Assembly (NCBI RefSeq): GCF_003402975.1
Contig: NZ_QURB01000007.1
Location: 1-64,000, forward strand
Direction of reading: 5' to 3'
Origin: Brumimicrobium aurantiacum
GTDB lineage: Bacteria; Bacteroidota; Bacteroidia; Flavobacteriales_D; Crocinitomicaceae
Length of the DNA stretch: 64,000 bases
Part shown: positions 1 through 64,000 of the stretch, in pieces
Layout of the letters: each line of letters opens with the position of its first letter
Numbering within the stretch: position 1 is the first letter of the stretch
Notes under the pieces: model-generated
The model's database searches: none
Seen by the model: only the letters and a program-made list of their open reading frames with translations
What the model was told of the DNA's origin: nothing
Translations under genes and position numbers: made by a program

Positions 1-118
1 CCAATTCAAGTCCGTTCGATAAGTAGTCAAACGAGCCGTTGAGTTCTGCAACTCGGTCTTTACAACGGTTGATTTGTTTAATGTCCGCTTGTTGTCTTAT
101 GCAAGAATTGTTTTCCAT
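1..118 (-). CDS. ArsR-family transcriptional regulator, N-terminal part only
   Basis: The minus strand opens with an ATG at 118 and runs uninterrupted off the left edge of the window (39 codons visible). The start reads MENNSCIRQQADIKQI, followed by NRCKDRV and SFDYLSNGLEL. I recognise this as the N-terminal extension of Bacteroidetes ArsR/SmtB-type winged-helix repressors, which sit beside metal-resistance genes. The winged helix itself lies outside the window, so the family call rests on the N-terminus alone and the inducer cannot be stated. A good TTG-N19-TATTTTTG promoter lies immediately upstream and predicts an almost leaderless mRNA. Confidence 0.6.
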   Translation of the reverse strand, partial: MENNSCIRQQADIKQINRCKDRVAELNGSFDYLSNGLEL

Positions 119-123
119 AAACA

Positions 124-153
124 CAAAAATAGTCAACTTGTTTATTTAAGCAA
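124..153 (-). promoter_or_regulatory. Bacteroidetes-type promoter of the ArsR-like gene
   Basis: On the minus strand a TTG (plus 151-153) is followed after 19 nt by TATTTTTG (plus 124-131), matching the Bacteroidetes sigma-ABfr consensus TTG-N17-23-TAnnTTTG. The predicted transcript start falls about 2 nt before the ATG at 118, so the mRNA would be nearly leaderless (inference). Confidence 0.5.
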
Positions 154-173
154 ATGCTAAAATACAATATTTT

Positions 174-200
174 AAAAATAACCCGATTTGTTTCTCGGGT
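174..200 (-). terminator. Candidate terminator
   Basis: ACCCGA (181-186) and TCGGGT (195-200) form a 6 bp stem with an 8 nt loop. On the minus strand the stem is followed by TTATTTTT. It could end the transcript of the NTF2-like gene (354-818). Confidence 0.4.
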
Positions 201-251
201 CGTATTATTGCCTGACCGCTAACTCATTTATCCCCTTACCATCAGACTACT

Positions 252-275
252 AAGCCAACAACCATTTGTTGGCTT
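252..275. other. Perfect 10 bp hairpin with GCCAAC/GTTGGC ends
   Basis: AAGCCAACAA (252-261) pairs perfectly with TTGTTGGCTT (266-275) around a CCAT loop. The GCCAAC/GTTGGC arms are the same words that bound the cassette sites at 24.5-29.6 kb. There is no T-tract, so it is a weak terminator candidate. Nothing else is evident between 119 and 353 apart from the promoter and the terminator candidate listed separately. Confidence 0.45.
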
Positions 276-353
276 TGTGCACCGTCAGATAAAGTTATTC
301 TCCTCTAAAATAATAATTTTCTGAATAGTTTGAAATTTAGCATCACTACCTTT

Positions 354-818
354 CTAATTCTTCGCCATGTATTTGTCCAATTGTTCTCCTGTGGTTTTTT
401 GGATTTTGTTTTTTAGGAAGGAAGACCAACCCATCAAGTGTCCAACAGGTCCCATGGCTTGTTTTGACCATTTCCATACGTCGAAAGTGTCTATATGCTC
501 AATGATTTTCCCGTCTTTAAATTTGAAATGAGCAGAAACCAAATTGATCACTTTTCTCTTTTTTGGACCGAAGTTATATTCTGCTCTCCAATTTGCTGAA
601 CCTGTGTCACCATCGATATTTATGTTGCTGAAGGTGATTTTCGATTGAGCACCGCGTGAAAGCAACATTTCCCACATTTTACAGGCTCTTTTTCCTTCTA
701 ATGTTCCAAAAGCAGGATCAGTGAAGCGAACATTTTCATGATAACATGCTGTCATTACTTTGCTGTCTCCGTTAGAAAATGCAGTGTAAAATTTATTGAT
801 TAATTCATTATGATCCAT
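354..818 (-). CDS. NTF2-like / SnoaL-like domain protein
   Basis: 154 aa, a single small alpha+beta barrel domain of the SnoaL/NTF2-like superfamily. It opens with the typical NELINKFYTAFSNGD helix and the YHENVRFTDPAFG strand, and ends with the GKIIEHIDTFD strand motif. Members are small cone-shaped barrels used as isomerases, cyclases or simple ligand binders, and the sequence does not reveal the substrate. There is no signal peptide, so it is cytoplasmic. It lies 16 nt downstream of the YdeI-like gene on the same strand, so co-transcription with 835-1410 and 1425-2411 is likely. Family call secure, function unknown. Confidence 0.8.
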   Translation of the reverse strand: MDHNELINKFYTAFSNGDSKVMTACYHENVRFTDPAFGTLEGKRACKMWEMLLSRGAQSKITFSNINIDGDTGSANWRAEYNFGPKKRKVINLVSAHFKFKDGKIIEHIDTFDVWKWSKQAMGPVGHLMGWSSFLKNKIQKTTGEQLDKYMAKN

Positions 819-834
819 TGTATTTGCTTTAAAA

Positions 835-1410
835 TTATCTAAATTGTTTTGGCTTTAATCCTTGTGCGGAAAGTTCAACCGTTTCGTTTATGCGTTTAAT
901 TCTTGTGTCACTTCTTTTGGCGGTCACAACCCATTGTAATATGGATTTACGATTCGATTTACTTAACGATAAAAAGTAGGCTTCAGCCTTAGGATTACTT
1001 TTTAAGGCTTGGTCTAAATCCTTTGGAATGATGAGGTTTTCAACATCGTCGAGTAAAGACCAATTACCGTTCTCTTTCGCAATCTCTATCGTTTTATATC
1101 CTGCTTCTTGTATTAAATCTTGCTCCATCAACACCTTCACCTTGTCTTTGTTCACCTTTGACCATGTACTTTTCGGGTTGCGTTTACTGTATAGTTGTCG
1201 GTACTTTTCTTCATCAATCGATTTCTTGGTACTGTCAATCCAACCAAAACAAATGGCTTCATCTACGGCTTCACTCCACGATAAGCTGGGTATTCCTGTC
1301 TTTTTACGATAAAAAATGACCCAAATCGATTGTTGGGTAGCATGATTTTGGGCTAACCAATTTCTCCATTCTGCTTTATTTGCAGGGTAAAACGTTTCCA
1401 AAGCTGACAT
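835..1410 (-). CDS. YdeI/OmpD-associated family protein
   Basis: About 191 aa from the ATG at 1410 (MSALETFYPANK). The reading frame stays open upstream to 1497, but that part overlaps the next gene and lacks family features. Recognisable family signatures are the N-terminal WRNWLAQNH, the IWVIFYRKKTG strand, SWSEAVDEAICFGWIDS, and YSKRNPKSTWSKVNKDKV. The family is cytoplasmic and of poorly defined function; E. coli YdeI has been linked to stress and peptide resistance. It is packed between the oxidoreductase gene (14 nt away) and the NTF2-like gene, which suggests a three-gene stress or metabolite operon (inference). Confidence 0.8.
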   Translation of the reverse strand: MSALETFYPANKAEWRNWLAQNHATQQSIWVIFYRKKTGIPSLSWSEAVDEAICFGWIDSTKKSIDEEKYRQLYSKRNPKSTWSKVNKDKVKVLMEQDLIQEAGYKTIEIAKENGNWSLLDDVENLIIPKDLDQALKSNPKAEAYFLSLSKSNRKSILQWVVTAKRSDTRIKRINETVELSAQGLKPKQFR

Positions 1411-1424
1411 TTTGTAAAAATAGT

Positions 1425-2411
1425 TTAATCTTTTTGATTCAATGAAATCACGATTTTTCCAGTGTGTAAACCTTCTCCAAAACGTTGTACAGCCCATGGA
1501 ATTTTATCGAAGCTATGAGGTCCGTCGATGATACATTTTAATTTCTTTTCAGCATATAATTGGTTGATGAATTCCAAATCGTGATTGCCTTTTAACATGA
1601 GTACTTGAACTCTTTTCGTGCTCAATATTTTTAACAGTGGTTTCATGTAAATCATTTGAAGAAGTTTACCTGATTTTCCGCCTATTGATATGTATTTTCC
1701 TTTTGGATTAAGTACAGGTAAAAATCGCCAAATATTTCTGTTGGTTTTACAATCTAAAATGAGATCATATTTTTGCTTCTCTTTGGTGAAATCAACCTTT
1801 TTATAATCGACAACTTCATCAAATCCTAGGGTTTTCATGGTAGATAATTTTTCTCCAGTATCCACTCCTGTAACATGTGTGTTAAAGGTTTTAGCAATTT
1901 GAATGGCAAAAGTTCCTACACCTCCGCCACCGCCGTTGACGAGGATTTTTTGATTGTCCTTTAGCTGACCTAAATCACGCAAACCTTGTAAAGCCAGCAT
2001 TGCTGCATGTGGAATACTTGCCGCTTCTTCAAAACTGATTTCCTTTGGTTTTAATTCAACCGCTTTTTCATTGAGTGAAATGTATTCTGCAAAGCTTCCA
2101 AAACCAAAGTCAGAAGTATCTCCATACACTTCATCACCGATTTTAAACCGCGTAACATTTTTACCAAGTCCAGTAACGATGCCAGAAAGTTCCATGCCAG
2201 GAATTGCGTATTTCTTGCGTGGTTTTGACAATCCAAATAAAAGTCGATAAGTGAGGGGATTTCCAGAAGTTACTGACCAATCATAATCATTTACAGTGGT
2301 TGCACAAACTTGAATCAAGATATCGTTGTCCTTTGGTTGAGGTCTATCCAATTCAACTTGCTGAAGTGCATCAAGTGGACTTCCATACTTCTTAACTTTA
2401 AAGGCTTTCAT
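1425..2411 (-). CDS. NAD(P)-dependent MDR-family oxidoreductase (quinone reductase-like)
   Basis: 328 aa from MKAFKVKKYG at 2411; the frame is open to 2432 but the extra residues are not family-like. It is a medium-chain dehydrogenase/reductase with an N-terminal GroES-like domain (PGMELSGIV, GDEVYGD) and a Rossmann fold containing NGGGGGVGTFAIQIAK for NAD(P)H. The catalytic-zinc ligands of alcohol dehydrogenases are absent, which points to the quinone/enone reductase branch. The last half (FLPVLNPKGKYISIGG) resembles reductases of reactive carbonyls. It is first in the minus-strand cluster with the YdeI-like and NTF2-like genes. The substrate is not predictable. Confidence 0.85.
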   Translation of the reverse strand: MKAFKVKKYGSPLDALQQVELDRPQPKDNDILIQVCATTVNDYDWSVTSGNPLTYRLLFGLSKPRKKYAIPGMELSGIVTGLGKNVTRFKIGDEVYGDTSDFGFGSFAEYISLNEKAVELKPKEISFEEAASIPHAAMLALQGLRDLGQLKDNQKILVNGGGGGVGTFAIQIAKTFNTHVTGVDTGEKLSTMKTLGFDEVVDYKKVDFTKEKQKYDLILDCKTNRNIWRFLPVLNPKGKYISIGGKSGKLLQMIYMKPLLKILSTKRVQVLMLKGNHDLEFINQLYAEKKLKCIIDGPHSFDKIPWAVQRFGEGLHTGKIVISLNQKD

Positions 2412-2654
2412 TGGAGGCATAAGGTTATACAAGTTTAAAATTATTCGCTTTGTAAAAATAATGACTTATTGTAATAAAATCCTCGAGCTTCGTGATTAAT
2501 TAGATTGAGATCTAAATAAACACTGGTCTCTATGTTTCAAGTTGCGTTAGACTTCCTTAATTTAAAATCTTAAAAACTCTTTTCTTTATTGTTTTCGATG
2601 AAAGAATTACTGTAGGTTTTTGATAATTCCTATTTTTACCTAAAACACAAGAAT

Positions 2655-4277
2655 ATGCAAGAATTCAAAGGTCAAATTGTCGACATTAACAATAGAAAAA
2701 TTTTCAAAGGAGTAATTAATGTGGAAAATGGAAAGATTCATTCTATTACGCCGAACGAAGATGTTCCCAATCAATTTATTTTACCAGGCTTTATTGATGC
2801 GCATGTTCATGTCGAAAGTTCAATGTTGATTCCTTCAGAATTTGCGCGATTGGCTGTTAAACAAGGAACCGTTGCAACTATTTCAGATCCTCATGAAATA
2901 GGAAATGTTTTAGGAAGGGCAGGAGTAGAGTATATGATTGCTAATGGAAATCAAACGCCTTTTAAGTTTTTCTTTGGAGCGCCATCCTGTGTTCCAGCAA
3001 CAGTTTTTGAGACTGCAGGTGCGACCATAGACCTTGAAGATATTCGTGCTTTATTTAAGTTGCCGCGAGTCAATTATTTGGCGGAAATGATGAATTATCC
3101 AGGGGTGTTATTTGAGGATAAAGAAGTCATGGCTAAAATCGAATTGGCCAAAAGTTTAAATAAGCGCGTGGATGGCCATGCACCTGGTTTACGTGGAGAG
3201 GATGCTAAAAAGTATATTGCAGCAGGAATTGAAACAGACCACGAATGTTTTACCAAGGAAGAGGCTTTTGATAAGCTAAAACATGGTATGAAAATATTGA
3301 TTCGTGAAGGAAGTGCAGCCAAAAACTTTGAAGCACTTTATACATTGATTGATGAATTTCCAAATGAAATTATGCTGTGTTCAGACGATAAACATCCTAA
3401 TGATTTTGTACGTGGACATATCAATAAACTCGTTGCACGTGCTGTAGCGAAGGGGTGTGATTTATATAATGTCTTAAGTGCAGCTTGTTTGAATCCTATT
3501 GAACATTACAACATGGATGTCGGACAGATGCGTGTTGGAGACCAAGCTGATTTTTGTATCGTTGATGACCTCGAAAACTTTGAGGTCAAACAAACTATAA
3601 TTGATGGAAATATTGTCTTTGAAAATGGAAAAGTAAATTTCCCTAGTGTTGCTGCAGAATTACCTAATAATTTTCATTGTTCTCCGATTGCATTAGCGCA
3701 ATTAAAGTTAAACGCGGAAAGTGAAAATGTACGTGTAATTGTAGTGGAAGACGGTCAGTTGGTCACCAAAGAAGAAAGTATTAAACTTCAATCTAAAGAT
3801 GAAGAATTAACACCCGATCTCGAAAAGGATGTATTGAAAGTAGTGGTAGTGAATCGCTATCATGATGCCAAACCTTCCGTCGCTTTGATTAAAAACTTTG
3901 GATTAAAATCTGGAGCTATTGCTTCATGTGTTGCACATGATAGTCACAATATTATATGTGTGGGAACCAATGACGAAGATATTCAAAAGGCCATTAATTT
4001 AATAGTAGGTGAAAAGGGAGGTGTGTCTTTAGCAAATGGAGAAGAATCTGAAGTTTTAGGTTTACCAGTTGCGGGAATCATGACGGATAAAAGTGGAGAA
4101 GAAGTTGCTGAAAAATATGAGCAATTAGATCAAAAAGCAAAAGATTTAGGTTCTACTTTAACTTCACCTTACATGACACTTTCCTTTTGTGCATTATTGG
4201 TTATTCCACAATTAAAACTAAGTGATAAAGGACTCTTTGATGGGAGGAAGTTTGAGTTTGTCTCGCTTTACAAGTAG
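2655..4277 (+). CDS. ade: Adenine deaminase
   Basis: 540 aa, an amidohydrolase of the microbial Ade type, close to the usual family length (about 550-600). It converts adenine to hypoxanthine in purine salvage. Metal-site motifs are in order: PGFIDAHVHVESS at the start of the barrel, SDPHEIGNVLG, MAEMMNYPGV, VDGHAPGL, GIETDHEC, and LCSDDKHP. The C-terminal part carries the VVNRYH and GLKSGAIASCVAHDSHN signatures of the Ade-specific domain. It is cytoplasmic and lies alone on the plus strand, divergent from the MDR gene with about 240 nt between starts. Confidence 0.95.
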   Translation: MQEFKGQIVDINNRKIFKGVINVENGKIHSITPNEDVPNQFILPGFIDAHVHVESSMLIPSEFARLAVKQGTVATISDPHEIGNVLGRAGVEYMIANGNQTPFKFFFGAPSCVPATVFETAGATIDLEDIRALFKLPRVNYLAEMMNYPGVLFEDKEVMAKIELAKSLNKRVDGHAPGLRGEDAKKYIAAGIETDHECFTKEEAFDKLKHGMKILIREGSAAKNFEALYTLIDEFPNEIMLCSDDKHPNDFVRGHINKLVARAVAKGCDLYNVLSAACLNPIEHYNMDVGQMRVGDQADFCIVDDLENFEVKQTIIDGNIVFENGKVNFPSVAAELPNNFHCSPIALAQLKLNAESENVRVIVVEDGQLVTKEESIKLQSKDEELTPDLEKDVLKVVVVNRYHDAKPSVALIKNFGLKSGAIASCVAHDSHNIICVGTNDEDIQKAINLIVGEKGGVSLANGEESEVLGLPVAGIMTDKSGEEVAEKYEQLDQKAKDLGSTLTSPYMTLSFCALLVIPQLKLSDKGLFDGRKFEFVSLYK

Positions 4278-4553
4278 TTGTTACTATGCCGTAGCTTTGA
4301 TTGCACTAGTTATGTTTTTTTATTGAGCCTAATTCTATATCCGGATAGGCGATTAAGGGTAACCACAGCGTAGCGACATTCTTTGAGTGAATTCAAAGAA
4401 AGGTTAATAATATAGCACCACATTGTGTGCTAACGATGAATGTATTGCAGTTTCGAAGGAATCATTTAAGTCGAAAAAAAGTTAGAAATTATAAAATATC
4501 CTTCAAACGTAAATCTTAAATTTACAATATAAACAAAACTTAAAAACCGAGAT
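4278..4553. other. Intergenic region with a hairpin
   Basis: 276 nt without a gene. TTCTTTGA (4379-4386) and TCAAAGAA (4393-4400) form a perfect 8 bp hairpin with a 6 nt loop. No T-tract follows. A GCTAACGATGAATG run near 4429 recalls the left arm of the cassette sites at 24-29 kb, but no matching right arm is present. Nothing else stands out. Confidence 0.35.
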
Positions 4554-5417
4554 ATGAGTCAAAATCATCATCATACCGACCGTTCAACAAGTAATTTAAA
4601 ACTTGCGTTTTGGATGAATCTTGGTTTTTCCATTTTTGAAATTATTGGAGGAATTTATGTCAATAGTGTAGCTGTTGTGTCTGATGCGATACATGATCTT
4701 GGAGATAGTTTATCATTGGGAACAGCGTGGTATTGTGAAAAGAAATCCAAGCAAAAAGCTGATGATCAATATTCTTATGGTTATGGACGATATTCTTTGC
4801 TCGGGGCGTTAATCAATAGTATGGTTTTGTTATTGGGTTCAGGTTTTGTCATTTATGCAGCAATCGATCGTTTGATTCATCCAGAAAGTTCAGATGCGCT
4901 AGGAATGATTGTTTTTGCCATTGTCGGAATTGCGGTAAATGGTTTTGTGGTTTTACGGATGAGGTCATCAAAAAAACTCAATGAAAAAGTGGTGTTTTGG
5001 CATATGTTGGAAGATGTGTTGGGTTGGACCGCTGTATTGATTGCTGCAATTGTTATGTATTTCTATCCGACTCCTTATATTGATCCTATTTTATCTTTGG
5101 CCATAACAGGCTACATTTTATACGGTGTTTTTGGGCGCCTAAAAGAAACCTTATATTTCTTTTTACAAGGAGTGCCGAAAGAGGTGCAATTATCAGAAAT
5201 TCGAACTAAAATTTTAGCCCTTCCAAATGTTAGCGACGTTAATCATGCACATGTTTGGTCGTTGGATGGAGAGCAAAATATTTTTTCTGCACATGTTACA
5301 GTTTATGCCATTAAAAACATAGAGCAAGTTTCCATTGTAAAAAGTCAGGTAAAAGAAATACTTAAGCCTCATCATTTGAAATGTTCGACAATTGATATTG
5401 AAATTGAGGAAGAATAG
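4554..5417 (+). CDS. Cation diffusion facilitator (CDF) metal exporter
   Basis: 287 aa inner-membrane CDF antiporter, probably exporting Zn2+ or similar divalent ions in exchange for protons. A His-rich N-terminus (NHHHTD) precedes six predicted membrane helices. The transport-site residues are the paired HxxxD motifs: H47/D51 in helix II (SDAIHDLGD) and H150/D154 in helix V (WHMLEDVLG). The cytoplasmic C-terminal domain (LPNVSDVNHAHVWSLDGEQNIFSAHV) has the expected ferredoxin-like dimer fold. The helix II H with helix V H/D pattern fits Zn-type CDFs. Alone on its strand; no metal-responsive regulator is adjacent. Confidence 0.93.
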   Translation: MSQNHHHTDRSTSNLKLAFWMNLGFSIFEIIGGIYVNSVAVVSDAIHDLGDSLSLGTAWYCEKKSKQKADDQYSYGYGRYSLLGALINSMVLLLGSGFVIYAAIDRLIHPESSDALGMIVFAIVGIAVNGFVVLRMRSSKKLNEKVVFWHMLEDVLGWTAVLIAAIVMYFYPTPYIDPILSLAITGYILYGVFGRLKETLYFFLQGVPKEVQLSEIRTKILALPNVSDVNHAHVWSLDGEQNIFSAHVTVYAIKNIEQVSIVKSQVKEILKPHHLKCSTIDIEIEEE

Positions 5418-5690
5418 CGTTTCTAATTTTGAACATTTTTGAATTTTATCCACAATTGAATGTAATTTATCAAGAGCGATGAAGTTGTATCTGTTTTTTT
5501 TATAATTTTATCATCGAATTTAAATATTTAATTATTTGATTTTCTTGCGGTTGTCTTATTGCTTCCGATTGTGAGTAAAATTGTATTTTCATATTTAGTC
5601 CGCTTTAAAACTTTAGAAAAGAAAAGGTGAGTTTATAAAAGCGATTTATCAATATTATTATTTAAAGAAAAACCTAAATTAACTTATCAT

Positions 5691-8600
5691 ATGAATCGAT
5701 TGATACTAACCACAATAGTACTGTTTTGTATATTCTTTACTGGAAATACTCAAAACTGTCCATCATATTCGACATTAACAGCCACAGGAGAGGCTTGTGC
5801 AGGCCAGACTTACACAATGCACTTTGCAAATACATCTTGTCCTAGTGAAATAAATTTTGATTACAGTGGTAATATCAATGTTGGAGGAAGTGTATTGATG
5901 GAAAGTATTTTGACTGGAAATACAATTTACAGTGAAAGTTCGGTTGGTGGCCATTCAGCGAGCATAGGGCCAATTGATCCTACATTAGAAGGTACAGCTT
6001 TTAAATTGTCAACGACAAACGCCACATATACTATTTCTCAAAACGGAATAACTACAGGTCAGGCAATCAGTGAAGAAATATATTTTAACTTAAAGCCAAT
6101 CATTAGTTCTGCTACCTTAAGCATAACTACTCCATCTGGTGTTGTGACAAGATCGGTTCAGTATTGTAAGGATTTTAATGTTGGATTAGAACTTGAAAAC
6201 ACTGATTACTGTAATACTTTGAATGTTGCTTTACCATGGGAATTAAGATGTGACCAAACGAATACTTTATTAGGCTCCGGAAATCACAATGTAACTGTTT
6301 ATCCTTCTGTGCCTTCAAATACCAACGATTTGGTTGATATTGTATGGAATCAAACAACATGTGAATGGGATGTTTCTGCCAATTTTGATTGTGATAATTC
6401 TGACATTGGAAATATTTTCACCATTTCTCCAGATCCTACTTCGGGTCCTACAAATACTTGTGTTGACGGAAATGAAACATTTACAATAGAATATTTAGGA
6501 GTAAGTGGTAGCCCAAACTGTTGTTCAAATGCTGGGCCTAAAGTACCCGTAGAATTTAATACGGCAACCTCGGTAGGAAATACAACAGTGGAAAACTCCC
6601 TATTTGGAGGTACAAATAACGCTGGCTATATCACTATTCCACCAAATAATTTAGGAGGTTCAGCAAATGCCTTGAATCTGTCTGTATCCATAAACAATTA
6701 TTGTTTCAATGCCCCAAATATTGACTATTTGATTAATATTTTTGTGGATGGTATTGTGGTAGTGAATTCTAAACATTATAACCCTATCATCACCTTAGGG
6801 TATAATCTTTCAAATATACCTTGGTATGATCAAAATAGTGTAGTGGATATTTATGTTTCACCGATACTATTGTCTAATGGTGGAGTCAATACAACTTATT
6901 CACCCAATGCTGTTTGTGGAAGTTTAAATCCAATGGAATGGACAGCAGATATAACAGCTTCATTAGATGTTGAATTCATAGATTCGATAGGTACAGGTTT
7001 GCCATGTACAAATGATACGATAATTCCTCATGTGAACTGTACTCCTGATCAGCCAGCTTTGGTCTTAGCTTCAGCTGCTGATTGTAATTTACCAAGTACT
7101 TTAGAAGTTACAAATTATGATAATGCTTTAAGCTATACTTTTGTACCTACAGGACCTACGATTAATGCGGCAGGGATCATAAGTGGTGTTGCAGGAAATT
7201 ATTCTATTGAAGCCAATAATGGAAGCTGTTCAAGCTCAAGTAACTTTACCATCGACCCAGGAAATCCAGTACCTTCCTACTCAGTGAGTTCAGTAAATCC
7301 TACCGTTTGTAGTGGGAGTGATGGTTACATTCTACTCTCAGGATTAGACAATTCAGTTACATATAGTGTGACTTATGATGATAATGGAACAACAGTTGGT
7401 CCAGCTAATTTTACTTCAAATACTTCTGGAGAAATTCAAATCACAGGTTTAAGTGCTGGTAGCTATGATAACTTTTTAGTAGATCTTAATGGTTGTTCTA
7501 CTAGTGATTTAAGCAATATTAATTTGACTGATCCAAGCGCTCCAACTGTTGATGCAGGGTTAGATCAAACGATTTGTGAGGGAACTTCAATTACATTGAA
7601 CGCAACAAGTACTCCACCTGGCGCAGTCTTTTCATGGGACAATGGCGTTGTTGATGGTATGGCTTTTTCTCCAAATTCGACATCAACATATACTGTGACA
7701 GCAGATTTGAATGGTTGTATTGGAACGGATAATGTAACAATTACTGTGACTCCTCAAGATACACCAACTTTTACAGCCATTGCAAGTTTTTGTGAAAATG
7801 ATGCAATTCCAACTTTGCCTACAAGTTCAAATGAAAATATCGCTGGAACCTGGAGTCCGGCAATTGTAAGTAATACACCCGGAACTACGACCTATACTTT
7901 TACGCCCGATGCGAGTGAATGTGCTTCAGTTGAAACGATGGATATCTTAGTATATGCGACTCCTAGTCCAACGATAAACCCTGTTGCAAATCAATGTTTA
8001 AATGCTTCTCCAGTAACACTAAACGCTTCTCCAGCTGGGGGAACATTTTCTGGAAATGGAGTTGTTGGTAATGTTTTCACGCCGTCGGTAGCAGGAATTG
8101 GAGTGCATACAATTGCTTATACCTACACTGATGGAAATGGATGTACAGGTGTTGGTACGATAGATATAGTAGTTGACTTTTTACTCGATTTTTCTTTGAG
8201 CTCAAATTCTCCAACAGTATGTGGAGGAAGTGATGGTGAAATTACCATTTCAGGATTAGAAATGAATACATCACATCAAGTTTCATACAACAAAAATGGT
8301 AACCTTGTTGGACCATTGACATTGATTTCTAATGCAAATGGAGAGATTACGATTACAGGATTGAGTGCTGGTGCATATTCAGATTTTATTGTTGATTGGA
8401 TTAGTTGTTCAGGATCTAATAACACAACAATTACCTTGTCTGACCCCAATGCACCAAACATTACGACGCCTGGTGATTATACAATATGTGAAGATTCACA
8501 AATAACACTTACAGCATTAAATCCTGATGGAGCAACAATTTCTTGGGATAATGGAGTTACAGATGGAGTTGCTTTTACGCCAACAACTACCACAACTTAT

Positions 8601-11600
8601 ACTGTAACAGGAACCTTAAATAATTGTATAGCTACTGACGATGTAATAGTAACGGTGGATATGAAAGTTGATCCTACTTTTGCTTCTGTTGTTGATTTCT
8701 GTGAAAATGAAACTGCTCCAGTATTGGGAAGTGTTTCAGATAATGGAATTACAGGAACTTGGAATCCTTCAGTAGTTTCAAATAATGTTGGAAATTCAAC
8801 CTATACTTTTACACCGATAAATTCAGCATGTGCGAATGAAATTGATTTTAATATTTCAGTGAATCCTGTGCCAACTCCAACAATAGATTCATTGGCAGAT
8901 ATGTGTGAACAGGCTGTGCCAGTTACATTAGTAGGAACACCTAATGGAGGTGTTTTCTCTGGTGCAGGAGTTACAGGAAGTACATTTGATCCTACTGTAG
9001 CAGGTTCTGGTGTTCATACAATTACTTATGAATATACTGATGGAAATGGTTGTATGGGGACAGCAACCACAAATATTAATGTTACAACGAATATATTATT
9101 TACTTTGAGTTCAACAGAACCTACAACTTGTAATGGAACTGATGGAACAATCACAATTGGTGGTTTAGATGCAGGTGAAATGTATGATGTATCTTATTTA
9201 TTTAACAATTCTAATATTGTTGGACCAATTACAATTACTGCTAATGGTGCTGGAAATGCTGTGATAACAGGATTGGGTGAAGGTTCATACACCGATTTTG
9301 ATGTGGTGTATAAAACATGTTCTGGGATTAATAATTCAACAATTGTTTTAAACGATCCTCCATTGCCAACAATTAATGCTGGATTGGATCAAGTCGTTTG
9401 TCAAGGTCAAACAACAATTTTAAGTGCGCATAATCCAGATGGTGCAACCATTTCTTGGAGTAATGGTATAACGGATAATATGAGTTTTACACCTCCTCAA
9501 GGAATTACAACTTATACCGTAACAGGAAGTTTAAATGCATGTATTTCAACAGACCAAGTAACTGTCACAGTTCCAACACCAATTATAAGTATGACTTCTC
9601 CAGGAAACTTAACGGCAAATTGTGATATATCTGAACAACCTGTATATGCTGATTTTGATGCTTTCTTAAATGCAGGAGGAACAATAAACTTGCCTGTTGA
9701 TGGATTAGTTGATTCAGCTTCATTTACACTAATAAGTGAAAATTCAGATGGTAACACTTGCCCTGAAATAGTCACAAGAGTTTATGAAATAACTGATGTT
9801 TGTGGAAATTCAGTTTCAACATCTCAATCTATAACAATTCATGATCTTGTCGATCCTACAGGAACTGCCCCAGCAGATCTTAGTCTTCAATGTATTGGGG
9901 ATTTACCTACTGCGGATCCATTATTGGTTACCGATGAAGCTGATAATTGTACGGTAAATCCAATTGTGAGTTTTATAAGTGAAGTGTCTGATGGAAATAC
10001 ATGTCCTGAAGTTATTACAAGAACTTATCGTGTAACTGATGATTGTGGAAATTCAATTGATTTGGTGCAAACAATCACGATAAATGATGATACTCCACCA
10101 ACAGGTGATGCTCCTTCAGATATTGCTGTTCAATGTATTGGAGATGTTCCTGCACAAGATATCAATTTAGTGACTAATGTTTCAGATAATTGTACTGTTA
10201 CACCAACTGTTACTTTTATAAGTGATGTTTCAGATGGAAATACTTGTCCAGAAATTATCACAAGAACTTATAATATCGCTGATGATTGTGGAAACAATGT
10301 GGACCTTGTGCAAATCATTACTGTTGGAGACAATATTGCGCCAACGGCAAATACTCCAGATACGCTAAAAGTAGATTGTTTAACAGATGTTCCTGCAGCT
10401 GATGTTACCGTAATTTCGGGTGTTTCTGATAATTGTACTTCCTCGCCAATGGTGGCTTTCGTTTCGGACGTGTCAGACGGAAATACATGTGCAGGTGAGC
10501 TCATTACAAGAACTTATAGTGTTACCGATGACTGTGGAAATGTAACTTCAATAGAACACATGATTTTAATTGAAAATTATGATCCAAACTTTAATATTGT
10601 TGGAAATGATCCAACGACTTGTGGTGGAGTAGATGGTTCGATTAGCTTAACAGGACTAAACCCTTCTACAGATTATTGGTTGACTTATGATGGAGGTACA
10701 TCAAATCTTATTACGACAGATGTAAATGGAGCGTATGAAATTACAGGTTTAACAGAAGGGAGTTATACAGATTTTACACTTGATGAAACTTCATGTAATG
10801 TTTGTTCGACAACTGAGAATGTTACGATTACCCTGAATGATCCTTTACCACCAACCATTGATGCTGGACCAGATCTAGTTGCTTGTGATGATGAGGTGAT
10901 CACGATCAATGCAATTAATCCTGATAATGCAAATTTAAGTTGGAATAATGGAGTAACCGATGGAGTTGGATTTGTTTCACCTTTAGGAACTACAAAATAT
11001 ATTGTGACTGCAGAATTGGCAAATTGTTTTGCAAAAGATTCATTAGAAGTTATGGTTAACCCACTTCCGAATGTATCAGCAGGAAATGATATTCAGATTT
11101 GTGATGGAGATCAAGTTACGCTAACTGCAACAGGAAATGCAGTTAATTATACATGGAATAATGGAGTAGTAGATGGAATTGCATTTACACCAACCTTAGG
11201 AATTACAAATTATATTGTGACTGCCACTTCAGTAGATGGTTGTGAAAATAAGGATACTGTAGAAGTTGAAGTGATGGTGTCGCCAGATGTTTCATTTGCA
11301 GCCAATAGAACTGTTGGTTGTGCTCCTGATGAGATAAATATTTTGAATACAACACCTGGATCAATTCAAGAGTGTAAGTATACGATTGATGGTGGCCACC
11401 AATATTACGATTGTAATATCGCTCCAACTTTTCTTAATGCAGGTTGTTATGATATCAATTTAGAAGTTGAATTGACCAATGGTTGTGTGGATGATCTTAC
11501 AATGGTCGATTACATTTGTATGGATGATTATCCAGTGGCTAATTTTACTGTTGAACCAGAGGAACTATCTAATATCTACAACGAAGCAGAATTTACCAAT

Positions 11601-12083
11601 AAATCCACAGGAGCCTTTTCTTATGAATGGAATTTTGGAGATGGAGAATTCAGTAACGCCACCGATCCTACACATACTTACATGGTTGAATCAATTAATG
11701 AAGAATATACTTTTATTGTAGATTTAATAGCGATAAGTAATTTAGGATGTCGTGATACTTTCTCTTTGGATTTACCTTTTTATGAGGAGTTGATTTACTT
11801 TGTTCCCAATACATTTACTCCAGACGGAAATAAATCAAATGAGACCTTTAAACCGATTTTTACAACGGGGTTTGATCCACAGAATTATAATTTTAAAGTA
11901 TATAACCGTTGGGGAGACATTGTCTTTGAAAGTAATGACGCTAATTACGGATGGGATGGAACATACAAGGCTAGTAATTATGAAGTTATGCCTTCAGGAA
12001 CTTATGTTTATCGTATTAATTTTAATAAGTTACGAAATGATGAAGAAGTTGAAATTATGGGTACAGTGAATTTACTTCGATAA
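5691..12083 (+). CDS. Giant secreted multi-repeat adhesin with T9SS type B sorting domain
   Basis: 2130 aa. A signal peptide (LILTTIVLFCIFFTGNTQN) targets it to the Sec pathway. The body is a string of Ig/PKD-like modules. Several copies of a module begin DAGLDQTICEG and contain SWDNGV and TYTVT, and three copies of an ~81 aa HYR-like repeat (about 9850-10580) carry TAPADL, DEADNC, SDGNTCPE and DDCGN. A PKD domain (YEWNFGDGEF) lies near the end, followed by the gliding-motility-associated C-terminal domain (VPNTFTPDGN, YNRWGD, GWDGTY), which directs export and surface attachment through the type IX system. It is the likely older paralog of the 12709-20412 protein. Function by analogy is adhesion or gliding; the ligand is unknown. 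Confidence 0.9.
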   Translation: MNRLILTTIVLFCIFFTGNTQNCPSYSTLTATGEACAGQTYTMHFANTSCPSEINFDYSGNINVGGSVLMESILTGNTIYSESSVGGHSASIGPIDPTLEGTAFKLSTTNATYTISQNGITTGQAISEEIYFNLKPIISSATLSITTPSGVVTRSVQYCKDFNVGLELENTDYCNTLNVALPWELRCDQTNTLLGSGNHNVTVYPSVPSNTNDLVDIVWNQTTCEWDVSANFDCDNSDIGNIFTISPDPTSGPTNTCVDGNETFTIEYLGVSGSPNCCSNAGPKVPVEFNTATSVGNTTVENSLFGGTNNAGYITIPPNNLGGSANALNLSVSINNYCFNAPNIDYLINIFVDGIVVVNSKHYNPIITLGYNLSNIPWYDQNSVVDIYVSPILLSNGGVNTTYSPNAVCGSLNPMEWTADITASLDVEFIDSIGTGLPCTNDTIIPHVNCTPDQPALVLASAADCNLPSTLEVTNYDNALSYTFVPTGPTINAAGIISGVAGNYSIEANNGSCSSSSNFTIDPGNPVPSYSVSSVNPTVCSGSDGYILLSGLDNSVTYSVTYDDNGTTVGPANFTSNTSGEIQITGLSAGSYDNFLVDLNGCSTSDLSNINLTDPSAPTVDAGLDQTICEGTSITLNATSTPPGAVFSWDNGVVDGMAFSPNSTSTYTVTADLNGCIGTDNVTITVTPQDTPTFTAIASFCENDAIPTLPTSSNENIAGTWSPAIVSNTPGTTTYTFTPDASECASVETMDILVYATPSPTINPVANQCLNASPVTLNASPAGGTFSGNGVVGNVFTPSVAGIGVHTIAYTYTDGNGCTGVGTIDIVVDFLLDFSLSSNSPTVCGGSDGEITISGLEMNTSHQVSYNKNGNLVGPLTLISNANGEITITGLSAGAYSDFIVDWISCSGSNNTTITLSDPNAPNITTPGDYTICEDSQITLTALNPDGATISWDNGVTDGVAFTPTTTTTYTVTGTLNNCIATDDVIVTVDMKVDPTFASVVDFCENETAPVLGSVSDNGITGTWNPSVVSNNVGNSTYTFTPINSACANEIDFNISVNPVPTPTIDSLADMCEQAVPVTLVGTPNGGVFSGAGVTGSTFDPTVAGSGVHTITYEYTDGNGCMGTATTNINVTTNILFTLSSTEPTTCNGTDGTITIGGLDAGEMYDVSYLFNNSNIVGPITITANGAGNAVITGLGEGSYTDFDVVYKTCSGINNSTIVLNDPPLPTINAGLDQVVCQGQTTILSAHNPDGATISWSNGITDNMSFTPPQGITTYTVTGSLNACISTDQVTVTVPTPIISMTSPGNLTANCDISEQPVYADFDAFLNAGGTINLPVDGLVDSASFTLISENSDGNTCPEIVTRVYEITDVCGNSVSTSQSITIHDLVDPTGTAPADLSLQCIGDLPTADPLLVTDEADNCTVNPIVSFISEVSDGNTCPEVITRTYRVTDDCGNSIDLVQTITINDDTPPTGDAPSDIAVQCIGDVPAQDINLVTNVSDNCTVTPTVTFISDVSDGNTCPEIITRTYNIADDCGNNVDLVQIITVGDNIAPTANTPDTLKVDCLTDVPAADVTVISGVSDNCTSSPMVAFVSDVSDGNTCAGELITRTYSVTDDCGNVTSIEHMILIENYDPNFNIVGNDPTTCGGVDGSISLTGLNPSTDYWLTYDGGTSNLITTDVNGAYEITGLTEGSYTDFTLDETSCNVCSTTENVTITLNDPLPPTIDAGPDLVACDDEVITINAINPDNANLSWNNGVTDGVGFVSPLGTTKYIVTAELANCFAKDSLEVMVNPLPNVSAGNDIQICDGDQVTLTATGNAVNYTWNNGVVDGIAFTPTLGITNYIVTATSVDGCENKDTVEVEVMVSPDVSFAANRTVGCAPDEINILNTTPGSIQECKYTIDGGHQYYDCNIAPTFLNAGCYDINLEVELTNGCVDDLTMVDYICMDDYPVANFTVEPEELSNIYNEAEFTNKSTGAFSYEWNFGDGEFSNATDPTHTYMVESINEEYTFIVDLIAISNLGCRDTFSLDLPFYEELIYFVPNTFTPDGNKSNETFKPIFTTGFDPQNYNFKVYNRWGDIVFESNDANYGWDGTYKASNYEVMPSGTYVYRINFNKLRNDEEVEIMGTVNLLR

Positions 12084-12106
12084 CATAATACAATAGATTT
12101 TAATTC

Positions 12107-12139
12107 AAAAGCCAGAACATTTCGTTTTGGCTTTTTTTT
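12107..12139 (+). terminator. Rho-independent terminator of the first adhesin
   Basis: AAAAGCCAGAAC (12107-12118) pairs with GTTTTGGCTTTT (12124-12135) around ATTTC, with one G-U pair, and is followed by a T-run. It lies 24 nt after the adhesin stop. Confidence 0.85.
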
Positions 12140-12262
12140 ATTCTACACATCCATATTTTCTTTATAAACTTATGAACTTACATCCTACTACTAATTAATA
12201 AAATCATATTAAACACTATTCTTTAACAACCTTTAAAAACTTTTTAGCGTTTATATAGCACT

Positions 12263-12706
12263 ATGAAGAAACTTATGAGACTAAAACCAATATCTATAAT
12301 GATATTGTGTATTCTATTTTTTGGGCATAATGCTTATACTCAATTAGATAATGTTGAAACTAAAGTAGAGGAATACTTAGGGAAGGAAAAATTTGAACTT
12401 TTTCAGACAAGTAACCCAGGACTTATTCAATTTTTAAAAAAGAAATCTACACATGGTTTTTTAATTGAAGATGTTTCAGAAACAAAATCCAATGTACTAC
12501 CAAAATTGGGTAAAGTCTTATATCAAGAAAAAGAAATTTCATTGGAAGCTTTTTATGAAGCTACAAAATCTAATGACTTTAACTTTTTACAATATTCTTT
12601 TCCTGATATTGATAATGGAACATTCTTGTTAAGTAAATCAGAAAATAGAATGATAACGATTTATTCTGATCGCATTATAAATCAACTGGTGAATAAAGAC
12701 AACTAA
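12263..12706 (+). CDS. Small secreted protein coupled to the second adhesin
   Basis: 147 aa. The first ~25 residues (ISIMILCILFFGHNAYTQ) form a signal peptide, so the mature protein is periplasmic or exported. The remainder is hydrophilic and Lys/Glu-rich with no motif I recognise; secondary structure looks mixed alpha/beta. Its stop is 2 nt before the ATG of the 2567 aa adhesin, so the two are almost certainly co-transcribed and probably translationally coupled. That placement suggests a role in export, folding or regulation of the adhesin (inference). It has no T9SS C-terminal domain. Function unknown. Confidence 0.75.
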   Translation: MKKLMRLKPISIMILCILFFGHNAYTQLDNVETKVEEYLGKEKFELFQTSNPGLIQFLKKKSTHGFLIEDVSETKSNVLPKLGKVLYQEKEISLEAFYEATKSNDFNFLQYSFPDIDNGTFLLSKSENRMITIYSDRIINQLVNKDN

Positions 12707-12708
12707 TT

Positions 12709-15700
12709 ATGAGAAGATATACTATTTTTATATTCATTTGTACCATACTTTTCTCCATTCAGAAATCATTTGGACAAAGTTATATTATTACCAATGGAGT
12801 TGCTGATACTACTTGTACAGGTACATTTTATGATACTGGTGGACCAAGTGGTGATTATTCTAATAATGAAAATATAACCTATACCATTTGTCCTAATTCA
12901 AATAATACCTTAGTTGTAGATTTCGTTTACTTCAATTTAAGAAATAATGATTACCTAACGATTTATGATGGGGCTAGTGTATTGGATCCTTTAATTGGTA
13001 GTTATTCTCAAGCTCCAGGACCAGGAACAGTAATTGCTTCCTCAAGTAATACTTCTGGTTGTTTAACTTTTGTATTTACTTCATCACCTATTTTTACAGA
13101 TGGTGGGTGGATTGCTAATATTAGTTGTTTATTGCCTTGTCAAGATATAATTGGTAGTGCAACATTCTCACCTGCACCTGATGCAGACGGTGTGATTCGA
13201 ATTTGTCAAGGTGAAACTGTAGACATGTTTGGAACAGCAACTTACCCGCAGAATAATCAGAATTATCCTCAATCTAATGCCACTTCAGTGTTTGAATGGA
13301 ATACTGAGAATGGTCCAAATCAGTTCGGTCAAAACATTTCATCTACCTTTAATAATGAAGGTGCTTATGTAGTTCAATTAGATATACAGGATGTAAACAA
13401 TTGTTATAATTCGATACCAATTAGTCAAGAAATTCATGTTTCCACCACCCCCGATTTTAGCGGAACCTTGGCCTCACCTGATTCCATTTGTTTGGGTGAA
13501 CAATCTGTATTAACAGGGGATGCTACTCCCGTTACGTTCAATAAAACTTGTGTACAGCCATCCTTTCCTCCAGTAGCACTCCCTGATGGCTCAGGAGTAT
13601 CATATAATACTTCTGTTAATTTAGATTGTTTTAATGATAATCAGACCTTGACTAATATCAATAATCTGCAATCGATTTGTGTTAATATGGAACATTCCTA
13701 TATGGGAGATTTAACCATCGAAATCGAATGCCCGAATGGTCAATCTGTTACTTTACATAGTAACGGAGGTGGTTCAACTTATTTAGGTGTACCGGTAGAT
13801 AATGACAATTTACCTTTGGCACAAGGAATTGGTTACTTATATTGTTGGACACCATTTGCAACCAATGGTACATGGGGGGCTAATTCAGCTTCTAATTCAA
13901 CATTACCTGCAGGAGATTACGAGTCTTTGGGTCCGTTATCTAATTTGGTTGGATGTGATTTAAATGGAAACTGGACACTTACTGTTACTGACCATTTAGG
14001 ATCTGATAATGGATTTATTTTTGATTGGAGTCTAAACTTTAATCCCGCGATTATTCCTCCAGGAATTACTTTCACTCCGACAATTAATTCGGAAAATTGG
14101 TTAGCTAATCCAACAATTGTAAGTGGCACTAATCCAATTACTGTGGAACCAACAACTTTAGGAAACGAATGTTATACTTATGAAGTAACCGATAACTTTA
14201 GTTGTACTTATGATACAACAATTTGTGTGAATGCAATAGCTGTTCCTAGTTTAGACCCGGTAGCTGATTTCGATACATGTGCAGCATATACATTGCCGGT
14301 AATCACTGGGACAAATTTATCTGGAAATGAATCTTTTTATACAGGACCATCAGGAACTGGAACTCAATATAATGCTGGAGATGTAGTAACTGTTCCGATA
14401 AGCTTATATATTTATGATAATACAGGAGCACCAGCAATGTGTGAAGATGAAACAAGTTTTAATATTGGTCTGTTCGCAAATAATACCACGCTAACTGCAC
14501 CTAACAATTTATCGGCCAATTGCTCAATTTTAGAGGTGCCGCCATATGCCTCACTTACAGATTTTGAAAACGATGGAGGGTCTGCAAGTTCATCGTCAAA
14601 TATGAATATTGTTCCCGGTACTTTCACATTAGTGAGTGAAATTTCAGATGGAATGTACTGTCCAGAAACAGTAACGAGAACTTATTCTGTTAAAGATGAT
14701 TGTGGAAATGTAGCAACAGCAACACAACTTGTGATTATTCATGATCAAATAAATCCAACAGGAACTGCACCTGCAGATGTTACAGTACAATGTATTGGTG
14801 ATGTTCCGTCAGTAGATATTACAGCTATTACAGATGAAGCAGATAACTGTACTGTGAATCCAGTAGTTGCACATGTTAGTGATGTGTCGGATGGAAACAC
14901 TTGTCCTGAAGTTATCACGAGAACTTATAGCATTACCGATACTTGTGGTAATTCAATAAATGTTGTTCAAACAATAACCATCAATGATGACATCAATCCA
15001 ACAGGGACAGCTCCAGCTGATGTTACAGTGCAATGTATTGGTGATGTTCCAACGGTGGATGTAAATGCAATTACTGATGAAGCAGATAATTGTACTGTTA
15101 ATCCTACTGTGACCCATGTGAGTGATGTATCGGATGGAAAGTCTTGTCCTGAAATCATTACAAGAACATATAACATTTCCGATGACTGTGGAAACAATAT
15201 TAATGTTGTACAAACCATTACCATTAGTGATGATACCAATCCAACAGGAACTGCTCCAGCTGATGTAACAGTGCAATGTATAGGTGATGTCCCAGCGGTG
15301 GATGTAACTGCAATAACAGATGAAGTCGATAACTGTACAGTGAATCCAATAGTGACGCATGTTAGTGATGTTTCTGATGGGAATACTTGTCCAGAGATCA
15401 TCACAAGGACATATAATATTGCAGATGATTGTGGAAACAATATCGATGTTATTCAAACCATTACGATTAATGATGATACCAATCCAACAGGAACTGCTCC
15501 AGCTGATGTTACTGTGCAATGTATAGGTGATGTTCCAGCAGTTGATGTGACGTTAATTACTGATGAAGCTGATAACTGTACAACTACGCCAACAGTTTCT
15601 CATGTAAGTGATGTTTCTGATGGGAATACATGTCCGGAAATCATTACAAGAACCTATCGAATTCAAGATGATTGTGGGAACTTTACAGATTTAAATCAAA

Positions 15701-18700
15701 CCATTACAATTAACGATGATACGAATCCAACAGGAACCGCTCCTGCAGACCTAACATTTCAATGTGTTACAGATATTCCTGCACCAGATGTTAGCCTAAT
15801 TACAGATGAAGCAGATAATTGTACAGTAAATCCAACTGTAACTCATGTTAGTGATGTTTCTGATGGGAACACTTGTCCAGAGATCATCACGAGAACTTAT
15901 AATATTGCAGATGACTGTGGAAATAGTATTAATGTGACACAGAATTTTATAATCTATGATGACATCAATCCAACAGGAACTGCACCTGCAGATGTTACAG
16001 TACAATGTATTGGTGATGTTCCGGCAGTAGATATTACAGCGATTACAGATGAAGCAGATAATTGTACTGTGAATCCAGTAGTTGCACATGTTAGTGATGT
16101 GTCGGATGGAAACACTTGTCCTGAAGTTATCACGAGAACTTATAGCATTACCGATACTTGTGGTAATTCAATAAATGTTGTTCAAACGATAACCATCAAT
16201 GATGACATCAATCCAACAGGAAGCGCTCCAGCTGATGTTACAGTGCAATGTATTGGTGATGTTCCAACGGTGGATGTAAATGCAATTACTGATGAAGCAG
16301 ATAATTGTACTGTTAATCCAACTGTGACCCATGTGAGTGATGTATCAGATGGAAGTTCTTGTCCTGAAATCATTACAAGAACATATAACATTGCCGATGA
16401 CTGTGGAAACAATATTAATGTTGTACAAACCATTACCATTAGTGATGATACCAATCCAACAGGAACTGCTCCAGCTGATGTAACAGTGCAATGTATAGGA
16501 GATGTCCCAGCGGTGGATGTAACTGCAATAACAGATGAAGCCGATAACTGTACAGTGAATCCAATAGTGACGCATGTAAGTGATGTTTCTGATGGGAATA
16601 CTTGTCCAGAGATCATCACAAGGACATATAATATTGCAGATGATTGTGGAAACAATATCGATGTTATTCAAACCATTACGATTAATGATGATACTAATCC
16701 AACAGGAACTGCTCCAGCAGATGTTACTGTGCAATGTATAGGTGATGTTCCAGCAGTTGATGTGACATTAATTACTGATGAAGCTGATAATTGTACAACT
16801 ACGCCATCAGTTTCTCATGTAAGTGATGTTTCTGATGGAAATACATGTCCGGAAATCATTACAAGAACCTATCGAATTCAAGATGATTGTGGGAACTTTA
16901 CAGATTTAAATCAAATCATTACAATTAACGATGATACGAATCCAACAGCGAGTAATGTTTTTTCTACGGTAGATTGTATTGATAACTTACCACCAGTAAA
17001 TATTGCAGTGATCACTGATGAAGCAGATAATTGTACTACAAATCCAGTAGTAGCTTTTGTATCTGAAAGTTCAGATAACAACGTTTGTAACGGAGAGCAG
17101 ATTACGAGAGTTTACAGTGTGACTGACGATTGTGGAAATAGTATAAATGTAAATCATGTTATAACAATCGATGCTTACACTCCCAATTTTGTAGTGACTC
17201 CAAATAACACAACATCGTGTGGAGGAACTGATGGTTTAATTACAATTTCAGGATTAATTCCGAATAAGGATTATGAAATCAGCTATGATGGAGGAGCACC
17301 TTTTTTAGTGACCACAAATGGAGCAGGGGAGTATACAATCCTTGGTTTACCTTCTGATAGTTATACTAATTTTACAGTTACGGATGCGAGTTGTATTGGA
17401 TGTACAAATACAGAAAATGTTTCGGTTAATGTTAACGATCCTAGTTCTGCTGTAATTGATGCAGGGCCAGATCATGTATTGTGTGAAGGTTCAACTTTAG
17501 TCTTGAATACAGTAAATCCAGATAATGCAAATTTATCATGGGATAATGGAGCTGTTGAAGGAGGTGCAGGATTCGTTCCACCACCGGGTGTAACCTTTTA
17601 TACTGTGACTGCTGAATTGGTAAATTGTTTTTCATCAGATCAAATTAAAGTTACGGTTTCACCAGAAATTACATCGATTTCGTGTCCAGGTGATTTAACC
17701 GCCAATTGTGATATTTCTGAGCAGGCACCTTATGCCGATTTTAACGCATTTATTGCTGCAGGAGGTTCTGCATTGATTCCTTCTGGAGGTATAATTGATT
17801 CAACATCATTCCAATTGCTGAGTGAAGTTTCTGACGGAAATTCTTGTCCAGAAACAGTGACAAGAACTTATCAAATTTCGGACACTTGTGGAGTTGCTGT
17901 TACTTGTACTCAAGATATTGTAATTAACGATTTAATATTACCTACTGGAACAGCACCAAATGATACCACAGTGACATGTCCAGATGATGTTCCTGCAGTT
18001 GATGTTACATTAATTACAGACGAAGCAGATAATTGTACGGTAAGTCCCGTAGTCACTCATGTAAGTGATGTTTCCGATGGAAATACTTGCCCAGAAACGA
18101 TTACAAGAACTTATGCCATTACGGACGATTGTGGAAATACTTTAAATGTTACTCAATTGATTACAATAAATGACTTGGTGAATCCTACAGGGACGGCGCC
18201 AGCAGATTTAGCTTTTCAATGTATTACTGATATTCCGGCACCGGATGTGACAGAAATTACCGACGAGGCAGATAATTGTACCGTAAATCCAATTGTAACT
18301 CATGTAAGTGATGTTTCCGATGGTAACACTTGTCCAGAACTCGTTACAAGAACATATAATATTGCTGATGAATGTGGAAATTCAATCAATGTAACACAAG
18401 TGTTTACGATTAACGATACCATAGATCCTACTGGAGCAGCACCAGCAGATGTAAATGTTGAGTGTTTGGCAGATGTGCCAGCCATAGACGGAACAACTGT
18501 ACAAAATGTAAATGACAATTGTACAACAACTCCTACGGTAACACATGTAAGTGATGTCTCGGATGGAAACACATGTCCTGAAGTGATTACAAGAACCTAC
18601 AATATTGCAGATGATTGTGGAAACAATATTGATGTGGTTCAAACGATTACAGTAAACGATGTAACAAATCCAACAGCTAGTAATCCTGTGGATATAACAG

Positions 18701-20412
18701 TTCAATGTTTAAGTGATGTTCCACCTGTTAATACAACGGTGGTCACAGACGAAGCAGACAATTGTACAGTAAACCCAATAGTGGCATTTGTTTCTGAAAC
18801 TTCAGATGGAAATACCTGTAACGGAGAGGTAATTACTCGTGTTTATAGTGTTACAGATGATTGTGGAAATTCGATTAATGTTTCACATACGATAACAGTT
18901 GATTCCTACACACCACCTGCAGGATTTACGCTTTCAAGTACAGATCCAACAACATGTTCAGGGACAGAAGGTACAATAACATTAGCTGGTTTAACTCCTT
19001 CTACTAATTACCAATTGAGTTATGATGGAGGCGCTCCGTTTCCAATTACTTCTGATGCAGCGGGTGAATATACAATTATCGGTTTAACTGCAGGTTCTTA
19101 TATTGATTTTACAGTTTATGATGAAGATTGTATAACATGTTTCTCAACCGTAATCGCAACGATTAATTTATCAGATCCAAATGCGCCTGTCATTGATGCT
19201 GGTCCAGACCAAGAACATTGTGAAGGAACTGTGGTTACCTTAAATGCAATAAATCCTGAAGGTGCAAATATCTCATGGGATAATGGTGTAACTGATGGTG
19301 TTGGTTTTGTTCCACCAGTTGGTGTATCCAATTATACTGTTACTGCTGAACTTGCGAATTGTTACTCTTCAGATGTTGTTTCAGTATTAATTCATCCATT
19401 GCCTCCTGTAGATGCAGGATTAGATGTAGATGCATGTATTGGAGAACAAGTGACTTTAAACGGAAGTGGAGCAGTGAGCTACACTTGGGATAAAGGTGTG
19501 GTTGATGGTGTTCCATTTAGTCAGGGGATTGGAATTGAAACTTATACCGTAACAGGTACTTCGTCATTTGGTTGTGTAAATACAGATCAAGTTGATGTAA
19601 CAATTCACGATTTACCAGTTATTTCTTTTGAAGCGGATACATTGACAGGCTGTTATCCATTAGAAGTAGATTTCACAAATCTTTTACAAACTCCAAGTGA
19701 CCAATGTGTATTTACGATAAATGGAAATGACCTTATTGGATGTGATGTAACTTACTCTTTCGATATTGTAGGATGTCATGATGTAACTTTACAAGTAGAG
19801 TCTCAATATGGATGTGTAAATCAAGCTACATTAACGGATTATATTTGTATTGGAGAATATCCTGATGCAGACTTTACATTTAGTCCTGATAATCTTTCAA
19901 GTTTTGATAAAACAGTGGAATTTACAAATACTTCAACAGGTTCAGTAACATATGACTGGGATTTTGGAGATGGAGTAGGAAGAAGCAATTTAACAAATCC
20001 AGAATACACTTATGGAATCGAAGCTGAAGAAGTTGAAGCATACTCTGTAGAATTGATAGCTTACAGTGATTATGGATGTCCTGATACTATCTCTAAAGCA
20101 ATGCCATTTATTGCGGATTTAATCTATTACATACCTAATACATTTACACCAGATGGGAATACCAATAATGAAGTGTTTAAACCTGTTTTCTATTCAGGGT
20201 TTGATCCTCAAGATTTTAATATGAAAATATTTAACCGATGGGGAGAAGTCATTTTTGAATCTAATGACGCATCTATAGGTTGGGATGGAACTTATGGAGC
20301 TTCGAGTAATGAAACTGTTCAGCAAGGCACCTACATCTGGGAAATTGAATTTAAAAGGGAAAAAGAAAAGGAAAGAGTGGAACTTTCAGGACATGTGAAT
20401 TTAATTAAATAG
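12709..20412 (+). CDS. Giant secreted adhesin: CUB, P-domain, HYR-like repeats, T9SS type B domain
   Basis: 2567 aa. Signal peptide (IFIFICTILFSIQKSFGQS). Residues ~27-145 form a CUB domain (FVYFNLRNNDYLTIYDGA, GWIANISC). Residues ~320-445 resemble a proprotein-convertase P domain (GDLTIEIECPNG, GDYESLGPLSNLVGC, DWSLNF). Ten tandem ~81 aa HYR-like repeats follow, with four more at about 17940-18910. Each has four conserved cysteines and acidic loops (ITDEADNC, SDVSDGNTCPE), suggesting disulfide-stabilised, perhaps Ca2+-binding modules (inference). Ig-like modules, a PKD domain (YDWDFGDG) and a gliding-type C-terminal sorting domain (IPNTFTPDGN, FNRWGE, GWDGTY) complete it. Likely a cell-surface or released adhesin exported by T9SS. 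Starts 2 nt after the preceding small gene. Confidence 0.9.
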   Translation: MRRYTIFIFICTILFSIQKSFGQSYIITNGVADTTCTGTFYDTGGPSGDYSNNENITYTICPNSNNTLVVDFVYFNLRNNDYLTIYDGASVLDPLIGSYSQAPGPGTVIASSSNTSGCLTFVFTSSPIFTDGGWIANISCLLPCQDIIGSATFSPAPDADGVIRICQGETVDMFGTATYPQNNQNYPQSNATSVFEWNTENGPNQFGQNISSTFNNEGAYVVQLDIQDVNNCYNSIPISQEIHVSTTPDFSGTLASPDSICLGEQSVLTGDATPVTFNKTCVQPSFPPVALPDGSGVSYNTSVNLDCFNDNQTLTNINNLQSICVNMEHSYMGDLTIEIECPNGQSVTLHSNGGGSTYLGVPVDNDNLPLAQGIGYLYCWTPFATNGTWGANSASNSTLPAGDYESLGPLSNLVGCDLNGNWTLTVTDHLGSDNGFIFDWSLNFNPAIIPPGITFTPTINSENWLANPTIVSGTNPITVEPTTLGNECYTYEVTDNFSCTYDTTICVNAIAVPSLDPVADFDTCAAYTLPVITGTNLSGNESFYTGPSGTGTQYNAGDVVTVPISLYIYDNTGAPAMCEDETSFNIGLFANNTTLTAPNNLSANCSILEVPPYASLTDFENDGGSASSSSNMNIVPGTFTLVSEISDGMYCPETVTRTYSVKDDCGNVATATQLVIIHDQINPTGTAPADVTVQCIGDVPSVDITAITDEADNCTVNPVVAHVSDVSDGNTCPEVITRTYSITDTCGNSINVVQTITINDDINPTGTAPADVTVQCIGDVPTVDVNAITDEADNCTVNPTVTHVSDVSDGKSCPEIITRTYNISDDCGNNINVVQTITISDDTNPTGTAPADVTVQCIGDVPAVDVTAITDEVDNCTVNPIVTHVSDVSDGNTCPEIITRTYNIADDCGNNIDVIQTITINDDTNPTGTAPADVTVQCIGDVPAVDVTLITDEADNCTTTPTVSHVSDVSDGNTCPEIITRTYRIQDDCGNFTDLNQTITINDDTNPTGTAPADLTFQCVTDIPAPDVSLITDEADNCTVNPTVTHVSDVSDGNTCPEIITRTYNIADDCGNSINVTQNFIIYDDINPTGTAPADVTVQCIGDVPAVDITAITDEADNCTVNPVVAHVSDVSDGNTCPEVITRTYSITDTCGNSINVVQTITINDDINPTGSAPADVTVQCIGDVPTVDVNAITDEADNCTVNPTVTHVSDVSDGSSCPEIITRTYNIADDCGNNINVVQTITISDDTNPTGTAPADVTVQCIGDVPAVDVTAITDEADNCTVNPIVTHVSDVSDGNTCPEIITRTYNIADDCGNNIDVIQTITINDDTNPTGTAPADVTVQCIGDVPAVDVTLITDEADNCTTTPSVSHVSDVSDGNTCPEIITRTYRIQDDCGNFTDLNQIITINDDTNPTASNVFSTVDCIDNLPPVNIAVITDEADNCTTNPVVAFVSESSDNNVCNGEQITRVYSVTDDCGNSINVNHVITIDAYTPNFVVTPNNTTSCGGTDGLITISGLIPNKDYEISYDGGAPFLVTTNGAGEYTILGLPSDSYTNFTVTDASCIGCTNTENVSVNVNDPSSAVIDAGPDHVLCEGSTLVLNTVNPDNANLSWDNGAVEGGAGFVPPPGVTFYTVTAELVNCFSSDQIKVTVSPEITSISCPGDLTANCDISEQAPYADFNAFIAAGGSALIPSGGIIDSTSFQLLSEVSDGNSCPETVTRTYQISDTCGVAVTCTQDIVINDLILPTGTAPNDTTVTCPDDVPAVDVTLITDEADNCTVSPVVTHVSDVSDGNTCPETITRTYAITDDCGNTLNVTQLITINDLVNPTGTAPADLAFQCITDIPAPDVTEITDEADNCTVNPIVTHVSDVSDGNTCPELVTRTYNIADECGNSINVTQVFTINDTIDPTGAAPADVNVECLADVPAIDGTTVQNVNDNCTTTPTVTHVSDVSDGNTCPEVITRTYNIADDCGNNIDVVQTITVNDVTNPTASNPVDITVQCLSDVPPVNTTVVTDEADNCTVNPIVAFVSETSDGNTCNGEVITRVYSVTDDCGNSINVSHTITVDSYTPPAGFTLSSTDPTTCSGTEGTITLAGLTPSTNYQLSYDGGAPFPITSDAAGEYTIIGLTAGSYIDFTVYDEDCITCFSTVIATINLSDPNAPVIDAGPDQEHCEGTVVTLNAINPEGANISWDNGVTDGVGFVPPVGVSNYTVTAELANCYSSDVVSVLIHPLPPVDAGLDVDACIGEQVTLNGSGAVSYTWDKGVVDGVPFSQGIGIETYTVTGTSSFGCVNTDQVDVTIHDLPVISFEADTLTGCYPLEVDFTNLLQTPSDQCVFTINGNDLIGCDVTYSFDIVGCHDVTLQVESQYGCVNQATLTDYICIGEYPDADFTFSPDNLSSFDKTVEFTNTSTGSVTYDWDFGDGVGRSNLTNPEYTYGIEAEEVEAYSVELIAYSDYGCPDTISKAMPFIADLIYYIPNTFTPDGNTNNEVFKPVFYSGFDPQDFNMKIFNRWGEVIFESNDASIGWDGTYGASSNETVQQGTYIWEIEFKREKEKERVELSGHVNLIK
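14752..17181 (+). repeat. Ten tandem 243 bp coding repeats with a 1215 bp higher-order period
   Basis: In-frame 243 bp (81 aa) units start at 14752 and run to 17181. Units 1-4 (14752-15723) and units 6-9 (15967-16938) are almost identical in DNA (about 96% where I compared unit 2 with unit 7). Neighbouring units within a block are much more diverged. The offset is exactly 1215 bp, or five units, pointing to a recent duplication of a five-unit block. Confidence 0.9.
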
Positions 20413-20458
20413 ACCAAATAATCTTCCGTGTGAGGTGTGCAAAAACACCCTAATATAA

Positions 20459-20493
20459 AAAGAGGAAAATAAGTTAATCTTATTTTCCTCTTT
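20459..20493. terminator. Bidirectional terminator between adhesin and pyrF
   Basis: A perfect 15 bp stem (AAAGAGGAAAATAAG, 20459-20473, with its complement at 20479-20493) and a TTAAT loop sit between two convergent genes. A-rich and T-rich flanks on the two sides allow action in both directions. Confidence 0.85.
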
Positions 20494-20521
20494 CATTTTT
20501 GATCTCTATATTTTAAGATAC

Positions 20522-21343
20522 TTAAATCAGACCTTTGTCTTTTAAAATAACTTCCATCTCTTGTTGAACTTCGATGGCTTTTTCTTGGGCCTTACTCGCG
20601 AAATCTTCTCCTTCTGAAGCATAAAGGATTCCTCTTGATGAGTTTACCAATAAACCACAATCGTCATTCCATCCATATTGTGCTGTATCATTTAAACTTC
20701 CACCTTGAGCTCCAATTCCTGGGACTAAAAAGAAATAGTTAGGTACAATATTTCTCACCGATTGAATTCCTTCAGAACGTGTGGCACCCACAACATACAT
20801 TAGCTGTTCTGCGCTTCCCCATTTTGAGGTTTTTTTCAAAACGTTTTCGTAGAGTTTCTCACCACTTAGATCTGTCATGAATTGAAAGTCTAATGCTCCT
20901 TTATTTGATGTCAATGCCAAAACTATAACCCATTTGTCTTTGTATTCTAAAAATGGTGTAATTGAATCTTCTCCCATATATGGTGCAATAGTTACAGCAT
21001 CGAAATCCATGTATTCGAAGAATGTTTTTGCATAATAGCGCGATGTATTTCCTATATCTCCGCGTTTTGCATCTGCAATCGTAAACTTATTCTTTGGAAT
21101 GTAATCAATCGTTTTCTTTAAAGATTCCCATCCTTTAGGTCCAAGACATTCGTAAAAAGCAATGTTTGGCTTATAAGCAACACAATGATCCTTAGTTGCA
21201 TCAATAATGGCTTTATTGAATTCAAAAATCGGATCTTCTGTATCCAATAAATGCTTTGGAATTCGGTCCATATCTGTATCTAATCCAACACAAAGGAAAG
21301 ATTTCGTGGATTTTATTTCTTGGATAAGTTTTTCTCTTGTCAT
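20522..21343 (-). CDS. pyrF: Orotidine 5'-phosphate decarboxylase
   Basis: 273 aa, the longer type-2 OMP decarboxylase found in Bacteroidetes and actinobacteria. It decarboxylates OMP to UMP, the last step of de novo pyrimidine synthesis. The catalytic tetrad lies in [13 protein letters not shown] (D91, K93, D96, after N-terminal K58). The phosphate-binding end is VPGIGAQGG with the later [11 protein letters not shown]. The cytoplasmic TIM barrel is of normal length. Last gene of the purM-prfA-pyrF minus-strand run, although a 266 nt gap with a terminator separates it from prfA, so it probably has its own promoter. Confidence 0.96.
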
Positions 21344-21504
21344 TGCTTTCTACTTAAAAAAATAAGAAAGGCAAAGATAATGAAATTTTGTTAGATAGTA
21401 GGCACTAACGGGGCTGATTGTCTTTTCTTTGGAACTGACATTCTTCCTTAATGAAGGAACTTTTTTCAATTTGAATTTCGAGCTGAATAAAAGGTGTTCA
21501 CAAA

Positions 21505-21539
21505 CAAAAAATGCGTTACACCATAAGCGCAACGCATTT
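21505..21539 (-). terminator. Terminator downstream of prfA
   Basis: AAATGCGTT (21509-21517) pairs with AACGCATTT (21531-21539). On the minus strand the stem is followed by TTTTTTG, as expected for a Rho-independent terminator of the prfA transcript. Confidence 0.75.
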
Positions 21540-21568
21540 CAATTATTTAGAGTTAACCAAAATTCGTA

Positions 21569-21586
21569 ATCCGATAGCTATCGGAT
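21569..21586. repeat. 18 bp perfect palindrome ATCCGATAGCTATCGGAT
   Basis: A perfect 18 nt palindrome lies in the spacer between the prfA stop and its terminator, with AATTCGTAA words on both sides (21561 and about 21598). From memory, CCGATAGCTATCGG-type palindromes recur in flavobacterial genomes; I cannot count copies here. Confidence 0.6.
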
Positions 21587-21609
21587 CATAATTAAATAAT
21601 TCGTAACTA

Positions 21610-22695
21610 CTAAAGCCCTTCCTCACCTTTCAACTTCTCAGCATTCTCAGCCATCTTCAAAGCATCAATCATTTCTTGAATATCTCCATTAATGAAAGAA
21701 GAAAGATTGTACATTGTTTTATTAATTCTGTGATCGGTAATTCTTCCTTGTGGATAATTGTAAGTTCTAATTTTTGCCGAACGGTCACCCGAAGAAACCA
21801 ATGACTTACGCTTTTCAGCTCTTTCACTCATGATTTTATCCAATTCTACTTGGTATAGACGTGAACGTAGAACAGAAAGCGCTTTATCGTAGTTTTTGTG
21901 CTGTGAACGACCATCTTGACATTCAACCACAATTCCTGATGGCGCGTGCGTTAAACGAATGGCAGAATCCGTTTTGTTTACGTGCTGACCTCCAGCTCCA
22001 GAAGCACGGAAAGTATCACGACGAACATCAGCCATGTTTAATTCCACATCCACTTCTTCAGCCTCGGGTAAAACCGCAACTGTAATTGCAGATGTATGTA
22101 CACGTCCTTGAGATTCTGTTTCAGGAACACGCTGAACACGGTGAACTCCCGATTCAAATTTCATTGTTCCATAAACACCTTCACCTTCAATATTCATTGA
22201 AACCTCCTTGTATCCAGAAGTACTTCCTTCGTTAGAGTTAATGATTTCAACTTTCCATCCTTTTTCCTTGAAGAACATCGTGTACATTCTGTAAATGTCT
22301 TCCACGAAAATACACGCTTCATCTCCACCTGTACCAGCTCTCAGCTCAATAATAACGTTCTTGTCATCTTCTGGATCTTTAGGAATCAACATGAATTTGA
22401 TTTCTTCTTCCATTGCTGGACGCTTGTTCTCTAATTCATCCAATTCCATTTTCGCCATTTCTCGCATTTCAGGATCACTTTCCTCCGCAAGTAGCTCTTT
22501 TGAAGATGCTATGTTTTCAAGTACGTTTTTATATTCCTCGTAAACTTTATCTAACTCTTCAAGATCTTTGTACTCTTTGTTGAGTTTAACATAACGCTTC
22601 ATATCAGCAATTATATCCGGGTCAACAATAAGTTGTCCAACCTCCTTAAATCTATAATGAATGGCTTCTAATTTGCCTAATAATGTATTATCCAT
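21610..22695 (-). CDS. prfA: Peptide chain release factor 1
   Basis: 361 aa, full-length class I release factor that reads UAA and UAG. The anticodon tripeptide region reads PET (191-193) in RVQRVPETESQGRVHTS, the RF1-type PxT motif. The peptidyl-hydrolysis loop GAGGQHVNK has GGQ at 235-237. The N-terminal coiled-coil domain and the C-terminal REERKR-like region (RSRLYQVELDKIMSERAEKRKSL, abbreviated here to its flanks) are of normal length. It starts 8 nt after purM ends, so the two are co-transcribed. No sign of the RF2 frameshift, as expected for RF1. Confidence 0.97.
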   Translation of the reverse strand: MDNTLLGKLEAIHYRFKEVGQLIVDPDIIADMKRYVKLNKEYKDLEELDKVYEEYKNVLENIASSKELLAEESDPEMREMAKMELDELENKRPAMEEEIKFMLIPKDPEDDKNVIIELRAGTGGDEACIFVEDIYRMYTMFFKEKGWKVEIINSNEGSTSGYKEVSMNIEGEGVYGTMKFESGVHRVQRVPETESQGRVHTSAITVAVLPEAEEVDVELNMADVRRDTFRASGAGGQHVNKTDSAIRLTHAPSGIVVECQDGRSQHKNYDKALSVLRSRLYQVELDKIMSERAEKRKSLVSSGDRSAKIRTYNYPQGRITDHRINKTMYNLSSFINGDIQEMIDALKMAENAEKLKGEEGL

Positions 22696-22703
22696 AAATG
22701 TGT

Positions 22704-23870
22704 TTAATATTCAAATGTACCGAATTCAGAAGTGATGGTCAATTTCTTAGCATCGCTTTCTTCAACACGACCTATGATTTGTGCATCAACATTAAATGAT
22801 TCTGAAATCTTAATGATGTCTTGTGCAATTTCTTCAGGAACATAAAGCTCCATTCTGTGACCCATATTGAAAACCTTGTACATTTCTTTCCAATCTGTTC
22901 CTGATTCTTCGTGAATCGCTTTAAATAGCGGAGGAATAGGGAAGAGATTGTCTTTGATAATGTGTACGTCGTCTACAAAATGCAGTACTTTTGTTTGTGC
23001 ACCACCACTACAATGAACCATTCCATTGATGTCTGCACGGTGAGTATCTAAAATTTTCTTAATAATTGGAGCGTAAGTTCTAGTAGGAGATAATACAAGT
23101 TTTCCAGCGTCAAGAGGACTTCCATCCACTTCATCTGTTAATTTATAATTTCCACTGTAAACGAGGTCATCTGGAACACTAGGATCAAAACTTTCAGGGA
23201 ATTTCTCTGCCAAATATTTGTGGAAAACATCATGACGAGCAGAAGTTAATCCGTTTGAACCCATTCCTCCGTTATATTCTTTTTCGTAAGTCGCTTGACC
23301 AGAAGAAGAAAGTCCAACAATAACGTTTCCAGGTTTAATGTTGTGATTAGAAATTACGTCTTCACGTTTCATTCTACAAACCACAGTTGAATCAACGATA
23401 ATAGTACGCACCAAATCACCAACATCAGCCGTTTCACCACCAGTAGAATCGATTCCAATTCCCATTTCTCGAAGGTCGGCCAATAATTCCTCAGAACCAT
23501 TAATCAATGCCGAAAGTACCTCACCAGTAATTAAGTTTTTATTTCGACCAATTGTCGATGAAACCAAAATATTGTCTGTCGCTCCAACACACAATAAATC
23601 GTCAACATTCATAATCAAAGCATCTTGAGCAATACCTTTCCAAACCGAAATATCTCCGGTTTCTTTCCAGTACATGTAGGCCAAGGCAGATTTAGTTCCT
23701 GCACCATCAGCATGCATTACCACACAGTGGTCTTCACTTCCAGTTAATAAATCAGGTACGATTTTACAAAATGCCTTAGGAAAAAGTCCCTTATCAATAT
23801 TTGCAATTGCATTGTGCACATCTTCTTTCCCTGCGGAAACCCCTCTTTGATTATAACGATTATCTGCCAT
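22704..23870 (-). CDS. purM: Phosphoribosylformylglycinamidine cyclo-ligase (AIR synthase)
   Basis: 388 aa from MADNRYNQRGVSAGKEDVH at 23870; nine extra open codons upstream are not family-like. It catalyses ATP-dependent closure of FGAM to AIR in purine biosynthesis. Landmarks are the N-terminal RGVSAGKEDVHNAI, the HADGAGTKSALAY nucleotide-binding stretch, IGIDSTGGETADVGD, and the HCSGGAQTKVLHF motif in the C-terminal domain. It is about 40 residues longer than E. coli PurM (345), which is usual for the Bacteroidetes subgroup. First gene of a purM-prfA unit. Confidence 0.92.
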   Translation of the reverse strand: MADNRYNQRGVSAGKEDVHNAIANIDKGLFPKAFCKIVPDLLTGSEDHCVVMHADGAGTKSALAYMYWKETGDISVWKGIAQDALIMNVDDLLCVGATDNILVSSTIGRNKNLITGEVLSALINGSEELLADLREMGIGIDSTGGETADVGDLVRTIIVDSTVVCRMKREDVISNHNIKPGNVIVGLSSSGQATYEKEYNGGMGSNGLTSARHDVFHKYLAEKFPESFDPSVPDDLVYSGNYKLTDEVDGSPLDAGKLVLSPTRTYAPIIKKILDTHRADINGMVHCSGGAQTKVLHFVDDVHIIKDNLFPIPPLFKAIHEESGTDWKEMYKVFNMGHRMELYVPEEIAQDIIKISESFNVDAQIIGRVEESDAKKLTITSEFGTFEY

Positions 23871-23959
23871 GATTCTTTTACGATTATGAAAACGCAAAGA
23901 TAATTAAAATTTAAGAGAGGGGGGAAGGTTTTTTAATTGGATAGATAAAAAAAAGTTAG

Positions 23960-24066
23960 TGCAGAGTTTCGCAAAGTTTTCGCAGAGTTCCGTTGAGTTT
24001 TTAAGTTGGTTAGTTTTATAAGTTAGTTATCAAGTTGGGTAGTTTTCAAGTTATTTAGTTCTCAAG
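23960..24066. repeat. Helically spaced heptamers followed by AAGTT-type degenerate repeats
   Basis: TGCAGAG (23960), CGCAAAG (23970), CGCAGAG (23981) and CGTTGAG (23991) start 10, 11 and 10 nt apart. They run directly into a degenerate tandem array of AAGTT(G/A)GTTAGTT-like words ending near 24066. The heptamers are the reverse complement of the YTYYGYG words in the 221 bp repeat at 29760-30291. Not coding on either strand. Confidence 0.65.
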
Positions 24067-24075
24067 TTTGGTTGC

Positions 24076-24131
24076 CTCAAAACTCTTGCTGATTCTTACT
24101 TGTATGCTCTTGCTCAAAACTCTTGCTGATT
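24076..24131. repeat. 19 bp direct repeat
   Basis: CTCAAAACTCTTGCTGATT occurs identically at 24076-24094 and 24113-24131 in a non-coding stretch between the phased repeats and the recombinase remnant. Confidence 0.7.
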
Positions 24132-24180
24132 TAGCGTCCTTTTCTGCCTACACCTCCAATCTGTCTCCTGTTTTTACCAC

Positions 24181-24236
24181 GCTGTAAAATCCCCAAAAAG
24201 GAGCATTCCGTTGGTCGCTCTTTTTGTGAATACAGC
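24181..24236. other. Two-tier hairpin of unknown role
   Basis: GCTGTA (24181) pairs with TACAGC (24231-24236). Inside, CAAAAAGGAGC pairs with GCTCTTTTTG with one bulged G, leaving a 12 nt apical loop. The nested stems look like a folded RNA or single-strand DNA site rather than a terminator. Function unknown. Confidence 0.4.
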
Positions 24237-24302
24237 TGAGTAAAACAGTACAACAGGATTTCCGTTTCCGTCAGGGCCGGGGGAAATATCATTGCCTCAG
24301 AA

Positions 24303-24523
24303 TACCATTTTCAGCAAGGTAAGCAGAAATTAAGAATAAAGGGAGTTCACGCATTTTAAGACATAGCTTTGCAACTTATCAATTAGTATTTGGAACAGAT
24401 TTAAGATTTATTCAATTTTTAAAGGGACACAGCAGTAGTAAAACGACAGAAATATATACGCAAGTAGCAATAAATCATCTTAAAAATATTAAAAGTCCGA
24501 TTGAATTATTAAATTTGGGTTAA
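24303..24523 (+). pseudogene. C-terminal remnant of a tyrosine recombinase (integrase)
   Basis: The last 57 codons (24350-24520, stop TAA 24521-24523) read [32 protein letters not shown], and [13 protein letters not shown]. This is the box II end of a Xer/IntI-type tyrosine recombinase, including the RH, the [10 protein letters not shown] loop and the catalytic-tyrosine segment (EIYTQV). Upstream, the matching residues ([11 protein letters not shown]) are in another frame, joined by a one-nucleotide shift near 24354. The rest of the gene is gone. It ends 41 nt before a GTTGGC core site and points towards the cassette genes. Two more degraded copies lie at about 25845-26010 and 28220-28385. 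Confidence 0.85.
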
Positions 24524-24540
24524 AAGATACATGGTGAATA

Positions 24541-24569
24541 AAAGCAATTGCGTTTAGCTACCTGTTGGC
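24541..24569 (+). other. att-like half site ahead of cassette 1
   Basis: GTTGGC core at 24564-24569, preceded by AAGCAATTGCGTTTAGCTACC. It occupies the same place, between the recombinase 3' end and a cassette gene, as the sites ending at 26054 and 28428. No convincing left arm lies nearby, so it may be attI-like or a half site (inference). Confidence 0.45.
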
Positions 24570-24583
24570 TGTAATTTGAGAAA

Positions 24584-25432
24584 TTGGATAAAAAATTAAA
24601 CATATTAACACAAAATGTAGCAAATACTGCATTACAGGTTACGCCAATAATTAGTATTCCAAATCCACCATCTGCAATTCCGATGGGTTGCGGAATTTTC
24701 TTGAAAATAAACGAAGATAGATATTTGATAAGTGCAGGACACTTATTGAACTTGAAGGACTGGCCGAATTTAATGGTTCCTGGAGCTGACAAAAAAATGG
24801 TTTGGTTAAACGGAACTGTAATCACTTCTTACAAAGATTCTGAAACTGACAATCCAATCGATTTTGGTCTGCTGAAATTCTCAACAAGACAAAACAAACA
24901 TTTCATTAATGGAAGTTTTGGATTTTGCAACCCTTCGAATATTATCGTTAATCATAAAGTTCAACAAGGTGGTTATTATGTGATTGCTGGCTATCCAATT
25001 TCAGGTGTGAAAAAGACAAGTGGTAAAGCGGAATTTAATCCTATTCCTGTTAAATTTTTGACTTATCCATTAAGTGAAAACAAATATGAAAAATATAGAT
25101 TTAATCCTGACCATTTTATTTTAGTAAAATATCAAAGAAAAGTTGCGCCTTTTGGTTCTAAAAAGAAACAAATAACGAAAGAATTGAGAGGAATAAGTGG
25201 TAGCGGACTTTGGTATGTGCCTGATTGGAATGACAGAAAAAAAGGAGTTCCAAAATTTTACCTAGTTGGAATTATGGTAGAGAATTACAAAGACAAAGGA
25301 TTTGTTGCTGCATTGAGAATTGATTTTGCGACCGAAGTAATTAAACAGTTTTTTATCTATTCACCATTTGAACACACTAAATTTGACTTTGTAGATAAAG
25401 TAAAGAATTTATATGTCTCGGAAATAAAATAA
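24584..25432 (+). CDS. Trypsin-like serine protease domain protein, cassette-borne
   Basis: 282 aa from a TTG at 24584. The frame only opens at 24575 after a stop, so this is the one start that keeps the N-terminus. The chymotrypsin-fold triad is visible: H53 in YLISAGHLL, D93 in NPIDFGLLKF, and S205 in LRGISGSGLW (GxSG with the oxyanion glycine). There is no signal peptide or membrane helix, so a cytoplasmic protease is implied. The start lies 20 nt after a GTTGGC core, as for a gene cassette. Target unknown; orphan proteases of this kind occur in accessory and defence contexts, but nothing here proves that. Confidence 0.65.
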   Translation: MDKKLNILTQNVANTALQVTPIISIPNPPSAIPMGCGIFLKINEDRYLISAGHLLNLKDWPNLMVPGADKKMVWLNGTVITSYKDSETDNPIDFGLLKFSTRQNKHFINGSFGFCNPSNIIVNHKVQQGGYYVIAGYPISGVKKTSGKAEFNPIPVKFLTYPLSENKYEKYRFNPDHFILVKYQRKVAPFGSKKKQITKELRGISGSGLWYVPDWNDRKKGVPKFYLVGIMVENYKDKGFVAALRIDFATEVIKQFFIYSPFEHTKFDFVDKVKNLYVSEIK

Positions 25433-25437
25433 CTACT

Positions 25438-26054
25438 GCCAACAATTAAGAATCAATGAGGTTAAGTAAAGTTCGACTTCATTTACTTGATCTTGAATGC
25501 TTACCCTAGGTGGCAGGTTCGAAGCCTGAAAAAACTATGGGGATTCAATAAGAAAACTTGTGATTGTATTTCTAAAAATTGGACTTTCTGTTTTTAGAAA
25601 TATGCTGTTTTGTCAAACAGGAACACTTTTTATCTTCTGATTTGCTGAGATAATGCGGTATTAAGTATTGATTTTGACAAAAGCTTTCATTTAAAGCATA
25701 GAAATAGCTGTCCGTATGCGTTATAGATTTTAAAGATCAGATTACTAGTTGTTTAAAGTTCTTTGTTTACTTTCAATTTTGATGGTGGACCTCTTAAACC
25801 CAGAATTAACTCCTTAATTTCAAAAGCCTTCCCTTTACATTTTATGACATAGCTTTGCGACACAATTTTTAGGATTTGGAACAGTTTTAAGATCTATTCA
25901 ATTTTTATAGGGACTCAGCAGTAGTAAGAGGATAGAAGTAAATAGGCGAGTAATAACTAATCAGTTGAAAAATATCAAAAGTCCGATTGAATTATTAAAT
26001 TTGGAGTAAAAGATACAGTATGGCTAAACGTAATACGATTAGCCGATTGTTAGC
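25438..26054 (+). repeat. ~617 bp repeated unit, copy A, with recombinase 3' remnant
   Basis: Begins with GCCAAC (25438) just after the protease stop and ends with GTTAGC (26049-26054). It contains a decayed recombinase C-terminus (about 25845-26010) with several in-frame stops. The right end folds as GGCTA, CGT, AAT loop, ACG, TAGCC (26022-26044). The unit is collinear with copy B (27817-28428) along its whole length. A T-arm-like word (GGTTCGAAGCC, about 25518) is present, but no tRNA. No intact gene is seen in it. Confidence 0.8.
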
Positions 26055-26074
26055 AGCAAACAATAAAACCAATA

Positions 26075-27187
26075 ATGGGAAGAAAGAAAATTGAATTCGT
26101 AGAAGCTAAAAAGAAATTTACTTCTGTAAAATACTTCCCCTTTGGAAACGTACCTGGAGAATCATATGTATTAACCTCTGACCCATGGAATTATCTCAAA
26201 GCATTTCTGAAAAATGAACATGACAGCATTAAAAAGAAAACTGAAAAGCTAGGTCCAAAAAAAGATAAACTAAGTAAAGCACTATATTTTACTGAATTAG
26301 CTGAAAGTTTTCAAAGAAGCGCTGAAAATGTACAAATGCCAACCAAGGCAACCTTAACATATTATTCAGTTTTGAATATTGTAAAGGCTTTTTTACTAGT
26401 TCGAGGACATGATTTAGAAACTAATCAGGAATATCATGGCTTAAGTTTAAATCCAAACGATACGATGGATTTAACAATTTCATCCAACGCAAAAAATGGA
26501 GGTATTAATATTTTCCATGAGTTCGCTAAAGAACTAGGTTATACAGTCAAACCGGGCACTAAAATATCTTTAGAAGAAATGATATCAAATCTTCCTGAGA
26601 TTCATGAACTAGCATATAATCTTAACTTAACAAAAACTAGTAAACGAAAATTTCTACCCATAGATATTGAATTTTTATCAAATAATAGAAGGTGGAATAA
26701 GCTTACATATAGAATATGTTTTGAGAAAAAACACAAACATGATTATCGTATAGAAAAATTTAAAAAAGGTATTCTCTCAAAAATTTTAGAAGAAAGCGAA
26801 GATTCTAAAGAAAGAGTTTGCTATCTATCCAAGCAGGTAAGAAATTTAACTCACACATCAGAAAGCAGTTGGAAATCAAATTATAATGAATTGTGCAAAG
26901 AAATAACGGGGTGTAATATTAGAATTATGTTGACAAGAGTAGGCTACAAATATTACTTAGACTTACAACCAGATAACTATTCGCCTTTAATTTATTATTT
27001 CAGTCTTATGTTTTACATCGGCTCAGTTGCTCGTTATCGACCGACATTGAACGAAGAAATTTTAGAAGGACAATACAAATCCTTAATATCAGAGGTGCTG
27101 ACAAGTTCACCGAAGCAATTCCTGTACTTAATTGCTGGATTTATGACAAATAAAATATGTGCTGTTCCAATGGCAAATTTGAATTAA
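26075..27187 (+). CDS. YaaC-like family protein, cassette-borne
   Basis: 370 aa, no signal peptide. The N-terminal part (DPWNYLKAFL, FTELAESFQRSAENVQMPTKATLTYYSVLNIVKAFLL) matches the layout of Bacillus YaaC-like proteins, whose function is undetermined. The C-terminal half also has the family-like YYFSLMFYIGSVARYRP segment followed by a short hydrophobic stretch. Starts 26 nt after a GTTAGC core and is followed 10 nt after its stop by the attC-like site, so it has the exact form of a mobile gene cassette. The base composition is AT-rich like its neighbours. Family call moderate, function unknown. Confidence 0.55.
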   Translation: MGRKKIEFVEAKKKFTSVKYFPFGNVPGESYVLTSDPWNYLKAFLKNEHDSIKKKTEKLGPKKDKLSKALYFTELAESFQRSAENVQMPTKATLTYYSVLNIVKAFLLVRGHDLETNQEYHGLSLNPNDTMDLTISSNAKNGGINIFHEFAKELGYTVKPGTKISLEEMISNLPEIHELAYNLNLTKTSKRKFLPIDIEFLSNNRRWNKLTYRICFEKKHKHDYRIEKFKKGILSKILEESEDSKERVCYLSKQVRNLTHTSESSWKSNYNELCKEITGCNIRIMLTRVGYKYYLDLQPDNYSPLIYYFSLMFYIGSVARYRPTLNEEILEGQYKSLISEVLTSSPKQFLYLIAGFMTNKICAVPMANLN

Positions 27188-27196
27188 AAGTCAGCT

Positions 27197-27325
27197 GCTA
27201 ACAATGGGTATACGTAATGCGGGCTGAAGTGCTAAAAGGAAATTATTAACATAAAACAAAATCAATGGAAAACGGAAAGATAAGTGCCTTAAAATCCCGC
27301 ACTACGCATACCCGAGACCGTTAGC
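27197..27325 (+). other. attC-like recombination site (129 nt)
   Basis: GCTAAC (27197-27202) and GTTAGC (27320-27325) are perfect outer arms. Inside, the 18 nt arm at 27206-27223 (GGGTATACGTAATGCGGG) pairs with 27296-27313 at 16 of 18 positions. The spacers differ in length (3 nt left, 6 nt right), giving the asymmetric hairpin typical of integron attC sites. Length fits the known 57-141 nt range. The core GTTAGCG departs from the canonical GTTRRRY at its sixth base. Confidence 0.7.
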
Positions 27326-27348
27326 GGTAACTATAACTCAACGTTGAA

Positions 27349-27804
27349 ATGACTATTAGTGGAACATATCTGGATAGGTTTATATCAATTATTTTACCGA
27401 TAGTTTTACTAGTTTCTGTAATTCTAATTATAACAACAAGAGAGATTTATACACTATTAGTAGGCATAATAATAGCTTTATTAATTTGGTTATTAGATAC
27501 TATAATCCTGTATAAAAAATATAATAAACCTGTACAAGTAAAAATTGAAAAGCAATTATTGGTTAACAACGAAGTAATTGATTCAAATGACATACTTAGT
27601 ATTACTCCTATAACTGACAATAGAATCAGGTGGGATTTTAAGTTAGTCACAATAACTCTTTCAGATAATAGAATTATTCACTTCATTGAAAAGCCACAAT
27701 TTTTTATACATGACATAATGGATAAACCTTCAAAATCGATTCAATTAATAATTGATAACCTTCCAGAATTAAAGGAAAAGATACAGGAACGAAAATATGT
27801 TTAA
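27349..27804 (+). CDS. Small membrane protein, cassette-borne, function unknown
   Basis: 151 aa. Two strongly hydrophobic helices lie in the first ~65 residues (FISIILPIVLLVSVILIITT and LLVGIIIALLIWLLDTIIL), followed by a soluble ~85 residue tail (VKIEKQLLVNNEVIDSNDI, LVTITLSDNRIIHFIEKP). The layout is that of a two-helix membrane anchor with a PH-like beta-rich cytoplasmic domain (inference from strand pattern). Starts 24 nt after the attC-like core GTTAGC and is followed 12 nt after its stop by repeat unit B. Not recognised as a named family. Confidence 0.6.
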   Translation: MTISGTYLDRFISIILPIVLLVSVILIITTREIYTLLVGIIIALLIWLLDTIILYKKYNKPVQVKIEKQLLVNNEVIDSNDILSITPITDNRIRWDFKLVTITLSDNRIIHFIEKPQFFIHDIMDKPSKSIQLIIDNLPELKEKIQERKYV

Positions 27805-27816
27805 AACAACAATACC

Positions 27817-28428
27817 GCATAACAATTAAGCATCAATGAAGTCAAGTAAGGCTTGAGTTCATTGTGCTTGGTGTTGAACTCTGCCTTTGGTGGCGGGTTC
27901 GAAGTCTAGAAAAACTATGGGGATTCAATAAGAAAACTTGTGATTGTATTTCTATAAATTGGACTTTCTATTTTTAGAAATATGCTGTTTTGTCAAACAG
28001 GAACACTTTTTATCTTCTGATTTGCTGAGATAATGCGGTATTAAGTATTGATTTTGACAAAAGAATTCATTTAAAGCATGGAAATAGCTGTCCGTATGAG
28101 TTACAGATTTTAAAGAGCAGACTACAAGTTGTTTAAAATTCATTGTTAGCTTTCAATTTTGATAGTGGACCTCTTAACCCCAGAATTAACTCCTTAATTT
28201 CAAAATCCATCCCTTTACATTTTAAGACATAGCTTTGTAACTTATCATTTAGAATTTGGAACAGATTTAAGATCTATTCAATTTTTAATCGGCCTCAAAG
28301 TAGAAGGATAGAAGTAAATAGGCGAGTAATAACAAATCAGTTGAAAAATATAAAAAGTCAAATTGAATTATTAAATTTGGAGTAACCACACAGGTTGGAT
28401 ATGCGCAATGTTATAGCCAATTGTTGGC
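27817..28428 (+). repeat. ~612 bp repeated unit, copy B, with recombinase 3' remnant
   Basis: Collinear with copy A from GCATAAC (27817) to GTTGGC (28423-28428). Shared landmarks include AACAATTAAG, AAAACTATGGGGATTC, TGCTGTTTTGTCAAACAGG and the recombinase tail ending in AAATTTGGAGTAA. The recombinase part (about 28220-28385) is more decayed than in the first remnant. The outer ends again read as left and right halves of an att-like site. Confidence 0.8.
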
Positions 28429-28455
28429 AACCATTTACTCACTCAAACTCTGAAA

Positions 28456-28743
28456 ATGAAACGAAGAAAAAAATCTAAACAAGTTCTTGTGAAAAGAATA
28501 TTTTTTGAAAAAGGAACTTATGACTATCTCTATCGTGATAAAGAAACTGCTGAAAAAATTATAAAATCTACTGAAAACAGAACCGAAAGCCATAAATTTG
28601 AAAAAGCTGAATGGTATGTTTCTATTGAGTATAAAATTAAAAAAATCTTTAAAAGTAAACATTTTGAGAAAGTAATTTATATAGTGTTATCAATTACATT
28701 AGGTTGGTTTTTAAAATATTACTTTGATAAGTGGGTAAGTTAA
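28456..28743 (+). CDS. Small basic protein with C-terminal membrane helix, cassette-borne
   Basis: 95 aa, very Lys/Arg-rich at the start (MKRRKKSKQVLVKR). Residues ~73-91 form one hydrophobic helix (VIYIVLSITLGWFLKYYF) near the C-terminus, so it is likely a tail-anchored inner-membrane protein. It begins 28 nt after the GTTGGC core that closes repeat unit B, like the other cassette genes. No homologous family recognised. The region after it (28744-28945) holds a GCTAAC word and a GTTGCCAAC word, but no well-folded attC. Confidence 0.5.
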   Translation: MKRRKKSKQVLVKRIFFEKGTYDYLYRDKETAEKIIKSTENRTESHKFEKAEWYVSIEYKIKKIFKSKHFEKVIYIVLSITLGWFLKYYFDKWVS

Positions 28744-28945
28744 ATTTGCTAAATAAATGCCAAAATAAACAAGAGCTAACCTCATTATTGTTTTTAATGG
28801 TTTTTTATAAAGGAAGCCATTTTCATATTTGTTAGAACCTAAAAATAAAAGCACCTTAAATGAAGTCTATTTGCTTTGTAAGACTAATATTTGAGTAAAA
28901 ATGGGGTTTGTGCGCAGACTTCCTGTTGCCAACAATACGGGAAAA

Positions 28946-28980
28946 TTGCAAATACCATATTTTGTACATATATTTGTACT
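28946..28980 (+). promoter_or_regulatory. yefM-yoeB promoter with paired TGTACA-type operator
   Basis: TTG (28946-28948) and TATATTTG (28969-28976) form a Bacteroidetes-type promoter with a 20 nt spacer. TGTACA (28963-28968) and TGTACT (28975-28980) overlap it, 12 nt centre to centre. TGTACA cores are the known YefM-YoeB operator words in E. coli, so autoregulation by the antitoxin complex is likely. Confidence 0.65.
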
Positions 28981-28997
28981 TAAATAAGTATTAAATT

Positions 28998-29252
28998 ATG
29001 CAAATCACAACTGTTTCTGAGTTTAGAAAGGACATTAAAACATATTTGGACAGAGTTATTAAAAACTTTGAAACCTTAATAATTAATCGCGGAAAAGATT
29101 CTGGAATTGTTGTTATGTCCTTAGAAGAATATAATTCTCTAATGGCTACCAGTCACGAATTATCTTCCCGAAAAAATGAATTACGTTTAGACTCTGCTAT
29201 TGACAAACTAAAAAATGGAAGATCATTTTCAAGAGACTTAATCGAAGACTAA
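28998..29252 (+). CDS. yefM: YefM-type antitoxin (Phd/YefM family)
   Basis: 84 aa. The N-terminal Phd/YefM DNA-binding fold is clear (ITTVSEFRKDIKTYLDRV, GIVVMSLEEYNSL). The C-terminal tail (AIDKLKNGRSFSRDLIED) is the disordered toxin-wrapping segment. It represses its own promoter and neutralises the ribosome-dependent toxin encoded 1 nt downstream. It is the only gene of the array with an evident promoter of its own, as is usual for toxin-antitoxin cassettes. Confidence 0.9.
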   Translation: MQITTVSEFRKDIKTYLDRVIKNFETLIINRGKDSGIVVMSLEEYNSLMATSHELSSRKNELRLDSAIDKLKNGRSFSRDLIED

Positions 29253-29253
29253 T

Positions 29254-29511
29254 ATGAAATATACATTTGTTGACGAATCTTGGGAAGATTATTTATATTG
29301 GCAAAAAACAGATAAGAAAAAACTTAAAAAAATAAACGAACTTTTAAAGGATATATCAAGAAATCCATTTGACGGGATCGGAAAACCAGAACCTTTAAAA
29401 CATAAATACGCCGGATTTTGGTCAAGAAGAATTGACAGTGAACATAGATTGATTTATCAATATAAAGACGGAGAAATTTTAATTGCAAAATGCCGATTTC
29501 ATTATGACTAG
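29254..29511 (+). CDS. yoeB: YoeB-type mRNA endoribonuclease toxin (Txe/YoeB family)
   Basis: 85 aa, RelE-fold ribosome-associated endonuclease that cuts mRNA in the A site. The catalytic residues of E. coli YoeB are all at the same positions: E46 in GKPEPL, R65 in EHRLIY, and H83 with Y84 in the C-terminal CRFHYD. The conserved WSRRID core is intact, so the toxin should be active. The ATG follows the antitoxin stop by 1 nt, giving strict coupling. An att-like site (29564-29611) follows. Confidence 0.93.
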   Translation: MKYTFVDESWEDYLYWQKTDKKKLKKINELLKDISRNPFDGIGKPEPLKHKYAGFWSRRIDSEHRLIYQYKDGEILIAKCRFHYD

Positions 29512-29563
29512 AAAAGTACAGCAGGAAATAACTAAGTCTTCGGCGTGCCGAGTGTCTCCGTTT

Positions 29564-29611
29564 GCCAACTGATTACGCCCTATGGTTGTGAAATCGCTGT
29601 GCTAAGTTGGC
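29564..29611 (+). other. Short att-like inverted repeat after the toxin gene
   Basis: GCCAAC (29564-29569) and GTTGGC (29606-29611) are perfect inverted arms 36 nt apart. The inner pairing is weak. Same outer words as the other cassette sites, so it may mark the right end of the toxin-antitoxin cassette (inference). 29612-29759 shows nothing else. Confidence 0.45.
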
Positions 29612-29759
29612 CAATATTTAGACAAGCTAAATTGTGTCCGTCGGTCCCCATGTTTTAGCCTGTCATGAATTTATTCTGCGGAAACGATTACATTAATTAA
29701 GGACTTATTGTTAAGGCTGAATCCTTCGCTCAAGCATCCTTCACCGAAGCAGATAAACA

Positions 29760-30291
29760 CCTCCGTGTCCCTCCGTGAAAACACTCCTTTTTCCTCCGTG
29801 TTAAAACACCTCACCACAGGAGAACTCTTCTTAGCGTTCTCAATTTGCCGTAGGTAAATAACCTCTGCGTTTCTATGTGTAAAACCTCAGTGTACCTTTG
29901 CGGTTTCTTTTTCTACACCATCCAGCACTTCTCATGTGTCTCACTTTTCTTTCTCTTCAAATTACCTCAACCACAACAAACCTCCGTGTACCTTCGTGAA
30001 AACACTCCTTTTTCCTCCGTGTTAAAACACCTCACCACAGGTGAACTCTTCTTTGCGTTCTCAATTTGCCGTAGGCAAATAACCTCTGCGTTTCTTTGTG
30101 TAAAACCTCAGTGTACCTTTGCGGTTTCTTTTTCTACACCATCCAGCACTTCTCATGTGTCTCACTTTTCTTTCTCTTCAAATTACCTCAACCACAACAA
30201 ACCTCCGTATACCTTCGTGAAAACACTCCTTTTTCCTCCGTGTTAAAACACCTCACCACAGGAGAACTCTTCTTTGCGTTCTCAATTTGCC
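29760..30291. repeat. 221 bp tandem repeat, 2.4 copies, with 10 bp-phased heptamers
   Basis: Copies begin at 29760, 29981 and 30202; the third stops at about 30291. The copies are nearly identical. Each contains pairs of YTYYGYG heptamers exactly 10 bp apart (29761/29771; 29863/29873; 29886/29896), with pairs separated by 13 bp. The frame on the plus strand happens to stay open for up to 123 codons but lacks protein character. After the repeat, 30292-30360 holds further CCTTTG(C/T)-type words. Confidence 0.85.
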
Positions 30292-30375
30292 AAAGTTAAA
30301 TATAGCCTTTGAGCCTTTAGCGAAAACCTTTGCATGCCTTTGTGGGTAACCTTTCTACCTCCTTAAACTTGAAAT

Positions 30376-30403
30376 GAAAAAAGGCCGTCCTTCCAAACGA
30401 CCT
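30376..30403 (-). terminator. Terminator of the GldL-like gene
   Basis: AGGCCGT (30382-30388) pairs with ACGACCT (30397-30403), including one G-U pair. On the minus strand it is followed by a run of six T. Confidence 0.65.
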
Positions 30404-30429
30404 CAATTCAAATAATTAAAGTTTATTTT

Positions 30430-31506
30430 TTAACTCCACTTATTCAAAAGAGAATTCTCATTGTTTAGAACTTGAAGTTGAATGTGATCCAAAATGTCAT
30501 CTAAAATTTTTCTTTGAGTTTCTTTTTTTAATAATTCACTGAGTCCAATCTTTTTTTCTGCTAAAGAATGTTTATCCATATAATCATTGTATGTAGTCAG
30601 GTTTGCTTGTAAATCCTTGAAGGAGTCGTCCCCTTTAGTATTTAATTCCTGTTTTATTTCTTCAATTGATTGAATAATGGCTCTTGAATACTTTCTCAAT
30701 ACAGAAATTTCGATTTTGTTTGTGTCGATGATATTGTACAATTCTTGATTTGTATTTTCTAATGTCTCGATTTTTTGATCATAATATTCTTCATAAATCT
30801 CTTGCTGATTATTTGTTTTTGAACTGTAACCTAAATTCTGTAGCGCAAACAACATTCCTCCGCAAGCAAACATTAGCACTGAGTTAACTATCGTGTTAAA
30901 TTTAAGTTCGGGGCGCTTTATTCTTGTAACGTAATATAGCGGGACATAGGTGAAGGTAAAAGCAATAACTCCAGAAAACATGAGAATGTTTGCATAAGGC
31001 CAATGCATTAGTTTAAATAGTATTCCAACAGTCATAATTATAGCGAGTAAAAACCCTAAACTGAATACCCATTTATCCGTTTTACTTTCTTCATCTCTAA
31101 ACTTTAGAATAATTAGAAGTGGTAAGAAGACGAGACTAAATAGACCTCCTGCTAAAATTATTACCACTCCAGCACCAGGGAGGTGGAATGATTTTAAAAA
31201 AGCTCCTAGAATGGTGAAAACTGTAATTGTAAAACCTGTTATTTTTAATGTATTTTTCATGGCGTAATAATTTTTGAATTTTAATAAAATCTCGGTTTCC
31301 TCCTGGATTTCCTTTAAATCCTTTTTGAAAAACCGAGGCATGATTTTTTTATAGAATTCATAAAAGTCTTCATTATCAGATTTCTCATTCTCGATGATAC
31401 AGCAAATGTGATCAAGTAAGTTGTATTGCAGATCTTCAATATCAACTCCATTGGCTTTTATATCCGCTAAAATGAAATCTATTTCAACTTCTGTAAATTT
31501 ATGCAT
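30430..31506 (-). CDS. GldL-like multi-helix membrane protein, PadR-linked
   Basis: 358 aa. The N-terminal ~75 residues are soluble (LLDHICCIIENE resembles the short permease-prefix segments that accompany PadR regulators). Five to six membrane helices follow, then a ~130 residue coiled-coil-like tail (YDQKIETLENTNQELYNII). Two helices carry GldL-style motifs, FLKSFHLPGAG and LFKLMHWPYANIL. It overlaps the PadR gene by 8 nt, so both are made from one transcript and the protein is probably the PadR target or partner. Role unknown; a membrane stress or motility-related function is only an inference. Confidence 0.65.
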   Translation of the reverse strand: MHKFTEVEIDFILADIKANGVDIEDLQYNLLDHICCIIENEKSDNEDFYEFYKKIMPRFFKKDLKEIQEETEILLKFKNYYAMKNTLKITGFTITVFTILGAFLKSFHLPGAGVVIILAGGLFSLVFLPLLIILKFRDEESKTDKWVFSLGFLLAIIMTVGILFKLMHWPYANILMFSGVIAFTFTYVPLYYVTRIKRPELKFNTIVNSVLMFACGGMLFALQNLGYSSKTNNQQEIYEEYYDQKIETLENTNQELYNIIDTNKIEISVLRKYSRAIIQSIEEIKQELNTKGDDSFKDLQANLTTYNDYMDKHSLAEKKIGLSELLKKETQRKILDDILDHIQLQVLNNENSLLNKWS

Positions 31507-31843
31507 TACTCGGTTTTATATCAATGTCTAATAAGTACTTCATTGTTTCTATGAAGTCCGCAAATTCGTTAACCTTTTCTTGAGCCGTATTTTGTCCTTG
31601 CTCGGTGAGGGAATAATATTTTCTCACGCGTTTTCCAATGTACTCCTTTTCAAACCCTATATCTCCCTTTTTCTCTAGTGAATGCAGAGTAGGGTACAAG
31701 GCTCCTTCTGTGATTTTGATTTTGCCATTAGTCATTTCTTTTACTGTTTGAGTAATTTCATAACCGTACATTTTATCTCTATTCTTTAATAGGTTTAAGA
31801 TAATTGTCTTTAATGTTCCTTTTATTAATTCTGATGTATACAT
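31499..31843 (-). CDS. PadR-family transcriptional regulator
   Basis: 114 aa from MYTSELIKGTLKTIIL at 31843; a second ATG at 31858 would add five residues and overlap the -7 box. Winged-helix PadR signatures are KMYGYEITQTVKEMT, ITEGALYPTLHSLEKKGDI, and GKRVRKYYSLTEQGQ. The C-terminal helix is the dimerisation arm of subfamily 2. It is first in a two-gene operon with the membrane protein at 30430. Its own promoter region carries a triple CTTAGGT/ACCTAAG array, so it probably autoregulates. The effector is unknown. Confidence 0.92.
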   Translation of the reverse strand: MYTSELIKGTLKTIILNLLKNRDKMYGYEITQTVKEMTNGKIKITEGALYPTLHSLEKKGDIGFEKEYIGKRVRKYYSLTEQGQNTAQEKVNEFADFIETMKYLLDIDIKPSNA

Positions 31844-31847
31844 AGGA

Positions 31848-31901
31848 CAAATATACATAAGAATCTTAGGTAAACAAATTTAACACCTAAGTTTCTTAGG
31901 T
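31848..31901 (-). promoter_or_regulatory. padR promoter with CTTAGGT operator array
   Basis: CTTAGGT (31865-31871), ACCTAAG (31885-31891) and CTTAGGT (31895-31901) form two perfect inverted pairs. On the minus strand TATATTTG (31848-31855) with a TTG at 31875-31877, 19 nt away, fits the Bacteroidetes promoter. It predicts a start close to the ATG. The operator words flank and overlap the -33 region. The rest of 31902-32050 shows no feature. Confidence 0.55.
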
Positions 31902-32050
31902 TTATTTCATAATCTTCCCGTAAATAAAGGAGTTTGGAATGTTGTTTTATGCTGTTGTTTATTTTTTAACTTCAAATAAGAGAGAGAAAAATTTAAAAAT
32001 TGATAGAATTAGAAGAAATATTGTTGTGTTTTTATTAGAGACTAAAATAA

Positions 32051-32085
32051 AAAAGGGGATTAACATATTATTGTTAATCCCCTTT
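32051..32085 (-). terminator. Second terminator downstream of dnaK
   Basis: A perfect 14 bp stem, AAAGGGGATTAACA (32052-32065) with its complement at 32072-32085, and a 6 nt loop. On the minus strand it is followed by TTTTTTATTTTAG. It stands in tandem behind the terminator at 32118. Confidence 0.8.
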
Positions 32086-32117
32086 CCAAATAACTTCCAT
32101 AGTTCTTAGGATACACC

Positions 32118-32150
32118 CAAAAAAAAGAGGCTACCTTGTGAGTAGCCTCT
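32118..32150 (-). terminator. First terminator downstream of dnaK
   Basis: AGAGGCTAC (32126-32134) pairs with GTAGCCTCT (32142-32150), and a T-run of eight follows on the minus strand. It starts 21 nt after the dnaK stop. Confidence 0.85.
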
Positions 32151-32170
32151 CTCTCTATGAAAACTTAAAT

Positions 32171-34078
32171 TTATTTTTTCTCGTCTTCTACTTCTTCGAA
32201 GTCAACATCAGTTACTTCATCGTCACCTGCGTTTTCTTCGCTAGCTCCTTGTTCAGCACCTCCTTGAGTTCCTGCTCCTTCTTGTTGGTACATCTCTTGT
32301 GAAGCTGCTTGGAATACAGTGTTCAATTTATCTGATGCAGTATTGATTTTCTCCAAATCTTTAGCTTCAAATGCTGTTTTTAATTCAGCTAAAGCATCTT
32401 CGATTGGTTGTTTCTTCTCTGCTGGAATTTTATCTCCATATTCTTTCAATTGACGCTCTGTTTGGAAAATTTGAGAATCTGCTTTGTTGATCGTCTCAAC
32501 TTCTTCCATTTTCTTCTTATCTGCTTCTTCGTTTGCTTGAGCTTCGTTTTTCATTCTTTCGATTTCCTCTTCGCTCAATCCTGAAGATGCTTCAATCTTA
32601 ATTGATTGCTCTTTTCCTGTTCCTTTGTCTTTTGCAGAAATGTTCATGATACCATTCGCATCAATATCAAAGATCACCTCAATTTGTGGCTCACCTCTAC
32701 GCGCTGGTGGAATATCCGTCAATTGGAATCTACCTAACGTTTTGTTATCTGTTGCCATTGAACGCTCTCCTTGAAGTACGTGAATGTCAACTGATGGTTG
32801 GTTGTCTGCCGCTGTTGAGAATACTTGTGATTTCTTCGTAGGAATCGTTGTATTTGCATCAATTAATTTAGTCATTACTCCTCCCATAGTTTCAATACCT
32901 AATGAAAGTGGAATAACATCTAGTAACAATACGTCTTTAACTTCTCCTGTTAAAACACCACCTTGAATTGCAGCACCAATTGCAACAACCTCGTCTGGGT
33001 TAACTCCTTTTGAAGGATCTTTTTTGAAGAAGTTCTTCACAGCATCTTGAATTACTGGAATTCTTGTTGATCCACCAACTAAGATTACTTCGTCGATATC
33101 GTCAATAGATAATCCACCGCTCTTCAATGCTGAACGACATGGCTCAATTGTTTTTTCAACGATGTCAGAGATCAATTGCTCAAATTTAGATCTTGGTAAA
33201 GTTCTTACTAAGTGCTTAGGAACTCCATCAACTGGCATGATGTAAGGCAAGTTGATTTCAGTTGAAGTTGTAGAAGAAAGCTCAATTTTTGCTTTTTCAG
33301 CTGCTTCTTTCAAACGTTGAAGTGCCATTGGATCTTTTCTCAAGTCAATTCCTTCATCTTTTTTGAATTCTTCAGCCAACCACTCAATGATTCTTTCATC
33401 AACATCGTCACCTCCTAAGTGCGTGTCACCATCTGTAGCCAATACTTCGAATACTCCGTCACCTAGCTCTAAGATAGAAACATCATGCGTTCCTCCACCA
33501 AAGTCAAATACTGCAACTTTTTGATCAACATTTTTCTTGTCTAATCCGTATGCCAATGCTGCTGCTGTTGGCTCGTTGATGATTCTTTTAATTGTTAAAC
33601 CTGCGATTTCACCAGCTTCTTTCGTTGCTTGACGTTGTGAATCGTTGAAGTATGCAGGAACTGTTACTACAGCTTCTGTTACTTCTTGTCCAAGGTAATC
33701 CTCAGCAGTTTTCTTCATTTTTTGAAGAACCATTGCAGAGATCTCCTGTGGTGTAAATGTTCTGTCGTCTATTTTTACACGTGGTGTATTGTTGTCTCCT
33801 TTTACGATTTCGTAAGACATTCTTCCATCCTCGTTATTAACTTCATCATAAGTTACCCCCATGAATCTTTTAATAGATGAAATAGTTTTTGTTGGATTTG
33901 TAATGGCTTGACGTTTTGCTGGATCTCCAACTTTACGTTCTCCTCCTTCTACAAATGCAACAATTGAAGGTGTCGTACGTTTTCCTTCTGCGTTTGTAAT
34001 TACTACTGGCTCGTTACCTTCCATTACTGAAACACAAGAGTTGGTAGTACCTAAGTCAATTCCAATTATTTTTCCCAT
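32171..34078 (-). CDS. dnaK: Chaperone protein DnaK (Hsp70)
   Basis: 635 aa, normal length. ATP-driven Hsp70 chaperone that works with DnaJ and GrpE in the cytoplasm. Actin-fold motifs are [41 protein letters not shown] and GGSTRIPV. The linker [16 protein letters not shown] and the substrate-binding domain are intact, and the C-terminus ends in the acidic EEVEDEKK tail. It is monocistronic, bounded by tandem terminators. No CIRCE element is visible; instead its upstream region holds TGACATCTT repeats listed separately. Confidence 0.98.
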
Positions 34079-34173
34079 ATCAATTTTTGTTTTTTTTTCT
34101 AGTTTAATTTTTAACTCACCCTCCTTTTATCAATCATGATGCCACTAGAGTTTTAGTAGGATTTTCTTTCATT

Positions 34174-34234
34174 TTGACATCTTTTTTAGTCAATCATCGA
34201 TTTTTGACTGACATCTTGTCCTAAAACTGACAGG
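34174..34234. promoter_or_regulatory. TGACA-type repeats upstream of dnaK
   Basis: TGACATCTT occurs twice (34175-34183 and 34209-34217). The second copy forms the inverted repeat GACA-TCT-TGTC (34210-34220), and CTGACAG follows at 34228. This sits in the 323 nt divergent spacer between dnaK and the secreted protein gene at 34402. It is a candidate heat-shock operator (inference). Confidence 0.35.
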
Positions 34235-34401
34235 AATTGATCCTTTTAAGCATGCTTCGTCATAACAATCAATCTGTTAGGTTAATTATAGCCTGCTAAA
34301 AGTATTTCTGATTTTAAACTTAGAAATCTAAGTTGTTCTCTTAGTAGGACTTGTTTTATTTGGTGTTCGGTTTGTTTCAGAGATTTCCTTATTTTAGCAA
34401 T

Positions 34402-37400
34402 ATGATAAGGTATCTACACTTACTATTTATATTCTTGTTTCCTTTTGGTCTGTTGAGCCAAGAAATTACTCATGCCCATTCAGTTCACCATGCTTTTCTT
34501 GAGAATAAAGGTCAGTGGGAAGACCATGTGTTTTTCAAAAATAAAATAGAAGGCGGAAACATGTGGGTGGAACAAGGTAGAGTCTTGTTTCAGCTTCAAG
34601 ATTTTTCAAAATTACAAGAAGCACATTTTTCTAAAAAGAAGGTCAAAGAAGAAGTGAGCTTCCGCGAAAAACTTGTGGAATTGAAATTTGTTGATGCAAA
34701 TGAAATATCCAGGGTAGACAAAAAAGGAGCAACTGAACATTATTACAATTATTTTTTAGGTAACGATGAATCGAAATGGGCTTCTGATGTGCACGGATAT
34801 GAAGAGTTTACTTTAAATGAAATTTATGATGGTATTGATCTTCGTTTTATAGAACAAGAAAAACAAATTAAATATGAGTTTATTGTTGGGCCTGGGAAAT
34901 CTCCAAATCAAATAAAGCTAGATTATTCTTATCAAGATGCATTGAAAATCGACAAGAAAGGAAATCTGGTGATTGAAACGGAATTGGGTAATATTATAGA
35001 GGAGAAACCATATGCCTACCAAATTGTCAATGGAAAGATTATTGAAATTACCTGTCAATACAGCATAGATGGTGAAAATGTCTTGTTTGAATTGGGAGAG
35101 TACAACAAAAGAGCCGAATTAGTGATCGATCCAACTTTAGTTTTTGCCACCTTTAATGGCGCTGTGTCAGATAACTTTGGAATGACTGCCACATATGGTT
35201 ATGACGGTTCTGCCTTTACAGGTGGTACAATCTATGGAAATTCTCATCCGATGCCAGATCCTAATGCTTATGATGTAAATTCAAATATCACCTCAGTCAA
35301 TATTGGAACGGTTACTACAGATGCCTTTATTGCCAAATATTCAGATGATGGAACTCAAATGTTATGGGCCACTTTTTATGGAGGAGGTAGCAATACGGAA
35401 GGGACGGATGTACCACATTCATTAATCTGTGATCAAGATGACAATATATATGTTTTTGGTTCAACTTCCTCATTAGATTTTCCAATTGTGAATGGATTTC
35501 AAACCACGCATGGCGGAGGAACACCTTTCTCAATTAATTACAATGGAACCAATTTTGGAATTGTAGGGACAGATATTTATGTTGCGAAATTTAGTACGAA
35601 TGGACATAATCTACTTGGCTCAACTTATGTTGGAGGAAGTTTAAATGACGGTGTAAATTATATCGTGAGTGCAGGAAACTATAACTCGGCCGCAGCTTAT
35701 GACAGTTTAACAATGAATTATGGAGATCAATTCCGTGGCGAAATTATGCTGGATTCCGATAACAATATTTTGATAGGTTCTTGTGCCAGATCAAGTGATT
35801 TTCCAACGACGAATGCTTTCCAGCCTAATTTGGCAGGTCAACAAGACGGGGTCGTATTTAAAGTGAAAAATGATTTCACAAGTTTGCTTTTTTCAAGTTA
35901 TTTTGGAGGTACAGAAGCAGACGCTATTTATTCGGTGAAAATAGACTCTAGTGAAAATATTGTTTTTGCAGGAGGAACAACTTCTTCCGATTTGCAAAGT
36001 ACTCCTGGAGTTTATCAAGATGTTTATGGTGGAGGAGAGGCAGATGGTTTTATTGGAAAGCTCTCACCAAATGGTTTGAATCTAACACACTCTACTTATA
36101 TCGGAACGTCTAATTACGACCAAACTTTCTTTGTGGAAATAGACCGATTGGACAATGTATTTGTTCTTGGTCAGAGTAACGGTGGAACATTTCCTGTGAT
36201 TAACGCAAATTATGAAGTGCCAAATTCGAGTCAGTTTATCGCAAAAATGAATCCTGATTTATCATTTATAGATGGCTCAACGGTCTTTGGAAGTGGTAGT
36301 ACTATTTTTGATATTTCTCCAGCAGCATTTCTCGTAGATATTTGTGGAAACATGTATGTCTCAGGATGGGGAGGGAGTGTTTTGGCTGGTTCCTCGGCAA
36401 TGAATAATATGCCAGTAACTCCAGATGCATTTCAAGGAACACCTCCTAGTGGTTTTGATTTTCATTTAATGGTTATCGAACGAGAATTTAATAGTTTGTT
36501 GTATGGAACCTATTTGGGAAGTAACTCTTCTCAAGAACATGTTGATGGTGGAACCAGTCGATTTGATAAAAACGGTGTTGTTTATCAAGGTGTTTGTGGA
36601 GGTTGCGGAGGAAATAGTGATTTTCCAACAACTGCTGGAGCTTGGTCAGATCAAAACTTAGCCAATAATTGTAATGCTTTGACTTTTAAGTTTGATTTTA
36701 ACCTTATTCCTACCGCTGAGTTTACTGTTGAATCAGAAATGGGTTGTGCGCCTTTCGATGTTGAATTCACCAATCAATCTTCAGATGGAGATCGTTTTTT
36801 GTGGGATTTTGGAAATGGAAATGTCGATTCTACAACGCTAGAACCTACAGTGACTTACACTCAGCCAGGTACTTATGAAGTAATGCTCACAGTAACCGAC
36901 TCTGTGTGTTTAATCACTGATTCAGCAGTAGTAACCATTACTGTTCTTCCAGAAATAGAATTGGAAGAATTGCAAACCATTAGTCTATGCCAGCCTGATA
37001 CTATTACATTGACAGCATTAACGAATGGAACAGCAAATCAATTTGTATGGTCATCTAATCCATCATTTACCGATACGTTGAATACAAATACTTTGGATTC
37101 AACTTTGCAAATTAACCATCCCACTGGAGGTTGGATTTACATCAATGCTTCTAATGGAGTATGTGAGTTAGTAGATAGTGTTGAGGTTATTTTTACAAGT
37201 GGAAATATTCTTTTAGAAGGTGATACTCTGCTGTGTTTAGGAGAAGATACACAAATTTCAGCATCAACAGGAGATCCTTCAGTAGGTTTCACAAGTATAG
37301 ATTGGTCTTCAGATTCAATTATAGTTTCAGGTGATGGATCGAGTACTGTAACGGTAAATCCTAGCGTAACTCAATATGTTTATTTGAATGCTGAAACAAG

Positions 37401-37974
37401 TAATGGCTGTATCATTTTCGATTCTATTTTAGTTTCAGTTAGTAATATTGATCCTTCAATTGTAGAGGCTTATGCTTCAGATTCAATCGTACCCAATGGA
37501 ACTGTGGTAGTCTTAAATGCCGAACCGGATGGCTATTCATATAGTTGGTCTCCTACAGATGGTGTTGAAAATCCAAATGCACAAGAAACAAATGCTATCG
37601 TTTATGGTACCACCAACTATACTGTTTCGGTTTCTGACGGAATTTGTACTAAAAACGCGATGATTACAGTAACTGCCTTTCCTTATGTCTGTGATGAACC
37701 TTATATTTTTGTTCCCAATGCGTTTTCACCAAATGGAGATGGGGAAAACGATGTACTTTATGTAAGAAGTTTAATTGTCTCTGATGTTAATTTTAAAATA
37801 TTTAATCGATGGGGAGAACTCGTTTATGAATCGAACACCACACATGGTCCAGGTTGGGACGGAACTTATAAAGGTAAACTACTCGATCCTGATGTATATG
37901 ATTATTATTTGAAAGGACATTGTATTGATGGACAAGAATTTTTAATCAAAGGAAATATTACATTGATTCGCTAA
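34402..37974 (+). CDS. Secreted SBBP-repeat/PKD protein with T9SS type B sorting domain
   Basis: 1190 aa from MIRYLHLLFIFLFPFGLLSQ at 34402, chosen because it gives a clean signal peptide; 17 extra open codons upstream are not signal-like. Residues ~30-255 form the DUF7948-type domain (HHAFLENKGQW, AEHYYNYFLGND-like, FELGEY). SBBP beta-propeller repeats follow (YATFYGG, DNIYVFGSTSS, STYVGG, SSYFGG). A PKD domain (LWDFGNGNVDSTT) and Ig-like modules come next, ending with VPNAFSPNGDG, FNRWGE and GWDGTY, the T9SS type B tail. It is the exported partner of the PorP/SprF gene that starts right after its stop. Confidence 0.9.
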   Translation: MIRYLHLLFIFLFPFGLLSQEITHAHSVHHAFLENKGQWEDHVFFKNKIEGGNMWVEQGRVLFQLQDFSKLQEAHFSKKKVKEEVSFREKLVELKFVDANEISRVDKKGATEHYYNYFLGNDESKWASDVHGYEEFTLNEIYDGIDLRFIEQEKQIKYEFIVGPGKSPNQIKLDYSYQDALKIDKKGNLVIETELGNIIEEKPYAYQIVNGKIIEITCQYSIDGENVLFELGEYNKRAELVIDPTLVFATFNGAVSDNFGMTATYGYDGSAFTGGTIYGNSHPMPDPNAYDVNSNITSVNIGTVTTDAFIAKYSDDGTQMLWATFYGGGSNTEGTDVPHSLICDQDDNIYVFGSTSSLDFPIVNGFQTTHGGGTPFSINYNGTNFGIVGTDIYVAKFSTNGHNLLGSTYVGGSLNDGVNYIVSAGNYNSAAAYDSLTMNYGDQFRGEIMLDSDNNILIGSCARSSDFPTTNAFQPNLAGQQDGVVFKVKNDFTSLLFSSYFGGTEADAIYSVKIDSSENIVFAGGTTSSDLQSTPGVYQDVYGGGEADGFIGKLSPNGLNLTHSTYIGTSNYDQTFFVEIDRLDNVFVLGQSNGGTFPVINANYEVPNSSQFIAKMNPDLSFIDGSTVFGSGSTIFDISPAAFLVDICGNMYVSGWGGSVLAGSSAMNNMPVTPDAFQGTPPSGFDFHLMVIEREFNSLLYGTYLGSNSSQEHVDGGTSRFDKNGVVYQGVCGGCGGNSDFPTTAGAWSDQNLANNCNALTFKFDFNLIPTAEFTVESEMGCAPFDVEFTNQSSDGDRFLWDFGNGNVDSTTLEPTVTYTQPGTYEVMLTVTDSVCLITDSAVVTITVLPEIELEELQTISLCQPDTITLTALTNGTANQFVWSSNPSFTDTLNTNTLDSTLQINHPTGGWIYINASNGVCELVDSVEVIFTSGNILLEGDTLLCLGEDTQISASTGDPSVGFTSIDWSSDSIIVSGDGSSTVTVNPSVTQYVYLNAETSNGCIIFDSILVSVSNIDPSIVEAYASDSIVPNGTVVVLNAEPDGYSYSWSPTDGVENPNAQETNAIVYGTTNYTVSVSDGICTKNAMITVTAFPYVCDEPYIFVPNAFSPNGDGENDVLYVRSLIVSDVNFKIFNRWGELVYESNTTHGPGWDGTYKGKLLDPDVYDYYLKGHCIDGQEFLIKGNITLIR

Positions 37975-38973
37975 TTGAGAATATTAATCTACATATTGCT
38001 CTTTTTGATATGGAATGCAGAGGCGTTTGGCCAAGATGTACACTGGTCACAATTTGATCATAATCCTGTATTTCAAAATCCTGCAAATGTTGGTCGTTTT
38101 GATGGTGATTATCGTTTTCATGCTAATTATAAGGATCAATGGAGGAATGTTACTGTTCCGTTTCAAACCTTGTCGATCTCAGCTGAAGCAAAACAGATTT
38201 ATAAAGGATTTAATCTTGGAGGTTATATTTTGAACGATGTGGCGGGTGATGGATCATTTCGTACCATAGAATTTCAACCCTCTATTTCTTATACTTATAA
38301 ATTAACGGCAGATTCTACTCATTTACTACGTCCGGGATTACAACTTGGAGTAAATTTTCGTTCGATAAATGCAAGTGCTTTTACTTTCGATAATCAATGG
38401 AATGGTTATCAATTTGACGGATCACTTGATACTAAAGAAACATTTCAAAGTCAGAAAAAGACCAATTTTAGTTTTGGTATTGGAATGGCCTACGAATTTC
38501 AAAAAAGTAAGCGAGAACGAATCGTTACAGGTATAGGATTGTTCAATATTAATCGTCCTAACCAAAGTTTCCTAGGAGAAGAGGTGAAAAGAGATATGCG
38601 TTTTAATTTATTTACACAGGCAGAATATGCAATTGGTTTTGATTGGGATATTTTACCTTCTATTCAACTTAATTTACAAGGAAAATACAGAGAGTTGATT
38701 TTGGGTTCCCAAGTGCGTTACATTTTAGAAGATAGGTTGGGTGAATATAAAGCAGTGATGGCTGGACTTTATATGCGAAGTAATGATGCATTTTATATTT
38801 CAGCGGGAATGGAATACCAAAATTATTGGGGAGGAATATCCTATGATATCAATACTTCAGATTTAACACCTGCAAGTCGATCTAGAGGAGGGTTGGAATT
38901 GAGTTTTCGATACATCCTTCATTCATTTAAACCGAAGAATATAATACACAGAGTATGTCCAGATTTTATTTAG
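37975..38973 (+). CDS. PorP/SprF-family type IX secretion outer-membrane protein
   Basis: 332 aa, starting with TTG directly after the TAA of the preceding gene. The TTG is chosen because it alone gives the signal peptide RILIYILLFLIWNAEAFGQ. The mature start DVHWSQFDHNPVFQNPANVGRF is the hallmark of PorP/SprF proteins, followed by an outer-membrane beta-barrel of alternating strands ending RYILHSFKPK. Family members bind the type B C-terminal domain of their cognate T9SS substrate and hold it at the cell surface. Gene order (substrate, PorP, OmpA-like) is the standard arrangement. It overlaps the next gene by 19 nt. Confidence 0.93.
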   Translation: MRILIYILLFLIWNAEAFGQDVHWSQFDHNPVFQNPANVGRFDGDYRFHANYKDQWRNVTVPFQTLSISAEAKQIYKGFNLGGYILNDVAGDGSFRTIEFQPSISYTYKLTADSTHLLRPGLQLGVNFRSINASAFTFDNQWNGYQFDGSLDTKETFQSQKKTNFSFGIGMAYEFQKSKRERIVTGIGLFNINRPNQSFLGEEVKRDMRFNLFTQAEYAIGFDWDILPSIQLNLQGKYRELILGSQVRYILEDRLGEYKAVMAGLYMRSNDAFYISAGMEYQNYWGGISYDINTSDLTPASRSRGGLELSFRYILHSFKPKNIIHRVCPDFI

Positions 38974-40880
38974 TTCTTCTTCTACAATTCCTCACTGTTG
39001 TCTCCTTTGGACAACAAGAGTTGAAAAAATATCTTGAGTTTGCCAATAAAAAACAAGCTGAAGGAGACTATGTCTATGCTTTAAATTACTATGAAAAGGC
39101 AATGCAAATAGATTCAAACACCATTGATATATTGTGGAACTATGCAGAAACTTTAAAAGCGTATAAAGATTATGCAAAAGCGGCCTTTTATTATGGAAAA
39201 GTTTATGGTAGGGAAGGAGCAGAATTATACCCTTCGAGCCTGATGAAATATGGATTGATGCTTAAACAATCTGGAAAATATGAGCAAGCATTGGAGCAAT
39301 TTAAACTTGGAAAAAAGAAATATAGAGGAGACCGAAGAGGGTATTTATATCAAAAATGTCGTGCTGAAATTAGGTCATGCATTTGGGCAAAAGCAAATCA
39401 AGGTGATTCTTTAAACCTCGTATTTGAAGCACTTCCACAGCAAATCAATTCAAAGAATGCAGAGTTTGGTCATCGACAATTTAAAGATAAATTCATTTTC
39501 TCTTCCTTACGTGCCGATTCAATTAGTGCTACAGAAGAGGTGTATGATCCATCTTATCGTACACACTTATTCGTTTCAACATTAAAGGATAGTGTGTTTT
39601 CTTCAGAAAAACGGATTGATGAATTGGCCTTTAAAAATGCTCATACTGGAAATGGAACTTTTAGTTTGGATGGAAATCGTTTTTATTTTAGTTATTGTGA
39701 TGAAGATTCAGGAAGTTTCAATTGTAAAATTTTAGTAGCCTATATAGAGAAAGATAAATTCGTTGATGTAGACACACTTGGATCAATCATCAATCAAGAA
39801 AATGCAAGCACAACAATGCCTTTTATTGGAGAATGGGACGAGAAAGAAGTCTTATTTTATGTTTCAAATAAAGAAGGAGGAAGAGGTGGAATGGATATCT
39901 GGTATAGCTTTATTGAAAACGGGAATCAATTCGATAGACCAAGAAATCTGCGAAGTATAAATACATTGGATAATGAATTGTCTCCGTTTTGGGATGGAAA
40001 AACCAATACCCTTTATTTCAGTAGTTCATGGTATGAAGGGTTTGGAGGTCAAGATGTGTTTAAATCTAATTACAATACAGATTTTTCAGATCCAATAAAT
40101 ATGATGGAGCCTATTAATTCCCCAGCCAATGATCTTTATTATTTTGAGACAATGACCGGAGATACTGCTTTTTTTAGTTCAAATCGAATAGGAAGTAATT
40201 TTAGTAAGAATCCTACTTGTTGTAGCGATGTTTTTCTTGTGCGTCAACCTTTGATTGATCTTCCACCAACTATTGAAGAAACGCTAGAAGATTTAAATCG
40301 AAGATTGCCTGTGACTTTATATTTTCATAATGATATCCCGAATCCACGTTCTTGGGATACTGTTTCAAATGTAAATTATCTGGATAGTTATCAAGATTAT
40401 GTTGCTATGAAAGATAAGTACAAATCAAAATATGCTCAAGGATTGAAAGGGAAGGCTGTTGATGACGCAAAAGATGATATTGAGGACTTCTTTTTGGAGT
40501 ATGTGGAACAAGGATTAAAGGATTTAAATCACTTTGTAGATTTACTCATTGTAGAATTGGAAAAAGGGCGAAAGATAGAGCTAATTGTTAAAGGATTTGC
40601 AAGTCCATTGGCCAAAACAGATTACAACGAAAACCTAACCAAAAGAAGAATAGCTTCTTTGGTAAATTATTTATATGCTTATGAAAATGGTGTCTTTAGA
40701 AAGTATATCGATGGTACTTCAGAAGATGGCGGAAGATTAATTATCACTCAAATTCCTTTTGGGGAAAATAAAGCTGACCAAATTGTAAGTGATAATCCAA
40801 ACGATCAAAAGAATTCAGTATATTCTAGAGCTGCGGCGATCGAAAGAAAAATAGAAATTCAAAGTGTAGATTTACAGTAG
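38955..40880 (+). CDS. TPR/PD40/OmpA-like outer-membrane-associated protein (PorE-like)
   Basis: 641 aa with a signal peptide (FYLVLLLQFLTVVSFGQQ). TPR repeats occupy residues ~20-130 (YVYALNYYEKAMQIDSN, YAKAAFYYGKVYGREG). A WD40-like beta-propeller with PD40-type strands follows (DGNRFYFSY, GGRGGMDIWYS, FSSSWYEGFGGQDVF). The C-terminal OmpA-like peptidoglycan-binding domain has VKGFASPLAKTDYNENLTKRR. This order matches PorE-type proteins that anchor T9SS to the cell wall. The stop codon TAG lies inside the REP-like repeat at 40876, so the repeat sets the C-terminus. Confidence 0.85.
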   Translation: MSRFYLVLLLQFLTVVSFGQQELKKYLEFANKKQAEGDYVYALNYYEKAMQIDSNTIDILWNYAETLKAYKDYAKAAFYYGKVYGREGAELYPSSLMKYGLMLKQSGKYEQALEQFKLGKKKYRGDRRGYLYQKCRAEIRSCIWAKANQGDSLNLVFEALPQQINSKNAEFGHRQFKDKFIFSSLRADSISATEEVYDPSYRTHLFVSTLKDSVFSSEKRIDELAFKNAHTGNGTFSLDGNRFYFSYCDEDSGSFNCKILVAYIEKDKFVDVDTLGSIINQENASTTMPFIGEWDEKEVLFYVSNKEGGRGGMDIWYSFIENGNQFDRPRNLRSINTLDNELSPFWDGKTNTLYFSSSWYEGFGGQDVFKSNYNTDFSDPINMMEPINSPANDLYYFETMTGDTAFFSSNRIGSNFSKNPTCCSDVFLVRQPLIDLPPTIEETLEDLNRRLPVTLYFHNDIPNPRSWDTVSNVNYLDSYQDYVAMKDKYKSKYAQGLKGKAVDDAKDDIEDFFLEYVEQGLKDLNHFVDLLIVELEKGRKIELIVKGFASPLAKTDYNENLTKRRIASLVNYLYAYENGVFRKYIDGTSEDGGRLIITQIPFGENKADQIVSDNPNDQKNSVYSRAAAIERKIEIQSVDLQ

Positions 40881-40939
40881 GAACGATTTGCTGTAAGGAC
40901 GATTTGCAGTAAGGACGATTTGCAAATCGTCCCTACTGC
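40876..40939. repeat. REP-like element: three direct 16 nt repeats plus a near-perfect palindrome
   Basis: TAGGAACGATTTGCTG, TAAGGACGATTTGCAG and a third copy start 16 nt apart (40878, 40894, 40910). The third is followed by its inverted copy, giving a 34 nt palindrome (arms 40906-40922 and 40923-40939) with one mismatch. It lies between convergent genes and may also act as a terminator-like hairpin. Confidence 0.85.
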
Positions 40940-40949
40940 AAATCAATTC

Positions 40950-41162
40950 CTAAGCATCAATTTCTTCAAGATCCATCTCACAAAGTGGACATTGACCATT
41001 TTCGTTGTAAGTTTTACCATCTTCACAGTCCATTGGACATTGGTAAACAGCATCTGCGGATTGTTCAGATTGTGTGTTTTCACTTTCTGCTCCACATGAA
41101 GTTAGTACTGCTCCAGAAAGAGCGAATAAACTTGCTGCTATTAAAATTCTTGCTTTTTTCAT
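40950..41162 (-). CDS. Small lipoprotein with heavy-metal-binding (HMBD-type) domain
   Basis: 70 aa. Signal peptide with lipobox LTSC at residues ~20-23, so it is lipidated at the cysteine and probably faces the periplasm or surface. After an acidic linker the mature part is one compact YQCPMDCEDG...CPLCEMDLEE unit, the motif of the heavy-metal-binding YHS-like/HMBD domains found in CusB and copper ATPases. It probably binds Cu or Zn (inference). Separate from the paa genes by 68 nt, on the same strand. A free-standing copy of this domain is common in Bacteroidetes. Confidence 0.8.
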   Translation of the reverse strand: MKKARILIAASLFALSGAVLTSCGAESENTQSEQSADAVYQCPMDCEDGKTYNENGQCPLCEMDLEEIDA

Positions 41163-41230
41163 TGTAATGTTTTTAATATAAATTGTTTATTAAGTAACAG
41201 GTTTGTCAAAAGGTTTTCGTTCAAAAATAT

Positions 41231-41725
41231 TTATTTCAAACATTTAAAATAGTCAAAAGGCTCTTCACAATCATTACATTGGTATAATGCTTTACAAGCA
41301 GTTGATCCAAATTGAGAAACCAATCTTGTGTTTTTTGATTTACAAAGGGGACATGGGATTTCTGGTTTATCACCAAAAAGAACAGATTTATCTCCTTCGT
41401 TTTGAGGTGGAGTAATACCGTATTCTTCCAGTTTTTTACGCCCATTTTCGCTTAGCCAATCTGTTGTCCAAGCAGGCGATAATACTAGGTCCACATCAAC
41501 AGTGATTCCTTCCTTTCCCAATCGTTCTTTAATGTCTTCTTCAATAACTTGCATAGCTGGACATCCAGTATACGTCGGAGTAATGACGATTTTGAAGTGA
41601 GAAGGGCTTTTTGCGATAACCTCTCGAACAACACCAAGGTCTACAACAGTCAATACAGGTACTTCAGGATCTGTAACATCCTCAAGCATTTCCCAAATAT
41701 CATCAATTGTTATTTCCTTAGTCAT
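41231..41725 (-). CDS. paaD: Phenylacetyl-CoA epoxidase subunit PaaD
   Basis: 164 aa. The N-terminal MIP18/DUF59-type domain has DPEVPVLTVVDLGVVREV and TPTYTGCPAMQVIEEDI. The C-terminal zinc ribbon has CPLCKSKNT and CNDCEEPFDYFKCL. PaaD is thought to help mature or assemble the Fe centres of the PaaABCE complex that epoxidises phenylacetyl-CoA. Last gene of the paaABCD run on the minus strand, 26 nt after paaC. Length as in the family. Confidence 0.95.
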   Translation of the reverse strand: MTKEITIDDIWEMLEDVTDPEVPVLTVVDLGVVREVIAKSPSHFKIVITPTYTGCPAMQVIEEDIKERLGKEGITVDVDLVLSPAWTTDWLSENGRKKLEEYGITPPQNEGDKSVLFGDKPEIPCPLCKSKNTRLVSQFGSTACKALYQCNDCEEPFDYFKCLK

Positions 41726-41751
41726 ATTTAATTAATAATTCGTAATTGACT

Positions 41752-42510
41752 CTACCATTTCATTCCTGGATAAGTTCTTTGCATATACTGTAATTCAGTT
41801 AGCAAGTAACCTAAATGTTCAGAGTGAACACCTTTTCGTCCACCATCCAATTGCCATTTTTCATTAGGTAGTTCTAATGTAGCTTCGTCTAAAATAGCTT
41901 TTATATTTTTATCGTATTCTACTTTGAATTTACTCACATCTGGAATAATTCCTTCAGCGATTAAGATTTGATCTACTTCATCTTGATAGAACAATTCTTT
42001 TGTAAAGCGAGATAAATCTCTAACAGATTTTTGAACACGGTTATGAGATTCTTCAGTACCATCACCTAAACGAATTGTCCATTCACTTGAGTGTTTGATA
42101 TGGTATTTAATCTCTTTTATCGTTTTTGTGGCAATGGCTGCAATTCTTTCATCCTTACTGTTCATTAGCTCTTCATAAAGAAGGTGCTCAAAATGATCAA
42201 AGAACAATTGACGAATCATAGTTTTACCAAAGTCTCCATTGGTTTGTTCAACCAATAAAACGTTTTTGTATTCTCTTTCAATTCTTAAGAAAGCTAAGTC
42301 ATCTTCATCTCTTCCTTTGTCCTCAACTTCTGCTGCATATTTATACAACTCAGTGGCTTGTCCAATTAAATCCAATGCGATATTAGTGATGGCAATATCT
42401 TCCTCTAAAATTGGCCCATGTCCACACCATTCAGACAAACGGTGACCAAGAATTAAACTGTCATCAGCTTTTCTTAATAAATATTCAAATAATGCTTCTT
42501 GTTTTGTCAT
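41752..42510 (-). CDS. paaC: Phenylacetyl-CoA epoxidase structural subunit PaaC
   Basis: 252 aa ferritin-like four-helix protein paralogous to PaaA, but with incomplete iron ligands, as in other PaaC proteins. It forms the PaaAC heterodimer core. Recognisable stretches are LILGHRLSEWCGHGPILEEDIA, YKNVLLVEQTNGDFG and KEIKYHIKHSSEWTIRLGDGT. It sits 9 nt downstream of paaB, in one tightly packed operon. No unusual features. Confidence 0.96.
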   Translation of the reverse strand: MTKQEALFEYLLRKADDSLILGHRLSEWCGHGPILEEDIAITNIALDLIGQATELYKYAAEVEDKGRDEDDLAFLRIEREYKNVLLVEQTNGDFGKTMIRQLFFDHFEHLLYEELMNSKDERIAAIATKTIKEIKYHIKHSSEWTIRLGDGTEESHNRVQKSVRDLSRFTKELFYQDEVDQILIAEGIIPDVSKFKVEYDKNIKAILDEATLELPNEKWQLDGGRKGVHSEHLGYLLTELQYMQRTYPGMKW

Positions 42511-42519
42511 TGCGATGGA

Positions 42520-42807
42520 TTACATGTGTTTGATTCCTTCTGGAACTTCATAAAATGTTGGGTGACGATATGCTTTTGAGTTTGCTGGTTCGTATAGTGG
42601 TCCAGCTTCAGATGGATCTGAAGCAACAACATTTGCAGATTCTACAACCCAAATACTAATACCTTCGCTTCTTCTTGTATATACGTCACGTGCATTGTTC
42701 ACAGCCATTTCTGCGTCAGGAGCTCGTAAACTTCCTACATGTTTATGACTTAATCCTTGTTTACTTCTGATAAAAACCTCCCAAAGTGGCCATTCTTTCT
42801 TATTCAT
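42520..42807 (-). CDS. paaB: Phenylacetyl-CoA epoxidase subunit PaaB
   Basis: 95 aa, normal for PaaB. Motifs WPLWEVFIRSKQGLSHKHVGSL, NARDVYTRR and IWVVESANVVAS define the family. It mediates contacts in the PaaABC assembly and may bridge to the reductase. 32 nt downstream of paaA and 9 nt upstream of paaC. Confidence 0.97.
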   Translation of the reverse strand: MNKKEWPLWEVFIRSKQGLSHKHVGSLRAPDAEMAVNNARDVYTRRSEGISIWVVESANVVASDPSEAGPLYEPANSKAYRHPTFYEVPEGIKHM

Positions 42808-42839
42808 AATACTTTATTGTCTAATTTTTCTATCTATGA

Positions 42840-43793
42840 TTACGATGCTTTCTTGTTGCGAGCAGCTCTTTTTTCAGCATAAGCATTTGCAGCTTCTCTA
42901 ACCCATAATCCATCTTCTTTTGCTTTCTTTCTTGCAGCAACTCTTTCTTCATTACAAGGACCGTAACCTTTAACAACTTGCCAAAATTCATCCCAGTCAA
43001 TTTCACCGAAATCATAATGACCTGTTTCTTCGTTAAACTTCAAATCTTTGTCTGGAATAGTTAAACCAATCAATTCCGCTTGTGGAACTGTTGCGTCAAC
43101 AAACATTTGTCTTAGTTCATCATTGGTGTGTCTTTTGATTTTCCACTCCATTGATTGTGCTGTGTGTGTTGAATCGGCATCGTTTGGTCCAAACATCATC
43201 AATGCAGGCCACCACCATCTGTTTAATGAGTCTTGTGCCATTGCTTTTTGTTCAGGTGTACCTTTTGCCAATTGAGTGACCACTTCAAATCCTTGTCTCT
43301 GGTGGAAAGATTCTTCTTTACAAACACGAACCATGGCACGAGCGTATGGTCCATAAGAACAACGACACAACGGAACTTGATTCATAATTGCTGCTCCATC
43401 TACAAGCCAGCCAACGGTTCCCATATCAGCCCAAGTTAGAGTAGGGTAGTTGAAAATGCTCGAATATTTTGCAATTCCTTCGTGTAAATCATCAATTGTT
43501 TGCTCTCTGTCAGCTCCTAATGTTTCAACAGCACTGTATAAATACAATCCATGTCCAGCTTCATCTTGAATTTTAGCCAATAAAACAGCTTTTCTTCTCA
43601 AGTTAGGTGCTCTTGTTACCCAGTTTGCTTCTGGTAATTGACCAACTATTTCTGAGTGGGCATGTTGAGAGATTTGGCGAATTAATGTTTTTCTATAAGC
43701 ATCAGGCATATAGTCTTTAGGCTCAATTTTGATTTCGTTATCAATTTTGTCCTGAAAGGCTTTATTTAATGCGTCTATTTTATTTTTCTCCAT
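42840..43793 (-). CDS. paaA: Phenylacetyl-CoA epoxidase catalytic subunit PaaA
   Basis: 317 aa. Ferritin-like diiron oxygenase that adds one O atom to the ring of phenylacetyl-CoA, giving the 1,2-epoxide. The metal-ligand helix motif [15 protein letters not shown] is intact, as are [18 protein letters not shown] and the late [11 protein letters not shown]. First gene of paaABCD; its promoter lies in the 284 nt divergent spacer shared with the reductase gene at 44078. The C-terminus is the usual basic tail. Confidence 0.97.
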
Positions 43794-43921
43794 GATTCTA
43801 AGTTTTTTGGTACATTCTCCTAAAGAAATTGACCTTTACAAATTTATAAAATAAATATGATTTGATGCGTTGATTAATCGTTGTACTTTGTTTTAATTTG
43901 AATTTCTAAGATGTTCTATCA

Positions 43922-43950
43922 ATTTCAACGCTAAGATTCAAAGTTGAAAT
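43922..43950. promoter_or_regulatory. Inverted repeat in the divergent paa promoter region
   Basis: ATTTCAAC (43922-43929) and GTTGAAAT (43943-43950) form a perfect 8 bp inverted repeat with a 13 nt spacer, midway between the paaA and paaE starts. It is a candidate operator for both transcripts. GATTAATC (about 43871) is a second small palindrome. Confidence 0.35.
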
Positions 43951-44077
43951 CATTGTCATTTCAATGTCTTAATGTTCCATGTGTATAAGTTTTAAGGTTT
44001 AAAATAGAACTTTTTGATACGATATCCAAGAAATATGGCTTTAGTTGTTAATTTTGTAATCACAGAATTTATAAATT

Positions 44078-45151
44078 ATGAATCCAAGATTTCACGCCTT
44101 AAAAGTTAAAGATATTCGTCAAGAAACCAGTGATGCTGTTTCTATTGCATTGAGCGTTCCAGACGATCTTAAAGAAAATTATAAATATACACCAGGTCAA
44201 TATTTGACTTTTAGAACAACAATTGATGGTGAGGATGTGCGCCGTTCTTATTCTATTTGTACTGGTTTACAGGAGAATGAATTGCGTGTTGCTGTGAAAA
44301 AAATGATCCAAGGAAAGTTTTCTACTTTCGCTAATGACGTATTAAAAGTTGGTGAGGAGATGGAAGTAATGACACCAATGGGAACTTTTACCACTGAAAT
44401 TGATGAAAATACAGAGAAATCTTTTGTGTTTTTTGCTGGTGGTAGTGGAATCACTCCAGTGATGTCATTGATCAAAACAATTTTACATACAGCTAAGAAA
44501 AGTAATGTAACTTTGATTTATGGTAACCGTGGAATAGATCACGTTATTTTCCGTGACGAATTAGAAGAATTAAAAAATCTTCACATGGATAAATTCAGTT
44601 TGATGCACGTTTTCAGTGTAGAAAAACTTGGAAATCCATTACAAGAAGGCTTACTTGATAAAAATCAAATTGAGAAAATATACAAGGCGATTCTTGAAGG
44701 TCAATCAATTGATGAAGTTTTTGTTTGTGGTCCTGAACCAACAATTTACGCTGTAAAAGATGTCTTTGAAGAGGCTGGATTTGCACCGGAAAATGTACAT
44801 TTTGAATTGTTTACTTCTCCAACTCAAAAAGATAAAAAACCTTTACCAAAAGTTGCTGCTGCTGATAAAGTTGAGGCTAACATAAAGGTTATTTTGGATG
44901 GGGAAGAGATTTTACTTAACTTAGATAGTGAAGGTGAAAGTATTTTAGATGCCGCTTCAAAAATGGGGGCAGATGTTCCTTATGCTTGTAAAGGTGGTGT
45001 TTGTTGTACGTGTAAAGCAAAAGTACTCGAAGGTACAGCGAGAATGGATGTGAATTATGCATTAGAAAAAGACGAGGTTGACGCGGGTTATATATTGACT
45101 TGTCAAGCTCACCCAACAAGTGATCAATTGGTTGTATCTTTTGATGATTAA
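44078..45151 (+). CDS. paaE: Phenylacetyl-CoA epoxidase reductase PaaE
   Basis: 357 aa, FNR-type reductase feeding electrons from NADPH to the PaaA diiron site. The FAD-binding motif is RRSYSICTG, the NADPH fold begins FAGGSGITPVMS, and FVCGPEP marks the nucleotide end. The C-terminal plant-type [2Fe-2S] domain has CKGGVCCTCKAKV (C-x4-C-x2-C) and the fourth ligand in LTCQAHP. Unusually for paa clusters it is divergent from paaABCD rather than following it. It is followed 27 nt later by a close paralog. Confidence 0.93.
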   Translation: MNPRFHALKVKDIRQETSDAVSIALSVPDDLKENYKYTPGQYLTFRTTIDGEDVRRSYSICTGLQENELRVAVKKMIQGKFSTFANDVLKVGEEMEVMTPMGTFTTEIDENTEKSFVFFAGGSGITPVMSLIKTILHTAKKSNVTLIYGNRGIDHVIFRDELEELKNLHMDKFSLMHVFSVEKLGNPLQEGLLDKNQIEKIYKAILEGQSIDEVFVCGPEPTIYAVKDVFEEAGFAPENVHFELFTSPTQKDKKPLPKVAAADKVEANIKVILDGEEILLNLDSEGESILDAASKMGADVPYACKGGVCCTCKAKVLEGTARMDVNYALEKDEVDAGYILTCQAHPTSDQLVVSFDD

Positions 45152-45178
45152 TAAAATTTTAGGTATTAAATAAATAGA

Positions 45179-46288
45179 ATGAGTTTGTTCAAAAAATTAT
45201 TTGGAGGTAAAAAAGATGCTGGTCAATCAGCAAAAAAAGGAAATAAAGAGCAATCAAGCGCTTTGCTAAAAATCAAACAAATTGATCGACTAACTGCAGA
45301 TGCGGTTAAGATTGTGTTTGATGTTCCTCAGGATTTAAAATCCAAGTACACTTATGTTCCAGGACAATATGTAAATGTTACCTTGGACATTGATGGTAAA
45401 TCAGAACGTCGCTCGTATTCTATTTGTAGTGATGTTAATGAACCTTTAGCCATTGGTATTAAGAAAGTAGAAAAAGGAATTGTTTCAACATTTTTTAATG
45501 ACCAAGCCAAAGTCGATGATGAAATCGAGGTAGGTTTTCCAATTGGTAACTTTAAGATGTCAGAAGTTGATGGAGAATATGTTGCTTTTGCAGCGGGTAG
45601 TGGGATTACACCAGTATTATCTATCGCTAAATTAATCAACAATACAGAAGGTGGTAAATTGAATTTATTCTATGCCAATAGAAATGATCAATCTATCATG
45701 TTTGAAGATGAATTGAATTTATTGACTCCTGATAAAGTAACGACAACTCACATTTTTTCAGAACAGGAAAAAGAAGGTTTCTTATATGGAATGATGACAG
45801 AAGAAGTGATTACTCAAATCATTAAAAGTGACCTATCATTACTTAAAGCAAAAGGATTCTACCTTTGTGGACCAGAGCAAGTCATCATTAACGCTCAAAA
45901 TGTCCTTAAAACTTTTGGTGTTTCTGAAGATAAAATGTTCTATGAGTTATTTACAACTCCCGTTTTAATGGAATCTACAAAAGAAGAAGTTGTTTCTGAT
46001 TTTAATGGATTATCAAAAGTGACCTTAATCTTAGATGATGAAGAGGAGAAGTTTGAATTAGAATCTGACGGCGACACAATTTTAGAAGAAGCTGAAAGCT
46101 ATGGTATTGATGCACCATACTCTTGTAGAGGTGGAGTTTGTTGTACATGTAGAGCGAAAATCATCAAAGGTTCAGCTACGATGGATAAAAACTTCAGTTT
46201 AACAGATCAAGAAATTAAAGATGGATATGTTTTAACTTGTCAAGCACATCCAAATAGTGAAGAGGTAGTATTGAGTTATGACGAATAA
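45179..46288 (+). CDS. Second PaaE-type FAD/[2Fe-2S] reductase
   Basis: 369 aa paralog of the gene just upstream. An extra ~28 residue Lys/Gly/Ser-rich N-terminus (SLFKKLFGGKKDAGQSAKKG) precedes the FNR domain (RRSYSICSD, FAAGSGITPVLS, YLCGPEQ). The [2Fe-2S] domain is complete (CRGGVCCTCRAKI, then LTCQAHP). Both redox centres should work. Either it supplies a second electron path to PaaA or it serves another oxygenase; the sequence does not decide. It overlaps the SDR gene by 11 nt. Confidence 0.88.
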   Translation: MSLFKKLFGGKKDAGQSAKKGNKEQSSALLKIKQIDRLTADAVKIVFDVPQDLKSKYTYVPGQYVNVTLDIDGKSERRSYSICSDVNEPLAIGIKKVEKGIVSTFFNDQAKVDDEIEVGFPIGNFKMSEVDGEYVAFAAGSGITPVLSIAKLINNTEGGKLNLFYANRNDQSIMFEDELNLLTPDKVTTTHIFSEQEKEGFLYGMMTEEVITQIIKSDLSLLKAKGFYLCGPEQVIINAQNVLKTFGVSEDKMFYELFTTPVLMESTKEEVVSDFNGLSKVTLILDDEEEKFELESDGDTILEEAESYGIDAPYSCRGGVCCTCRAKIIKGSATMDKNFSLTDQEIKDGYVLTCQAHPNSEEVVLSYDE

Positions 46289-46970
46289 AGTAATCGTAGT
46301 TGTTGGATCAAGTCGAGGAATCGGTAGAGAACTTGTACTTCAATTTGCCCAAGAAAAATCAAATACTGTTATTGCTTTGTCGCGTAACATCGATGCAATG
46401 GACCTTGCTTTTAAAGCAGAAAACATCCACTTTGGGTATATTGATTTGACTTCAAAAAAATTGCATGAAGAAATGGATGCTGTTTTAAATGCATTCCCGA
46501 AAATTGATGTGGTTATTAATAATGCTGGAAGATTGGTTAACAAAGCTTTCCTTGAATTAACAAGAGATGATATCGATGCTTGCTATCAAACCAATGCAAT
46601 AGGGGTGATGCATGCTACACAATATGTAGTGCCTAGAATGTTAGAAAATGGTGGGCATATCGTAAATATTTCTACCATAGGAGCATTTCAAGGCAGTGTG
46701 AAATTCCCAGGATTATCGGCATATTCTACTTCAAAAGCTGGAATCACTAGTTTTACAGAATTATTTGCAGAAGAATATAAGGATACAAAAATCAAGATGA
46801 ATTGCTTATGTTTGGGCGCTGTTCAAACAGAAATGTTAGAAGAAGCATTCCCAGGATTAAAAGCGCCTGTTTCACCAGCCGAAATGGCAGAATATATTGT
46901 GGATTTTACATTTAATGCACCTCAATATTTCAACGGTAAAATTTTACCGGTGAGTTCAACGACACCATAG
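46278..46970 (+). CDS. Short-chain dehydrogenase/reductase in the paa locus
   Basis: 230 aa classical SDR. The cofactor loop is VVGSSRGIGRELV, followed by NNAG. The catalytic residues are the Ser in VNISTIGAF and YSTSK (YxxxK). There is no membrane segment. The start overlaps the upstream reductase by 11 nt, so it is translated from the same mRNA and probably acts on a phenylacetate-pathway or related intermediate (inference). Ends 14 nt before the long palindrome at 46985. Confidence 0.88.
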   Translation: MTNKVIVVVGSSRGIGRELVLQFAQEKSNTVIALSRNIDAMDLAFKAENIHFGYIDLTSKKLHEEMDAVLNAFPKIDVVINNAGRLVNKAFLELTRDDIDACYQTNAIGVMHATQYVVPRMLENGGHIVNISTIGAFQGSVKFPGLSAYSTSKAGITSFTELFAEEYKDTKIKMNCLCLGAVQTEMLEEAFPGLKAPVSPAEMAEYIVDFTFNAPQYFNGKILPVSSTTP

Positions 46971-46984
46971 GTAAAAACAATTAT

Positions 46985-47059
46985 AAATTCAAATGGATAT
47001 AAAAAATGTAGGCTTGCCCTATTAGGACATGCCTACATTTTTTATATCCATTTGAATTT
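46985..47059. repeat. 75 nt near-perfect palindrome next to the RAYT gene
   Basis: The 29 nt arms 46985-47013 and 47031-47059 are perfectly complementary, and the central 17 nt continue the stem with only two mismatched pairs and a single-base loop. It ends one base before the RAYT stop codon and lies between two convergent genes. It could serve as a bidirectional terminator or as the DNA hairpin recognised by the transposase. Confidence 0.9.
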
Positions 47060-47060
47060 G

Positions 47061-47621
47061 TCACCTTTTCCCGTTATCAACATCATCCTGCCATTTTTTA
47101 GGGTTGTTTTCTATATATTTTTGAATCCTTTCATACGAGATTGAGTTTCGAATAATATGATCATTAAATAATGACTGCCAACCAAATATTGGATTTAATT
47201 TTCGGGCATTAATTGTTACGATTCTTTTATATTGATTAACAATTACACCAACACTTCCAGAATTCCATCTATTATTTTTTTCTCCAAATTTATTTTTTGT
47301 TATTGATTTAGCTTTTGTGTGTTTATTGCTTTCTAAAGTATTGGATAATCCGGGACAGCCTTCAAGTATTAAAATACCATGCATGTGATTTGGCATAACT
47401 ACAAAGTTCCCTAATTGAACATTTGAGAAGTGATTAGGTATTTCCATCCAAAACTTTTTAGCAAATTTCCCAATTTCATTCTTTTGCATAACTCCATTAT
47501 CAATTTCACCAAAAAAATGATTGTGATTTTTGGTGTTTATTGTAATAAAATATGCTCCATCATTTCTATAATCCCATGATTGTAGACGAAAGGAACCGTT
47601 CCTGAATTTTTTGGCTTTCAT
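47061..47621 (-). CDS. REP-associated tyrosine transposase (RAYT, IS200-like Y1 fold)
   Basis: 186 aa. The HUH motif is MPNHMHG (H79, H81) and the single catalytic tyrosine is Y131 in VNQYKRIVT. The N-terminal SWDYRNDGAYFITINTKN is a standard start of this transposase group. Such domesticated single-copy enzymes bind and cut REP hairpins at their flanks. It is isolated on the minus strand, with no second transposase gene and no terminal repeats of an IS200 element. The long palindrome at 46985-47059 touches its 3' end. Confidence 0.9.
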   Translation of the reverse strand: MKAKKFRNGSFRLQSWDYRNDGAYFITINTKNHNHFFGEIDNGVMQKNEIGKFAKKFWMEIPNHFSNVQLGNFVVMPNHMHGILILEGCPGLSNTLESNKHTKAKSITKNKFGEKNNRWNSGSVGVIVNQYKRIVTINARKLNPIFGWQSLFNDHIIRNSISYERIQKYIENNPKKWQDDVDNGKR

Positions 47622-47761
47622 GATTTAGGTGATTTTTGATTTAGGTTAAATCTTAATTTAAATACGTTTCCAATTTAAGATACAAAAATCATCCTATATA
47701 TTCATTTTAATACACCCATAAATTCAATAAAAATAAATTATACCAAATTAAAACAATCTCA

Positions 47762-48733
47762 TTACTTCGTAAGTAATTTAGCCAATAACTCTTCTTTTTC
47801 GATTTTAGGAAAGGCATTTTTATCGATGGCATCTTTCAAATCAATGGTCACCAATTCATCTGATTTTATTCCAATCATTTTCTTTGTATTTCCTTCCATC
47901 AAAAGCTCTACAGCCTTTATTCCAGAGCGAGTGGCCAAAGAACGATCATAAAATGAAGGAGAACCACCTCTTTGGATATGACCTAAAATTGTCGTTCTCA
48001 ATTCATAATCTTTAAGATGAGGTTTTACCTTTCTCATGATGTCCATTGCACCACCTTCTTCATCTCCTTCAGCAACAATGATAATACTACTTCTTCGTCC
48101 TTTATTTTGATTTTTAATTTGAAGTGCAATGGCTTCAATATCTGAAATAGTTTCTGGTATTAAAACAGATTCTGCTCCAGAAGCGATAGCCGAATTTAAT
48201 GCAAGGAAGCCTGAATTTCGACCCATAACTTCAACGAAGAAAATTCGTTTGTGAGAAGTGGCTGTGTCTCTAATTTTATCAATGGCCTCTACAATTGTAT
48301 TTAAAGCTGTGTCATAGCCAATGGTTGTTTCAGTACCATATAAATCGTTGTCAATCGTTCCAGGGATACCAATCACAGGAATATTCATTTCAGAGGAAAG
48401 GACATGAGCTCCTGTAAAGGAACCGTCACCACCGATCACTATTAATCCTTCAATTTCCGCTTTTTCAAGATGTTCAATCGCTTCTTTTCGTGCTTCTTTT
48501 TCTTTGAATTTAGGTGCTCTTGCCGAACCTAAAACCGTTCCTCCACGCTGTATAATATTGTCAACATCTTCATAATTCATGTTTTTGAACCATCCATTCA
48601 TAAGTCCTTCAAATCCATCTAAAACCCCGATAGGTTGAATACCATAATGTATTGCTGTTTTTGTAATTGCACGAATTGCTGCATTCATTCCTGGAGCATC
48701 TCCTCCTGATGTTAGAATCCCGATTTTTTTCAT
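47762..48733 (-). CDS. pfkA: ATP-dependent 6-phosphofructokinase
   Basis: 323 aa from the ATG at 48733 (MKKIGILTSGGDAPGMN); an in-frame TTG two codons earlier is less likely. Phosphorylates fructose 6-phosphate to the 1,6-bisphosphate. ATP-loop residues SGGDAPGMN and GGDGSF are present, with GTIDNDLYGT and the catalytic Asp in PGTIDND. The effector-site pattern (MGRNSGFLAL) fits the bacterial allosteric PfkA. Usual length. Monocistronic, divergent from the pyruvate dehydrogenase gene. Confidence 0.96.
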   Translation of the reverse strand: MKKIGILTSGGDAPGMNAAIRAITKTAIHYGIQPIGVLDGFEGLMNGWFKNMNYEDVDNIIQRGGTVLGSARAPKFKEKEARKEAIEHLEKAEIEGLIVIGGDGSFTGAHVLSSEMNIPVIGIPGTIDNDLYGTETTIGYDTALNTIVEAIDKIRDTATSHKRIFFVEVMGRNSGFLALNSAIASGAESVLIPETISDIEAIALQIKNQNKGRRSSIIIVAEGDEEGGAMDIMRKVKPHLKDYELRTTILGHIQRGGSPSFYDRSLATRSGIKAVELLMEGNTKKMIGIKSDELVTIDLKDAIDKNAFPKIEKEELLAKLLTK

Positions 48734-48904
48734 GTTCAAAGCTTCTTGAATTAATATTTGTTGCTTAAAAATACAAGATAATGTCTATGCGTTAATAATA
48801 ATCGATAAAAAAGATCTAGATTTTTAAGTGTTCAAGTCAAAAATTCTTAGTTTTACCCTTCGTTAATTTACTTTTTAACTAAAGGAAAATATAAGACTTT
48901 AATA

Positions 48905-49885
48905 ATGAAGACAGTTCAATTTAGAGAGGCCCTACGAGAAGCGATGTCAGAAGAGATGCGTCGTGATGAAAACGTGTTTTTAATGGGGGAAGAGGTTGCC
49001 GAATATAACGGTGCGTATAAAGTTTCGCAAGGAATGTTAGATGAGTTTGGTGACAAACGTGTAATCGATACACCAATTGCTGAGTTAGGTTTTACAGGAA
49101 TCGCTGTTGGAGCTTCAATGAATGGATTGAGACCAATTGTTGAGTTCATGACTTGGAATTTTGCTATTCTTGCTGCTGACCAGATTATTAACAGTGCGGC
49201 AAAAATGCTACAAATGTCAGGTGGTCAATATCATTGTCCAATCGTTTTCAGAGGAGGAAATGGTCAAGCAGGTCAATTGGCAGCAACACACTCACAAGCA
49301 TTTGAATCATTCTATGCACATGTTCCAGGATTAAAAGTGGTAACTCCATCTAATCCTGCAGATGCAAAAGGTTTATTGAAGTCAGCCATTCGTGATGAAG
49401 ATCCTATTGTCTTTTTAGAATCTGAAAAGATGTACGGAGATAAAGGAGAAATTCCTGAAGGTGAATATTTAATTCCAATTGGCTTAGCAGATGTTAAACG
49501 TAAAGGAAAAGATGTAACTATTGTTTCTTTTGGTAAAATCATCAAAGAAGCCCACAAGGCAGCTGATGAATTGAAGAAAGAAGGAATCGAATGTGAGGTA
49601 ATTGATTTACGTACTGTTCGTCCAATTGATTATGGAACTGTTGTTGAATCAATCAAGAAAACAAATCGTTGTGTAGTAGTCGAAGAATCTTGGCCATTGG
49701 CTTCTATTTCTTCTGAAATTGCATATCACTTACAACGCTACGCATTTGATTACTTAGATGCTCCTGTAATGAGAGTAACGCAATCTGATACTCCATTCCC
49801 ATTCTCTCCAACATTAATGGAAGAAGGTTTGCCAAACGTGAACAGAATCATTAAAGCGGTGAAAGCAACAATGTATAAAAACTAA
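48905..49885 (+). CDS. pdhB: Pyruvate dehydrogenase E1 component, beta subunit
   Basis: 326 aa, transketolase-like C-terminal half of the E1 alpha2-beta2 heterotetramer that decarboxylates pyruvate with thiamine diphosphate. Key stretches are REALREAMSEEMRRDENVFLMGE, DTPIAELGFTGIAVGASM and QMSGGQYHCPIVFRGGNG. The E1 alpha and E2 genes are not next to it. A strong terminator follows, so it forms its own transcription unit. A 2-oxoisovalerate E1 beta is the only reasonable alternative and is less likely. Confidence 0.9.
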   Translation: MKTVQFREALREAMSEEMRRDENVFLMGEEVAEYNGAYKVSQGMLDEFGDKRVIDTPIAELGFTGIAVGASMNGLRPIVEFMTWNFAILAADQIINSAAKMLQMSGGQYHCPIVFRGGNGQAGQLAATHSQAFESFYAHVPGLKVVTPSNPADAKGLLKSAIRDEDPIVFLESEKMYGDKGEIPEGEYLIPIGLADVKRKGKDVTIVSFGKIIKEAHKAADELKKEGIECEVIDLRTVRPIDYGTVVESIKKTNRCVVVEESWPLASISSEIAYHLQRYAFDYLDAPVMRVTQSDTPFPFSPTLMEEGLPNVNRIIKAVKATMYKN

Positions 49886-49906
49886 ATAGAATTATATTAT
49901 ATATTG

Positions 49907-49937
49907 AAATCCAAGCTCAAAAGGCTTGGATTTTTTT
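49907..49937 (+). terminator. Terminator of pdhB
   Basis: AAATCCAAGC (49907-49916) pairs with GCTTGGATTT (49924-49933) around TCAAAAG and is followed by a T-run. Confidence 0.88.
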
Positions 49938-50084
49938 GTGGCTAAATGTTTTTAAATATTGTTCGTTTCTTTTTTCTAAACATTGTATCGATCGCTTTAA
50001 ACTAGGAAACAGAATTCATTGTTACTTGTAGATTAAGTGTCTTGCTGCAATTATTAAAAATTAATACTTTAGCGAATATTAAAG

Positions 50085-50113
50085 CAAAAAAAATCCGCCC
50101 AAAAGGCGGATTT
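50085..50113 (-). terminator. Terminator of the choice-of-anchor A gene
   Basis: AAATCCGCC (50091-50099) pairs with GGCGGATTT (50105-50113), loop CAAAA; a T-run of eight follows on the minus strand. Lies 26 nt after the stop. Confidence 0.85.
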
Positions 50114-50138
50114 AATATTTGATATTTTCGAAGATCGA

Positions 50139-53100
50139 TTATTGTACCACAAGGTTAATCGTTCCGAAGTTTGTTTTTTCACTTCTAACATTTAATAAAA
50201 CTAATCCAGAAACTTTATTGAGGTCTAGTTCTATTTCATTTCGGCCTTTGTTGATGTCTACATTTTTAGTGTAAACAAGCTTTCCTGAAAGATCGTGTAC
50301 AGTTACTTCAGCATTGTGCTCTTCATCTTCACTGTAAATAACACAGTTGACATTTCCAATAGATGGATTAGGGTAAGCTAACATTTCGTTTTCAAGTCCC
50401 ATCAACATATTTTCATATCCGTCTGGAGCAGTCTTAGTAAATTTCACATCTTCCAATGTTAAATCTAAATCGTTGGTTTGTGCTTCAACAGGTAAAAATG
50501 TAAAAGTCAATAATGTTAAGTCATCTGCTGTGATTGAATTCAAAGATGCAGTTGAAGCAAAGTATTCAAAAGGAATGTAATATGTTTGTTCTTCTTCCTT
50601 TACATCAATCATCGCTTTGTACTGTTCTTTCCAATCGTCAATTGAAGATTTTACTAAACCTAATTCCAATAGTCCGCTTCCTTTCGCTGTGAATGAAATA
50701 TAATTATAATCTGTGTAATCATCAGCTTCACTTCCTGGAAGTAAAGATTTATACATTGTTAGATAATCATACTCACTGTGTGCTTTAATTCTAACATTTC
50801 GGTGAATCGCTAATTCATCATCATTGTATACTCTATTGAAATCATTGTAAACTTCATACTCTTCAACACTTGTGTATGTAGGGTCATAATCTAATCCCCA
50901 GTTTCCATCAGCATGATAAAACGCATCCTGAACTTCACCATTTACTTTGATTAATCCATCATATTCGTATCCATCTTTGATTTCGAAAACCAAAGTTTGT
51001 TCAAGCTCTGATTTTAGAGGGTTATAACGTTGAGCATATCCTCCAGTTTCACTATATACTTCATCAAGGATAACCTCAATGTTTTGATTAGCTCTTAAAC
51101 TTTTAAGATCAACAATCATGCTTACTCCTTCTCTAGTTATTTTTGAAGCATAAGTTTTAGGTACTTCTTGTATTTCCGTTTGTACAATTGTTTGGTAACT
51201 AATTAGGTTGTTTAATATATCTTGTACAAGCTTCTGTGTTGCTTCAGGAGTAGTTGACCATACCTGGAAGTTGTACACCTCTTCAGCAGGTGTAAATGTA
51301 TTTACATACCAATTTGATTGTAATGTATAGTCAGAATCGTTTTCATTAAACCCAACAACAAATGAAATAGCATATTCAGTATTTCCATTTTTTTGACGAA
51401 TGGCTTGTGTAAGGAAATTATAACCACCGATTTCAATTGCTTTAACATTCAATATTTCGGCACCTTTCAATCGATCACAAGAAGCTTTCGTGTGATTGTA
51501 AATTTTGTTTTCAGTTTTTACACCTAAAACAACTGCTTTTGTAGAACCGTCAACAGAAAAATCAACACTCAATACTTCTTCAGCTACTGTGTAATCCAAT
51601 ATATCAGTAGGAGAAGATACGTGAGCTACATCTCCAGGAGTTAATTGAGTTGGAAACATATCGAGCATCGTTTGTGCATTACTTCCCTTTGTTGTTGGTG
51701 TAGGTTTAAACTTTTGCTTGTCGAAAATTTCAGCTTTTGCTTTATCGAAATTCGTTGGAATTCCATTCTTTTTACGTTGAACATATTGTTTAGAAACAGC
51801 ATCACCTAGACTCTCACTTTCTAGTCCTCCACCACTTCCTGATCCAACTTCACCTGATGCGATAGTAACAGGAATAATTAAAGTTTTTGTACATCCATTA
51901 TTGTCCGTAGTTGTGATACTCACTTCATAATAACCATCTTGTGTGTAGTCGAAACTTACAGTATTTTGATTTGGGAAAAGACCATTACCTTGTCCAGTCG
52001 CGGCCCAAGAATAATTGGTGAAATCACCACTGTTGTTTAAAGTAAATGTTTTTGTTACTGTATTTGTTCCAACTCCTGCAGTCGTAACTGTTACATCAGC
52101 AACTTCCGCTTGAAGAACTGTTACCTGTTGCGTTGTTGTATCTGCGCCATAAGTATTGGTCGCGATTAAAGTTATGGTATAGTTTCCAGCATTAGTATAA
52201 GAATGAGTAGGGTTCATTGAAGTACTTGTCGTTCCGTCACCATAATCCCATTCATAAGTAATTGGAGCTGATGGCTGTGAAGTAGAACCAGTATTTGAAG
52301 TATTATTCATCGTAAATTGATTTCCATCTAAACAGTCTACAGTAGATGTTGAAAATTCAGCTGTTGGTTCAACCCCTGGAACTGGAGCACATCCTGTTAG
52401 TGATGGCGTGAAAATAGCATAATGCATTTCTCCACCTTTATGAATTAAAGATTTACCAATGATTTGCCCTTCAATATTTGATTGATTAATGGTTTTGTTA
52501 ATGTCAGCAAAAGGAGCAAATACAGTTCCCTCAATTGTAGAGTTACCCTTGATATTTAAAGTCGTTGTATTGTAGAAGTTGTAAATGATATAAGGACAAT
52601 TTTGTAAGCCAATTCCCGCTTGATTCCATACCTCCCAATTGAATGTACCTGGAGCATCAACATTAATTACCAATACTTTTGAAGCACTTGGTTGATTGTT
52701 GTAGGTGAAAACTTGAACATTATTCATGTCAGCACCTGTAACATTTAAATAGTTTATACCATTTTGAAGATTTATTTTTACTTGATTTGGAAGATTTGTT
52801 GTTGGAATCGATTGTCCATTTGGATTCGTCAATTGAGCATTTCCTGTACATTGAGAAATACTTTCAGAAGAAGCTCTCATTGTTTGAAAAGCAGTTGAGA
52901 AATCAATTAAATTCGACTCAAAAACTGGATTGTTATTTACACCGACATTCAATTGGTTTGAATTGGCTTGAAGCATAATTCTTGGCGAAGAGTTGTAGTT
53001 CGAACTTGGTGTAATTCTAATAGGTGAAGCGGCATTGTTTTGGTCGTAATACCAAACGTGAGAACCTTGACTGTTTCCTATTTTTATGTAAGCATTTTGA

Positions 53101-53405
53101 TTTACTTGTAAAGCGTTTCCTGAGGTGTAGTTTACTCTACCATTGACGAGAAGTCCAATTTTTACACCATTAACGGTAAAGTTTCCTGGGTTATTTGTCG
53201 CAACTTGATAGTTGCCTTTAAGCGTTAGATCTTCACCACATGCCGCGGGACCATCTGTTTCGTTGGTCGTTAAAGTCATGTCGTTTTCTATAAAGACATT
53301 AAATCCTTCTGCGGGATCTGTTGGGCTTTGAGCTATTGCAATACTAAAGTTGAATGAAAATATTAAAGCAACTAAGTAAATGTAATTAGGGTAAGATTTT
53401 ATCAT
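50139..53405 (-). CDS. Secreted choice-of-anchor A/PKD protein with T9SS type A sorting tail
   Basis: 1088 aa from MIKSYPNYIYLVALIFSFNF at 53405, which gives the signal peptide; 14 open codons upstream are discounted. Residues ~28-340 form a choice-of-anchor A domain (AEGFNVFIENDMTLTTNE, GNTLEGTVFA-like strand near TIEGTVFAPFADI). PKD domains follow (YEWDYGDGTTS and NYSWAATGQG). The central ~450 residues are an unassigned beta-rich region (GGYAQRYNPLKSELEQT). The C-terminal ~80 residues (LAYPNPSIGNVNC, VHDLSGKLVYT) are the T9SS type A signal. It is cell-surface or released. Ligand unknown. Confidence 0.85.
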   Translation of the reverse strand: MIKSYPNYIYLVALIFSFNFSIAIAQSPTDPAEGFNVFIENDMTLTTNETDGPAACGEDLTLKGNYQVATNNPGNFTVNGVKIGLLVNGRVNYTSGNALQVNQNAYIKIGNSQGSHVWYYDQNNAASPIRITPSSNYNSSPRIMLQANSNQLNVGVNNNPVFESNLIDFSTAFQTMRASSESISQCTGNAQLTNPNGQSIPTTNLPNQVKINLQNGINYLNVTGADMNNVQVFTYNNQPSASKVLVINVDAPGTFNWEVWNQAGIGLQNCPYIIYNFYNTTTLNIKGNSTIEGTVFAPFADINKTINQSNIEGQIIGKSLIHKGGEMHYAIFTPSLTGCAPVPGVEPTAEFSTSTVDCLDGNQFTMNNTSNTGSTSQPSAPITYEWDYGDGTTSTSMNPTHSYTNAGNYTITLIATNTYGADTTTQQVTVLQAEVADVTVTTAGVGTNTVTKTFTLNNSGDFTNYSWAATGQGNGLFPNQNTVSFDYTQDGYYEVSITTTDNNGCTKTLIIPVTIASGEVGSGSGGGLESESLGDAVSKQYVQRKKNGIPTNFDKAKAEIFDKQKFKPTPTTKGSNAQTMLDMFPTQLTPGDVAHVSSPTDILDYTVAEEVLSVDFSVDGSTKAVVLGVKTENKIYNHTKASCDRLKGAEILNVKAIEIGGYNFLTQAIRQKNGNTEYAISFVVGFNENDSDYTLQSNWYVNTFTPAEEVYNFQVWSTTPEATQKLVQDILNNLISYQTIVQTEIQEVPKTYASKITREGVSMIVDLKSLRANQNIEVILDEVYSETGGYAQRYNPLKSELEQTLVFEIKDGYEYDGLIKVNGEVQDAFYHADGNWGLDYDPTYTSVEEYEVYNDFNRVYNDDELAIHRNVRIKAHSEYDYLTMYKSLLPGSEADDYTDYNYISFTAKGSGLLELGLVKSSIDDWKEQYKAMIDVKEEEQTYYIPFEYFASTASLNSITADDLTLLTFTFLPVEAQTNDLDLTLEDVKFTKTAPDGYENMLMGLENEMLAYPNPSIGNVNCVIYSEDEEHNAEVTVHDLSGKLVYTKNVDINKGRNEIELDLNKVSGLVLLNVRSEKTNFGTINLVVQ

Positions 53406-53491
53406 GTTTAAAATATTAATATGATGCAAAAATAAGTAAAAATACAATAAATATGTATGCTGTAAGCTGTAAAAGATTGTGAATTAAGATC

Positions 53492-54412
53492 TTATCTTGT
53501 TTTTTGACGTTTATTTAAATACTGAACAAGTAATTCATTCAATGGTTGATTGGTGTCTAATTCGAAAAAATCGATGCCATACGCACCACATTTTTGTTCC
53601 AAATCTTTAAAATATTGATTTATTTGTTGTGTGTAATGATCTTTTACTTCACCAGGAACTAACTTCATTTGTTCTCCAGTTTCCATATCTACCAAAGTAT
53701 ATGGTCTATTGTCAAACTGAAAATCTAATTCCTTTTGTTTATCAACAACATGAAATAAAATTACCTCATGCTTATTGTGTTTTAAATGTTGTAATGCTTC
53801 AAATAAGCTGTCTTTATGCTCAGGATTATTTAACATGTCTGAAAAAATAACGACTAAACTTCGGCGTTTACATAATTCTGCAATGTCATGCAAAACCTGA
53901 ACAGCTTCGGTTGATTTGGATTCTTTTTCACTGTATGACTTTAATAGTTTTTCTAATTCTGAGAAGATAAATCGATGATGTGAGTTTGAAGATTTATTTT
54001 CGGTGTGTAAATTAAGCTTGTCGGTAAATGTAGATAATCCAACTGCATCACGTTGTCGTTTGAGTAACTCCATTAAAGTAGCAATACCATAAATGCTGTA
54101 TTTCAATTTTGACCAATTGTCCTCATGTTGAAATTGCATAGAACTAGAGGTGTCAAGTACAAACTGACAGCGTAAATTGGTTTCTTCTTCGTACTTTTTT
54201 GTAAATAACTTTTCTGTACGTGCATAGAGTTTCCAATCAACATGTTTAGTTGATTCACCAGTATTATACAATCTATGTTCGGCAAATTCAACAGAGAATC
54301 CATGAAAAGGACTTTTATGTAATCCTGTGATAAAACCTTCAACAACTTGTTTTGCTAAAACTTCAAGGTTTCCAAACTGTTCTAAATATTCACGTTGAAT
54401 TTGTTCTGCCAT
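53492..54412 (-). CDS. DUF58 protein with von Willebrand A-like fold
   Basis: 306 aa. The DUF58 signature GFSVEFAEHRLYNTGESTKHVDWK is near the N-terminus, followed by the vWA-like MIDAS segment FVLDTSSSMQF (DxSxS). The remaining part has the usual VVIFSDMLNNP strand. DUF58 proteins usually accompany a MoxR-type AAA ATPase and BatA-like proteins; no such partner is adjacent here, so this one stands apart. It lies 84 nt after nth and could be the last gene of the TPR-nth-DUF58 run. Function not established. Confidence 0.85.
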   Translation of the reverse strand: MAEQIQREYLEQFGNLEVLAKQVVEGFITGLHKSPFHGFSVEFAEHRLYNTGESTKHVDWKLYARTEKLFTKKYEEETNLRCQFVLDTSSSMQFQHEDNWSKLKYSIYGIATLMELLKRQRDAVGLSTFTDKLNLHTENKSSNSHHRFIFSELEKLLKSYSEKESKSTEAVQVLHDIAELCKRRSLVVIFSDMLNNPEHKDSLFEALQHLKHNKHEVILFHVVDKQKELDFQFDNRPYTLVDMETGEQMKLVPGEVKDHYTQQINQYFKDLEQKCGAYGIDFFELDTNQPLNELLVQYLNKRQKTR

Positions 54413-54496
54413 ATGCGAAAGATAAGGATTTAATGAATAATGAAAAATTTGGTTGAATTGAATTTTTCACTTTTCGTTTTCATTTCTCAATAAGAA

Positions 54497-55144
54497 TTAA
54501 GGTTTATAATCTTTCAACACCTTTTTGGATCCTATTGCCTCAGTGATGTAATCAACACTTAATTTGGGACTTCTAGCTGGTGAATGACTTCTTCCGTAAA
54601 AAATAATTTGAAGGTGCAACTTGTTCCAATGTTCTTTAGGAAAGTACTTTTTTGCATCTTTTTCAGTCTGCTCAACGTTTTTTCCATTGGTCATTCCCCA
54701 ACGGTAAAGTAACCTATGAATATGTGTGTCAACTGGGAAAGCTGGAACGCCAAAAGCCTGTGACATTACAACGGCTGCTGTTTTATGACCAACTCCAGGT
54801 AAGAATTCTAAATCTTTATAATTATCAGGAACTATTCCATTGTGTTTGTCGATTAAAATTTGAGATAACTCATGAATAGCTTTTGATTTTCTAGGAGAAA
54901 GTCCACAGGGTTTAATGATCTCACGAATTTCTTCTACAGATAATTTAACCATATCGTATGGGTTATCCGCTTTTGCAAACAAGTAAGGTGTAATTTTATT
55001 TACCCTAACATCAGTACATTGAGCAGACAAAAGCACAGCGATCAATAAAGTATATGGATCTTTATGGTCGAGTGGGACAGGAGTGGTCGGATAAACTTTA
55101 TCCAATTCTTCCATAATAAATTCGGCTTTCTCTTTTCTTGTCAT
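54497..55144 (-). CDS. nth: Endonuclease III homolog without the iron-sulfur cluster
   Basis: 215 aa DNA glycosylase/AP lyase of the HhH-GPD family. The catalytic lysine (K121) is in LPGVGHKTAAVV and the catalytic aspartate (D139) in PVDTHIHRLLY. The helix-hairpin-helix is therefore intact. The C-terminal [4Fe-4S] loop, C-x6-C-x2-C-x5-C in E. coli Nth, is replaced by GRSHSPARSPKLSVDY with no cysteine after C80. Excision activity is still plausible; the cluster is certainly absent. The start overlaps the upstream TPR gene stop by 4 nt (ATGA type), so it is co-translated with it. Confidence 0.93.
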   Translation of the reverse strand: MTRKEKAEFIMEELDKVYPTTPVPLDHKDPYTLLIAVLLSAQCTDVRVNKITPYLFAKADNPYDMVKLSVEEIREIIKPCGLSPRKSKAIHELSQILIDKHNGIVPDNYKDLEFLPGVGHKTAAVVMSQAFGVPAFPVDTHIHRLLYRWGMTNGKNVEQTEKDAKKYFPKEHWNKLHLQIIFYGRSHSPARSPKLSVDYITEAIGSKKVLKDYKP

Positions 55145-55818
55145 TGTTTTAATTTAAATCCATTTTTCACAAAACCAATAAATTCTTTAAAAACTGATTT
55201 TTTTGTGATTAAATCCTTTGAAACCTGTTTGAATGTTTTTGGAACTTCTGGCTGCAATTTTTTTGGTTGTAGCGGTTCTCCCTTTGGTTTTAAACCTTCT
55301 CCAGGTTTAGGCAATGGGTTGCTTTTTGTTTTTTTAGATTCATTTTCTTGGTGAAATTGATCTTCTTTTTGCTCTAACTCATCAAGCTTATCAAGCATCT
55401 CATCTTGAATCTTAGCCAATTTATCTGCCTTTTCAAAATTGTCTTTAGCTTTTTGCTGATATCCTTTTTTCTCCATTAAAAGGCCAAGGTTGTTATGCGA
55501 AATTGAATCTTCTGGATCAACTTGGACAGCTTTTTCATAAAGTTCAATGGCAGTATCAGTATCTCCAAAGAAATCTTTTGCGTAGGCTAAAGCTGCATAT
55601 CTGTAACTGTAGTTTTTGTCCAAACGTAAAGAAAGTTCCAAATCGTCAAAGCATTTTTTCTTTTGATTCATGTGAAGGTGTAGAACACCACGATGAGAAA
55701 GAATATCGGGATGATTTGGATCTATTTTTAATGCTTTATTAAATGCAATCAAGGCTTTTTCAAATTTTTGTTGATCTAAAAGTGCTTGTGCTTTTTTATG
55801 TTCCGAATTAATATACAT
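55141..55818 (-). CDS. TPR-repeat protein with basic Pro-rich C-terminus
   Basis: 225 aa from MYINSEHKKAQALLDQQ at 55818; a farther ATG at 55863 would overlap the divergent gene. Residues ~1-120 hold three to four TPR units (FEKALIAFNKALKIDPNHPD, AIELYEKAVQVDPEDSISHNN). A Lys/Glu-rich coiled segment follows, then a Pro-rich basic tail (KSNPLPKPGEGLKPKGEPL). No signal peptide. Probably a cytoplasmic scaffold. Overlaps nth by 4 nt and shares a 30 nt divergent promoter region with the gene at 55849. Confidence 0.75.
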   Translation of the reverse strand: MYINSEHKKAQALLDQQKFEKALIAFNKALKIDPNHPDILSHRGVLHLHMNQKKKCFDDLELSLRLDKNYSYRYAALAYAKDFFGDTDTAIELYEKAVQVDPEDSISHNNLGLLMEKKGYQQKAKDNFEKADKLAKIQDEMLDKLDELEQKEDQFHQENESKKTKSNPLPKPGEGLKPKGEPLQPKKLQPEVPKTFKQVSKDLITKKSVFKEFIGFVKNGFKLKQ

Positions 55819-55848
55819 TTGTGTTCTAAAAATTAATGATACAAACTT

Positions 55849-56112
55849 ATGGACTTTCCGCAATATAGAAAACGATTTGACAATAAGTCTTTTTACAAAG
55901 TTACATCATTTACAACATTTGAAGAAGTTCAAATGGTAGGTAAACGTTTTTTATTTCATGATGTTCACGCAAAAAAGTACTTCGAGCAATTACAAATCCA
56001 AGATATGCTTGTAGCAGAAATTGATATGTACCAAATGAGCACAGCTGAAGAGTTTGATAATCAGTTTGAATCAGCGAAAGCTTATATTGAACAAAAGAAA
56101 AATGATGATTGA
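55849..56112 (+). CDS. Conserved small protein of unknown function
   Basis: 87 aa, MDFPQYRKRFDNKSFYKV, then a FEEVQMVGKRFLFHDVHAKKYFE core and an acidic/Lys-rich end. The layout resembles small conserved Bacteroidetes proteins of the YRKYxNxKSY type, which I know only as uncharacterised. No signal peptide, no metal motif. Its start is 30 nt from the oppositely oriented TPR gene, too close for two separate promoters unless they overlap. A bidirectional terminator follows at 56225. Confidence 0.65.
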   Translation: MDFPQYRKRFDNKSFYKVTSFTTFEEVQMVGKRFLFHDVHAKKYFEQLQIQDMLVAEIDMYQMSTAEEFDNQFESAKAYIEQKKNDD

Positions 56113-56224
56113 TTGAGATAAGGTTAAAGGTATAAAAATGAGACCCAAGTACTTTTATATTCTCGTCGTTTCAAATTAATGGAGGAATCTCTTTTTTAAT
56201 CTTAAGTTTAAAAATTATTCATAA

Positions 56225-56266
56225 AAAAAACGTAGAGGCACCCAATCAAGTGTCTCTACGTTTTTT
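56225..56266. terminator. Bidirectional terminator
   Basis: A 17 bp stem, arms 56225-56241 and 56250-56266 with one G-U pair, has an A-run on the left and a T-run on the right. Lies between convergent genes ending at 56112 and 56296. Confidence 0.88.
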
Positions 56267-56295
56267 AATTATGATGTTTTTTCTGCGAATGCAAT

Positions 56296-57255
56296 TTATT
56301 TAACCAATCCTATTTCTCTTAGTCTTTCCATTAAATATTCACCTGCAGTGATGTCCTCAAAAGCTTTTGGATTGTTTTCGTCGATACAAGATTCTAAACA
56401 ATCTAAACGCATGTCAGATCTTGGGTGCAAGAAAAATGGCACTGAATATCTACTTGTTCCTAATTTTTCTTTTGGCGGATTAATTACACGGTGTGTTGTT
56501 GATTTCAACTTGTTATTGGTCAATCTTTGTAGCATGTCACCAACATTGACCACAATATGATCTTCAATTGCCGTAACTGAAACCCATTCGTTTTGTTTGT
56601 TTAAAACTTGAAGTCCGTCTGCTGATGCACCAACCAATAGGGTAATTAAATTGATATCCTCGTGTTCTCCAGCTCTTACGGCACCTTCTTCGATTTCCCC
56701 TGTAATAGGTGGATAATGAATAGGTCTTAAAATACTGTTACCATTATGGATATGCTCATTAAAATACGTTTCCTCAAGACCTAAATGCAAAGCAATTGCG
56801 CGCAACATATGTCTCCCTGTATTTTCTAGAGCTTTATATGATTCTTTACCTACTTTTAAAAATTCTGGCTGTTCTTTTACATCAACATTATCTGGATATT
56901 CTTTTCCAATTGGATCATTGTCTTCAACAAATTGACCAAAATGCCAGAATTCTTTTAAATCTCCAGCTGTTTTTCCTTTGGCGTGTTCTTTTCCAAAAGG
57001 AGTGTAACCACGTTGACCACCAATTCCTTCAATGTTGTATTGATTTTTCACTTTCTCATCTTGACCAAAAAACTCTTCCATTTGAGCGTAGAGCTTATCG
57101 ATTAGTTCTGACGGAACACCGTGATTTTTTACGGCTACAAATCCTATGTCTTCATATGCCTTACCTAGTTTATTGATAAATTGTTTTTGCTGTTCTTCAT
57201 TACCTGATACGAACTCAGATAAATCAACAGATGGAATACCTTGTGGATTACTCAT
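56296..57255 (-). CDS. Isopenicillin N synthase-like 2-oxoglutarate/Fe(II) dioxygenase
   Basis: 319 aa jelly-roll oxygenase. The Fe(II) triad is H198 and D200 in AGEHEDINLITLL and H255 in KSTTHRVINP. The 2-oxoglutarate (or substrate carboxylate) RxS motif is R269/S271 in SRYSVPFFLHP. N-terminal DIOX_N signatures are GFVAVKNHGVP and GQRGYTPFGKEHAKG. Real isopenicillin synthesis is unlikely, as no NRPS genes are nearby; members of this clade hydroxylate small molecules. The substrate is unknown. Monocistronic-looking, followed by a strong terminator. Confidence 0.88.
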   Translation of the reverse strand: MSNPQGIPSVDLSEFVSGNEEQQKQFINKLGKAYEDIGFVAVKNHGVPSELIDKLYAQMEEFFGQDEKVKNQYNIEGIGGQRGYTPFGKEHAKGKTAGDLKEFWHFGQFVEDNDPIGKEYPDNVDVKEQPEFLKVGKESYKALENTGRHMLRAIALHLGLEETYFNEHIHNGNSILRPIHYPPITGEIEEGAVRAGEHEDINLITLLVGASADGLQVLNKQNEWVSVTAIEDHIVVNVGDMLQRLTNNKLKSTTHRVINPPKEKLGTSRYSVPFFLHPRSDMRLDCLESCIDENNPKAFEDITAGEYLMERLREIGLVK

Positions 57256-57352
57256 AATATGTTTGTTTTAAACAAAAATAGCATTAATTATTAAAGAATC
57301 ATTCTTTAAAATACTGAAATTTTATAGGGATTTATATATTTAAATTCTTGAT

Positions 57353-58021
57353 TTATAATCCTTCTGAATCTAAGATGTAGTCCCATGACGTGCTTCCAAA
57401 ACCACTGTTTGACCAACTGATTAATTTTGAATCTTGGACGTCATGATTATAAATTAAATTTGGATATCCGCCTATAATCACACTCTTTAAAAGTCTTGAA
57501 TCTGGGAACATCTCAACTTCGATAATTCCTTCAGCACGTTCACGGTAAGCTTCTAATGCAGCTTGATCGTTATTAATCACAAATACATGCATTGGAATCG
57601 AAGGGTAGAGCGCACTAATTTTTTTCATTTCGTCTAATTTTTGAAAACAAAAAGGACATCCTGGAAGTGCAACCATGGTAAGTCCTTGTTCAAATGTTTT
57701 TGCATTTTCACCTGTAAGAAAAACCTCTCTATACTGATGACTAAAATCGCCTTCATAGATTGGGTTTGCAGCAAATGCAGCTCCACATCCACCAAACAAT
57801 ATGAGCATGCTAACTAATCTTCTTATTGTCAATGAAACTCCGGTCAAATATTGACGATAAACATTGAATAATAGTAAGCATACTGCAAAAAACTCCAACA
57901 TATATGGAAGAATTTTTGAAAAGGTAAATGATAATCCAAGGTTTAATCCCATTGAATTAATCGTATTATGAAAAATTATCAATACCGCTAAGGATATTAT
58001 TGAAAGCAATACTCTGATCAT
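57353..58021 (-). CDS. Membrane-anchored thioredoxin-fold protein with CPFC site
   Basis: 222 aa. Three hydrophobic helices lie in the first ~85 residues (LLSIISLAVLIIF, LPYMLEFFAVCLLLF, LVSMLILFGGCGAAFA), followed by a soluble thioredoxin-like domain. The active site is C122-P-F-C125 (MVALPGCPFCFQKLDEM), with the cis-proline loop near GGYPNLIY. The domain should face the periplasm and act as a thiol-disulfide reductase or oxidase (inference). Sits 17 nt after the topB stop region on the same strand. Confidence 0.75.
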   Translation of the reverse strand: MIRVLLSIISLAVLIIFHNTINSMGLNLGLSFTFSKILPYMLEFFAVCLLLFNVYRQYLTGVSLTIRRLVSMLILFGGCGAAFAANPIYEGDFSHQYREVFLTGENAKTFEQGLTMVALPGCPFCFQKLDEMKKISALYPSIPMHVFVINNDQAALEAYRERAEGIIEVEMFPDSRLLKSVIIGGYPNLIYNHDVQDSKLISWSNSGFGSTSWDYILDSEGL

Positions 58022-58038
58022 GATTTATGTTTTATAAT

Positions 58039-60156
58039 TTAATTACTATTTAATGTGACGTTGAAATCAGAAGTTAATTCGAGTTTACCATCAATTTTCT
58101 CCTCACTTCCCAACTTTTTGAATCCTTTTATTTTAGTTGTTTTACCTTTAGTTATAAGGTCGCTGAGTTGTTTGTTACTCAGTTTTTTACCCATAAACTC
58201 AAAAGGAATAACAAATTTACATCCTTCTTTATAATGCGCACATCCATACGCTTTTTTTCCTTCTAAGAAACCCTCTTTTTTACAACTTGGGCAAGTCAAT
58301 TCAGTGATGTTGACTTTTACAGTTTTAGCTCTTTTCTTTTTAGGTTTTTTTTCTTTTTCTTTCTCTTCGTCACCTAAGATACGTATAGCTTTTTGCTCTG
58401 TATTGAATAATACTTCATTGGTTAAATTCACTACGAGTTCTATAAGTTCTTTTTTAAATTGAGCAGGTTGATATTCCCCTTTTTCAATGAGTCTTAATTT
58501 ACGTTCCCAGTCCCCAGTTAATTCAGGAGATTTAAGGGTTTCATTGTCTATGACCTGGATTAAATCAACACCTGTGTGTGTAGCTACAATCGATTTTCCG
58601 GAACGATCAATATATCGGCGTCTAAATAATGTCTCAATTATATTGGCACGTGTAGATGGTCGACCAATTCCATTGTCTTTCATTAACTCACGTGCTTCTT
58701 CGTCCTCAACATGTTTACCAGCAGTTTCCATTGCTCGCAATAAAGTCGCTTCGGTATATGGTTTTGGAGGTGAAGTTTGTTTTTGGTCTAAACGGGCTTC
58801 ATGTGGACCTTTTTCTCCTTTTTCAAAAACAGGCATTAAGTTCTCATCCTTGTTTTTTGATTTTGATTTGTCCTTTTGATAAACCACACGCCAACCTGGA
58901 GATAAAATTTGTTTCCCTGTGGCTTTAAACTCTAGCTTTAAAACCTCTCCTAAAACTGTTGTATTACTGACTTTACAGTCTGGGTAAAAGACCGCAATGA
59001 ATCGTTTTGTAATCGTATCGTAAACTTTCTGCTCTTCAGGAGTGACACCACTTAATTTTACTCCTGTAGGAATAATTGCATGGTGATCAGTTACTTTTTT
59101 GTTGTTAAAAACTTGCTTGCTTTTGGGAAGTTTCGTGTTTAACAAAGGTGATGTAAGCTCCTTATAGTATTCCAAGTTTTTCAAGATGCCCGGAATTTTT
59201 GGATAGACATCATCAGGGAGATATGTAGTGTCAACACGCGGGTAAGTCACTAACTTCTTCTCATATAAACTTTGAATTAACTTTAATGTTTTATCTGCAG
59301 AATAGCCTTGCTTTTTATTCGTTTCTACCTGTAATGCTGTTAAGTCAAAAAGTCTTGGTGGTTTTTCTTTTCCTTCTTTTTGCTCAAATGAAGTGATTTC
59401 GAAAGGTTCATCCTTTATTTTACTTAAAGCATATTCAGCTTTTTCCTTCTTTTTTATTTTCCCTAATACACTATTGAATTCTGTATCCCGATAAACGGTT
59501 CTCAATTCCCAATAATCCTGTGGTTTAAAGTTTTCAATCTCCAATTGTCTATTGACAATCATTGCTAAGGTAGGAGTTTGAACACGTCCAATGGAAAGGA
59601 CTTGGCGTTGAAGTGCAAATTTTTTAGTGAATAAACGCGTTGCATTGATTCCTAATAACCAATCACCAATTGCTCTAGCACTCCCGGCAGCATATAGATT
59701 GTTGAATTTTTCACCATCTTTTAAGTTTTCAAAACCTTCTTTAATGGCTTCTTCGGTGAGTGAACTAATCCATAAACGTTTGATAGGTGCTTTAGATCCT
59801 GATTTAAGAAATACCCATCGCTGGATTACTTCCCCTTCTTGGCCGGCATCACCACAGTTTATTATTTCTGTTGCATTAATGAGTAAACGTTTGACGATTT
59901 GAAATTGACGTTGAATTCCTTCATCATCAATTACTTTTACACCGAATTTTGAGGGCACCATTGGAAGGTGTCTTAAATTCCAATATTTCCACTCTTCTAC
60001 ATAGTCTCTTGGTTCCTTTAAAGTACAAAGGTGACCAAATGTCCATGTAACTTGATATCCATTGCCTTCATAATATCCGTCTTTTCTCTGGTTTGCTCCC
60101 AAAGAATTAGCAATATCTTTAGCCACACTTGGCTTCTCGGCGATGCAAACTTTCAT
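58039..60156 (-). CDS. topB: DNA topoisomerase III
   Basis: 705 aa type IA topoisomerase that relaxes negative supercoils and decatenates intermediates. The Toprim domain starts MKVCIAEKPSVAKDIA and has the acidic INCGDAGQEGEV. The active-site tyrosine is in LVTYPRVDTTYLPDD. Gate domain motifs (GRVQTPTLAMIV, KDNGIGRPSTRANI) are present. The C-terminus has one CxxC...CxxxxC zinc-ribbon unit (LTCPSCKKEGF, YGCAHYKEGC). Downstream of folA with a 3 nt gap. Confidence 0.96.
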   Translation of the reverse strand: MKVCIAEKPSVAKDIANSLGANQRKDGYYEGNGYQVTWTFGHLCTLKEPRDYVEEWKYWNLRHLPMVPSKFGVKVIDDEGIQRQFQIVKRLLINATEIINCGDAGQEGEVIQRWVFLKSGSKAPIKRLWISSLTEEAIKEGFENLKDGEKFNNLYAAGSARAIGDWLLGINATRLFTKKFALQRQVLSIGRVQTPTLAMIVNRQLEIENFKPQDYWELRTVYRDTEFNSVLGKIKKKEKAEYALSKIKDEPFEITSFEQKEGKEKPPRLFDLTALQVETNKKQGYSADKTLKLIQSLYEKKLVTYPRVDTTYLPDDVYPKIPGILKNLEYYKELTSPLLNTKLPKSKQVFNNKKVTDHHAIIPTGVKLSGVTPEEQKVYDTITKRFIAVFYPDCKVSNTTVLGEVLKLEFKATGKQILSPGWRVVYQKDKSKSKNKDENLMPVFEKGEKGPHEARLDQKQTSPPKPYTEATLLRAMETAGKHVEDEEARELMKDNGIGRPSTRANIIETLFRRRYIDRSGKSIVATHTGVDLIQVIDNETLKSPELTGDWERKLRLIEKGEYQPAQFKKELIELVVNLTNEVLFNTEQKAIRILGDEEKEKEKKPKKKRAKTVKVNITELTCPSCKKEGFLEGKKAYGCAHYKEGCKFVIPFEFMGKKLSNKQLSDLITKGKTTKIKGFKKLGSEEKIDGKLELTSDFNVTLNSN

Positions 60157-60159
60157 TGT

Positions 60160-60663
60160 TTAGCGGGTATATTTTTTTACAGTGAATGAATAAGGGTTTT
60201 TTTCATCTTTTTCGAAGTCCAAAATATCCTCTTCTTCCCAATTTTCCCAATTAACAAAAGGGAAATACGTATCTGCTTCAAATGTACTTTTTACGTATGT
60301 TATGTACATTTCATCAATAAGGTTCGCTTCTAATGCTAGTTTGTATATTTCAGCTCCACCGATGATGAAACACTTCTTATTAGAGTTGGAATAATAGTGC
60401 TCTTCAATTTCGTCTAAACTAGAAACTACTATTGCTCCATTGGCAACATAGTCTTTGTTTCTAGAAAGTACAATGTTTTTTCTATTGGGTAAAGGTCTAA
60501 ATTTTTCAGGAATAGATTCCCAATTCTTTCTTCCCATTACTACTGTGTGACCTTGAGTCGTTTCTTTGAAAAACTTCATATCTCTAGGTAATCTCCACAA
60601 TAAATCATTGTCTTTACCGATTTCTCGGTGTTCTCCCATTGCAACTATTAAAGTACATTTCAT
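60160..60663 (-). CDS. folA: Dihydrofolate reductase
   Basis: 167 aa, NADPH-dependent reduction of dihydrofolate to tetrahydrofolate. The start MKCTLIVAMGEHREIGKDNDLLWRLPRDM contains the W, LP and acidic active-site residues (shown here in part), followed by VVMGRKNWESIPEKFRPLPNR and CFIIGGAEIY. Length and order match the chromosomal enzyme. It lies 11 nt after thyA on the same strand, the common thyA-folA pair, which replenishes the dihydrofolate made by thymidylate synthase. Confidence 0.97.
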   Translation of the reverse strand: MKCTLIVAMGEHREIGKDNDLLWRLPRDMKFFKETTQGHTVVMGRKNWESIPEKFRPLPNRKNIVLSRNKDYVANGAIVVSSLDEIEEHYYSNSNKKCFIIGGAEIYKLALEANLIDEMYITYVKSTFEADTYFPFVNWENWEEEDILDFEKDEKNPYSFTVKKYTR

Positions 60664-60674
60664 CGGTCCTTAAT

Positions 60675-61469
60675 TTAAACAGCTACTTTAGCCTTAATGT
60701 GTGGGTGAGGATCATATCCTTCTAATGTAAAGTCCTCAAACTTGAAATCGAAAATATCTTTTATTTCCGGATTAATTTTCATTGTTGGAAGTGGTCTAAT
60801 CACTCTTGAAAGTTGCAATTTTGCTTGTTCAAAATGATTTGAGTATAAGTGAGCATCTCCAAAAGTATGAATAAATTCACCTGCTTCAAGTCCACAAACT
60901 TGCGCCAACATCATTGTAAATAAGGCGTAACTTGCAATATTAAAAGGAACACCTAAAAAAGTGTCTGCAGATCTTTGGTAAAGCTGACAGCTTAATTTAC
61001 CATCAGCAACATAAAATTGAAAGAGGCAGTGACAAGGAGGAAGCGCCATTTTTTCAACATCAGCAACATTCCAAGCACTTACAATATGCCTTCTCGAATT
61101 TGGATTGTTTTTTAATTGGTTAACCAAGTTTTTAATTTGATCAATTGTTCCGCCATTTCCATCTGGCCAAGAGCGCCATTGATGTCCATAAACTGGACCT
61201 AAATCTCCATTTTCATCAGCCCATTCGTCCCAAATTGAAACTTTGTTTTCTTTTAAATACTTTATGTTTGTATCTCCAGCGATGAACCATAATAATTCAT
61301 GAATGATAGATCTTAAATGAAGTTTTTTAGTTGTAATTACAGGGAAGCCTTCAGATAAATCAAAGCGCATTTGATGTCCAAAAACTGATCTCGTTCCGGT
61401 TCCTGTTCTGTCTCCACGGTCACTACCGTTGTCTAAAATATGTTTTAAAAGATGATGATATTGCTCCAT
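60675..61469 (-). CDS. thyA: Thymidylate synthase
   Basis: 264 aa, the same length as E. coli ThyA. Methylates dUMP to dTMP with methylene-tetrahydrofolate. The catalytic Cys is C146 in [12 protein letters not shown], the position known from E. coli. [22 protein letters not shown] and [13 protein letters not shown] are all intact. First gene of the thyA-folA-topB series, so DNA precursor synthesis and topology genes are co-transcribed. Confidence 0.98.
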
Positions 61470-61692
61470 GAGATGTATTATTAAAAAGGTAAAAATAATT
61501 TATTTTTTGATTGAATTCAACGATGTGGATGACAATGTTGCTTGGTAAAATAATTGGGGTGTCTAACATCCTAGTTGAAAAGCTAAAGAGCGGAAAAAAA
61601 AATGACTTATATTTTTTTTAGTTTAAAAGTACAAGTTCTAAATCTCAGGTTCATTTTATTTTCTTAACTTTCGAATGTATAAATCGTCAAGA

Positions 61693-62073
61693 ATGAAAAA
61701 TATCATTATCACTGGAGCTTTATTGTTGATATTAGTTTCATGCGGAACCTCTGGTAATTTATTTCCAAAGAAGTATCTTGGAGAGTATCAAGGTGTTCAA
61801 GAGTCATATGAGCTAAGTATGAATGGAGAGCCTGTAACTGTGCCAGAAACCCAATATGAATTATTGTTGGATTACCATACTTTATGGATGACTACCCCGC
61901 GTCAAAAGATTGAAGCTAGCTATGAATTAAAAGCTGAAACAGATATGTATTATGCGTTGTTGGTGGAAATAGAGTCGGGAGTAATTGAGGAATGGCAGCT
62001 TTGGAAAAAAGGTGAAAAACTCATTCGTAAAAGCATTGCACCGCAGCCAGACGTTATTTTTGTTGCTGAATAA
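61693..62073 (+). CDS. Small lipoprotein of unknown function
   Basis: 126 aa from MKNIIITGALLLILVSCGTSG at 61693; six open codons upstream are discounted because they precede the signal peptide. The lipobox LVSC makes it a lipoprotein. The mature part is a short beta-strand-rich domain (YLGEYQGVQESYEL, YELLLDYHTLWM, EEWQLWKKGEKLIRKS) with no recognised family. Likely in the outer membrane. Monocistronic. Confidence 0.7.
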   Translation: MKNIIITGALLLILVSCGTSGNLFPKKYLGEYQGVQESYELSMNGEPVTVPETQYELLLDYHTLWMTTPRQKIEASYELKAETDMYYALLVEIESGVIEEWQLWKKGEKLIRKSIAPQPDVIFVAE

Positions 62074-62187
62074 ATTGAAGATTTGAAAGTAGTTGAAAAA
62101 CATTTTCAAAAAATTTGAAACATGTAGAGATTTCATCAATTGGTTTTGAATAAGAATTATTATTTTTACAGCTAAAACAAATATATT

Positions 62188-62289
62188 ATGTCTAAGAGAA
62201 ATTATTTTGACGATTCAACAGTAGCATTAGGAACACTTTATACAGTATTTTTGATAGGTGTTATTATGACGATTGTCTTTTTTGGATAG
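62188..62289 (+). CDS. 33-residue single-helix membrane protein
   Basis: ATG at 62188, TAG at 62287-62289: MSKRNYFDDSTVALGTLY followed by a hydrophobic stretch ending VIMTIVFFG. A basic N-terminus and one transmembrane helix (~residues 13-32) fit a small inner-membrane protein of the kind found as extra subunits of oxidases or transporters. A weak TTG-N18-TATTTTTA promoter precedes it. Coding is suggested by the clean helix, but the ORF is short. Function unknown; it could also be spurious. Confidence 0.5.
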   Translation: MSKRNYFDDSTVALGTLYTVFLIGVIMTIVFFG

Positions 62290-62349
62290 TCACCATATAA
62301 TTAATGGTTAATCCATCACAAAAACAAACTTATTTTGGAAGAATATTCA

Positions 62350-62973
62350 ATGAACGCCCTTTCGTACAATACCGAACGGGCGCAATTACACATCCCTGAA
62401 TACGGAAGGAATGTTCAAAACATGATCAATTATGCAAAGCAGATTGAGGACCGTGATGAACGCAATTTGGCTGCAAGAGCTATAATTGACGTTATGGGAC
62501 AATTGAATCCGCATTTGCGAGACGTGGAAGATTACACGCATAAATTATGGACGCATTTGTACATCATGAGTAATTTTGAAATAGATGTTGACTCTCCATA
62601 CGATATTCCAGAACCTGAAACTTTACGTGAACGTCCTCAATCTATGAATTATCCACGTAATACGAGTCGTTATGGTCACTTTGGTCACTATGCTGAGAAA
62701 ATGATTAAAGAAGCAGCTACGATTAAGGATGAAGAGGAGAAGACCTATATGACGGAATTGCTAGCCAACTTGTTGAAGAAGAACTATTTGGTATTCCATA
62801 CAAAAAATGTCGAAAATAGTGCGATTACTTCTCATTTGAGAGAGCTGTCGAAAGGGGAATTACAACTAGATGATGTGAATCAACTGAAATCAACCAATAC
62901 GATTTTAAAATCTGTTGGAGTAGTACCAAAGAAAACATTTAAGAAACACAAATCTAAGAAACGAAGAAAATAA
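62350..62973 (+). CDS. DUF4290 family protein
   Basis: 207 aa from the ATG at 62350 (MNALSYNTERAQLHIPEYGRN); a TTG five codons earlier is less likely. The DUF4290 core is recognisable (YGRNVQNMINYAKQIEDR, LNPHLRDVEDYTHKLWTHL, DIPEPE, YPRNTSRYGHFGHY). The C-terminus is highly basic (KKTFKKHKSKKRRK). The family is Bacteroidetes-specific and uncharacterised, and is typically next to murA. Ends 6 nt before the murA start, so the two are co-transcribed. Confidence 0.9.
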   Translation: MNALSYNTERAQLHIPEYGRNVQNMINYAKQIEDRDERNLAARAIIDVMGQLNPHLRDVEDYTHKLWTHLYIMSNFEIDVDSPYDIPEPETLRERPQSMNYPRNTSRYGHFGHYAEKMIKEAATIKDEEEKTYMTELLANLLKKNYLVFHTKNVENSAITSHLRELSKGELQLDDVNQLKSTNTILKSVGVVPKKTFKKHKSKKRRK

Positions 62974-62979
62974 AAGAAT

Positions 62980-64000
62980 ATGGCATCATTCGAGATACAC
63001 GGAGGTAAAAAGTTAAAAGGAGAAGTTGTTCCTCAAGGAGCTAAAAACGAGGCATTACAGATTTTGTGTGGTGTATTGTTAACGCCCGAAAAGGTTACAA
63101 TATCCAACCTTCCCGATATAATTGATGTCAATAAATTAATTAGTTTGCTCCAAGCAATGGGAGTGAAGATTGAAAAAGTTGAAAAAGGAACTTATATTTT
63201 CCAAGCAAAAGATTTAGATTTAGATTATCTGAAATCAGAAGATTTTAAAGATCGCGCAAGTGGTTTAAGAGGATCTGTAATGATAATTGGACCTTTGTTG
63301 GCCCGTTTTGGAAAAGCTTTTATGCCGAAACCAGGTGGTGACAAAATTGGACGTAGAAGATTAGATACGCATTTTGATGGTTTAATTAAATTAGGTGCTA
63401 ATTTCAACTTTGATTCAAAAGAACATTTTTATACTGTAGAGGCTTCTAAGTTAGAAGGACTTTACATTCACATGGATGAGGCTTCTGTAACGGGTACAGC
63501 AAACATTGTGATGGCCGCAGCTTTGGCGAAAGGTAAAACAACAATTTATAACGCTGCTTGTGAACCCTATTTACAGCAATTGTGTAAAATGCTGAACAAT
63601 ATGGGAGCAAAAATCACAGGGGTAGGAAGTAACTTATTGCACATCGAAGGTGTAAAAGAACTGAAAGGATGTTATCATCGAGTTTTACCTGATATGATTG
63701 AAATAGGTAGTTTTATTGGTTTGGCAGCGATGACACAATCAGAAATTACAATTAAAGATGTAGGGTTTGAACATTTAGGTATAATTCCAACAATTTTTAA
63801 AAGATTAGGAATTAAGCTTGAACTAAGAGGTGACGATATTTTTGTTCCAGCACAAGAATCTTACGAAATCGATACCTTTATTGATGGATCTATCTTAACT
63901 GTTTCTGATGCACCTTGGCCTGGATTTACACCAGATTTATTGAGTATTATTCTTGTTGTGGCTACACAAGCCAAAGGAAGTGTGCTTGTTCATCAACGTA
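62980..64000 (+). CDS. murA: UDP-N-acetylglucosamine 1-carboxyvinyltransferase (start to window end)
   Basis: ATG at 62980 (MASFEIHGGKKLKGEV); 340 codons are visible and the gene continues beyond the window. MurA transfers enolpyruvate to UDP-GlcNAc, the first committed step of peptidoglycan synthesis. The N-terminal VPQGAKNEALQILCG holds the substrate Lys/Asn pair, and RASGLRGSVMIIGPLLARFGKA matches the domain 1 core. The reactive-loop position reads C in FMPKPGGDKIGRR-type context only by alignment, so I do not assign the catalytic Cys. Downstream of DUF4290 in one operon. Confidence 0.95.
   Translation, partial: MASFEIHGGKKLKGEVVPQGAKNEALQILCGVLLTPEKVTISNLPDIIDVNKLISLLQAMGVKIEKVEKGTYIFQAKDLDLDYLKSEDFKDRASGLRGSVMIIGPLLARFGKAFMPKPGGDKIGRRRLDTHFDGLIKLGANFNFDSKEHFYTVEASKLEGLYIHMDEASVTGTANIVMAAALAKGKTTIYNAACEPYLQQLCKMLNNMGAKITGVGSNLLHIEGVKELKGCYHRVLPDMIEIGSFIGLAAMTQSEITIKDVGFEHLGIIPTIFKRLGIKLELRGDDIFVPAQESYEIDTFIDGSILTVSDAPWPGFTPDLLSIILVVATQAKGSVLVHQR

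Follow-up and report, generated by a model that had tools for sequence, protein, structure and literature searches.

Two units of ~610 bp that lie between gene cassettes in a 64,000-nucleotide stretch of Brumimicrobium aurantiacum DNA (contig NZ_QURB01000007.1, positions 1 to 64,000; hereafter, the window) are probably the seams between tandem, integrase-less cassette platforms, each seam consisting of the END module of one array, a filler, a recombinase tail and the START module of the next. The units are composites, START and END modules occur independently at the heads and tails of other arrays, the scaffold is conserved despite cassette turnover, and the genome holds no intact parental gene. 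In the mechanism that we propose, the window would carry a chain of short co-oriented cassette arrays of an integron-like system. Every array would open with a START, in which the final bases of the recombinase gene, with a TAnnTTTG box, precede an attI-like hairpin that ends in GTTRGC, continue with one or two cassettes and close with an END. The platforms, each equipped with a recombinase gene, would most likely have been stacked head to tail through att-site recombination or tandem duplication, after which most of the recombinase gene would have been lost and its last bases retained. The sites presumably served as substrates of an Xer-like recombinase, and the arrays are probably immobile today unless a recombinase acts in trans. 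Since an intact stack of END, full recombinase gene (int) and START was not found among the genomes compared, stacking before gene loss is a step that we only infer.

Units 1 (25438-26054) and 2 (27817-28428) are collinear from end to end with 86-87% identity (86.5% over a 635-bp alignment, 25425-26055 with 27802-28429), and their local alignment score is 445, compared with a maximum of 22 among 200 shuffles. A sequence-only reading of this DNA had described a recombinase 3' end duplicated with ~400 bp of upstream DNA. The duplication was borne out, as both units carry a copy of the tail, which also matches the array-head fragment 24352-24531 at 83%; the tail spans only ~170 bp, however, and the "upstream DNA" is a separate array-end module plus filler. 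Both ends of each unit fall on cassette junctions with the motifs previously given (left, GCCAACAATT / GCATAACAATT; right, GATTGTTAGC / AATTGTTGGC), and the copies have, as noted then, diverged and lost their reading frames, unit 1 through stops and unit 2 through a frameshift. Unit 1 starts 5 nt past the stop codon of gene A and unit 2 starts 12 nt past that of gene C, and their right ends coincide with the onset of the next gene's leader. They run from AAC to GTT and sit where an ordinary attC, such as that at 27196-27325, would stand behind a gene.

When the unit is set against its own genome and ~100 relatives, it divides into END (bases 1 to ~146, ~146 bp), filler (~147-400, ~255 bp), a dead recombinase 3' end (~401-570, ~170 bp) and an attI-like START in the last ~64 bases, which overlaps the end of the remnant. 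The coordinates are compiled in Table 1.

Table 1 Features of the array region in the window.
Feature	Position	Strand	Remarks
Repeated 5' flank	24101..24352	.	often precedes int, its remnants or START sites within the genus
Recombinase 3'-end remnant, head of array 1	24352..24519	+	in-frame stop codon upstream
START module 1	24505..24569	+	TTAAATTTG box and attI-like site ending GTTGGC; nhmmer 49.9 bits
Cassette A	24584..25432	+	282-aa ORF, no Pfam match
Unit 1 END module	25438..25583	+	array-end, degenerate attC-like; begins GCCAACAATTAAG; 125.5 bits
Unit 1 filler	25584..25837	+	no match to int
Unit 1 recombinase 3'-end pseudogene	25838..26007	+	from about HILRHS to ...IELLNL
Unit 1 START module	25991..26054	+	TTAAATTTG box, hairpin TGGCTAAACGTAATACGATTAGCC, ends GTTAGC; 61.0 bits
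Cassette B, YaaC-like protein, 370 aa	26075..27187	+	PF14175, 1.7e-37
Ordinary attC-like site GCTAAC...GTTAGC	27196..27325	.	18-bp paired arms, asymmetric spacer, z -3.15
Cassette C	27349..27804	+	151-aa ORF
Unit 2 END module	27817..27963	+	149.8 bits
Unit 2 filler	27964..28217	+	–
Unit 2 recombinase 3'-end pseudogene	28218..28383	+	frameshifted
Unit 2 START module, ends GTTGGC	28367..28428	+	48.3 bits
Cassette D, 95-aa ORF	28456..28743	+	weak DUF7829
Second START-like type (TAATATTTGAGTAAAAATGGGGTTTGTGCGCAGACTTCCTGTTGCC)	28802..28934	+	copies in G002, G003, G005
Cassette E, YefM antitoxin + YoeB toxin pair	28998..29511	+	–
Second END-like type (END2), closes array 3	29527..29632	+	copies at C12, C16, C21 and in other species

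START and END occur apart elsewhere, START heading co-oriented gene arrays and END tailing them, and the full unit was found only where the two meet. START reads TTAAATTTG...ATACAGGTTGGCTAAACGTAATACGATTAGCCAATTGTTRGC and is placed directly behind the stop codon of the intact recombinase gene of Brumimicrobium oceani (G002), and it also heads gene rows without a recombinase. TAnnTTTG is kept in every START module aligned, and resembles the Bacteroidetes -7 promoter box. Recombinase tails are kept before attI in five species with differing upstream DNA, and the retained 3' end would persist for the cassette promoter and the attI site that it is predicted to supply.

The first bases of END are GCYAACAATTAAGCATCAATGA, and ten aligned copies lose coherence past about base 146. 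Its 17 matches comprise 12 that are preceded by a START in the same orientation (at most 8 kb away, except for one at ~10 kb), one at the edge of a contig and four for which no START was detected; the opposite order occurs in none of the 17. Elsewhere, the END module closes arrays without any recombinase tail. Its consensus pairs ACAATT with GATTGT, and the fold is fair in unit 2 (z -4.3) and absent in unit 1 (z -0.06), so that a degenerate attC is only suggested; a search of Rfam returned chance matches only. The complete unit occurs twice in its own genome and, across the genomes searched, in two species only, always inside arrays, with one copy ending at a contig end. This distribution, together with END and START at array ends, speaks against a generic interspersed repeat, even with the four END matches that lack a detected START.

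Part of the filler (unit bases 143-255) itself recurs at array edges. In array C18 (L009:6275-6815), the hipA of a hipB-hipA-like pair is truncated by a filler copy (unit bases 137-255), indicating that the filler piece can join other DNA. As sources of the ~400 bp, the recombinase gene and its divergently oriented neighbour, which encodes a zinc-ribbon-like protein, were both rejected, as the filler is similar to neither.

The sister species G003 carries an array next to the same AIR-synthase gene as the window locus, with flanks of 87.5% (left) and 90.9% (right) identity. The two loci share START with the tail, one unit and END, and have no cassette gene in common, so that the units are an inherited scaffold around which the cassettes were swapped. 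The G003 unit shares 90.8% identity with unit 2 and 87.8% with unit 1, and the presence of the same composite at the same locus agrees with the earlier view that the event is old. The END of unit 1 is nearer to the terminal END of G003 (82%) than to the END of the G003 unit, indicating that modules were exchanged or converted and that the history is not one of simple tandem duplication. The repeat at 24101-24352 has copies at C16 (94%), in G003 (85%), at C21 and in G001, G004 and G005. It adjoins the AIR-synthase gene in B. oceani and G004 and lies upstream of int remnants in several species; the platform may naturally be flanked by it on the 5' side.

Seams of other types were found elsewhere. 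The C12 array of the same genome lies between gyrB and a hydrolase gene, which are adjacent without an array in G001, G003 and G005, and contains two joints of the form END2, filler and START (L011, 7723-8249 and 9692-10235). The empty gyrB sites gave no base-exact insertion borders, because the intergenic DNA is too diverged. The third array of the window likewise ends in END2 and has a START of a different type; together with the C12 joints, this indicates that seams are general in this genus. In G005, an int fragment starts exactly at the end of a START3 module, CCC|GTTACG (L202:2331-2453 / 2454-2624), and a second copy runs on into normal int coding sequence. This single junction looks like the remnant that would be expected from a recombinase-mediated crossover inside the int gene.

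The full-length parental gene, which the sequence-only reading had proposed to look for, is absent from the window's genome: only 3' remnants, the C21 pseudogene and chromosomal-type recombinases were found there. The closest intact recombinase is a 382-aa protein of B. oceani (NZ_QFRJ01000013.1), with Phage_int_SAM_4 and Phage_integrase domains and an N-terminal extension of ~100 aa. Among the NCBIfam models, it passes the cut-off of NF040815 only ('site-specific tyrosine recombinase/integron integrase'), and the IntI model TIGR02249 matches it in two stretches, below its cut-off. Compared with IntI4, ~42 catalytic-domain residues are missing, and the spacing from GLR to HxLRH is 91-93 aa in 42 relatives versus ~134 in IntI4; the IntI-defining insertion is therefore absent from the parental recombinase and these relatives.

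At 33 surveyed loci where the recombinase gene is intact, almost all of them in Flavobacteriales, 121 of the 127 ORFs downstream of int are co-oriented, versus 67 of 114 upstream. A strict attC scan missed most sites, and with local pairing and relaxed flanks we counted 25 attC-like sites downstream (137 kb) versus two upstream (149 kb), and none in shuffled DNA. Aquimarina mytili has an array that is a textbook row of gene, attC, gene and attC. A link between the window and this recombinase family comes from the attC of the window, which is homologous to attC-like sites inside arrays of this kind in other genera; the match in Winogradskyella, for example, is 73% over 132 bp.

Several further observations were made around the recombinase genes. 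In two species, a cysteine-rich, zinc-ribbon-like protein of ~123 aa is encoded divergently from the intact gene (L065:1047-1418 and L066:1034-1408), with repeated TATACG motifs between the two genes, and is possibly a regulator or a recombination helper. Many draft contigs stop within ~150 bp of the recombinase stop codon (L093-L095, L097, L099, L100, L105), as would be expected of a genome with repeated array-head sites. A single genome of the genus (G007) encodes about twelve closely similar proteins of 300 aa that are related to the recombinase, which suggests a multi-copy mobile element.

Alternatively, the unit might be an oversized substitute for attC that travels with the preceding gene, A or C; the two would then excise and insert together, as a single cassette, through the GTT at the attI end, as delta-attI-type cassettes do in class 1 and 2 integrons. 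The same unit stands behind two different genes and exactly fills the attC slot of both, and such cassettes do exist in class 1/2 integrons and can be excised; one of them contains 244 nt of attI2 (PMC12901181). However, G003 keeps the unit at the same locus with all cassettes different, as a scaffold would, and a gene moved together with the unit as a block was not found in the genomes compared; we therefore consider this explanation unlikely. The copying of a single pre-existing degenerate junction by a local duplication of ~2.4 kb, with the recombination sites uninvolved, would account for two directly oriented units that lie 2.4 kb apart and for a similarity that continues for 13-15 nt beyond the left end of the unit. 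It appears improbable, as the copies have unrelated genes between and beside them, the unit ends coincide with site motifs and joints of another type are separately present in the C12 array.

The sequence-only reading had instead taken the unit itself to behave like a cassette carrying the recombinase tail, on the grounds of two copies with junction motifs at both ends. A cassette consists of GTT, gene and attC, whereas the unit has the AAC...GTT polarity of an attC rather than GTT...AAC, holds no open frame and is assembled from parts that are found separately; its polarity and composite build speak against a cassette, leaving the idea of a mobile cassette with hardly any probability. The reading of the units as seams is itself opposed by the filler, for which it does not account, by the END matches without START and by the exchange or conversion of modules.

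The system resembles integrons in having, in the relatives, a recombinase gene, as well as an attI-like site, co-oriented and mostly single-gene cassettes, palindromic AAC...GTT sites, cassette turnover at a fixed locus and a toxin-antitoxin pair as a cassette. The integrase gene expected in cis is not intact in the window's genome and is intact in B. oceani, where START behind int corresponds to attI by both position and sequence; a similar hairpin site lies behind int in G009 and many Flavobacteriales. Palindromic attC sites are found at 27196-27325 and at the surveyed int loci, and the comparison of G003 with the window shows cassette exchange on a conserved platform. In contrast to integrons, the intact relatives are Xer-like and have no IntI-specific insertion, the recombinase gene is upstream of the array, co-oriented and reading towards it, and the arrays close with a recurrent END module. 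The system appears to work like an integron, yet it should not be filed as one, because the IntI insertion is absent. In the classification of tyrosine recombinases, this insertion is deemed essential for integron function (PMC8138268), and IntegronFinder 2.0 names a single complete integron in Bacteroidetes proper, that of Salinibacter ruber (PMC9024848).

Among known phenomena, the delta-attI-type cassette of class 1/2 integrons comes closest, with a copy of the array-head site in the attC slot (PMC12901181), and the unit is a variant of such duplicated-attI cassettes, as both units end in START sites, that is, attI-derived sites in the attC slot. Unlike those cassettes, the unit combines END, filler, a recombinase remnant and attI over ~610 bp, acts as a scaffold in two species and belongs to a non-IntI system. 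CALINs are similar in that they, too, combine cassettes with att sites and lack an intact integrase gene, and a Polaribacter phage CALIN has an attC site that is active with IntI1 (PMC9892861). Here, however, START modules and integrase remnants remain and are multiplied, and END marks each array. A CALIN is defined by at least two attC sites and no integrase gene; the window shows one clear attC plus END-type sites. The pdif modules of Acinetobacter (PMC7399989) also place single genes or small groups between Xer-type recombinase sites, whereas the arrays described here are directional, lie behind a dedicated recombinase gene (in the relatives) and have long attC-like sites, with no sign of an involvement of chromosomal XerC/D.

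Flavobacteriales may hold a widespread, unrecognised cassette-capture system, a proposal that we put forward with slightly less than even confidence. It would consist of an Xer/XerA-like recombinase with an N-terminal domain of ~100 aa and without the IntI insertion, a near-palindromic hairpin attI, folded attC-like sites and a defined END, with tandem stacking in which the integrase is lost and its 3' end is kept as promoter and attI. In the full-text literature that we searched, with most subscription journals and preprints outside its coverage, no non-IntI cassette system is described for this order. The ability of integrons to recombine folded attC sites is attributed to an insertion unique to IntI. 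If the proposal is true, arrays that occur throughout an order of marine bacteria without this insertion allow a direct test of its role in integron behaviour, and surveys keyed to IntI miss a large pool of cassettes. The seams would show how platforms age, with the integrase lost, the promoter and insertion sites kept and the cassettes swapped between fixed pieces of scaffold.

Other repeats were observed in the window. A 221-bp sequence at 29759-30421 is directly repeated in three copies, of which the later two are 97% and 63% identical to the first; these repeats are also present at the same locus in G003, just outside the array. A 2567-aa ORF at 12709-20412 contains about eleven in-frame repeats of 243 bp.
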